Positions 1 through 33,506 of a stretch of DNA of 33,506 nucleotides are shown here, in pieces. This DNA comes from a virus: positions 1-33,506 of the IMG/VR virus record IMGVR_UViG_3300006033_001313; one strand, written 5' to 3'. The notes beneath the pieces are model-generated. The model had not been told where the DNA came from. It worked only from the letters and a program-made list of their open reading frames with translations, and did no database searches. The first letter of the stretch is position 1. Each line of letters starts with the position of its first letter. Both the position numbers and the translations under genes were made by a program.

Positions 1-474
1 TCATGCAGGCCACTTGCTTTCCGGGCAGCGGGCAGCGCCATGCCAGTGCAGCACGCGGGAGCAGCCGCGGCGGACGCTGTCACATTGGCCCCGGCCCGCC
101 CGTGCTGACTCGCGAAAGAGATTGCAGGCGCGACAGGCGCGGAGGCATGCCTGAAACAGCTCAGGAGCCACCACCAGGCCCGGGACGGCGCGCCATGGGG
201 CCGTGGCAGCGCTGTAATCAGCTTCCAGGGCGGCAATGGTGGGCTCTGCGGGTGTTACCATCCCCGACACCTTGGCGAGCTTGGCCGCCAGCCGTGGGGC
301 CAGCAGCGCCGCTGCCGGGTCAAGAGCGGCCCCCGTGGGCTGAGTGCGTGCAGTGAGGCCGTCCCAGATGACCACGGCGGCGGGCGCTTCATAGGTGCCC
401 GGCTCGGGCTTCCAGGCGCGCATCCAGATCCGCGCCAGATCGATGTCAGAGATGAAGCACGGCGGGCACATCAT
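1..474 (-). CDS. Small Cys-rich tail-operon protein
   Basis: A complete 157-aa ORF that starts in an ATGA overlap with the gene upstream. Its stop occupies the first three bases of the window, where another ATGA overlap indicates a next gene outside the window. The N-terminal two thirds are Ala-rich with no recognised domain. The last 50 residues hold a Cys cluster (CLRAC, CRAC, then further Cys, His and a CPESKWP ending) that looks like a small metal-binding module. It is translationally coupled at the distal end of the tail operon, so a tail tip or tail assembly accessory role is likely. I do not recognise the family. The Met-Met start means the second ATG is equally possible. Confidence 0.7.
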   Translation of the reverse strand: MMCPPCFISDIDLARIWMRAWKPEPGTYEAPAAVVIWDGLTARTQPTGAALDPAAALLAPRLAAKLAKVSGMVTPAEPTIAALEADYSAATAPWRAVPGLVVAPELFQACLRACRACNLFRESARAGRGQCDSVRRGCSRVLHWHGAARCPESKWPA

Positions 475-962
475 GAATACACCTCCACATCAAACGTGAC
501 TGCGCTCTCCGGGAAGTTGTAGGTTCCGAAGGCATCAAACGAAAGCGTCAGCTCCATCCCGCAACGTACCGACACAATCATATCACCGTCCCCCTCCAGT
601 GCGATGCCCTCACAGCTCGTGCCCCCTGTCACCCCTGCCATGCTGATGGACGGCTGTGCGCTCAGGGTGACACCGTCAGCCAGCAGCAGTTGGGAAAAGG
701 CTGCGGGCGATCCTGAGACCATGCCACTCGTCCCCGACGCCATCACATGGATCTGACCGCAGCCCTTGAAGAGAAAGCTGCACTGGCCGTACGAGAAGAT
801 CTCCGCGCCAGGGTCTCCCCCGGGGCAGTCACGGCCCGGGGGAAAATGGATCACACATGTACCATGTGTCGGTGAGATCGCAGTCCACGTCACCGTGGCA
901 CCGCCGCCCTCGATGGTGTTCGGCGTTAGCTCGGTGAGGTCGATGCATTTTCCCAGATGCAT
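471..962 (-). CDS. Hypothetical tail-operon protein
   Basis: 163 aa, starting at MHLGKCIDL. This start gives an ATGA overlap with the end of the hub gene; the longer reading to 1031 would run 70 bases into the hub gene and has an unnatural Arg/Gly-rich start. The protein is Gly/Ser/Thr-rich with alternating hydrophobic residues, suggesting beta structure, and has six or more Cys. No known domain was recognised. Position between the hub and the Cys-rich gene suggests a minor tail-tip structural protein. Function unknown. Confidence 0.75.
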   Translation of the reverse strand: MHLGKCIDLTELTPNTIEGGGATVTWTAISPTHGTCVIHFPPGRDCPGGDPGAEIFSYGQCSFLFKGCGQIHVMASGTSGMVSGSPAAFSQLLLADGVTLSAQPSISMAGVTGGTSCEGIALEGDGDMIVSVRCGMELTLSFDAFGTYNFPESAVTFDVEVYS

Positions 963-3520
963 CAGGCCGCCGCCCCCCGCAGCACTTTCATCGTGGTGGT
1001 CACCGGCTCGCCCCCTTCGTCCACGTCGCACCCATCCGTGTCTTGGAAACTGATGGCCTGGCCGTCCTGCGTTTCCACCGTCACGCCGTTACTGCCATCC
1101 GCAAGATACAGCCCGCCCGTGGAGAGTGTGCTCGTGGCACTGCCCCCACCTGAAAGTTGAACGCCACCCGCGCCGCTGATCTTCGCCGTTAGGCCGTCTG
1201 CCACGACCACCAAGCCATCCGTAATATCCAAATCGACGCTGCCACCCCCCTGCGTGTAGTTCAGCGAGCCAGACCCATAGGTGCCTGTCTTCGTCGAAGT
1301 GCTGAGCACGAGCTGCTCGGCATTCACCAGTGCGGTCTTGCCCGCCCCATCATTATGCAGCAGCTGTAGCAGATTCACTATCGTGCTTCCCGTTCCGTCA
1401 CTGATCACCAGCCCCAGCCCGGGCTTCACCTGCAATGTGAGGCCGCTGTCAGTCATCAGCAGCCCGTTGGCCGCTGACAGCTCCACAGTAAATCCTGATG
1501 CCGCCGTGAGCTTGAGGCCCTCACTCACGCTCAGTTGCGCCGTGCCCGTTTCTGTCGTCAGCTTGAGGCCATCCGCCACGCTGAGTTCCGCCTTGTCAGT
1601 CGCTCCGCTGGCCAGGCTCTGCTTGTCTGGTGTGCTCGTATTCGTCTTCTCACCTGCCTCGTTTTGCACCGTCTGCTTGCCCGGGGTGGTCACCACTTCA
1701 TCACCGCTCCCCGTGTCCTTGTTGATGATCTTCGGCCCGCCATCCGCCGTCATGTCTGCGGTGTGAATGGCATTGGCCGTGGTGGTCACCGTCTTTTGCT
1801 GGCCGTCCAGGACGCTGTACTTGATGTTCCCCGGCCCCACCATGTCATCCTGCTCATTGGGGTCGGGTTCAGTCACCGGCACCTGGCCCATGGCCTGCTG
1901 GTCCATGTCCATGGCAGGCACCGTGCGCAGCCTCGTCATGCGGATGAGGTTTGCGTATTCCTCCACGCCCAGATGCGCAGCCACGCCTGTTTGCACCGTG
2001 GTTATGCCCGTGTCGATCTCACGCGTCACCCCATGCACCTGCGTGGCCATCGTCGCCCATTCAGCCAGGCCTCCGGTGAGGTTCAGCACATCCCCGGGCT
2101 TGATGGGCTCATTGCACTCACCGCTGGTGATCTTGATCATGCCATCGTGCTGCGGTGTGCTCCAGGCGGCCAGCAATGCGGCCGCCATCCCCGGCGTGAT
2201 GAAGATGGGGCTGAGAAGCTTGGGGATGGCATCGTTGATGCCGCTGCTTGCCTCTGCGATCACCTGCGTGTAGTCGCCGCTCAGCTTCGTCACCGGCACC
2301 AGCATCTTGATGGTGCGGCGTTGCTTGGTTTCAGTGACTGTCACGGGCGCGGCTCCTGATGCTTCCGTCTTGGTGGTGGTGATGATCAGATCACCCGTCA
2401 CCAAGGCCACGCGGGTATTGGCACTCACCCGGCTCTTGGGAATGCCGCCTTCCAGCCATTGCAGCCCGCAGCCACCCAGATCCGTCTTGCCCGCGTTCTC
2501 AGGCGCGTTCGGCGCGAAGTCCATCGAGCCCGTCAGCACCGTGATGTCATCGGCAGATTGCGCGCCGGTGTCACCATACTCAAACCACCAGTTTTTATCG
2601 GTCGGGGCGATCGCTTCAGAGACCACCGTGTATTCACGCGTGATCGCAGGCGTGCTGTTCGGCGTCGTTACCGCAGCGCCGCTGGCGTTCCCCGTGCAAT
2701 CAATCACCGTCCTGACGATGCGCGTCCCTGTCGTCGCTCCTGCCTGATCGATCACCTTCGTGACAAAGCCAAAGGCATCGAGGCCCGCGTAGGTGATCTC
2801 CATTCCCCGGATGGCCAGATCATCACGCCGGATGAATTTCTTCTCCACCACCACCCCGCTTGAGGCGTAGCTGCGCGCCGTGGCCGCCGCCCTTTGCACA
2901 AAGGAGATCGTCGGCGGCGTGGTCGTGTAGTCCCATTGCTGGATCGCATCAGGCACCCACGCAAGAATCTGCCTCAAGACGCTCTCAAAAGTCACGTTGT
3001 TCACCCGCTGCGGGATCGGCATGGCCTCAAATCCATCCCCCAGGAGATCCCCCAGCTGCATCACACTCCCACCAAAGTACGCATTGCACTGGCTGATCAC
3101 GTCCGCGATGTCCTCGGCGATCGTGCGCTTCACCCAGCCTTCGCCTGGAGTGATGCCTGCAAACAGCGCCACCCTTGGCGCATCATACGTCGTTCCGCTC
3201 GCAGCCACATACCACGGCTGCACATACGGTGCCTGGCTCAGATACCACCAGGGATCGGCAAACCTCACATGCACCTGCTCGCTGAATCCAGCCCCTGAAC
3301 GCTCCGGGGTGAGCGCGACCCCGCGCCATTGCACCACGCCATCCAGCTCCAGCGAGATCGGATCTTCAAACGACCACGGCAACGTGGCCAGCATGTCGCC
3401 CGGGATTTGCGCCGTAAGGCTGCCCGCCGTGAGGCTCTGCTCTGTGATCACGCATTGACTCAGCCCCCACTCCTTGAGGGGCCGAGTCGTTCCGGCGTGC
3501 GTGAGAGTCCAGGTGCCCAT
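962..3520 (-). CDS. Tail hub / tip protein with repeat-rich C-terminus
   Basis: 852 aa. The first ~520 residues resemble siphophage tail hub proteins: an early beta-rich part with a WRGVAL segment, then FADPWWYLSQ and a region with many aromatic residues. The hub would sit at the distal end of the tail tube and position the fibres. From about residue 640 the protein becomes a series of degenerate short repeats of the form LSVxxGLKLT (ELSVADGLKLT, QLSVSEGLKLT, ELSAANGLLMT and later Gly/Ser/Thr-rich variants), as expected of a beta-helical stalk. It is the largest gene of the tail-tip group and overlaps the next gene by ATGA. Hub assignment is by position, size and architecture, not by a catalytic motif. 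Confidence 0.7.
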   Translation of the reverse strand: MGTWTLTHAGTTRPLKEWGLSQCVITEQSLTAGSLTAQIPGDMLATLPWSFEDPISLELDGVVQWRGVALTPERSGAGFSEQVHVRFADPWWYLSQAPYVQPWYVAASGTTYDAPRVALFAGITPGEGWVKRTIAEDIADVISQCNAYFGGSVMQLGDLLGDGFEAMPIPQRVNNVTFESVLRQILAWVPDAIQQWDYTTTPPTISFVQRAAATARSYASSGVVVEKKFIRRDDLAIRGMEITYAGLDAFGFVTKVIDQAGATTGTRIVRTVIDCTGNASGAAVTTPNSTPAITREYTVVSEAIAPTDKNWWFEYGDTGAQSADDITVLTGSMDFAPNAPENAGKTDLGGCGLQWLEGGIPKSRVSANTRVALVTGDLIITTTKTEASGAAPVTVTETKQRRTIKMLVPVTKLSGDYTQVIAEASSGINDAIPKLLSPIFITPGMAAALLAAWSTPQHDGMIKITSGECNEPIKPGDVLNLTGGLAEWATMATQVHGVTREIDTGITTVQTGVAAHLGVEEYANLIRMTRLRTVPAMDMDQQAMGQVPVTEPDPNEQDDMVGPGNIKYSVLDGQQKTVTTTANAIHTADMTADGGPKIINKDTGSGDEVVTTPGKQTVQNEAGEKTNTSTPDKQSLASGATDKAELSVADGLKLTTETGTAQLSVSEGLKLTAASGFTVELSAANGLLMTDSGLTLQVKPGLGLVISDGTGSTIVNLLQLLHNDGAGKTALVNAEQLVLSTSTKTGTYGSGSLNYTQGGGSVDLDITDGLVVVADGLTAKISGAGGVQLSGGGSATSTLSTGGLYLADGSNGVTVETQDGQAISFQDTDGCDVDEGGEPVTTTMKVLRGAAA

Positions 3521-3531
3521 GGCCGTGCACC

Positions 3532-3957
3532 TCAGGGATTGATCGTGACCGTGCCATCAGCGTGCACGGTGAAAGCCATGGGTGGAACGCAGTCTTCATC
3601 CGTGATGAAGTCAGCCCGCGTTTTCCCGACCATTCTGGCAATGCGGTCGATGTGGTCGATATTTTCAGAGGCGAACTCGAAGATGAGCCCGGCCTTTTTT
3701 TCCAGCGCAGCCAGCACAGCGGCGGGTGTGGCCCCAGGGCGCTCGTTTGTCCAGATCGTCTCCCAGCAGACCTTGTGGATGTTAACGCGTCTGGTGATCT
3801 CCCCATTGACCGCATCGACGACACTTTGCGCGGCTAGCTCCGCGCTTGTAGGCTCCGGCTTGGGGCTGTCAATGAGCTGGGCCTGAGAGCTGAGTATGGA
3901 GCCAAGCATCAAAGCCGATAGTGTGACGGAGAAAAGGCCTGCGATATAAGGTTTCAT
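3532..3957 (-). CDS. Exported small protein in the tail operon
   Basis: 141 aa from the ATG at 3957. The longer ORF adds 14 residues (MILFSSHHQPKKHA) before a much better start, MKPYIAGLF. The N-terminus is a clear signal peptide: Lys, then a hydrophobic stretch, then SSQAQ at about residue 26. The mature part has a conserved-looking core (WETIWTNERPGATPAAVLAA followed by a helical segment) that resembles a small domain often found near phage tail fibre genes, in which a Trp-rich start precedes a helix. Its neighbours are the fibre-like protein upstream and the hub downstream. Why a tail-operon protein should be exported is unclear. Function unknown. Confidence 0.7.
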   Translation of the reverse strand: MKPYIAGLFSVTLSALMLGSILSSQAQLIDSPKPEPTSAELAAQSVVDAVNGEITRRVNIHKVCWETIWTNERPGATPAAVLAALEKKAGLIFEFASENIDHIDRIARMVGKTRADFITDEDCVPPMAFTVHADGTVTINP

Positions 3958-3995
3958 GGCGTGTTTTTTGGGTTGGTGGTGAGAAGAAAATAATA

Positions 3996-5048
3996 TCAAG
4001 GCGTGACCCAGCCCGTGTTGCCGGTGCCGCTGGTTTTGCGATAAACATTGCCCGTCGCGGTGTCTGAATAAATGCTGCCGATTCCCGCTGTCTCCACACC
4101 CTCAGGGCTGCCGGACCCAGCGCCCATCCAGACCGTGCCGCTGAGCCAATACCTCACAGGCCGCACCGTGCCGCCCCCGCTGCCAGCTACAGGCCGCAGA
4201 TTATAGCGGGTGCCATCCCAGCTCATGTTGATCCCTTCATAATTCGTCCGCGTCGTGCTCGCGCCAAAGACCGTCAAGCCATCGGTCCGATGGATGTTGA
4301 CGGCGCGATGAGTGAGGTCAGCGGTCGCATATGAGTTGTCTTGGAGGATGTCGAGCCCGTAACCTGTGGGGTGATTGGCCCCGATCTCGGTGCCGCCATC
4401 CCCGCGTTGGATGTAGGTGTTGCTGACAGCCCCAATCGTGAATTGCGTAGAGGTCGTAAAATAGGGCATGTCTTCAACGCGCAGGCAGTTAGTCAGCTTG
4501 AGCGAATAAGCCCTCTGTCCTGCTTTTCCGATGTAAATGCGGTTGCTGTCGGCAGGTGGTAAAATGAACAATGCCCTGACAGACCCGTTGCTTGGATCGT
4601 CCGCCACCTCAATACCCCCCGCTTCCGACTGGCCTGTTTTATTGACCGTCAACTTATCGAAGACGGAAGGATTGGTGACCGATTGCAAAGCCATTGACCC
4701 CAGCCCCAGTGCCGTCCGCATCGCGGCATTGTCCGCAGCGCCGAGCAAGGTCTGCACGTTGGCACTGGGTGTGATGCCCGCGAAAATATCTAGGTCAGCA
4801 TCATGCGCCTGCACATCCGTCCCGATCACCAGTCCCGCCGCCGAGCGGAAAAACGAGGCCCCGGTCAGGGTGGCACCATCCTCCCACACCAGCGTTCCCG
4901 CTGCGGAGATGGTCATCGTTTTAGCGCCCATTTTAAAGCCGCTGATGAGGGTTTCATCGCTGCGTTTTTTCGCCAGCGGGATGATTTCGCTCTGCGCCAG
5001 CAGCAGCGACGGGAGCAGGAGAAGTGAGGCAAGGATGTGTGTTTTCAT
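3996..5048 (-). CDS. Tail fibre-like protein with signal peptide
   Basis: 350 aa. Residues 1-19 form a textbook signal peptide (MKTHILASLLLLPSLLLAQ). The rest looks like a phage fibre: residues about 80-120 contain the stem-type sequence LLGAADNAAMRTALGLG, and the C-terminus has the common fibre ending SIYSDTATGNVYRKTSGTGN followed by GWV. The start is 12 bases after the stop of the distal tail gene, so it sits inside the tail operon. A seven-base T run lies just before the ATG on the coding strand. A secretory signal on a virion fibre is unexpected, because tails assemble in the cytoplasm. It may be a surface-exposed adhesin, or the hydrophobic segment may serve another purpose. Confidence 0.75.
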   Translation of the reverse strand: MKTHILASLLLLPSLLLAQSEIIPLAKKRSDETLISGFKMGAKTMTISAAGTLVWEDGATLTGASFFRSAAGLVIGTDVQAHDADLDIFAGITPSANVQTLLGAADNAAMRTALGLGSMALQSVTNPSVFDKLTVNKTGQSEAGGIEVADDPSNGSVRALFILPPADSNRIYIGKAGQRAYSLKLTNCLRVEDMPYFTTSTQFTIGAVSNTYIQRGDGGTEIGANHPTGYGLDILQDNSYATADLTHRAVNIHRTDGLTVFGASTTRTNYEGINMSWDGTRYNLRPVAGSGGGTVRPVRYWLSGTVWMGAGSGSPEGVETAGIGSIYSDTATGNVYRKTSGTGNTGWVTP

Positions 5049-5060
5049 GAGGGAAAAAAA

Positions 5061-5747
5061 TCAGGCGTCGAGGCGCTTCCAGACCTTCGCGTTGGTGCTG
5101 CCATCGTAGTCCACAGGCCGCACGATGACCGCCCCCGCGTCGGGGTCCGTGTTGATGGCATCCGTGCCTTCGAAAAGACGGAAGGTGGCCAGTTGATCGA
5201 GACCGCCAATGCTGACAAAAACATCAGCCTGGAAACCTACCTGAACATCCGTGGTGACAAGGCTGTCGAGGTCCGTTTCGGTCCCTCCCACAAGGCCGTT
5301 GATGGAGTAAAGATTGGCGACTTCGTTGATGTTCATGAGCGCGAGAGGGCTGGGGGTGGCGATGTCGGGACTGACGGCCAAAAGGGAGTAATGAAACCGG
5401 TTGGAGACCCCCAGGCGCTCATTGCGGATGCTCGTCACCCATGCCTGGGCGTAGGTGATTCTGCTGCCCTCATGCTCCTCGATCAGCACACCGCCTTTGG
5501 GGCATTGAGCCAGCACACTGCGGCTCTGCATCAGCGCATCCTCCAGCGTCGCGCATGGCGGATACACGACGGCATAGCTCAGCGGGATGCTGCGGCTCGC
5601 CCGCTCTGGCCAGGCGCTCAGCCAGTCGGCGCGGCTCAGCAGCGCTGACTGAGTCTGCTGCTGCATCTCCACAGTCTCGTCTGACAACACCTGGCAGGTG
5701 CGGTCGATGCCATTGGCGATCGCGTAATCCTCAAGTGTGATCGTCAT
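5061..5747 (-). CDS. Distal / minor tail protein candidate
   Basis: 228 aa, beginning in an ATGA overlap with the tape measure gene. The gene directly after the tape measure in siphophages usually encodes the distal tail protein or a hub adaptor. No catalytic motif is visible. The sequence is mixed alpha/beta, with an N-terminal helical part (LEDYAIANGIDRTCQVLSDE) and a C-terminal beta-rich part ending in WKRLDA. Role inferred from gene order only. Confidence 0.65.
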   Translation of the reverse strand: MTITLEDYAIANGIDRTCQVLSDETVEMQQQTQSALLSRADWLSAWPERASRSIPLSYAVVYPPCATLEDALMQSRSVLAQCPKGGVLIEEHEGSRITYAQAWVTSIRNERLGVSNRFHYSLLAVSPDIATPSPLALMNINEVANLYSINGLVGGTETDLDSLVTTDVQVGFQADVFVSIGGLDQLATFRLFEGTDAINTDPDAGAVIVRPVDYDGSTNAKVWKRLDA

Positions 5748-8023
5748 AGCTTCGATGTCCTCACTTGTGCAGAAAGGTTGCTCACCGCATTTTTCAGCGC
5801 CGTGATCTGCTGCTGTTGATCTCCGAATCGCTTCGTGATGATTGGCGTCAGGGCCTCCACTAGCTGCACCACATGCTGCATTTCCTTGGCCGTCGCTCCG
5901 CCTTCACGCAATTGCTGCACGGCCTTGGCCAGTTCGCTGCCAGCCGGTCCGAGATTCTGCGCCAGATTCGACAGCGGCCCGATCAAGCTGCTGGCATCAG
6001 TCACAGCTTCAGGCCTGCCTTTGGAGGCTTTGTCACGCGCAGCGCGTTCACGCTCCTGAGCGTCGAGATCGACGCCTCGCTTCTCCTCGGCGGTGGCTGT
6101 GGGACTCAGCTTGGTTCGGGCGGCATCACCGCGTTTTTTGGCCGCACCCTCAGCATCGCCTTTGATCTCCAGTTCCTTCGCGTCATTCTCCGCTTTGCGC
6201 GCAGCCTCTTCGCGTTGTTTCTTGTCGCGGATTTCCTGCTGCTTCTGATCGGCGATCTTCGCATCGGTGATGCGCTTGGCTTCGGCGGCCTCGGCTTCCG
6301 CCTGCTGCGCCAGCTGCTGAGCCTTGAGGAGCATGCCCTGCTTTTCAAGAGAGAGCAGCTCCAGTTTCAGTTCAAAGATCTTGGCGTCAGCATCAACTGC
6401 CTCCTTGCTCGCTTTTGCTGCGGCCTCGGCATTGTCAGCCGCTTGTTTTTCCGCCTCTTCATAGCGGCGATAGCTGTTGAGATCACCGCGAGACTTGGCG
6501 TCTTCCTTGGCCTTGTCAAATGTGAGGCCCTGACCGCTGCGCAGCCTGGCTTCATCTTCGGCCTTGGTGACATCTGCCTCCTCGCGCTGCTGGATGAATT
6601 TGTTGCGGCGCTCGTTTTCCTTTTCGGTCAGATCACGGCCAAGGTTGTCCAGACCGTCCACACCGGCCTGCGCTGCGATGGACGATTGACGCCGTCGCGC
6701 TTGGTCGGACTGCGTTCCGAGGCCCCCACTCTGGGATTGATTTTGCTCACGCAGATTGTCCGCCGTCTGCATGGCTGCATCACGGGCGGCCTCGGCATCC
6801 TTGATGCGGGCCTTGAGGCTGTTCTCCGCCAGTTCCTGCGCACCCCGGGCGCGGTCCATCGCCTCGCCTTTGCCGCGATCTGTGAGCTGGCCTTTTTGCG
6901 CATCAAAGCGGCTGTTGATCGCGGCACGCTCTTCATCGGTCTTGGCGCTCCCGAGCTGCCGCTGTCGGTCTGTCTCCAGCTGAGCCACAGCAGCAGCCTC
7001 TTGAGCCTTGGCCAGTGCGTTCTGATACCCCAGCGCCTCGCTGATATGCCCTTTTTGTTTGGCCCATAGTTCCGTGGCCTCACGCAGTCCGGCGAGATAC
7101 TTGTCGAACCGCGTGTCGAACAACTGGCCTGAAGCCTGCACGGCGTCATTGATTGCACCGGCCAGCGCCTCGGTTTTTTCCTTGGCCTCTTCGGTCTGCT
7201 GGGCCGCCTCTTTCGCGCCGCCAAATTTTTCCCACAGCACATTCACCGCCACGGCGGCCACACTGATGACACCTGTCAGGCCCCCTCCCAGCCCCAGCAT
7301 GAGCGCAAGCTGCGGGATGTTGTTCATGATGCCCCGCAGGCCGTACTGCGCATCGTCGGCAAAGTAGGCCATTGCCAAAGCCGCGTTGCCAATGTCCCCT
7401 TTAAGACCGCGCATGCCTGCCGCCGTGCGGCCTGTCTGCGCCTCCACCTGCTTGAGGCGTTCCACTTCCTCGCGTGGATCATACGCGCCCTGTCCCATGA
7501 CTTCGCGTGTGATGCGCTGATCTACGCTCATCTGCCGTGCTTCAGCGACAGAGCGCTCCAAATCACGCTGCTGCTGAAGATCGGCAATGCGTTTGCGCCG
7601 CGCCGTTTCTTCCTGCTCCTGAGCCAGCCTGTCCTCTTCCCGGCGTCGGCGCTGCAATGCGATCGCATCCTCAGCATTCTGCTTTTCCTGCCGCTGTTCC
7701 GCCGCCCGGATCTTGGCCTGTTCAATGCGTTTGGCTTCCGCCGCTGCCGCCTCCTGGAGATCGAGGACCATCTTCTCCAGCTCGCTGTTGAATCGATCCA
7801 GACCCACATCGCCTGCCGTGTTCAGCTTGGCGATCAGCGCGTCCATGCCGGAAAGCGCCTGCTGGATAAATTCAGGGGTCGCCCCTTCCGCAGACAGCGC
7901 TGCGGCGAGGTTGGACTTAAGATCAGCCGTCAGCGCGTCAACCTCAGACTTCATCTCCCGAACCCCGGAGGGATTGGCAGTGGCCTTTAACTTGATCTCA
8001 ACGCTGGCAGATTCATTGCCCAT
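5744..8023 (-). CDS. Tail tape measure protein
   Basis: 759 aa. Residues 80-200 and 290-640 are long, highly charged Ala/Glu/Lys/Arg/Gln-rich coiled coil. A single hydrophobic block lies at about 237-264 (QLALMLGLGGGLTGVISVAA onward), typical of the membrane-active segment of tape measure proteins. It sits between a small chaperone-like gene and the distal tail gene, the expected location. In this class, protein length sets tail length, so 759 aa suggests a tail of moderate length. It is the longest leftward gene after the hub. Confidence 0.9.
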   Translation of the reverse strand: MGNESASVEIKLKATANPSGVREMKSEVDALTADLKSNLAAALSAEGATPEFIQQALSGMDALIAKLNTAGDVGLDRFNSELEKMVLDLQEAAAAEAKRIEQAKIRAAEQRQEKQNAEDAIALQRRRREEDRLAQEQEETARRKRIADLQQQRDLERSVAEARQMSVDQRITREVMGQGAYDPREEVERLKQVEAQTGRTAAGMRGLKGDIGNAALAMAYFADDAQYGLRGIMNNIPQLALMLGLGGGLTGVISVAAVAVNVLWEKFGGAKEAAQQTEEAKEKTEALAGAINDAVQASGQLFDTRFDKYLAGLREATELWAKQKGHISEALGYQNALAKAQEAAAVAQLETDRQRQLGSAKTDEERAAINSRFDAQKGQLTDRGKGEAMDRARGAQELAENSLKARIKDAEAARDAAMQTADNLREQNQSQSGGLGTQSDQARRRQSSIAAQAGVDGLDNLGRDLTEKENERRNKFIQQREEADVTKAEDEARLRSGQGLTFDKAKEDAKSRGDLNSYRRYEEAEKQAADNAEAAAKASKEAVDADAKIFELKLELLSLEKQGMLLKAQQLAQQAEAEAAEAKRITDAKIADQKQQEIRDKKQREEAARKAENDAKELEIKGDAEGAAKKRGDAARTKLSPTATAEEKRGVDLDAQERERAARDKASKGRPEAVTDASSLIGPLSNLAQNLGPAGSELAKAVQQLREGGATAKEMQHVVQLVEALTPIITKRFGDQQQQITALKNAVSNLSAQVRTSKL

Positions 8024-8034
8024 GGTGGCAGGTC

Positions 8035-8421
8035 TCAGATCTTGGCAACATCGGCCTTGGCATCTTCATAGCGCCTCTCGTCTGCGGGAGAAGGCACGCA
8101 GCCGATCGCGCAGAGGAATCCGCAGGCCGCCCCAGCCAGGGCGGCGGCGGGGTTGGTCGGATGCCAGTCCGTGCGTGTACTGATCAGCTTGCCCGCCAGG
8201 CTCGCGATCTGCTCAGCCTTCATTCCGGCGCGTTCAGCACGCTGAACCAGCTTGGCCCAGCGCTCCGGGCCAAAGTAGTTGCCCAGCGTTTGCACGGCCT
8301 CTGCATTGACTTTACGCAGGGCTTCCAGCTTGGACGCCACTTCATCAGGGATGACAATATCAACGCTGCCAGAAGCGGCTGGAATGGCGTTGGCGGGGGT
8401 GTCTTTGGATCTTGCGGCCAT
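8035..8421 (-). CDS. Tail assembly chaperone candidate
   Basis: 128 aa, mostly helical, between the tail tube gene and the tape measure gene, the usual place of the tail assembly chaperone. The C-terminal part (AAALAGAACGFLCAIGC) is unusually rich in small residues and Cys. Only 11 bases separate its stop from the tape measure start, leaving no room for the long frameshifted extension made by lambda G/GT or Mu. If this is the chaperone, it is probably the unframeshifted type. Assignment is positional. Confidence 0.6.
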   Translation of the reverse strand: MAARSKDTPANAIPAASGSVDIVIPDEVASKLEALRKVNAEAVQTLGNYFGPERWAKLVQRAERAGMKAEQIASLAGKLISTRTDWHPTNPAAALAGAACGFLCAIGCVPSPADERRYEDAKADVAKI

Positions 8422-8453
8422 GGTGTCAGGAGGATGGAGGTTCAGAGTGATGA

Positions 8454-9392
8454 TCAGGATTCAGGAGCAGCCACATCGATGTAGCCCGGTGCCACCTGGG
8501 CACCCGCGCTGTAAGACTGCGAGGCGCGGAACATCAGGCCGTCGATGAAGTCAGACCCCGCGCCGATCTTGAACTGCGCCTCTTTGCACGTCGCACCGCG
8601 CAGTTCGACGTGGAAACCGGAGTAGCTAACCGTCAGCAGCGCTCCGGGCAGGACGGCACCCATGGCCAGATCATAGCCGCAGGCTGTGTTGATCTGGGCG
8701 AACGTCAGGCCGTAGGGCTTGAACTTGGCGGTGAGCTCCTGGCTTTCCAACGTCCAGTCGCGAATCAGTTCGTTGACGCGAACCTCAGGTGTCTTCCATT
8801 CCAGCGTGATCTCGATGCCATTGGCTCCCTGCGCATTGGTGAACAAACTGCCGTAGCTGACAAGGGGTGCCAGTGTGAGGATCTTGCTGGGATCATAGCT
8901 GCTGAAGTCGGGGAAGGTTCCGCCTGTGGAATAGGTGAAGAAAGCCCCGCTCGCGCCGGGCTCCTTGTTGCTGGCGCATACAGCCGCAAAGACACTTGGC
9001 CCCAGCAGTGTCTTGCCCGGAACGCTGGTGAGCGTGGGCCGCTTGATGAAGCCGCCACGCGGAAAGTCCCACTGCCGCCCGCTCTGCGTGACCAGCCTCC
9101 AGGCCGTATCCGTGGTGCCCAGGATGCTTGCCCCCAGGTCGCTGCTCAAATGCGGGAAGAGCAGTGGCAGGTATTCAAACTCGCCTGCAAACGTGGTGTC
9201 AATCTGGTAAAACAGAGACTTGATGCGCTGCTCCGCCGTGGCATGCATCGCCGCAGGCACGTCGAAATACTCCACCGCAGGCTTGATCTGAAATTCCTTC
9301 TGCGGCCAGAAGTAGGACGGCGTTTCGCCATCAGGATCACAGATAAGAACGGCGGGCTCACGGATGGCGATGGTGGATAGGTCGAAGGACAT
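8454..9392 (-). CDS. Major tail tube protein candidate
   Basis: 312 aa, beta-rich, with the start in MSFDLSTIAIREPAVLI. It lies upstream of the chaperone and tape measure genes and is the first gene after an intergenic copy of the late element (9416-9464). This fits a highly expressed tail subunit. No sheath gene is seen next to it, which points to a non-contractile tail. The C-terminal part (KFKPYGLTFAQINTA onward) resembles tube proteins in having long beta stretches, but I cannot name a specific family. At 312 aa it is longer than many tube proteins, so an extra surface domain is possible. Confidence 0.6.
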   Translation of the reverse strand: MSFDLSTIAIREPAVLICDPDGETPSYFWPQKEFQIKPAVEYFDVPAAMHATAEQRIKSLFYQIDTTFAGEFEYLPLLFPHLSSDLGASILGTTDTAWRLVTQSGRQWDFPRGGFIKRPTLTSVPGKTLLGPSVFAAVCASNKEPGASGAFFTYSTGGTFPDFSSYDPSKILTLAPLVSYGSLFTNAQGANGIEITLEWKTPEVRVNELIRDWTLESQELTAKFKPYGLTFAQINTACGYDLAMGAVLPGALLTVSYSGFHVELRGATCKEAQFKIGAGSDFIDGLMFRASQSYSAGAQVAPGYIDVAAPES

Positions 9393-9415
9393 GGCAGGGC
9401 GGTGTTAAGCGTCCC

Positions 9416-9464
9416 CATCATGCCCCCTCAACAGCGCCACTCACGGCGCACATGGCGCATGTTG
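9416..9464 (-). promoter_or_regulatory. Late intergenic element, copy A (before tail tube)
   Basis: The plus strand reads CATCATGCCCCC at 9416-9427, a 12-base gap, then CTCACGGCGCAC and GGCGCATGTTG up to 9464. Copy C at 22.2 kb has both blocks with the same 12-base gap. The element lies in the 78-base gap between the tail completion gene and the tail tube gene, so on the minus strand it precedes the tail unit. Read on the minus strand the core is a direct repeat, CATGCGCC then ATGTGCGCC. This is inferred to be a promoter or activator site for late tail transcription, by analogy with the position of Mu PP. Confidence 0.6.
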
Positions 9465-9470
9465 ACGCCG

Positions 9471-10190
9471 TTAAAACGCCTGGCTTGCCACGTCGCTGCT
9501 CATCTTGTCTGCCGCGTGCGCTGCGGCTCTCAGCCGCATTCCGGCTGGCTGTGCGAATGGTGCGGTATAGAGCACCGCCGCGCCGTTCCCTGATCCCGGG
9601 TAGCTGTCATCGGTGGTGTACCAGATGTCGCCGCTGCCGCTCAGCGTCACATTGCCGCCGCTCGTGGAAATGACTGGAGGCTGGCATTTGGCATACGGGC
9701 TCGCGGCACTCATCACCTTGAGCCGCACGCGGTATTCGATGCGCTTCTCCATGACAGCCTCAGGCACCGGAGTGAGCAGGTTCTGATCTGCGATGAGCTG
9801 GCCAAAGGGGGCAAAGTTCATCTGTGGGATCATCTGCGCAATGAGATAGGCCAGCGACTCCGCCGTATAGCCCGTGCCATCCGCACCCTCGTTGATCACC
9901 AGATTCTCGATCACGCGCAGCTCGATCATGAGATCGCCCTGCACGCCATACATGGCCGGATTCACATTGGCCAGCATCGGCATGCCCACGATGACCGCCG
10001 TGCCACGTTTGCCATTGCGCACCTCCATGCCCGCCAGCGTGTTGTTGAGCTTGCTGATGATCTGTGCCGCCGCGCCAGCGCTGCGCGGCCTCACTGCCGT
10101 GATGGCAACCATGCTGATCTTGGCGATGGAGAGCAGACAGCCCTCCACATCAAATTGCAGCCGTTCAAGAGGGGATGAGGAAGTGGACAT
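9471..10190 (-). CDS. Tail completion/terminator candidate with chitobiase-type C-terminal domain
   Basis: 239 aa. Residues 1-165 resemble the small head-tail or tail-terminator proteins found after the G-type gene: an alpha/beta fold with ELRVIENLVIN and a helix LAYLIAQMIPQM. Residues about 170-227 are different: PPVISTSGGNVTLSGSGDIW followed by YTTDDSYP, YTAPF and RLRAAAHA match the chitobiase/beta-hexosaminidase C-terminal Ig-like repeat (WYTTD..YP pattern). This module is frequent in Verrucomicrobiota surface proteins. It would decorate the virion at the head-tail region. The stop is at 9471, just before element copy A. Confidence 0.65.
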   Translation of the reverse strand: MSTSSSPLERLQFDVEGCLLSIAKISMVAITAVRPRSAGAAAQIISKLNNTLAGMEVRNGKRGTAVIVGMPMLANVNPAMYGVQGDLMIELRVIENLVINEGADGTGYTAESLAYLIAQMIPQMNFAPFGQLIADQNLLTPVPEAVMEKRIEYRVRLKVMSAASPYAKCQPPVISTSGGNVTLSGSGDIWYTTDDSYPGSGNGAAVLYTAPFAQPAGMRLRAAAHAADKMSSDVASQAF

Positions 10191-10204
10191 GATGAGGTAT
10201 GAAT

Positions 10205-10837
10205 TCAGTTGAGGAAACTCTTGAGCCAGTCGCGCACGCCCTCTTCAGCAGCGGACTGCAGGAGTGTGTCTGAAGGGAGAAGTGTGCGGTCCTGCTTTTG
10301 CGTGACAGACTTCACCAGCCAGTAATAAATCGGCGGCTTCTGACCCGCTGCACGCTCGATGCCGTAGCCGCTCGCCTTCCGGCTGGAGACACTGCTTTGA
10401 TCCGCCTTTACCAATGCCAGCGTGCCGTTTTTAAAGAAGGCCAGGCGAAGATCATTGAAGGCCCCGGCGCGTTTGCCATAGGCCTCAGCCGTCGCGGCGA
10501 TCGTCAGGTACTTCGCATTCACCGGCGTGATCGTGATGTCGCTGAACGCACGCGTGATCCCCGGGGAAGTGATGCCGATGACTGCCCCCTCGGCATCGCT
10601 GCGGCTCGTCACGCTTTCAGCAGCGCGTTCCAGATGCCCCGTGGGTGTGGCCCCCAGGCTGTCAGCCGTGGCATGGCGTGTCTGCGCCAGAGAGGTCAGG
10701 TAATCCCGCGTCAGGTTCTCGGCGCGTGCCGCGATGTCCTCGTGAATCTCCACCGGGTTGAGCAGCTCCGCCTCAAGCTGTGCAAGCATGCGCTGCGCAT
10801 CCCCACCGATGCTGATGTCCACAGAGAGCAGGCTCAT
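10205..10837 (-). CDS. Mu G-like virion morphogenesis protein
   Basis: 210 aa from MSLLSVDIS at 10837. This start overlaps the end of the F-type gene by ATGA; the longer ORF to 10876 adds a Gly-rich 13-residue tail inside the previous gene. In Mu, the G-type virion morphogenesis/tail completion protein directly follows F, the same order as here. The sequence has an N-terminal helical region (AQRMLAQLEAELLNPVEIHE) and a C-terminal helix (LLQSAAEEGVRDWLKSFLN). No catalytic motif. Assignment rests on position and overall architecture. If the F-type protein carries a toxin, this overlapping gene could also be considered for immunity, but nothing in its sequence favours that. Confidence 0.65.
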   Translation of the reverse strand: MSLLSVDISIGGDAQRMLAQLEAELLNPVEIHEDIAARAENLTRDYLTSLAQTRHATADSLGATPTGHLERAAESVTSRSDAEGAVIGITSPGITRAFSDITITPVNAKYLTIAATAEAYGKRAGAFNDLRLAFFKNGTLALVKADQSSVSSRKASGYGIERAAGQKPPIYYWLVKSVTQKQDRTLLPSDTLLQSAAEEGVRDWLKSFLN

Positions 10838-12402
10838 GCCGCCCGCCTTTCCAGCGCCGCCACAAGGGCCTTGCAACGCGTGCGCAGTGAAGTATTCTTG
10901 CAGTGGGCGACCGCACCCCTCTCACCGCGCAAAAAGTGTAACGGTGATGACTGTAGGCTCTGACGAATCGGGATCTTCACAGAGTTCATCGGCTGCCCGC
11001 CTTTTTCCTTCCCTTTGTCACGGTATCCCGTGAGCACCCAATGATTGGAGGGCTGGCCAAACAGGTTGCTCGCCAGCACCACGCGGTGGCCCTTGTAATC
11101 CACAAAGGCTCGCGTCTTTCCTTTGGTCAGCTTGCCACGCATCAGGATCAACGGAATGCGCCTAGAGATCTTGTGATCTTCGTAGATGCGGCGCATGCCA
11201 CGCGGCCCCACGCTCCAGCGGAAGTCCACCGGCCCCAGGCCCGGGATGTGCATTGCGCTCATGACATCCTGCTTGGTGGCCACAGCCTTCTTCATGCCAG
11301 CCATGCCACGCCGCGCCTCCTGCACCTGCAACGGCGTCCAGCCTTTGCGCCGCCGCGTCATCCATGCCTTGTAAGCCCCCGCTGAGGTGCCGTGATTCAT
11401 CAGCATGGCCACGACCAGGCTCAGCCGGTTGCGCGTGGCATTGCGCGCCCGGTAGGCTTTATCCGCCGCAGCCAGCTCGCGGTCCAGCTCCCGCTTGAGT
11501 CGCACAGATCCATCTTCCTGCTTTGCAAGGTCGCGTTTCATCGCCTCGATCAAGGTCGGGTCAATGCCCGCCGCGCTGGCCTTGCTCTGGACCGCTGGCA
11601 CCGCAGCCGGCGCTTTTCCTGCCTTCGCATCCGGTGCGTTTTCCTCAGCGCTGATGACGCCCAGCAGCAGGCATTCATCCCGCGCCACTTCACGCACGCC
11701 GTACTTGCTGCCAAAGGCAAAGGGCGCAAAGGGGTTGCCCAGCGTGTCCTTATAGCCGCCCGCTCCATCGCCCAGCCTCTGCCACACGTCGGAGCCCTTG
11801 GGCGCGATCATGCGCGTGCCTTTGTCGAACAGCTCACCACCTGCCGCCACAAAGCGCGCCTGCCAGTCATCGCCAGGCACCGGCTCCATGGCTCCGCCTT
11901 TCGTGCGCTTGAACCCACGTGGCGTGCGCACACGGCCAATGCGCACCAGCTCCCACGCAGGCCACTGATGCAGGCGGCGCTCTTCCATCCCCTTGGCGGC
12001 AAAGGCCTGGTTCGCGGCGATGCGGTAGTTCGTCGTGATGGTCAGCGTCATGCGCTTGTCACTGGCCAGATCCCGCAGCGTGCCTTTGCGCGCTGGTGGC
12101 ACCGTGCCCGTCTTGTCCTGGGGGAAGCCGCCCGCCTCGGCATCGTAGCCCAGGGCGCGGTACATCTCGGTCATCTTGAGCTTGGCCGTGGCCAGGTTGT
12201 CCTTGCCATCCAGCATGCCCTTGAGGCCGTCTTGCAGCGTTTGCAGCGCATGCAGTTGCGTCATGCGTGCGGAGAACAGCGCCTGCCTGCGGATGCTGGC
12301 GTCAATCTCGCGGAGCTGCTCTGTGTCCAGCGCCGTGGGCACCAGCCGCTTTTGCGCCAGCTCTCGAAGCGCGGCAAAGAAGGGCTTGAATGAGATGGTC
12401 AT
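10834..12402 (-). CDS. Mu F-like head protein with C-terminal PBECR-type nuclease-like domain
   Basis: 522 aa. The N-terminal region, with a segment around residues 115-160 (RMTLTITTNYRIAANQAFAA and QWPAWELVRIG), matches the MuF-type minor head protein found near the portal. A Lys/Ala-rich linker follows (about 255-320). Residues about 384-462 resemble the phage Barnase-EndoU-ColicinE5/D-RelE (PBECR) fold: VDFRWSVGPRGMRRIYEDH, IPLILMRGKL, HRVVLASNL, then NHWVLTGY at 453-460. PBECR domains are known as C-terminal toxin domains of MuF polymorphic proteins. H410, R414/R415, H439 and T458 are candidate active-site residues. It lies after the capsid genes, not directly after the portal as in Mu. 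Confidence 0.75.
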   Translation of the reverse strand: MTISFKPFFAALRELAQKRLVPTALDTEQLREIDASIRRQALFSARMTQLHALQTLQDGLKGMLDGKDNLATAKLKMTEMYRALGYDAEAGGFPQDKTGTVPPARKGTLRDLASDKRMTLTITTNYRIAANQAFAAKGMEERRLHQWPAWELVRIGRVRTPRGFKRTKGGAMEPVPGDDWQARFVAAGGELFDKGTRMIAPKGSDVWQRLGDGAGGYKDTLGNPFAPFAFGSKYGVREVARDECLLLGVISAEENAPDAKAGKAPAAVPAVQSKASAAGIDPTLIEAMKRDLAKQEDGSVRLKRELDRELAAADKAYRARNATRNRLSLVVAMLMNHGTSAGAYKAWMTRRRKGWTPLQVQEARRGMAGMKKAVATKQDVMSAMHIPGLGPVDFRWSVGPRGMRRIYEDHKISRRIPLILMRGKLTKGKTRAFVDYKGHRVVLASNLFGQPSNHWVLTGYRDKGKEKGGQPMNSVKIPIRQSLQSSPLHFLRGERGAVAHCKNTSLRTRCKALVAALERRAA

Positions 12403-12423
12403 GACACGGTTGAATGGCTGGCC

Positions 12424-12876
12424 TCACGCGCCCTCCTGCTGCTCACGGCTAAAGCGTTTCTTGCGCCCGGAGATCTTCGGCCCTGGCTGCGTGGCCTGCA
12501 CGGCGGGGGCCTCGCTGTTGGCGCTCGTCTCGATGGGGATCTCACAATTGCTGATGCGCGTCAGTTCGCGTTCATCCACGCGCCAGGCTTCCTGCTCTGT
12601 CTGTGTCAGTTCGATCTCCAGACGGTCTTTGGCAGCGCGCACGACCATGCGGCAGACCAGATCCTTGAGCGACTCAGGGACCGTTGTTTCATCCGCGTCC
12701 ACCTGGTTGGTGCGGCAGGCGCTGATCATGCGGCGCGTGCGGTTCACCGCATTGGTGATGTACGTTGAGACTGGATCTGACTGGCCCTCGGCGAGCACCG
12801 CAGTGCGCAGCGCGCTCATCAGCGGAGCGAGCTTGGTATCATTCAGATCCTCGGGGGTGATGGCAATCCAGGGCAT
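12424..12876 (-). CDS. gp36-like head-tail connector candidate
   Basis: 150 aa. It starts MPWIAITPEDLNDTKLAPLM, resembling the opening of Mu gp36-type (DUF1320) connector proteins, in which an early Asp-Leu is followed by a helical bundle with a DPVSTYITNAVNRTRRMI-like helix. It follows the major capsid gene, as gp36 follows the capsid gene in Mu. The C-terminal 40 residues are Ala/Pro/Lys-rich and probably disordered. A seven-base T run lies immediately before the ATG on the coding strand and belongs to the terminator-like structure after the capsid gene. No Shine-Dalgarno sequence is visible. Confidence 0.65.
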   Translation of the reverse strand: MPWIAITPEDLNDTKLAPLMSALRTAVLAEGQSDPVSTYITNAVNRTRRMISACRTNQVDADETTVPESLKDLVCRMVVRAAKDRLEIELTQTEQEAWRVDERELTRISNCEIPIETSANSEAPAVQATQPGPKISGRKKRFSREQQEGA

Positions 12877-12877
12877 G

Positions 12878-12917
12878 AAAAAAATGGAAGGGCTTGAAGG
12901 TGGCAGCCTCCAAGCCC
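12878..12917 (-). terminator. Terminator-like hairpin after the capsid gene
   Basis: On the minus strand, arms 12917-12907 and 12900-12890 pair over 11 positions with one mismatch around a six-base loop. Six bases later comes a run of seven T (12884-12878). It lies between the major capsid stop and the next start, so it would trim or attenuate readthrough after the most abundant structural gene. The T run is separated from the stem, so termination may be partial. Confidence 0.6.
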
Positions 12918-12973
12918 GGTTGTTTAGCGCGCCCTGCCAGGTTGCCGCGCATAATGCCGTTCAGGCAATGGGT

Positions 12974-13885
12974 TCAGCTCAGCGTGAGACGCCGGGCCAG
13001 AAGAGCGGACACCTCTTGGATGTCTTCCGACCAGCCGACTTCATACATGTCGGAGTGGCGGTTGTTGTCGCGCCAGCTTTTCACGGCATCGACACCACCA
13101 TCCACGGTGCTGAAGGTTTTGAAGGCGCTCGGATCATACAGAGAGGGGGAGTCCTCACCATAGAAGAGGATCACTTCTCCGCCGACGATGTTCACCTTCT
13201 GAGCTGCCGCTCCGAACTTCTTCGTGTTCTTGGAGAGCACGCCGACTTTCATCACGATCTGAGGATTGAGCAGCAGAGAGCAGGCCTGCTCCATGGTCAG
13301 GGCTTGGAGCGCCGCACCCGGCTGACGCGCCTTGACCAGAGGATGATTCTTGAACACGCGCCAGGCGCTCAATCCCATCACCATGCGGTTAGGCATCATG
13401 CCGGTCTCATCAGAGATCGCCTGGATCTGCTCGTCCAGTTCCTCCACAGGATCGACTTCGGCGTTCGACCACACGCCCTTGCCACCCACGGCGGCAAGGG
13501 AGTCGAACACCTTGGAGAACACCTTGTTTTCATGAGACAGCGTGGAGGCGCTCACGAGGGTTTTGACCTTGGACTCTTCCAGGAGCTTGTCATTGTCCCC
13601 TGCGAGCTTGCGCTCGTGGTCATCAATCGGAATCTTGAGACCTTGAGGGGTGCAGTTGAAGAAGGGGTCGGAATCCGCGAACTCGATGGTCTTGGATTCC
13701 CCGCCCAGGGCGCGGTCAGTCTCGTAGATTTGGAAGGCGTTGCGGTCGTCGAATTTCTTGAACTGACCGTGTGCGCCTCCGGTGGATACAGTAGGAGCGA
13801 TGAATTGCGCCAGGGCGCGGGCGAGGTCTTGGGCGATGCCTTGAGCATACCCAGTGAGACGCATGTTAACTTGAGAAGCACTCAT
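12974..13885 (-). CDS. Major capsid protein
   Basis: 303 aa. The body fits an HK97-fold capsid subunit: an N-terminal arm, a charged central region, and the segment PVEELDEQIQAISDETG with MPNRMVMGLSAWRVFKNHP, which is typical of this class (a helix preceding a conserved strand-turn). The C-terminus ends DMYEVGWSEDIQEVSALLAR. It follows the protease/scaffold and decoration genes and is followed by a terminator-like hairpin, as expected for a very highly expressed gene. It is not obviously a close relative of Mu gpT by sequence, so the assignment rests on architecture and position. Confidence 0.82.
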   Translation of the reverse strand: MSASQVNMRLTGYAQGIAQDLARALAQFIAPTVSTGGAHGQFKKFDDRNAFQIYETDRALGGESKTIEFADSDPFFNCTPQGLKIPIDDHERKLAGDNDKLLEESKVKTLVSASTLSHENKVFSKVFDSLAAVGGKGVWSNAEVDPVEELDEQIQAISDETGMMPNRMVMGLSAWRVFKNHPLVKARQPGAALQALTMEQACSLLLNPQIVMKVGVLSKNTKKFGAAAQKVNIVGGEVILFYGEDSPSLYDPSAFKTFSTVDGGVDAVKSWRDNNRHSDMYEVGWSEDIQEVSALLARRLTLS

Positions 13886-13934
13886 TGTTGAATTGAAGGG
13901 TGACTAAATTTTGTGGTGGGTGGATGAATGAGAA

Positions 13935-14654
13935 TTAGGCCTCGGCGGTCCAGTTGCCGGAGTAGAAGGCGACAGACCAGGTGCCTGCCGTGAGACAGAT
14001 GAGCTTGACCTTTTCGCCAAGGGCATCCGCCGAGATGTATTTGCCTGCCGCGCCCTGCACACCTGTGGATGGCAGCGCGATGGTTTCCGTGCCGTTCGGA
14101 TCAAGACGCAGCTCCTGAGCGGCCTCGACGATGGCGGTGAACTCCATGCCGGGCAGTGCCGCAGGCAGCGCGAAGACCGCAGCAGCGACCGCCGCCTTGT
14201 TGCTGATGATGGCACCGTTTTGCGCGGCGGTGATGACGGCACCGTCAGCATCGACGATGACCTGGGGGCCGCTGAAGTATGGCTTGAGCAAAACGACCTC
14301 AACGAGTTCGTTTGCCGCGCCATCCTCCTGAGCTTCCGCCACAATCATGGCGCTGCTGGAGCCATCATGCGCCTTGAGACTGCCATTGGCGGTCAGCATG
14401 AGGCGCGTGCCGCGTGCGACGGTGCCGGGGGCCGCGCTGAGCTTGGCACGCCAGACACCAGGTGCGCCGCCTGCACAGGCGGCCACAGACGCGGCCACGT
14501 CATCACTCTGGACGGTGACGATGAGTGCATAGGGCACAACCAATGGAGATGACACCAGCATGAGATCGCTGGTGATGAAAAACCCCTCTTTGTCGGCGTA
14601 GCTCTCACCCGGGGTGATGGAGAGGAGAGCGATTGCCAGTACTTGCTTGGACAT
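13935..14654 (-). CDS. Head decoration / accessory protein candidate
   Basis: 239 aa, beta-rich, Ala/Gly/Val-rich, without charged coiled coil. The segment RGTRLMLTANGSLKAHDG with MIVAEAQEDG and VEVVLLKP resembles the short beta-barrel core of DUF2190-type decoration proteins encoded next to capsid genes. It lies between the protease/scaffold gene and the major capsid gene. No transmembrane segment or catalytic motif is seen. The N-terminal MSKQVLAIALLSITPG is hydrophobic but lacks a convincing signal cleavage pattern. Confidence 0.6.
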   Translation of the reverse strand: MSKQVLAIALLSITPGESYADKEGFFITSDLMLVSSPLVVPYALIVTVQSDDVAASVAACAGGAPGVWRAKLSAAPGTVARGTRLMLTANGSLKAHDGSSSAMIVAEAQEDGAANELVEVVLLKPYFSGPQVIVDADGAVITAAQNGAIISNKAAVAAAVFALPAALPGMEFTAIVEAAQELRLDPNGTETIALPSTGVQGAAGKYISADALGEKVKLICLTAGTWSVAFYSGNWTAEA

Positions 14655-14690
14655 GATATGGATGGATGCGTGAGCGTGAATGAATCAGAT

Positions 14691-15668
14691 TTACTTCTTC
14701 GCTGCTGAGCGGCGGCGGTTGGAGACGTAGTTGTGCGCTTTCTGGTAAGAGCACCCCTTGGAGTTTTGATAGTCGAGCACTTCGGCATGGAAGGCAGCCT
14801 CGTCAGCCTCCTCCTCTTTCGAAAGCTCCGTGATGGTTCCTGGGACTTTGCCACCACGGTTGTGCATCGGCTGGCGCGGCTCCGTTGTCGCGGCCTTGCC
14901 CTTGGCGAGCAGTGCGAGTGCGGCGGGACGGGTGGCCTTGTTGGTCAGAGATGGCGCGAGCAGCTTGCGCTGGTCGCTGTCAGTGATGCCGTGTTCATCA
15001 AGATCACGGTTGGCGAGCATGCCTTCCAGTTCAGTGAGCCGGTTGGCGGTCGTGGTTTTATCGGTGGCACTGGCATTGCACGCGGCGGTGATCTGTTCGT
15101 CAGTCGCCTCCGGTGGCAAGCCCAGCGCCTTTAGCAGCATGGCTTTGTAGTCCATTGTTTTGGGTGGTGTGTTTGGGTTTGCCGTCTTCGAGCGGCTGTT
15201 CGTGAGAGGCTGCTGGCCTCTCAAATTGGGATCGTTGGTGAGTGCGATGACTCCCAGCTTGGTCACTCGGTAGCGGTTGCCTCCGAGATGGACGAGGCCG
15301 TCACGAGGGAAGCAGGGCGAGGTGTATTGATAGACCTTCCCTTTCACCAGCGGCTCGCCGTAGGCCGTCAGATCCGCGCTCACCCAGACACCATTGTCAC
15401 GCGCCTCGGCGTGCTTTCCCCAGGCGCTGGCCTCGGTGGTGTTCTTGGGGTCCATGGACTTGTGATCCACATCCACCCGCGATTGAGGGCCGCTGAGCGG
15501 ATAGCCCGATGCCATCAGGCGGCATGCCTCTTCATCAATGACCTGGATGATTGTTTCCGTGCCATCTTCAGATGTCCACGGATGTTCGCCGAGGGGACAG
15601 ACGTGCATCCATTGCGACCTGGACGCATCAAACGCAGCATGGTTGAGGAGTGAGGTGTCTGATTTCAT
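14691..15668 (-). CDS. Mu I-like head maturation protease and scaffold
   Basis: 325 aa, starting directly after the portal stop (TAAATG). The N-terminal half matches Mu I-type capsid proteases: VDVDHKSM at 65-72, where the His is a candidate catalytic residue, then TEASAWGKH, VWVSADLTAYGEPLVKGK, YTSPCF and a KLGVIALTNDPNL segment. The C-terminal half is charged and helical. In Mu, gene Z makes the scaffold from an internal in-frame start; here MDYKAMLLKALG (Met172, at 15155) is the obvious counterpart. Order portal, protease/scaffold, capsid is standard. Confidence 0.82.
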   Translation of the reverse strand: MKSDTSLLNHAAFDASRSQWMHVCPLGEHPWTSEDGTETIIQVIDEEACRLMASGYPLSGPQSRVDVDHKSMDPKNTTEASAWGKHAEARDNGVWVSADLTAYGEPLVKGKVYQYTSPCFPRDGLVHLGGNRYRVTKLGVIALTNDPNLRGQQPLTNSRSKTANPNTPPKTMDYKAMLLKALGLPPEATDEQITAACNASATDKTTTANRLTELEGMLANRDLDEHGITDSDQRKLLAPSLTNKATRPAALALLAKGKAATTEPRQPMHNRGGKVPGTITELSKEEEADEAAFHAEVLDYQNSKGCSYQKAHNYVSNRRRSAAKK

Positions 15669-17279
15669 TTAGTGCACAGCTTCATTTGCGGCGGCAGCGC
15701 CAAGGATGGTCTGCCAGCTTTTCACGGTGGCCTCGGAGGCTCCGACTTCGGCGGCGAGGCGGGGCAGATCCTCAAGCAGCAGCTCAAGCCCGGCGTACAG
15801 ATCCTCCTCGCTTTGCGCATCCATGAGCAGATCCTGCAGCCGCTCTGCAATGGGCTTGAAATCAGCCTGCATGCCTTCAAGCAGGGCATCCAGGGACGCG
15901 GCGAGCGTCTCGTCATCAAGGTCCAGCGGCTCGGTGTCTTCCGCCTGCACAGCGGGCGCACGATTGGGCAGCGGCGGCGCGCCTGGCGCAGCAGACGGCA
16001 CGCTGCGGGTCACCTTGTAGGATGTCCTCTCTTCGACCTGGCCGGGATCAACATCAAAGCCCGCATCCTTCAGACTTGCCAAGTCCTTGATGATCTCGCC
16101 GGTGTCCACCTCCTCATTGGCCAGGATCTCGAAGTAAGCCAGGGCGGGTTGTCCAGGGAAGCGCTGCGAGAGGATGAGCTTGTCAAACTGCCGCTGCAAG
16201 GTCTCGGTGACTCGGCGCGCCAAAGCACGTGCCACACGCAGGAACGTATCGGAATGCGCCCCGCCCGCCAGTGTGCCGCTGCCGCTCTCTGCCAGCATGG
16301 TGAGAGCGCCGCTGGTGATGGCCATGACAATTTCCTCCTCAAGAGACCGCCGATAATCGCGGAAGGGAGCCACGCCACGCGCCCCAGCATCCACCGTCTT
16401 GATGTCAGACCCGTAAGGCAATGAGCCGCGTGAATCACTGATGACCTGCTCCGCCAGCTCCTGATACTCCGCCTCTTTGCCAGCAGGCACATTCTGCGGC
16501 ATGACCGCAAAGATAGAGGGAACGCCAAAGCTCTCAATGTAGCCGTCCTCATCCTTGCGCCCCATCTGCCAGCGCACGAAGGCAATGAGCGCAATCTCAT
16601 TGATAGGGTCGTCGATCTCACGAACGATGAAGCGCGAGATGTCCACTTCATCGCCCTTCACAGTGCCGCTGCGTGCGCCGCTGTTATAGCGCCAGTCCGC
16701 GTGGCGGCCATCACGGCACCAATACCACTGCTCCACGGGCCGCAGTTCCACGATGCCCGCCTGGCCATCCAGCCAGCCCGGCACGCTGCCCTCGATCATC
16801 TCCAGATGGGAGAAGCCGCGAAACTCAGCCAGGCCAAGGAACTCAATGGCCTCTTTCAGATTGCTGATGGCGTCATAAGCACGGCGCAGTTCCACAGCCT
16901 GCGCTTCAGCCTGGGCCTTAGTGTATCCGGGCGGCAGGCGCTTTTCTTCCACCGTCTTCACATCCCACTCCATCTCTGTGATGGCGGAGAGCAGCGACCG
17001 CTTGCCGCCGCGCAGGGTGGCATGCCGTTTCTCGATGAATCGGTAGAGCCATTGCAGATCTGCATACGCACCACGCTCCCCTTCTTCCAGATATCCGACG
17101 GCGCGCTGCATGGACAGGCCACGCAGAGGGTTGAACAGATCCCGCCACTTGTTCGCGGAGTTGATGTGGATCGCCATCGTCAACGAGCGCACCTGAGTGA
17201 CCACCGCGCTGCGCACAGCGGCGGCGGGGCGGGCAACGAGGCGGTTCCAGAGTTGTGACAGCGGTTTCAAGGCCGCCAT
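15669..17279 (-). CDS. Mu gp29-like portal protein (DUF935)
   Basis: 536 aa from MAALKPLSQLW. This start has GGAG eight bases upstream on the coding strand; the longer ORF to 17321 would begin inside the repeated intergenic element. The protein fits the DUF935 portal family: an early DLQWLYRFIEKRHATLRGGK, EMEWDVKTV, the FGVPSIFAVMPQ segment, DAGARGVAPFRDYRRSLEEE and a long C-terminal region with RFPGQPALAYFEILANEE. The portal forms the dodecameric ring at one capsid vertex, through which DNA enters. About 250 bases of noncoding DNA separate it from the terminase gene, unusual in this compact operon. Confidence 0.88.
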   Translation of the reverse strand: MAALKPLSQLWNRLVARPAAAVRSAVVTQVRSLTMAIHINSANKWRDLFNPLRGLSMQRAVGYLEEGERGAYADLQWLYRFIEKRHATLRGGKRSLLSAITEMEWDVKTVEEKRLPPGYTKAQAEAQAVELRRAYDAISNLKEAIEFLGLAEFRGFSHLEMIEGSVPGWLDGQAGIVELRPVEQWYWCRDGRHADWRYNSGARSGTVKGDEVDISRFIVREIDDPINEIALIAFVRWQMGRKDEDGYIESFGVPSIFAVMPQNVPAGKEAEYQELAEQVISDSRGSLPYGSDIKTVDAGARGVAPFRDYRRSLEEEIVMAITSGALTMLAESGSGTLAGGAHSDTFLRVARALARRVTETLQRQFDKLILSQRFPGQPALAYFEILANEEVDTGEIIKDLASLKDAGFDVDPGQVEERTSYKVTRSVPSAAPGAPPLPNRAPAVQAEDTEPLDLDDETLAASLDALLEGMQADFKPIAERLQDLLMDAQSEEDLYAGLELLLEDLPRLAAEVGASEATVKSWQTILGAAAANEAVH

Positions 17280-17325
17280 TTTGCCAGCTCCGCCCGCCGA
17301 CTCACGGCGCACAGGGCGCATGTTG
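17277..17325 (-). promoter_or_regulatory. Late intergenic element, copy B (before portal)
   Basis: The core at 17300-17325 differs from copy A by a single base over 26 (T to G at 17314). The second block, at the equivalent distance, is degenerate (8 of 12 matches) and includes the portal start codon at 17277-17279. Further upstream on the coding strand, copies A and B also share GGCG, N, TTT, three bases, GGCG. Its place in front of the head genes corresponds to Mu PI. Promoter function is inferred. Confidence 0.6.
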
Positions 17326-17530
17326 TCGCCTCAAAATCGCCCCTCCCACCCCGGCTCCCGGATGCTCAGAAAGCGCGCCCGGCACCAGAATCGGGGGCGG
17401 AGAGACGGCCCGCAGGGCGTTTGCAACGCGTTGCAAAGCCTTGGAGGGCTTTTGAGGGGGCTGGATTCATGCTGACAGCACCCCACCCCCTTCAAACGCG
17501 AAAAAACAGGGTTTCTACGCGTCGGCGGTT
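17280..17530 (-). other. Noncoding gap between terminase and portal
   Basis: The second-longest gene-free stretch. On the side nearest the portal it holds element copy B. Near its middle is a perfect 18-base palindrome (17420-17437) with a small AAAGCC/GGCTTT hairpin next to it. Weak inverted repeats near 17500-17522 lack a convincing terminator shape. No ORF with coding character was found on either strand. Confidence 0.55.
17420..17437. repeat. Perfect 18-bp palindrome
   Basis: The sequence TTTGCAACGCGTTGCAAA is fully self-complementary and lies in the terminase-portal gap. The form resembles LacI-family operators (AACG, CGTT arms), but no protein in the window is an obvious partner. In RNA it could form a seven-base stem with a CGCG loop. 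Confidence 0.6.
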
Positions 17531-19084
17531 TCAGCCGTCCAAAGCCCGATTTCGGCGGCTGGCAGCCGCCTGGCTGGCGCGGTTGCGGCCAAAGGGCTTG
17601 GGGGGCGGAGCATCGCCCCCATGCTCCAGATCAATTTCAGGGGTGAGCATCGCGCTGCATGCCATGTCTCCATGAGAGGCGGGATTGAGAGGATTGGCCG
17701 TCGCTGTGAACGTGACCTGGCTGCCCTGCGTGGTCTTCTGCATCGAATAGACATCCATGGCCACATCATCATGGCCTGAAGCAAGACGGCGCTCCCCTGA
17801 TTGAAGCTGTGTCATCAGGCGCGTGCCCATGCGGCTCTTGCTGGAAGGCGTGAACGGCACGCCAATGAATGAACCGCTGAATCTCTGTGATGCCTCCCAG
17901 GTAATCTGCTTGCCAATGCCGGTGCTGTCACCCGCCCCTTTCATGCCAGGGCGCTCAAGGAACCAATACAGGGCCGTCTTGAGGAAATGCCAGTCTTCCG
18001 TCTGTGCCGTGAGGAGGGCGCGCATCTTGTAGCTCGCCCCCTCTTTGATGTCGATCCAGAATGAGGCAAGGTCGCCCTCGCCGGATGCCGCCACGTCAAA
18101 CCCAAGACGGCAATGCGCAGGCTTGTCCAACACGGCACCGAACTTCTGCTTCATCCAGTCGCGCATGTCCTTGATGCGCATCTCTTCATCGCCATCAGGA
18201 GAGCCGAACAGATCCTTGATCATGGCGTCCTTTAGATGCTCGCGGGTGATGGCCTGGTCGCGGCGGCTCTCAATGACGCCCCATGGCACGATGCTGCTGC
18301 CGGAGTCGGCGGGGTTGCACTCGAAGCGCTCGGCGAAGATGGCGGGAGTCAGGGCACGGCGGCGGCAGTCCTCCAGGAACTCTTCACGCGTCATGCTTGT
18401 TCCAGCACGGGCATTGATCTTTTCCACAAGGCCCTGCTCAATCACATCATAGATCGTGATCTTGCGGCACTTCCATCCGGAGCCAGGTGCACGGGCGATC
18501 TTGCCCAGCACCTGATTGAACCATGATCCCATGCCATTGTGCGCGGACCAGACGTGATAGTCATAGCCAAACTGAATGCGCGTGCTCAAGGCCGCATGCA
18601 TCTGCTCCTGGTGCTCATGGAAGGCGGCTTCGTCCCATCTCACGTCCCCCTCAAAGGTCTGAATGGCCCATGGGGATGACGAGAAAAGAATGATGCGAGA
18701 TCCGCCGTCAAACTTGTAGATGCCCACCTTTTCCTGCACGGCCACCTTGCCGCCTTTGCCGTCATCCTTGGCAACCGTGATCCACTCCTCACCACGGGAG
18801 AGCACATGCTTGCCAAGATCATAGAGCGTCAGCCACTGCTCGATGTACCTGCCAAACTCAACGGCACCGTTCCAGTTTTGCGTCGTGAAGAGACAGTCAC
18901 GATTTGGCACCATGATGCGCTTTCTCACATCCTTGAGCGCCATCGTCCACGACCAGCCGCAACGGTTGCACTTCTCGTCATATTGATAACGCGACTCATC
19001 CAGCACCGCTTCGACCTGCATGGACAGCAGGTAGCGTGAGAGTCCTTTCTCTGTGTCGAACTGCGGCCCGGTGATCAGGTGCAT
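17531..19084 (-). CDS. Terminase large subunit (Mu gp28-like)
   Basis: 517 aa packaging motor, starting in a TGATG overlap with the small subunit. ATPase motifs: a deviant Walker A, KCNRCGWS at 38-45, with Lys in the first position and Trp where the classical Lys would be (compare KSARVGYS in lambda gpA); Walker B ending VRWDE with D151-E152; and a possible coupling motif VWSAHNG near 178-184. The nuclease domain shows LGFDVAASGEGD (D330), GAGDSTGIGKQ (D386) and a late Asp (D440/D444, with HGDMACSAML near 471-480), as in RNase H-like terminase nucleases. The C-terminal tail is Arg/Ala-rich. Confidence 0.9.
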   Translation of the reverse strand: MHLITGPQFDTEKGLSRYLLSMQVEAVLDESRYQYDEKCNRCGWSWTMALKDVRKRIMVPNRDCLFTTQNWNGAVEFGRYIEQWLTLYDLGKHVLSRGEEWITVAKDDGKGGKVAVQEKVGIYKFDGGSRIILFSSSPWAIQTFEGDVRWDEAAFHEHQEQMHAALSTRIQFGYDYHVWSAHNGMGSWFNQVLGKIARAPGSGWKCRKITIYDVIEQGLVEKINARAGTSMTREEFLEDCRRRALTPAIFAERFECNPADSGSSIVPWGVIESRRDQAITREHLKDAMIKDLFGSPDGDEEMRIKDMRDWMKQKFGAVLDKPAHCRLGFDVAASGEGDLASFWIDIKEGASYKMRALLTAQTEDWHFLKTALYWFLERPGMKGAGDSTGIGKQITWEASQRFSGSFIGVPFTPSSKSRMGTRLMTQLQSGERRLASGHDDVAMDVYSMQKTTQGSQVTFTATANPLNPASHGDMACSAMLTPEIDLEHGGDAPPPKPFGRNRASQAAASRRNRALDG

Positions 19085-19761
19085 CAGGCGGCCTCCTTTT
19101 TATTCATCGCATCAGCGGCCTTCGTGCCCAGGATCATACGATCCATTTCCGCCATGAGCTTGGCGCGTGTCTCGTCATCCATGCCACCGCTCTTGATGGC
19201 ATCCTTGGCTTTCTCAGCGGCACGTTTTGCAGCCTCTGCCTGCTTCTCAAGAGCGGCAATCTTCCGCTCCGCCTGGGCGAGCTTCTTTTCGGCCTGGTCC
19301 AGGCTGCGGTCTTTGCGCTTCAGCTTCTTGTCTTCAAGATTCATCTTGTCATCATGCGCCTGCTTTTGCGCCTTGAGCTCCGCATCGCGCTGCACCAGGG
19401 CGGCGACGGCCGCGAAGGTCTTGGCATCGCCCTCCTTGGCGGCCTTGAAGAGAAACACCGTTTCCGAAAGCTGCCGGATCAAGTCAGGATTCACCTGCCG
19501 CGCCGCCAGCTCCCGGGCCACATCGTCGACAAGCGCATTGTGTCCCGCAATGTCATGCTGGAGCTGATACCAGCCGCGCCATTCGCTGAGGCTGCTGTCA
19601 TTGGTGCGCACGCCGTTGTTGGAGAACAGCCACTTCACGCCATCGGCCAGGGACCTGCCTTTGCCGTCAGGGCCTTTGCTGCGCAGGAACTCAAACAGGG
19701 CCTCCTGATCCTCAGGCGGCAGATGCTTGAGCACGGCGGATGGATGCGGCTTGCGGTTCAT
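19084..19761 (-). CDS. Terminase small subunit (DUF3486, Mu gp27-like)
   Basis: 225 aa. The N-terminal part has the layout of the DUF3486 family: PPEDQEALFEFL, then a recognition-helix-like segment, SDGVKWLFSNNGV-type sequence (here ADGVKWLFSNNG) and SLSEWRGWYQ. The second half is a long Lys/Ala/Glu coiled coil (about 125-195). It binds phage ends and recruits the large subunit, whose gene it overlaps. Three bases separate its start from the upstream small gene. Confidence 0.8.
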   Translation of the reverse strand: MNRKPHPSAVLKHLPPEDQEALFEFLRSKGPDGKGRSLADGVKWLFSNNGVRTNDSSLSEWRGWYQLQHDIAGHNALVDDVARELAARQVNPDLIRQLSETVFLFKAAKEGDAKTFAAVAALVQRDAELKAQKQAHDDKMNLEDKKLKRKDRSLDQAEKKLAQAERKIAALEKQAEAAKRAAEKAKDAIKSGGMDDETRAKLMAEMDRMILGTKAADAMNKKEAA

Positions 19762-19764
19762 GGC

Positions 19765-20010
19765 TTACGCGGTCTTCACGCCTTTCCGGGTGAGGAACCA
19801 CACATCGCACTCCATCTCCCGGTTGATGGCAGATTCCACGTACTGCTCGCCCTGGTTCCAGATCAGCGCGGCCTGTACGTCGATGGCCTTGGCCTCGGGC
19901 ATCATCACGCGGATCTGCGCGAGGAGTGCGGCCTCACTCCAGCGGCGGGAGGGGGCCATTTTCATGATGTCCCGGATCACGGGACGAAGGGCGATGGATG
20001 CAACGGTCAT
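19765..20010 (-). CDS. Small protein upstream of terminase
   Basis: 81 aa, mostly helical (RPVIRDIMKMAPSRRWSEAA, then PEAKAIDVQAALIWNQGE), with a possible winged-helix shape and a C-terminal beta hairpin (ECDVWFLTRKGVKTA). It is located where Mu has small genes of unknown function between lysis and terminase. The start codon lies in the context CAGACCATG, shared with other starts in the window. Function unknown. Confidence 0.75.
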   Translation of the reverse strand: MTVASIALRPVIRDIMKMAPSRRWSEAALLAQIRVMMPEAKAIDVQAALIWNQGEQYVESAINREMECDVWFLTRKGVKTA

Positions 20011-20057
20011 GGTCTGAAGAGCGGGGTGAATGAATGGATGAATGATTGATTGAAAAA

Positions 20058-20615
20058 TCAGCGGGCGGGTTTGGTGGGCGGGAAGACACGGCCCCAGAGC
20101 TGCTTCATCTGGTCCCAGAGATCTGAGATGCGCCTCTCCATGCCTTTGATGGACTCCCCATGCTCGCCCACGCTCACGCTCAGAGGGTTGAGCCTTTCAT
20201 GAATGGTCTTCATCTCGGCGAGGATGGTCTTCGTCATGCGGTTCTCCATGTCATGCATGCCGCCCATCATGCGCTTCTCACTGTCCGCCCCGGCGGCGAT
20301 GACCGCCTGAATCTGCGCGGCTTCCTGCTGGTTCTGGCGCAGGTTCTCGCGCCCCATGGCCTCGATGGTCCGCTCCAGTTTCTTGATTTCGTTCATGGTC
20401 TCCTGCTTGTCCGCGTACTGCCCCACCTGGCGCACATCCAGCGGCTGCGCGATGTTGACAGGGTCTGACTTCGTCCCGCTGGCCTGGGTGCCTTTGCGGT
20501 AGGCCACATACGCCGAGAGGGCGATGCCAAGCAGGCCCGCCAAGCAGACGAGGAACCACTTGAGGAATTCAGGCGGCACGGAGGAGAGATCGGACTCGGC
20601 GAGGAGGATTGGCAT
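20058..20615 (-). CDS. Membrane-anchored coiled-coil protein, spanin/holin candidate
   Basis: 185 aa. A single transmembrane segment at about 18-38 (FLKWFLVCLAGLLGIALSAY) is followed by a mainly charged helical region with heptad-like spacing (ETMNEIKKLERTIEAMGREN onward). This is the architecture of inner-membrane spanins (Rz type) and some other phage membrane proteins. It lies in the presumed lysis cassette. No outer-membrane partner is seen nested in it. The topology and role are inferred. Confidence 0.65.
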   Translation of the reverse strand: MPILLAESDLSSVPPEFLKWFLVCLAGLLGIALSAYVAYRKGTQASGTKSDPVNIAQPLDVRQVGQYADKQETMNEIKKLERTIEAMGRENLRQNQQEAAQIQAVIAAGADSEKRMMGGMHDMENRMTKTILAEMKTIHERLNPLSVSVGEHGESIKGMERRISDLWDQMKQLWGRVFPPTKPAR

Positions 20616-20713
20616 AGATGTTTCAGAGGTCGATGTCAGGGCCGCCCGTCCCGTCTGTCAGGGACATGAGCGCGAGAAAGATCAGAGGTAAAAAGACAAG
20701 TCAGATCATGAGG

Positions 20714-21124
20714 CTAGACTTTGGAGATGCGCACCTTGCGCTTGATGGGACTCGTGAGCTTGAGAGCCGCGAGCGCCGCAGGATTGAGATCAATGCCGCA
20801 GCCGTTTTTGATGTTGGCGCGGGCGGGCATGCGGTCGGCGATGATGCAATGCACGCCCTGGTTGGTTTTTACATCGATCACCAGCACACGCTGATGCCTG
20901 GCCTTCATCACGCTGCCATACCATTCGGTCATCGTCTCAGGCGGCAGCGCGCACATCGGCGTGTGCGTCTGCGCGGTGAGGTCTCCGTAGCATCCTTTGC
21001 CGTTGTCACCCACCGCAAAGGCCTGCCTGTCACTCAGGCCTTCTTTTTTCGCAGCCCGATAGGCGGCGAGATCCTTGAGGGACGCGAAGTCGGATGCCAG
21101 GACGGTTTGGGTGGTGGTGCTCAT
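20714..21124 (-). CDS. RlpA-like double-psi beta-barrel protein, candidate endolysin
   Basis: 136 aa from MSTTTQTVLA at 21124; the longer ORF adds 25 Arg-rich residues. Residues 39-112 follow the RlpA/expansin-type pattern: GCYGDLTAQTHTPMCALPPE, a beta segment (RVLVIDVKTNQGVHCIIADR, D97-R98) and GIDLNPAALAALKL (D112). In RlpA the DR and IDL motifs mark the catalytic/double-psi core of a peptidoglycan lytic transglycosylase. No signal peptide is visible, so export would need a holin. It lies between the two membrane proteins of the lysis cassette. The match is partial; other double-psi enzymes are possible. Confidence 0.6.
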   Translation of the reverse strand: MSTTTQTVLASDFASLKDLAAYRAAKKEGLSDRQAFAVGDNGKGCYGDLTAQTHTPMCALPPETMTEWYGSVMKARHQRVLVIDVKTNQGVHCIIADRMPARANIKNGCGIDLNPAALAALKLTSPIKRKVRISKV

Positions 21125-21178
21125 GAAAGTGGGGTGGTGGGGCGCGGCGGCGAGGCTCCTCTCGCGTTGCATTGTCGG

Positions 21179-21200
21179 CTTACGGCGCGCCCGGTTCACG
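21179..21200 (-). promoter_or_regulatory. Degenerate late-element-like sequence
   Basis: CTTACGGCGCGCCCGG and the six bases after it match the element core of copy B at 15 of 22 positions. It lies in the 91-base gap just upstream of the RlpA-like gene. It may be a weak fourth copy, but the match could be chance in GC-rich DNA. Confidence 0.3.
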
Positions 21201-21215
21201 GGTGGTTAATGTCAT

Positions 21216-22061
21216 TCAGTCAGCGGAAGCCAGATGCGCAGCCACTGCCGCGCCGTAAGATGGGATCAACACGCCGCCCGGGCTTTGTTTCAGTGCCGGA
21301 AGGAGCGGCATCACAGGATCTCCCTGCGCATCATTCGCTGCGGTCGCGGCGTGTCGAAATTCATGGGATGCCATCAGGCAGGCAGGCACCGCAGGAGAGG
21401 AGCGCGGGCACTCCTGCCCGCTGTGCATGGCCGTTGCAGGCTGCACCTTCACCGGCTGCTTGGCCGCTGGTGTCTGCGGCTGCATGACGGCGCTTTTGAT
21501 GATGACACCCGCCTCTTGAATGAGCAGGGCATCCCCTGACTTGATCACGCCTTTGTTCACGGCGGTTTGCAGGCCGAGTTCAGCCAGCGTGAAGACTTTC
21601 AGCGTTGCCGGGTCGGCGGGGTTGGTGACGATGGCCAGGCCGCGCTGGATGGCCACATTGTCACCCGGGCTGATCTTGCCCTTGGCAGCGGCAGCATTGA
21701 GGCCGAGGTCTGCAAGCGCCAGCGTGGCCTGTCCTGCGGGAGATGCCATGAAGGCGGTGAAAGGGGCGCAGCTGCTCAGCGTGAGCAGGCACAGGCAGGC
21801 GATGAGCAGCGGCAGCTTGGTGGGCACATTGGTGCCGCGCAGAGTGGCCAGCAGTGCATCCACCACATTGAGCCCGTTTTTACGGGCGGTAAAAAAGCGG
21901 AACACACCCGCGATCAAGATCAGCACCAGGGCACCCACACCGGCATACGCAGGCGGCAGGGCGTCCGTGATGGCCTGCTGCAAGGCGGGATCAAGATCCT
22001 GCGCAGGCAGCAAAGGCGCGGTGAGGAAGAGACAGCAGAGGGACAGCAGCAGCGTTTTCAT
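21216..22061 (-). CDS. Membrane/exported protein with duplicated motif, first gene of lysis cassette
   Basis: 281 aa from MKTLLLSLCC at 22061, which begins a signal peptide; the ORF upstream adds 20 unnatural residues. Hydrophobic stretches lie at 3-20, 41-57 and 83-97, the last ending in LTLSSC (Cys98), a lipobox-like pattern in the middle of the protein. Two similar blocks follow: LALADLGLNAAAAKGKISPG (114 onward) and FTLAELGLQTAVNKGVIKSG (157 onward), both continuing with GD and an IQ pair. It is probably a holin-like or envelope-disrupting lysis protein, as it is the first gene after the late element. The C-terminal 80 residues are low complexity. Family not recognised. Confidence 0.6.
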   Translation of the reverse strand: MKTLLLSLCCLFLTAPLLPAQDLDPALQQAITDALPPAYAGVGALVLILIAGVFRFFTARKNGLNVVDALLATLRGTNVPTKLPLLIACLCLLTLSSCAPFTAFMASPAGQATLALADLGLNAAAAKGKISPGDNVAIQRGLAIVTNPADPATLKVFTLAELGLQTAVNKGVIKSGDALLIQEAGVIIKSAVMQPQTPAAKQPVKVQPATAMHSGQECPRSSPAVPACLMASHEFRHAATAANDAQGDPVMPLLPALKQSPGGVLIPSYGAAVAAHLASAD

Positions 22062-22202
22062 GGATAAGGGCGGAGGGGATGAGATGGACTGAACAGGCTC
22101 ACCGCCGCTCCTCAGGCCCAAGACCGCGCACCGGATGAATTTCCCAAGACAGACCCGGTGCGCGGCTTCTCAGACCATAAGAAGCACGGTGATGTGCAGC
22201 GC

Positions 22203-22250
22203 CATCATGCCCCCCATCCCACCCACCTCACGGCGCACATGGCGCATATG
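22203..22250 (-). promoter_or_regulatory. Late intergenic element, copy C (before lysis genes)
   Basis: Blocks CATCATGCCCCC (22203-22214) and CTCACGGCGCACATGGCGCA (22227-22246) have the same 12-base gap as copy A. It stands immediately downstream of the terminator that closes the repressor operon and about 140 bases before the first lysis gene, as Mu Plys does. This placement is the best argument that the element drives late transcription. Confidence 0.65.
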
Positions 22251-22272
22251 AGATCGCATGAGACCTGCGCAC

Positions 22273-22300
22273 AAAAAAGCCGCGCATCGCTGCGCGGCTT
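22273..22300 (-). terminator. Intrinsic terminator of the repressor operon
   Basis: On the minus strand a perfect ten-base stem (arms 22300-22291 and 22286-22277, AAGCCGCGCA type) encloses a four-base loop and is followed by an uninterrupted T run ending near 22273. It lies 26 bases after the exported protein gene and ends leftward transcription from the repressor side. Confidence 0.85.
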
Positions 22301-22325
22301 GGATCTTGGGGCGCTGTCTAACGGT

Positions 22326-23003
22326 TTACTTTTCCGTCAAATACTTGGCGGCTTCCGTGAGGCTCGTTGCATAGATGTAGGGTTCAGCCGGGCCGCCTCT
22401 CTTGACCAGGTACAAGGACAGAACCACGGTTGAGTCTGCATCGCTGCTCTTTTTCAATCCCAACACCACCGCATCCTCATGGCCCGGGGCAAATCGGTCT
22501 GTCATGTGCAATGGGTAGATGAATTCATTCTTGTACTGGGTGAGGTCCTTTCCCTGTTTTTTCAATGCCATCACCTGCGGGTCTCTGCTGCCGCCGATGC
22601 CCCAGACGTGGCAGGTGAATCCCCCATCCACCTCCTCCATGACCTGCACGTACCTGCGCGCCTCCGTGCGCCGGACCATTTCAATCTGCTCTGCAATGGA
22701 GGCATTCGGCGCAGTCTGGCCCTCAGGCACATAGTTGCATGCCTTCTGAACCTCGGGCGGCATATCGTCCATGTTCAGAGTCTCCATCCCATCCGCATGG
22801 GTGAAGGTGATGGTGGTTTGGGTGAACCTCATCACCTGCACTTCACGATAGCTCTTGAATGATCTGGTGATCAAACTGCGATACCGACCCGGCACATTCT
22901 TCGTCTGGATGGCCTTCGGGGTAATCTGTCGCAATTGCGTTTGTGCCAGCATTTCAGGCGTGCAGGAGATCAAAAACAGCAGTGTGGCTAAGAGTGTTTT
23001 CAT
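22326..23003 (-). CDS. Exported protein co-transcribed with the repressor (lysogenic conversion candidate)
   Basis: 225 aa. The ATG at 23003 opens a signal peptide (MKTLLATLLFLISCTPEMLA). Either LISC acts as a lipobox or cleavage follows MLAQ; both are possible. The earlier ATG at 23039 would overlap the repressor. The mature part contains VMRFTQTTITFTHADGMETL with MDDMPPEVQKACNYVPE, a pattern common in exported Verrucomicrobiota proteins (a beta strand, a HxDG or HADG turn, then LPxxxQ). It starts ten bases after the repressor stop and ends before a terminator, so it should be made in the lysogen. Function unknown; exclusion or host fitness roles are possible. Confidence 0.7.
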   Translation of the reverse strand: MKTLLATLLFLISCTPEMLAQTQLRQITPKAIQTKNVPGRYRSLITRSFKSYREVQVMRFTQTTITFTHADGMETLNMDDMPPEVQKACNYVPEGQTAPNASIAEQIEMVRRTEARRYVQVMEEVDGGFTCHVWGIGGSRDPQVMALKKQGKDLTQYKNEFIYPLHMTDRFAPGHEDAVVLGLKKSSDADSTVVLSLYLVKRGGPAEPYIYATSLTEAAKYLTEK

Positions 23004-23013
23004 ATGGGCAATT

Positions 23014-24006
23014 TCACATGTCTTTGGTGATTTTGGCAACGGGATAGATCCACGCGAAATCGGCGCGGCTGTACTGCATGGGAGGATAAGCGGGATTGTA
23101 GGAGCTGAGGGTCACGCGCTCTCCATTGGCTTGATAGAGTTTCACCATCACATCCCCTCCATTGTCCTCATTGAGACGGGCGATGACCACGCAGCCATTC
23201 TTGGGCGGCTTGCTTGGGTAGATCAAAGCCACGTCTCCCGGTTCAATGCGCGGGATCATGCTGTCACCCGACAGAGTGACAGCAAAAGCTTTCGGATCTT
23301 GGGGGTTGAATGCCAGAAAGCCTTCCCCTGTGTATCCGCCGTCATCCCATGCCATTGAGGTACCACACTGCGCCATGGCGAGCAGTGGCACATACTTGGC
23401 TTTCATTCCAGGCGGAAGCTGGATGTCCGGCAATGCGCCAAAGGTTCCCTGCGCAGCGCCTCTCTCAACGGGATGATCAGAACCGTCCATGAGTTCTGAT
23501 ACGTCGATGCCGAGAATCTTGGCCGCCTTGCGGGCCATCTTTTCCCCCATCTGAGAACGCCCCTCTTCAATATCGAGGTACATGCTCACTTGCGAATATC
23601 CGATCGCTTTCGCGAGCTGCGCAGGCGTCATCCCCTTGGCTAGGCGTGCCTCCTGGAGCTTGGCCCTGGCCCCTGTCACATACGCGTGACCCTTTTCACC
23701 GACCAATGCCTGCGCAGGGGATTCCATTGCTCGATTGAAGGCAGCGTCTTGTTGATCATGAGTTCCACCATGCAATGCCGCAAGCCTAGCCGCAGCATCT
23801 ACACGCTCATGAATAGACAATAGGGCAAAGTCCCTTTCCAAGCGTTCGAAGTGAGCATGCAGGACAGCGCTAGGTTCCCTGCCACCCTCCAGCATGCTCA
23901 CATAGTTACGGGATACATGCAGCAGCTTGGCAAAGGCACTTTGCCCAAGGCCCATGTCTGCCCGCAGCTTTTTAATGCGTTCTGAAAATAATTTTGGTGT
24001 GCTCAC
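23014..24006 (-). CDS. Phage repressor: two HTH domains plus S24-type autocleavage domain
   Basis: 330 aa with a GTG start at 24006. HTH 1 spans about 17-45 (GMGQ-type helix, here GLGQSAFAKLLHVSRNYVSM). HTH 2 spans about 115-165 (AKGMTPAQLAKAIGYSQVSM). The C-terminal part matches LexA/CI peptidases: cleavage-site-like AMAQCG (C214-G215, Cys-Gly as in UmuD), the catalytic Ser in SGDSMIPRIEPGD (S249) and Lys in MVKLY (K289), 40 residues apart as expected. It should hold the early promoter off and be cleaved upon RecA activation, making induction SOS-dependent. Mu Repc is a different type. Two HTH domains in one repressor are uncommon. Confidence 0.85.
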   Translation of the reverse strand: MSTPKLFSERIKKLRADMGLGQSAFAKLLHVSRNYVSMLEGGREPSAVLHAHFERLERDFALLSIHERVDAAARLAALHGGTHDQQDAAFNRAMESPAQALVGEKGHAYVTGARAKLQEARLAKGMTPAQLAKAIGYSQVSMYLDIEEGRSQMGEKMARKAAKILGIDVSELMDGSDHPVERGAAQGTFGALPDIQLPPGMKAKYVPLLAMAQCGTSMAWDDGGYTGEGFLAFNPQDPKAFAVTLSGDSMIPRIEPGDVALIYPSKPPKNGCVVIARLNEDNGGDVMVKLYQANGERVTLSSYNPAYPPMQYSRADFAWIYPVAKITKDM

Positions 24007-24075
24007 TTTTTTACTTGAAGCCTGCTAACTGGATGCTAACAATGTGAGCACCTGAGCATTTCAACTGCTAACACA
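24007..24075. promoter_or_regulatory. Divergent switch region with repeated operator-like sites
   Basis: This gap separates the leftward repressor from the rightward Cro/Ner-like gene. TGCTAAC occurs at 24023-24029, 24034-24040 and 24066-24072; the first two are 11 bases apart, one helical turn, and the third lies 32 bases on. TGAGCA is repeated at 24045-24050 and 24053-24058. GTGCTCAC (23999-24006, overlapping the repressor start) is the inverse of GTGAGCAC (24044-24051). Possible rightward -35 TTGAAG is at 24015-24020 and leftward -35 TTGAAA is on the minus strand at 24064-24059. Promoter assignments are tentative. Confidence 0.6.
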
Positions 24076-24273
24076 ATGAGCCACCAACCGCAATCCGATT
24101 TTTCCGTCCGGGTCAAGACCCGGCTGCTAAGCCACCGAGAGACACGCACCGTCTCAGCCTTGGCGCGCAAACTCAATTTTGCCCGTAACACGGTGAGCAT
24201 TGCCATCAATCACCCAACGATGCTTCCCAAGGTGAAGCAGCGCATCTGCCAATACCTCAAGATCGCCGCATGA
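24076..24273 (+). CDS. Cro/Ner-like early regulator
   Basis: 65 aa, first gene of the early operon. Residues about 20-48 form a helix-turn-helix (VSALARKLNFARNTVSIAIN). The small size, divergent position relative to the repressor and operator repeats upstream fit a Cro/Ner-type protein that limits early and repressor transcription after induction. Its stop overlaps the next start by ATGA. Confidence 0.7.
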   Translation: MSHQPQSDFSVRVKTRLLSHRETRTVSALARKLNFARNTVSIAINHPTMLPKVKQRICQYLKIAA

Positions 24274-24545
24274 GCTGGATTCGCCACAAGGGCCGCTTCC
24301 GCTGCTCCCTCAACCACTTCCTCTACGGCTTCATTTCCAGCCGTGAGTTTGCCGAACTGCTGGGCATGACCACCAAGAGAGTCATGCAGTGGCGCGACCG
24401 CCGCAGCGGCCCGCCTCAGTCCATGCTGCCGCAGTTCGGCTACGCAGTTCATCAGCTCGTCGAGCAGAGGGTCATCCCACCGCCTCGCTGCATCAGCAAG
24501 CTCAACCAAATCATGGGCTACGCCCCCACAGAAAAAGCCGCCTGA
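24270..24545 (+). CDS. HTH protein, excisionase/MerR-like
   Basis: 91 aa, ATGA-coupled to the Cro/Ner-like gene. Residues 22-50 (SSREFAELLGMTTKRVMQWR plus DRRSGPP) match the HTH_17/MerR-type pattern of phage regulators and excisionase-like proteins: a short helix, turn, recognition helix ending in Arg/Trp, then a PP turn. A transposable phage needs no excisionase, so a regulatory role is more likely. Confidence 0.65.
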   Translation: MSWIRHKGRFRCSLNHFLYGFISSREFAELLGMTTKRVMQWRDRRSGPPQSMLPQFGYAVHQLVEQRVIPPPRCISKLNQIMGYAPTEKAA

Positions 24546-24547
24546 TC

Positions 24548-25549
24548 ATGAACAATCGTTTCCCCACCGTCCCGCAGATCTTTGGCGCTCACCCGCGCTT
24601 TCAATACAGCGCCCCGTGGTCGGAGTGCCGCGTCATCCACGAGCATCATTGCATGGGCACGCACCTGCTCATTGTCGGAGATCCTGACAGCGGCGGTTAT
24701 GAATGGGTCATCCTCGTCAGCGGCAAGGTCCAGTCCCATTCCAATGACGGCTACGGCATCAGTGAAGTCGCCCTGCGTGACGGTCTGATTGAAGCCTTCA
24801 AGGACTGCTTCACCGCCAAGCCCAATCCGGCCCACAAGGAAACGCTGGAAAAGCACCATGACGCCATCACCGCCGCTGCGGCGGTCAATGCAGCCACTGC
24901 GGCGGAGTCCCATCATCGGGCTCAGCAGAGGGTTGCAGAGCTTTTGCTGCCAGTGCGTCAACGTGAAGAGGCCAAGAGTCCACCAGAAGCCAGCGCAGCG
25001 CCTCATACCGTGACGGATGCCCCTCCCAGCTCGCCAGCTGCATCGGGGCCAGCGTCATCACCGCCGCATTCAGACGCAGGCACGCCCACCACATCTGCTC
25101 TGGTGTCATCTCCGGCCATCTGCCCAGTCGGCACCAGTGCAGGCACGCCGCATCCATCTCCTCACGGCACCAATCCTCCTGTGCCCGCACCGCTGCTGGC
25201 AGCAGATCATCCGGGCAATGGCTCAGCAACCGCAGCAGCCGTTCCATCTCTTCAAGCTCCTGAGCCAACTGGGTCCAAAAAGGATTCAACATCCGCCCAC
25301 ACTGGCGAGTCCTGCGGAGACATCAACTGTGACGGCCGCTGCCAGCCTGCCACCGCGCCAGATCTGCGCCCTTCGCTGATCCGCAGCATCGATACCAGCC
25401 CCACGGTGGATGATGCCCGGGAGGCCACCGCCGATGCCACGCCCGACGCACTGCGAGCCGCCGCACGCTTCCTCCGCACGGACATGCACAGCCTCCCGAA
25501 CGTCCTCCTCCGCCGTGTCCGTGAGCGCCTCGCCAAGCCCGCTGCCTGA
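24548..25549 (+). CDS. Early protein with unusual low-complexity middle
   Basis: 333 aa from MNNRFPTVPQ at 24548; upstream residues of the longer ORF lie inside the previous gene. Residues 1-110 look ordinary, with a beta-rich part (GTHLLIVGDPDSGGYEWVIL) and a helix. Residues about 113-250 are Pro/Ser/Ala/Thr-rich with A/T-ending codons unlike the flanks. The final 80 residues return to normal usage, with a small Cys group (CGDINCDGRC) and a helical end (RFLRTDMHSLPNVLLRRVRE). The middle part overlaps a natural-looking antisense ORF. Function unknown. Confidence 0.65.
   Translation: MNNRFPTVPQIFGAHPRFQYSAPWSECRVIHEHHCMGTHLLIVGDPDSGGYEWVILVSGKVQSHSNDGYGISEVALRDGLIEAFKDCFTAKPNPAHKETLEKHHDAITAAAAVNAATAAESHHRAQQRVAELLLPVRQREEAKSPPEASAAPHTVTDAPPSSPAASGPASSPPHSDAGTPTTSALVSSPAICPVGTSAGTPHPSPHGTNPPVPAPLLAADHPGNGSATAAAVPSLQAPEPTGSKKDSTSAHTGESCGDINCDGRCQPATAPDLRPSLIRSIDTSPTVDDAREATADATPDALRAAARFLRTDMHSLPNVLLRRVRERLAKPAA
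24885..25292 (-). CDS. Antisense ORF candidate within the early gene
   Basis: 135 aa, opposite to the low-complexity middle of the early gene. It has a natural composition (Leu, Glu, Trp, Met; NPFWTQLAQELEEMERLLRL near the N-terminus, then MTPEQMWWACLRLNAAVMTL) and codons typical of the region, such as CTG, GAG and GCG. There is one in-frame start, ATG at 25292, without a visible ribosome binding site, preceded in frame by a stop. No promoter was recognised on this strand. It may be an overlapping gene or a fossil of an inverted insertion. Family not recognised. Confidence 0.4.
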   Translation of the reverse strand: MLNPFWTQLAQELEEMERLLRLLSHCPDDLLPAAVRAQEDWCREEMDAACLHWCRLGRWPEMTPEQMWWACLRLNAAVMTLAPMQLASWEGHPSRYEALRWLLVDSWPLHVDALAAKALQPSAEPDDGTPPQWLH

Positions 25550-25576
25550 ACCCATCACCACGCCACCGCTACCGCC

Positions 25577-25984
25577 ATGGACACCCAACCCATCATCAGC
25601 ATGCATGCCACCCTCGAAAAGATCGTGCGCTATCCGCACGATCCCATGACCAGCGCGGGCGCAGCGGACTGCCTGGGCGTCCATGCCAAGACGGTCAATG
25701 ACGGCGTGAGGCTCAACAAGATCGAAGGCACCAAGCAGAACCTGCGCAGGCACGGCAGCTCCCGCCGCTATCGCATCACCAAGGCTGCGCTCATTCGCTG
25801 GCTCTGGCAGAACGAAGGCGGGGACAAGCAAACGCTGCGCGCCGCGATGGAGCAGCTCTGCCCTCGTATTCTCAAGTCCATCGACGCTGAGGAGCGCCCG
25901 CAGACCGCGAAGCCCAAGGCCGCGAACGTGATCGAGTTCCAGCCTGATTTCTTTCTCCCACCGCCTGCCAAACAGACGTCCTAA
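25577..25984 (+). CDS. HTH DNA-binding early protein
   Basis: 135 aa. Residues 24-75 carry an HTH of the excisionase/MerR kind (SAGAADCLGVHAKTVNDGVR), then a basic wing-like stretch (RRHGSSRRYRITKAALIRWL). The C-terminal 45 residues are basic and Pro-rich. It belongs to the early operon between two unknown proteins. It is possibly a regulator or replication accessory. Specific target unknown. Confidence 0.65.
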   Translation: MDTQPIISMHATLEKIVRYPHDPMTSAGAADCLGVHAKTVNDGVRLNKIEGTKQNLRRHGSSRRYRITKAALIRWLWQNEGGDKQTLRAAMEQLCPRILKSIDAEERPQTAKPKAANVIEFQPDFFLPPPAKQTS

Positions 25985-26013
25985 CCCAAGACAACCACGC
26001 ACCACCCCAGACC

Positions 26014-26583
26014 ATGCATACCACCCCGCATCCCACCATCCACCGGCGCGCCACCATGCCCGTCGTCTCTCACGCCATCGGCATCGAGGTCACAGACCAG
26101 GACATCCTCAACGCCATCGCCCAGATCGCTGCGGAGCAGAACACCTGCTTTGTCATGATCGCCAAGCTGGCCTTCGCCCTCGGCTTCAATGCCGATGATC
26201 GCGACTGGCTCATTGGAACGCTCAAGGTCCTCGACACCGAAGGCCACATCCTGCTCTCTCCCGTGGAGCGCCCGCAGAATCTCGCGCTCTATCAGGCCTG
26301 CTGGTATGTGCGCAACGGCAGCGGCATCCCCTGCCATGAAGTGGCCGTCAACAGCGCGCCTGATCCATCCCGCCGCATCGCCCCGCTGCTGAGCCGCACG
26401 GCCCCGGCGCTGCCCGTCTGGAAACCCGCAGAGGACAGCAGCACGCACAATCCCCGCATGCAGCAGCGTCGCATCAGCGAGCTTGTGGAAAGCGCGGCGG
26501 AGACGCTCTTCGGCAAAGGATCTCACCCGCACACACGCGTCCGTGTGTGCCACGTGGAACCTTCCAACGGGAGGGCTGCATAA
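26014..26583 (+). CDS. Early protein of unknown function, possible winged helix
   Basis: 189 aa; ATG in the context CAGACCATG. A start 42 bases later (MPVVSHAIG) is also possible. Residues about 25-80 may form a winged helix (DILNAIAQIAAEQNTCFVMI then LGFNADDRDWLIGTLKVL, a beta turn and GHILLSP). The C-terminus is disordered-looking. The end of the gene contains a strong hairpin at the nucleic acid level (26529-26550) and the GGAGGGCTGCATAAG junction that supplies the ribosome binding site of the next gene. Function unknown. Confidence 0.65.
   Translation: MHTTPHPTIHRRATMPVVSHAIGIEVTDQDILNAIAQIAAEQNTCFVMIAKLAFALGFNADDRDWLIGTLKVLDTEGHILLSPVERPQNLALYQACWYVRNGSGIPCHEVAVNSAPDPSRRIAPLLSRTAPALPVWKPAEDSSTHNPRMQQRRISELVESAAETLFGKGSHPHTRVRVCHVEPSNGRAA
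26529..26550 (+). repeat. Strong hairpin at the 3' end of an early gene
   Basis: Nine-base perfect arms (GCACACACG at 26529-26537, CGTGTGTGC at 26542-26550) with a CGTC loop. The palindrome CCACGTGG follows at 26550-26557. There is no T run, so it is not a normal terminator. It may shape messenger RNA near the downstream ribosome binding site. Confidence 0.6.
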
Positions 26584-26584
26584 G
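26570..26584 (+). promoter_or_regulatory. Gene junction with embedded ribosome binding site
   Basis: GGAGGGCTGCATAAG encodes the Arg-Ala-Ala-stop end of the upstream gene and places GGAGG about ten bases before the next ATG. Nearly the same 15-mer occurs at 32199-32213. Confidence 0.6.
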
Positions 26585-26830
26585 ATGATCTCCTCTCAAA
26601 AAATCATCTGCGCTCTGACCGAGGCAGAGATTGAGACCATCAACGAAGCGATGGTTGATAACACAGAGTGCCGCCTTGTACGGCATGCCACAGCCACAGT
26701 GCTGATCTACGAGCCCAAGGTTCACTCCATCGAAGGCTGCACCATCAAACTCAATGTGAACCGCACCATTGATGATGCCTGGAAACTCGCGGGTGCTCTC
26801 TGGGCCGCAACAAACGAACCCGGAACCTGA
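26585..26830 (+). CDS. Small early protein of unknown function
   Basis: 81 aa, starting MISSQKIICALTEAEIETIN with a GGAGG sequence before it; the upstream extension in the same frame lies in the previous gene. The pattern is alpha then beta (NTECRLVRHATATVLIYEPK, then TIKLNVNRTIDDAWKLAGAL). It has no recognised domain. The stop (TGA) is followed by TC and the next ATG, a compact junction also used at 24543-24550. Confidence 0.65.
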   Translation: MISSQKIICALTEAEIETINEAMVDNTECRLVRHATATVLIYEPKVHSIEGCTIKLNVNRTIDDAWKLAGALWAATNEPGT

Positions 26831-26832
26831 TC

Positions 26833-27069
26833 ATGAACACCCTCTTCCTCATACTCCTCATCGGCCTGCTCAATCTCGCCGCGCTGTCCGTGCTCATGAA
26901 GCACCGCCGCAACGTGCGCCATCACCGCAGCACCACGCCGCTGATCGGCAGGCACCCGCAGCTCACCGAAGCCCTGCATGCCCGCCTCAGCGCCCGCCAG
27001 CCGCAGTCCGACTGGCTCAACCCCGCCAACATGCGAGCCAAGGTCAACGCTTGGCACCGCAACTCCTGA
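26833..27069 (+). CDS. Small membrane protein
   Basis: 78 aa. One N-terminal transmembrane helix (residues 3-21, TLFLILLIGLLNLAALSVLM) is followed by a strongly basic cytoplasmic-type tail (KHRRNVRHHRS). The positive residues after the helix suggest an N-out orientation. No partner or function could be inferred beyond early expression; small basic membrane proteins in phage early operons often affect the host envelope or superinfection. Confidence 0.65.
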   Translation: MNTLFLILLIGLLNLAALSVLMKHRRNVRHHRSTTPLIGRHPQLTEALHARLSARQPQSDWLNPANMRAKVNAWHRNS

Positions 27070-27099
27070 CCTCTCACCCACCCCTCGACTGATACCCTC

Positions 27100-27675
27100 A
27101 TGCAAACCACACCCGCCCATCCATCCGCCCGCGAAAAAGCCTCCCAGCTCGTCAACGACTACGCCCGCAAACAAGCCGCCCTCAAAGCCGCCACGGCTGA
27201 AACTCAGGCCAAGATCACCGCGCTGACAGCCGCACTCAACCAAGCCTCCGCGCCTTACCTGCTGGAGCTGGAGAGGATCGAAGCAGAGGCCAAGGCCCTC
27301 GCCTTGGAGAACGGTGAAGAAATCTTCGTGGGCATGCGCTCATTCACCGAGAACGGATTCACCTTGGCCCTGCGTGAGACCGCAGCCGTGCAGGTCGATG
27401 ATGAAGATGCCGCCATCCTCATGCTCAAGCGCGATAGCAACGCTGCGCACAAGGAAGTGGAGATCGCCTGCAATGCCTGCCTGCGCACCACGACCATCCT
27501 GGACCGCGAGTACATCGCCCGTCACTATGATGAAGCGCCGGAATGGTTCCAGCAATACGGCATCAGTGTCGTGGACAAGCTCAGCGCCAGCCTGAAGCCA
27601 GCGCCCAAGCCCCGCGCCAAGAAGGCCACCAAGATCAAGCCTGCGGATGAACCCGAACAAAAGGCGGCGGCATGA
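27100..27675 (+). CDS. Gam-like host nuclease inhibitor
   Basis: 191 aa; similar in size and layout to Mu Gam (174 aa), which binds DNA ends and blocks exonucleases and relates to Ku. Residues about 15-70 form a long helix pair (REKASQLVNDYARKQAALKA and ALNQASAPYLLELERIEAEA), residues 75-105 a beta hairpin (GEEIFVGMRSFTENGFTLAL), and the C-terminal part has the FIRTKKTIDKEAI-like segment (here CLRTTTILDREYIARHYDEA). A Lys/Pro-rich tail ends the protein. In Mu, Gam also lies in the early region, there after A and B. Confidence 0.75.
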   Translation: MQTTPAHPSAREKASQLVNDYARKQAALKAATAETQAKITALTAALNQASAPYLLELERIEAEAKALALENGEEIFVGMRSFTENGFTLALRETAAVQVDDEDAAILMLKRDSNAAHKEVEIACNACLRTTTILDREYIARHYDEAPEWFQQYGISVVDKLSASLKPAPKPRAKKATKIKPADEPEQKAAA

Positions 27676-28064
27676 GCACCGAGGCCGACAAGCTGCGCAC
27701 AGACATCGCGACCGCCGAAAGGCGGCTCGCGGAGCTGGAGGCCAAAGCCTGCCAGTTGCCCGCCCAGCAGCGCAGCCAGGTGGCGCATCAGATCGACCGG
27801 GCCAAAAACACCGTGCGGGACATGCGCATCAAGCTCGCCTCGATCGATCCTCAGGCAGACAGGCCCTGTCCCAACTGCAAAGCCCTGATGCCGCACTCCT
27901 TTGAATTCTGCCGCGTCTGCATCCGTGAGCTTCCCCTCAAACTTTACGCCCGCCTCAAAGGGGCGGTCGGCCTGGCCCATCATAAACGCGTCACAGCCCC
28001 CTACCTGGACAACGCCCGGGCCGCCGCCCTCTCCCACCTCAAACAACACAGCAGCGCCCTATGA
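27672..28064 (+). CDS. Coiled-coil zinc-ribbon protein
   Basis: 130 aa, ATGA-coupled to Gam. Residues 3-55 form a coiled coil (DKLRTDIATAERRLAELEAK). Residues 66-83 hold two CxxC pairs (CPNC at 66-69 and CRVC at 80-83), a small zinc ribbon. The C-terminal helix is basic. A nucleic-acid or protein-binding accessory role with Gam or the transposase is plausible. Function unknown. Confidence 0.65.
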   Translation: MSTEADKLRTDIATAERRLAELEAKACQLPAQQRSQVAHQIDRAKNTVRDMRIKLASIDPQADRPCPNCKALMPHSFEFCRVCIRELPLKLYARLKGAVGLAHHKRVTAPYLDNARAAALSHLKQHSSAL

Positions 28065-28795
28065 GCAAAGCCAAGCCAGCCGCCAAAAAAACCGCCCTTG
28101 CAAAGACCCCGCAAGCGCCCTGCACAGATGATGCCCTGATGGGCCAGCAGCTCACCGACCAGTACAAGCTCGCCACCAGCGGCATGCAGCAGGTGGTCAT
28201 CTTCGGCGCGATGATGATCAAGCTGCGTGAACTGCATCCTGAACTAGCGCAAAAAGGACCGGCTCCCAAGAGTAAGTCCACGCGTGGACATTCTCCCGAA
28301 AGCGAGCCCCTGACACTCGCCAAATGGCTCGAAACACACGCCCCCGAGGTCAAGCGCCCCACCGCGCTGCGCTTCCTCAATGTCACCGAGGCCATCACGG
28401 CGGACTATGTCAAAATCGTCGGGGCAGGCACGGCCAAGCTCATCTCTCTGCCGGATCTCGTCACCACACCGGCCAAGGATCTGCCCAAAGGCTGCGAGGC
28501 CAAGCAGCTCTCTTTGTTTGAGTATGTGAACGGCACCTCTCAGCGCTCCTGGCTTGACCGCTTCGCTCCTGAATCCCCGCAGAAGCGCGGACGTGATGCC
28601 CGGGGCGATGCCAAGCCCCGTGCCAAGACCGCCGCCGAACTCAAGGCGGATGCCGAGAGCGAAATGACAACCATGCTCAACAACCTGGATGCCTGGTTCG
28701 TCGCCGGACATCACACCCGCATTGACGCGGATCTGCGCACCATGGCGGACGCCACCCTCGAAGAAGCGCGGAAGAAAATCAAAGCAGTGAAGTGA
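28061..28795 (+). CDS. Early protein, DUF3102-like candidate
   Basis: 244 aa, ATGA-coupled to the zinc-ribbon gene. The region about 27-130 (QQLTDQYKLATSGMQQVVIF, TLAKWLETHAPEVKRPTALR and FLNVTEAI) resembles phage DUF3102-type proteins, in which a helix with a Trp is followed by an RTA-like recognition segment. The N-terminus is Lys/Ala-rich and the C-terminal 70 residues are charged helix. It sits directly before the transposase. Function unknown. Confidence 0.6.
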   Translation: MSKAKPAAKKTALAKTPQAPCTDDALMGQQLTDQYKLATSGMQQVVIFGAMMIKLRELHPELAQKGPAPKSKSTRGHSPESEPLTLAKWLETHAPEVKRPTALRFLNVTEAITADYVKIVGAGTAKLISLPDLVTTPAKDLPKGCEAKQLSLFEYVNGTSQRSWLDRFAPESPQKRGRDARGDAKPRAKTAAELKADAESEMTTMLNNLDAWFVAGHHTRIDADLRTMADATLEEARKKIKAVK

Positions 28796-28810
28796 AGTGA
28801 AGCAACGCCC

Positions 28811-30847
28811 ATGACTCAACTCGCCCTCCAAGCCGCAGACCAAGACGCCATCGGTCAACTGCCCGCCAAATGGCGCACCCTGTTCAACACGCGTCATCTG
28901 ACCCTATCGCAGTTCATGGGCGGGCAGCTCACGAAAGGGGAGGCCATGAACCGCCTGCATGTCAGCCGTGCCACCTTTGACCGCATGCTGGCCAAGGTGA
29001 AGGATCTGGGCTGGGTGGGCCTTGTCCCTCAATACAAGGGCGTGGGCCTCAGTGCTGATGAAGGACTGCCCGCCGAGTTCATCAGCTTTTGGAAAACACT
29101 CGTGGAAGGCAATCAACGCAAGATCGCCCCGGCGTATCGTTTGCTTGTCCGCATCTGGCGTGCCCGCCAGCCCTTCACCTTTCAAGAGGTGCAGTATTCG
29201 CACGTCCCCGGCTATGCAGGCTGGCCCGGCTGGCCCAACATCCCCAGCGGATGGGGTGGCAACGGTCGCAATCTCTATCGTCATCAGCCCTCCAAGCTCG
29301 CACTCACCGCCCTGCGCCAGGGCCTGGGCAAGGCGAAGCAGCTCTACGGCCCCAAGGTGATGAGCACCCGCGTGGGCCTCTGGCACCTCAGCCACATCAT
29401 GATCGATGACGTGAAGCTCGACATGAAGGCCCACCTCGGCGACAGCCGCAAGCCGGTCGTGCCTTTGCAGATCGGCGCTTTGGAGCTGCTCAGCGGAAAC
29501 CGCTTTGCCTATGGCATGAAGCCCCAGCTCTGGCGGGCCGATGGCACCCGGGAGGGCCTCAACGAAGGGGACATGCGCTTTCTCCTCGCTCACATCCTGA
29601 GCACCGAAGGTATCAGCGCCCGGGGCACCAGCTTTGTCATTGAGCACGGCACTGCCGCCATCCGTGATCGTGTGCGTGACATCCTCTCCCGCGCCTTTGG
29701 TGATAAGGTCGCCTTTGAAGACTCCGGTTTCATCGGCAAGACTCAGGCCCTCACAGGCATGGGCGATGGCAAAGGCGGCGGCGGCAATCCCAACCACAAG
29801 GCCGCGCTGGAAAGCCTGCACAATCTCATTCACAACGAGCTTGCATTCCTCCCCGCGCAGACCGGGCATGACCGCACCGAACCCGAATTCCTCGGAGCCA
29901 TTGAACGCGACCACGAAAAGCTCTGGAAGCTCGCCAGACGCCTCCCGCCTGAGGCCGTCAAGCTGCTCAAGCACCGCACCTTTGAATGGTACTCACAGCT
30001 TGTCCCCGCCGTGGCCTCTATGATGGATGTCATCAACCGCCGCGATGATCACAATCTCGAAGGCTGGCTTGAGCTGGGCTTCATCACCCGTCAATACCGC
30101 CTCATGCCCACCAGCAATGAATGGTGGACGGAGTCACAGCTCCTGGAACTGGCCCCGGCCTCCCGCAATGCCATCCTTGCCCAGGCCGATGCGGATCAAC
30201 GCTGCTGGCAGCCGTGCCGCCTCAGCCCGCATGATGTTTTCCAGATGGGCAGGGCCAAGGGAGAGATCATCAAAGCGCCGGAATCAGTCATCGCGGAGAT
30301 CCTCTATCAGGATCTCGCCAAGCCCCGCCGCGTGGCGGATGACGGCGTGTTCTCCTTTGAGGATCGCGAGATCGCCCCCGAGGTCATGCACTTTGAAGGC
30401 CGCGTACTCTGCCCCAATGGCCGCGAGATGGAACTCAAGTGGGGAGAGACGTACGAAACCGTCATCAACCCCTTCAACCGTTCCCTGCTCTGGGTGTATT
30501 CAGGCACCCGCCAGCGGGGCGCATTCCTCGGCATTGCACGCACCGTGCAGCGCCATTGCAGGGCCGATGCGGAAGGTGCTAAGCGCGCCTTTAAACGCAG
30601 CTCCCAGCGCCTCGCAGCCGCACTGGACGACACACGCGGCCGCAACGCCCATCTCACCCGCAATGAGACCGCCCGGCTGGAGCACAACCGCCGCGTCATC
30701 ACCGAACACGAAGCCCAGCTCAAAGAGCGCACCCGCCAGGGCACCGCCGCATTGGACGCCACCCTCAGCGCCTCCCTTTCAGACCATGCAACCGACACCC
30801 ACACCCAAGACACCACCGATGAAATCGACATCCGATCAATCTTCTAA
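28811..30847 (+). CDS. MuA-like DDE transposase
   Basis: 678 aa (MuA is 663). The N-terminal region binds DNA (HTH-like segment near 40-60). The catalytic core shows HIMIDDVKLD (D199 or D200), then SFVIEHGTAAI, where E278 is at the position of the second Asp, and AALESLHNLI with E334. The second and third residues are 56 apart, as in MuA (D336 and E392). A glycine-rich loop (GDGKGGGGNPNH) precedes the third motif. The C-terminal helical region probably contacts MuB. It joins phage ends to target DNA for integration and replicative transposition. The Glu in place of the second Asp is unusual. Confidence 0.85.
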   Translation: MTQLALQAADQDAIGQLPAKWRTLFNTRHLTLSQFMGGQLTKGEAMNRLHVSRATFDRMLAKVKDLGWVGLVPQYKGVGLSADEGLPAEFISFWKTLVEGNQRKIAPAYRLLVRIWRARQPFTFQEVQYSHVPGYAGWPGWPNIPSGWGGNGRNLYRHQPSKLALTALRQGLGKAKQLYGPKVMSTRVGLWHLSHIMIDDVKLDMKAHLGDSRKPVVPLQIGALELLSGNRFAYGMKPQLWRADGTREGLNEGDMRFLLAHILSTEGISARGTSFVIEHGTAAIRDRVRDILSRAFGDKVAFEDSGFIGKTQALTGMGDGKGGGGNPNHKAALESLHNLIHNELAFLPAQTGHDRTEPEFLGAIERDHEKLWKLARRLPPEAVKLLKHRTFEWYSQLVPAVASMMDVINRRDDHNLEGWLELGFITRQYRLMPTSNEWWTESQLLELAPASRNAILAQADADQRCWQPCRLSPHDVFQMGRAKGEIIKAPESVIAEILYQDLAKPRRVADDGVFSFEDREIAPEVMHFEGRVLCPNGREMELKWGETYETVINPFNRSLLWVYSGTRQRGAFLGIARTVQRHCRADAEGAKRAFKRSSQRLAAALDDTRGRNAHLTRNETARLEHNRRVITEHEAQLKERTRQGTAALDATLSASLSDHATDTHTQDTTDEIDIRSIF

Positions 30848-31811
30848 CCTGCCCGACGTTCGCAACGCCGACCTTGTGCAGCAGCTCAAGGCCTACATGG
30901 ATCGCAACGGCCTGCTCAACAACACCCGCGACCGTGGCATCCTCGGCAAGCGCCTCAGCTACGCGGACGGCACCGCCGTCTATCGCTACCTCGCAGGCAA
31001 ACCCGAGGGAGATCTCGCCAAGTTTGAAAAACGCCTCTCCGCTTTCTTGGAGAACGAACTCCGCCTCGAAGGCGGCGGCGAGCTCGTCGATGATCCGAGC
31101 AGCTTCATCTTGGACAGCATGTTCAGCTTCCTTGACCAGGTGCGGAAGTGCGGAGACATCGGCATCGCCCACGCCCCCGCAGGCACCGGCAAAAGCTGCG
31201 CGGTGAAAATCTACACCGCCCAGCACAAGAAGACGACGGTGAGCATTCACCTCTGGAAGTGGACGGGTGGCAAAGGCGCGCTCGTCAATGAGCTGGTGAA
31301 AAGCACGGGCGTGAGCGTCACGAAAAACCAGTGCCCCGAGCCGCTGCTGGCGCGCTATTTCAAGGACCATGGAGCAATGCTCATTCTCGACAACGCGCAG
31401 CGCATGACCCCCAGCGCCCGCGACTGGCTGCGTGACTTTCTCGACTTCACCGGCATTCCCATGGCCCTCGTTGGCAATCCCGTCATTGAGACCCAGTTCA
31501 GCCGCGTGGATCAGCACAAGCGCGTCGTCGGCCTGCGCCGTGACGTGAGCGTGGATCTCTTTGCGGCCGAGTCCGAGCACAACACCGCCAAGGCCACCGT
31601 GAAGCACCTGCTCAAGCTGCATCTTCCCGAAGGCGTGCATGACGCCGCCGTGGAGAGCAAGGCCCTCAAGCTGCTCACCCAAGAGCAGTCCGGCGCCTGC
31701 GGTGCGGTGCGCATGCACTGCAAGCTCGCCCGCCTCATGCTCCAGGGCGGCAAAGTCACCAGCCCCGCCAAAGCCTTCGACCTCGCTTCAACCCAGCTCA
31801 TCGCCGCTTAA
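30819..31811 (+). CDS. MuB-like AAA+ transposition ATPase
   Basis: 330 aa, overlapping the transposase end by 29 bases. An in-frame ATG at 30786 (context CAGACCATG) is an alternative. Residues about 15-80 resemble the HTH domain of MuB (LVQQLKAYMDRNGLLNNTRD and YRYLAG). Walker A is APAGTGKS (K125), Walker B is MLILDNAQ (D191-N192), with ALVGN (N220) as the sensor. In this family the residue after the Walker B Asp is normally Glu (DEAQ), so Asn is odd. The protein would bind target DNA, activate the transposase and confer target immunity. Confidence 0.85.
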   Translation: MKSTSDQSSNLPDVRNADLVQQLKAYMDRNGLLNNTRDRGILGKRLSYADGTAVYRYLAGKPEGDLAKFEKRLSAFLENELRLEGGGELVDDPSSFILDSMFSFLDQVRKCGDIGIAHAPAGTGKSCAVKIYTAQHKKTTVSIHLWKWTGGKGALVNELVKSTGVSVTKNQCPEPLLARYFKDHGAMLILDNAQRMTPSARDWLRDFLDFTGIPMALVGNPVIETQFSRVDQHKRVVGLRRDVSVDLFAAESEHNTAKATVKHLLKLHLPEGVHDAAVESKALKLLTQEQSGACGAVRMHCKLARLMLQGGKVTSPAKAFDLASTQLIAA

Positions 31812-31846
31812 TTTCCAACCCCTCAGACCATCCCCAACAACAGACC

Positions 31847-32212
31847 ATGAAGAAAGCCACCCACATCCCGTTTCCCGTCGTTCCACCACCTGCTGATGCC
31901 TCTGATGACGGCGAATGCATCGACTTCGGCACCATCGGCAAGCACAATATCCAATGCTACCGGCCCGGCCCGGAATACAAAACCCAGCTCCTCATTGAGG
32001 GTGATGATGTCTGCGAATTCATCAACCTCGACATCACCCACCTGAGCAGCTTCAACCGCTTCAATGTAAGCTTTGAGGCTCAAGGCAAATCCGAGTGCCT
32101 GCGGAATCTGCGCAAGCTCATTAAAGTCGTGCAGGCCATGCCCGCAGTCGGCATCCCGCAACCGCAACGGCTGATGAAGCCCCTGCTGCTGACAGAAAGG
32201 AGGGCTGCGTAA
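31847..32212 (+). CDS. Early protein of unknown function
   Basis: 121 aa; start in the context CAGACCATG. It has a beta-rich core (NIQCYRPGPEYKTQLLIEGD), a conserved-looking FINLDITHLSSFNRFNVSFE, and an Ala/Arg-ending helical tail. The last codons form the RAA-stop junction that provides the ribosome binding site of the next gene. Not recognised. Confidence 0.65.
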   Translation: MKKATHIPFPVVPPPADASDDGECIDFGTIGKHNIQCYRPGPEYKTQLLIEGDDVCEFINLDITHLSSFNRFNVSFEAQGKSECLRNLRKLIKVVQAMPAVGIPQPQRLMKPLLLTERRAA

Positions 32213-32213
32213 G
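32199..32213 (+). promoter_or_regulatory. Gene junction with embedded ribosome binding site, second copy
   Basis: GGAGGGCTGCGTAAG repeats the 26570-26584 junction with one change and again ends a gene in Arg-Ala-Ala-stop just before the next ATG (32216). Confidence 0.6.
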
Positions 32214-32215
32214 TC

Positions 32216-32677
32216 ATGAGCCTGCCTCCATGCCCCCACTGCGGCGATGCATCACTGATGCCCTTCTGCGACTACCTCATGTCCCAGGATGAGCGCGATC
32301 GTCCAAACAACGCCAGCATCTTGGCGCTCGGCACATGTGGTGATCCCATCGTTGATGCCGTGCGCCACAAGCTGCGCATGCCTGACGATGACGATCCGAT
32401 CTGTGCGTCCATAGCTCACAAGCTCGCCGAGCGCAGCCGCGCAGGTCAGCTCAAATACGGCACCAAGCTCACCCGCGCTGATCTGACACAACTTGACTGG
32501 CTCAATCACGCTCAAGAGGAGGCCATGGATCTGGCCAATTATCTTGAGGTGCTCATTCAGCGCGCCCTGCCTTGGAGCACCTCTTTTGATCAGATGCAGG
32601 AGCAGGCTCTTTCGATAGCTTGTCACCTGCAATGCCTCCTTGAACAATGCACTTCTGAGAAGGGGCCTAAGTCATGA
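32216..32677 (+). CDS. MazG-like nucleotide pyrophosphohydrolase candidate with zinc-finger N-terminus
   Basis: 153 aa. The N-terminus carries CPHCG plus a later Cys. Residues 67-115 match a phage pattern in which RxxxGQxKYG is followed by a helix with DWLxHAxEE and MDLANYL, close to the EExxD metal-binding motif of all-alpha NTP pyrophosphatases. Such enzymes hydrolyse non-canonical or host nucleotides during infection. Only one EExxD element is visible, so activity is uncertain. It overlaps the next gene by ATGA. Confidence 0.6.
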   Translation: MSLPPCPHCGDASLMPFCDYLMSQDERDRPNNASILALGTCGDPIVDAVRHKLRMPDDDDPICASIAHKLAERSRAGQLKYGTKLTRADLTQLDWLNHAQEEAMDLANYLEVLIQRALPWSTSFDQMQEQALSIACHLQCLLEQCTSEKGPKS

Positions 32678-33135
32678 AAGCTCTCTCCATTCGCCAGCCA
32701 TGGGCTTCGATGAAGCTCGATGGTCCAAAGCGCATCGAAAACCGGATGTCCCGCACCTGGGTACGTGGCTGGGTTCTCATCCACGCCTCTTTGACCTTCG
32801 ATGCAACGGCTGAGCCCTGGCTCATTGAGCAGATCAAGAAGCACACGGCACCGCTTGATCTGGCCGCACTTATGACGGCCAAGGTGATCTCCCGCCGCCC
32901 CGATCTGCCACGCGGTGGCATCATCGGCGCGATGCACATCGTTGATTGCGTCCAGTCTTCAGACTCTCCGTTCTGGATGGGACCCCATGGCTATGTCATC
33001 GACCGCATTGTGAAGCTGCCCTTCTACCCGTGCCGTGGCATGCTCGGTTTCTTTCCGGTCGATCTCCCGCGAGAGATCGCCGCCCAGGTGCCCGGCATCT
33101 CTTACACAATTGACCCGAAGTCCCTCAAGCCATGA
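32674..33135 (+). CDS. ASCH-domain protein
   Basis: 153 aa. The opening ALSIRQPWASMKLDGPKRIE with NRMSRTWVRGWVLIHAS is the typical ASCH signature: RQPWA, a G-K-x-x-EnR turn and a RGxxLIHAS strand. ASCH folds are PUA-like RNA- or nucleotide-binding domains, and several have amidohydrolase or RNase activity. The gene is ATGA-coupled on both sides. The tandem with a MazG-like protein suggests nucleotide or RNA handling. Confidence 0.85.
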   Translation: MKALSIRQPWASMKLDGPKRIENRMSRTWVRGWVLIHASLTFDATAEPWLIEQIKKHTAPLDLAALMTAKVISRRPDLPRGGIIGAMHIVDCVQSSDSPFWMGPHGYVIDRIVKLPFYPCRGMLGFFPVDLPREIAAQVPGISYTIDPKSLKP

Positions 33136-33506
33136 ACCAGCCAAACTCATCTCACTTTCACGCAGGCATGGCTATGAACCAGCTGCACCACTGGAATTTG
33201 CAGAACGAAGCCGAGCTTAAAAGCATGGTCGAAGGGCTGCTTAAAATCGGCCATCACCTTGCAGCCTATGAGCTTGGCAGTTCCATACAATGCGGCTGGC
33301 GCAGTCGGCGCTTTCCCAGCGTTCCAGACGTGTGGGGCATGCCGTTAACAGGCCGCGTCGAAGCCCTGCGCGATGCCACCTCACGCTTCTATCAGTCCAT
33401 TCAAAATGGCCGCTCAGGAGTATTCTCTCATCCAAGCCCAACCCTTTCCACACTGGCAAAGCCTCTCACACCTTTTCCAACCGCTTTGGAGGCACCTCAT
33501 CCATGA
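33132..33506 (+). CDS. Small early protein at window edge
   Basis: 124 aa and complete: the stop ends at base 33506. An ATG at 33503-33505 overlaps the stop, so the early operon continues outside the window. Residues about 15-50 are helical (NQLHHWNLQNEAELKSMVEG); the C-terminus is Pro/Thr/Ser-rich. No recognised domain. Confidence 0.6.
   Translation: MNQPNSSHFHAGMAMNQLHHWNLQNEAELKSMVEGLLKIGHHLAAYELGSSIQCGWRSRRFPSVPDVWGMPLTGRVEALRDATSRFYQSIQNGRSGVFSHPSPTLSTLAKPLTPFPTALEAPHP

Follow-up and report, generated by a model that had tools for sequence, protein, structure and literature searches.

The early gene at 24548..25549 (+) of a Mu-like phage has a middle part that can be read in two ways, as a Pro/Ser/Ala-rich linker on the plus strand and as a protein of 135 residues on the minus strand (24885-25292), and the question is which of the two readings selection maintains. 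The window analyzed is the IMG/VR virus record IMGVR_UViG_3300006033_001313, positions 1 to 33,506, a stretch of 33,506 nt. A preliminary description had considered either an overlapping antisense gene or an inverted insertion that kept both frames open. The first proposal was largely supported, by the ORF in relatives, constraint on the minus frame and a homologue outside the phage context; the second was not, as no other part of the window resembles the segment apart from short chance matches. We consider it likely, with good confidence, that 24885-25292 (-) is a real protein-coding gene nested antisense in the early gene, that selection sees a small, probably all-helical protein, and that the sense protein reads the same DNA as linker.

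The phage and its relatives

The window belongs to a Mu-like transposable phage whose relatives include prophages of Prosthecobacter (Verrucomicrobiota), and the carrier bacteria are Prosthecobacter-like. The Mu-like marks present are a MuA transposase, a MuB-like ATPase, Gam and a repressor beside the early operon (phrog_310, phrog_296, phrog_491, phrog_4). The MuA-like transposase (28811..30847, +; phrog_310, E 9e-13) is closest to those of the relatives L002 (74% identity) and then L003 (69%), and a Mu Gam-like protein is encoded at 27100..27675 (+; phrog_491, E 1e-8). The phage repressor, HTH plus LexA/S24-like (23014..24006, -; PHROG repressor, E 4e-38), lies on the strand of the antisense gene, opposite to the plus-strand early operon. 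A repressor is found left of the locus on the minus strand in all five phages compared, those of the relatives being read from translations.

Relatives of the sense gene were found in four phages or prophages, which with the window make five. L002 (IMGVR_UViG_2861701969) has the sense gene at 5164-5940 and an antisense ORF of 123 codons; L003, a prophage of a Prosthecobacter MAG (G001:C81), has them at 5580-6443 and with 131 codons; L004 (IMGVR_UViG_3300006805_003639) at 8001-8693 and with 110 codons; and L008, a second Mu-like prophage of the same MAG (G001:C97), at 1120-1899 and with 115 codons. Comparison of related phages at the 400-base segment, a check proposed in the preliminary description, showed that each of the four has an antisense ORF (110-131 codons) in the equivalent early gene, with place and phase unchanged. 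In the window and in all four relatives both frames are open across the full overlap, on opposite strands and with one nested in the other. Around the distant MuA loci of the genomes G025, G050 and G070, a member of the antisense family was absent from the regions examined.

The early operon of the window opens with two short HTH-like genes (24076-24545). The second of these (24270..24545, +), directly upstream of the sense gene, is 78% identical to the gene upstream of the L008 overlap, which as a sequence match supports synteny with L008; the remaining early genes differ nevertheless, and this suggests mosaic exchange. In the genome searches, further carriers of the upstream HTH gene or of the sense C-terminal domain were found in the Prosthecobacter MAG G001 only.

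Anatomy and codon usage of the two frames

The sense protein has 333 aa and consists of an N-terminal domain, an open linker rich in Pro, Ser, Ala and Thr, and a C-terminal domain with the motif CGDINCDG; Pfam and PHROG searches with the gene gave no match. The gene is modular. One N-terminal domain (about 97 aa) is common to the window, L003 (85% identity) and L004 (79%), and L002 and L008 carry others; the C-terminal domain is 52% identical between the window and L008. The segment coding for CGDINCDGRC (25313..25345, +) lies just downstream of the overlap. The motif, in the form CGDIN(C/G)DG, is kept in four of the five phages (window, L002, L003 and L008) and absent from L004. Where it is kept it is flanked by extra Cys, and its two forms, CGDINCDG and CGDINGDG, presumably resemble a dockerin-type calcium loop. 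The domain that follows the motif is found in the window and L008 and is missing from L002 and L003. Opposite the antisense ORF of L004 (8317-8646), the sense frame encodes less Pro, Ser and Ala, and the sense gene ends shortly past the antisense start.

The antisense gene (24885..25292, -) runs from an ATG at 25292 to a stop at 24885-24887, wholly within the sense gene, and its product of 135 aa is predicted to be all-helical. The protein contains 22 Leu, 12 Glu, 10 Trp and 7 Met, and the commonest codons are CTG (16), TGG (10), GAG (10) and GCG (8), so the composition and the CTG/GAG/GCG codons given in the preliminary description agree with the counts. A sigma-70-like promoter was sought from 24000 to 26000 and none was found, and no obvious Shine-Dalgarno sequence was seen for the antisense gene.

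Over the overlap the plus strand does not look like the rest of its gene. Pro, Ser and Ala make up 51% of the sense protein inside the overlap, 22% before it and 32% after it, and the GC content at plus-frame codon positions 1/2/3 is.62/.43/.75 before,.71/.68/.485 inside and.71/.61/.79 after, in line with the earlier remark that the middle has A/T-ending codons unlike both ends. Read on the minus strand, the same segment gives.70/.485/.684, the normal order of a gene. Synonymous codon scores were computed with a codon model built on the phage's own genes, with 88 ordinary 135-codon gene windows as controls. Inside the overlap the plus frame scores -0.09, lower than any control window (minimum -0.005), and the minus frame +0.085; control windows in that antisense phase reach at most -0.048, and 5,000 synonymous randomisations of the plus gene at most 0.046. 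These strand-specific codon scores had been proposed as a check, and together with the positional GC and six-frame log-odds they bear out the observation that the codon signature switches strand over the segment and then reverts. The minus frame has a log-odds of -0.08, compared with +0.3 for an ordinary gene and -0.6 for an ordinary shadow. It is less gene-like than a free gene, and an intermediate score is expected if both frames are constrained.

Open length by itself is weak evidence for an antisense gene. The window contains 103 ORFs of at least 100 aa, and ORF length as the only evidence was rejected. The window span is open in 5-7% of synonymous randomisations, and none of the 88 ordinary gene windows is open in the same antisense phase (mean 6.4 stops). 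For a given sense protein, the probability of an open minus frame is.07 in the window,.185 in L002, below.0005 in L003,.057 in L004 and.015 in L008; that of an open plus frame, given the antisense protein, is.05,.11,.30,.09 and below.0005, respectively, and since the five phages are related and not independent, these probabilities cannot simply be multiplied. The plus frame is open in five of five against chance expectation, and therefore it too seems to be maintained.

A sense protein with an ordinary low-complexity Pro/Ser/Ala linker might by itself produce such an ORF as a passive shadow, because NCN codons become NNG on the other strand and leave few stops. This fits the 51% of Pro, Ser and Ala in the window segment and the minus frame open in 5-18% of randomisations given the plus protein (window, L002, L004). 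It leaves unexplained the collapse of plus-strand codon bias, which coincides exactly with the antisense ORF in all five phages: the plus GC3 inside the overlap is.46-.52 against.72-.76 expected (in the window, 0.48 against 0.727 +/- 0.037), and for each phage 0 of 2,000 synonymous randomisations was as low. An invariant start codon and an isolated homologue, both described below, are likewise unexplained, and the conserved minus frame and neutral plus frame of the relatives contradict a passive shadow, which we regard as unlikely.

The direction of causation that we favor is the reverse: the antisense gene is probably real, and the Pro/Ser/Ala-rich linker its shadow. In this phase the third position of minus-strand codons pairs with the second position of plus-strand codons. 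By the proposed mechanism, G-ending antisense codons make the plus-strand codons that they face NCN (Pro, Ala, Ser, Thr), and the low-GC second position of the antisense gene leads to A/T-ending plus codons. The sense protein would read the overlap as an open, presumably disordered linker rich in Pro, Ser, Ala and Thr between two coded domains, and its only need there would be the lack of stops and a roughly linker-like composition. An antisense coding signature beyond what the sense gene forces is present in the window and its relatives and is weakest in L008. The minus frame is closer than the plus frame to the codon usage of the phage in four of the five; in L008 it is not better than the plus frame.

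The antisense start codon (25290..25292, -; CAT on the plus strand) is invariant in all five phages and lies inside TTCATCCGCC-like DNA, in a stretch (CATC) that is itself invariant and is located near that end of the overlap. The plus codon over the start is Ser TCA in four phages and Thr ACA in one; TCA makes up 8.6% of the Ser codons in these phages.

The antisense protein family and selection on each frame

Aligned over their full length, the L002 and L008 antisense proteins have 37% identity (E 7e-17), and the transposases of the two phages are only distantly related. A further homologue, L012, was found in a bacterial chromosome, G058 (L012:1498-1857; G058:C16:30480-30836), between an enolase-superfamily gene and an SGNH-hydrolase-like gene (names read from translations), with no phage gene around. 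It thus provides the free homologue of the antisense family that had been proposed for search. L012 lacks both flanks of the sense gene, and the retention of the antisense gene with neither flank favors the antisense gene as the unit. It keeps both phases open and has overlap-like codon usage (GC3 0.54, compared with 0.72 in the neighboring gene); it may be a recently stranded phage fragment or relic rather than a long-independent gene.

Constraint in both frames, another check from the preliminary description, was compared on the alignable antisense proteins only, those of L002, L008 and L012 (two phages and one isolated chromosomal copy). Frame-blind nucleotide alignments were used, and for the neutral expectation the substitutions were re-dealt at random with their types kept. 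For L002/L012 the minus frame has a z of about 6.1 and the plus frame 0.5; for L008/L012 the values are 4.0 and 0.2, and for L002/L008 3.2-3.6 and -0.2 to -0.4. As controls, the procedure was repeated on ten ordinary plus-strand genes or domains from the same phages, which gave z of 4.4-18 in their own frame and -0.4 to -4.2 in the shadow frame. The minus z resembles the own-frame controls and the plus z is near neutral; by this test the minus frame acts as the coding one. On these alignments it shows purifying selection in L002, L008 and L012, and the plus frame appears to evolve as if neutral. Compared with a pure shadow, the plus frame is kept slightly better, which agrees with a weak requirement, for instance that it remain open. 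The preliminary description had named as contrary evidence a conserved plus-strand linker with an unconserved minus-strand protein and no free homologue; the opposite was found.

The same results bear on two other explanations. The locus might yield a functional antisense RNA, like lambda OOP or BTP1 STnc6030, with the ORF incidental; the position antisense to an early gene and on the repressor's strand agrees with this, and prophage antisense RNAs with superinfection roles are known (PMC7067206). However, an RNA would give neither codon-position-specific constraint on the minus frame nor a minus coding bias, and would not explain a protein-level homologue at 37% identity, so that this account is highly improbable. 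The locus might also be a relic, a gene inserted inverted (or captured) in the sense gene with both frames open by luck and now unexpressed. The intermediate codon signature would suit a relic, as would the different slot contents of phages with the same flanks (window, L003, L004). A dead insert would be expected to lose the minus frame first, whereas that frame is under purifying selection in L002/L008/L012 and start codon and phase are retained in five of five; in addition, there is no source copy in the window. A relic is very unlikely.

The product of the window itself is a distant, weakly supported member of the family of L002, L008, L012 and L004, as judged from sequence comparison. A pairwise shuffle test with L004 gave z 4.1 (p 0.007), and an hhalign profile comparison with the family gave E 0.002, collinear over 64 columns, with a probability of only 14%. 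HMMs of the strong family do not find the window protein (p 0.94 with three members, 0.08 with four), BLASTP against L002, L003, L004 and L008 returned nothing significant, and searches of viral contigs, genome contigs and phages found no relative. Neither Pfam nor PHROG has a family matching the window protein or its counterparts. The structure models are of low confidence (pLDDT 57 and 60) with the same helix order in both, that of the window being four-helix; fold searches with them gave nothing below E 0.3. The L003 antisense ORF is unrelated to the other antisense proteins. Weak genome matches (L013-L016 and L020-L022, E 1e-4 to 1e-2), of which L020 lies antisense within a long host gene, were taken as chance. 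The case for an antisense gene in the window consists mainly of codon signature, position, phase and start codon.

Slot turnover, possible role and known systems

The content of the slot does not follow its surroundings. Between the window and L003 the N-terminal domains are 85% and the transposases 69% identical, and the antisense ORFs are unrelated; L002 and L008 have related antisense genes, but only distant transposases. The mismatch in both pairs indicates that the content moves or diverges independently, and from these comparisons the slot seems to exchange its contents. The single MAG with two different Mu-like prophages (L003 and L008) has an antisense ORF in each equivalent early gene, and the two proteins are unrelated. 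As a tentative and rather speculative extension, the middle of the early gene could be a dedicated slot for antisense cargo, in which Mu-like Prosthecobacter phages swap small minus-strand genes, always in the one phase where the sense protein gains an open, disordered linker from the complement of the cargo. If this were true, a lysogeny gene would be carried without added DNA and without a broken lytic gene.

The two genes would be used in mutually exclusive states. The sense gene would be read as part of the early lytic operon, and the lysogen would use the antisense gene, read from the strand of the repressor; it is natural to guess that this happens when the early operon is silent. Translation, the disorder of the linker and this mutually exclusive use we infer. 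Because of position and turnover, we favor a putative lysogeny-side accessory (moron-like) role for the antisense protein, such as superinfection control.

Whether prokaryotes have fully nested antisense genes is disputed, since the evidence is mostly expression alone. At this locus the recurrence in five phages, the invariant antisense start and a substitution test that separates the two frames and includes internal controls all point one way, and the constrained frame is, unusually, the antisense one and not the frame that gene finders would be expected to call. A warning is suggested: where a GC-rich phage gene has a Pro/Ser/Ala-rich linker with odd third positions, that linker can reflect a real gene on the opposite strand, and such shadow linkers are easy to scan for. 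A limited literature search found no description of the present locus. It is unusual in that related phages repeat the arrangement in the same phase, that the content is exchangeable, and that the antisense frame, rather than the sense frame, is constrained.

Overprinted viral gene pairs are mostly same-strand overlaps in viruses of eukaryotes. In such pairs codon usage has been used to tell the older frame (PMC3744397), and it serves as a guide here as well, with the minus frame scoring closer to the phage in four of five, although the present pair is antisense and located in a phage. Nested antisense genes are known or claimed in bacteria, among them nog1, asa, laoB and ano of E. coli, and such embedded genes are mostly judged young and are known from expression or phenotype (PMC7457138). 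The present locus is likewise a complete ORF nested antisense in a coding gene and missed by standard annotation, but it is known from comparison across phages, and selection at the overlap acts on the antisense, not the sense, frame. Antisense overlaps of at least 50 nt are annotated in many dsDNA viruses (490 genomes, 26 families; PMC7017920); the present one is also an antisense overlap in a tailed-phage genome. That survey is of annotated overlaps, whereas the nested gene described here recurs in the same phase in four other phages, and its two frames were tested for constraint. The Salmonella prophages BTP1 and ST64B carry accessory (moron) loci and antisense RNAs opposite lytic genes (PMC7067206). 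Like the present locus they lie opposite lytic genes, as is typical of loci expressed in lysogeny, and vary in content; the locus described here, by contrast, is protein-coding, lies fully inside another gene and is known from sequence alone.
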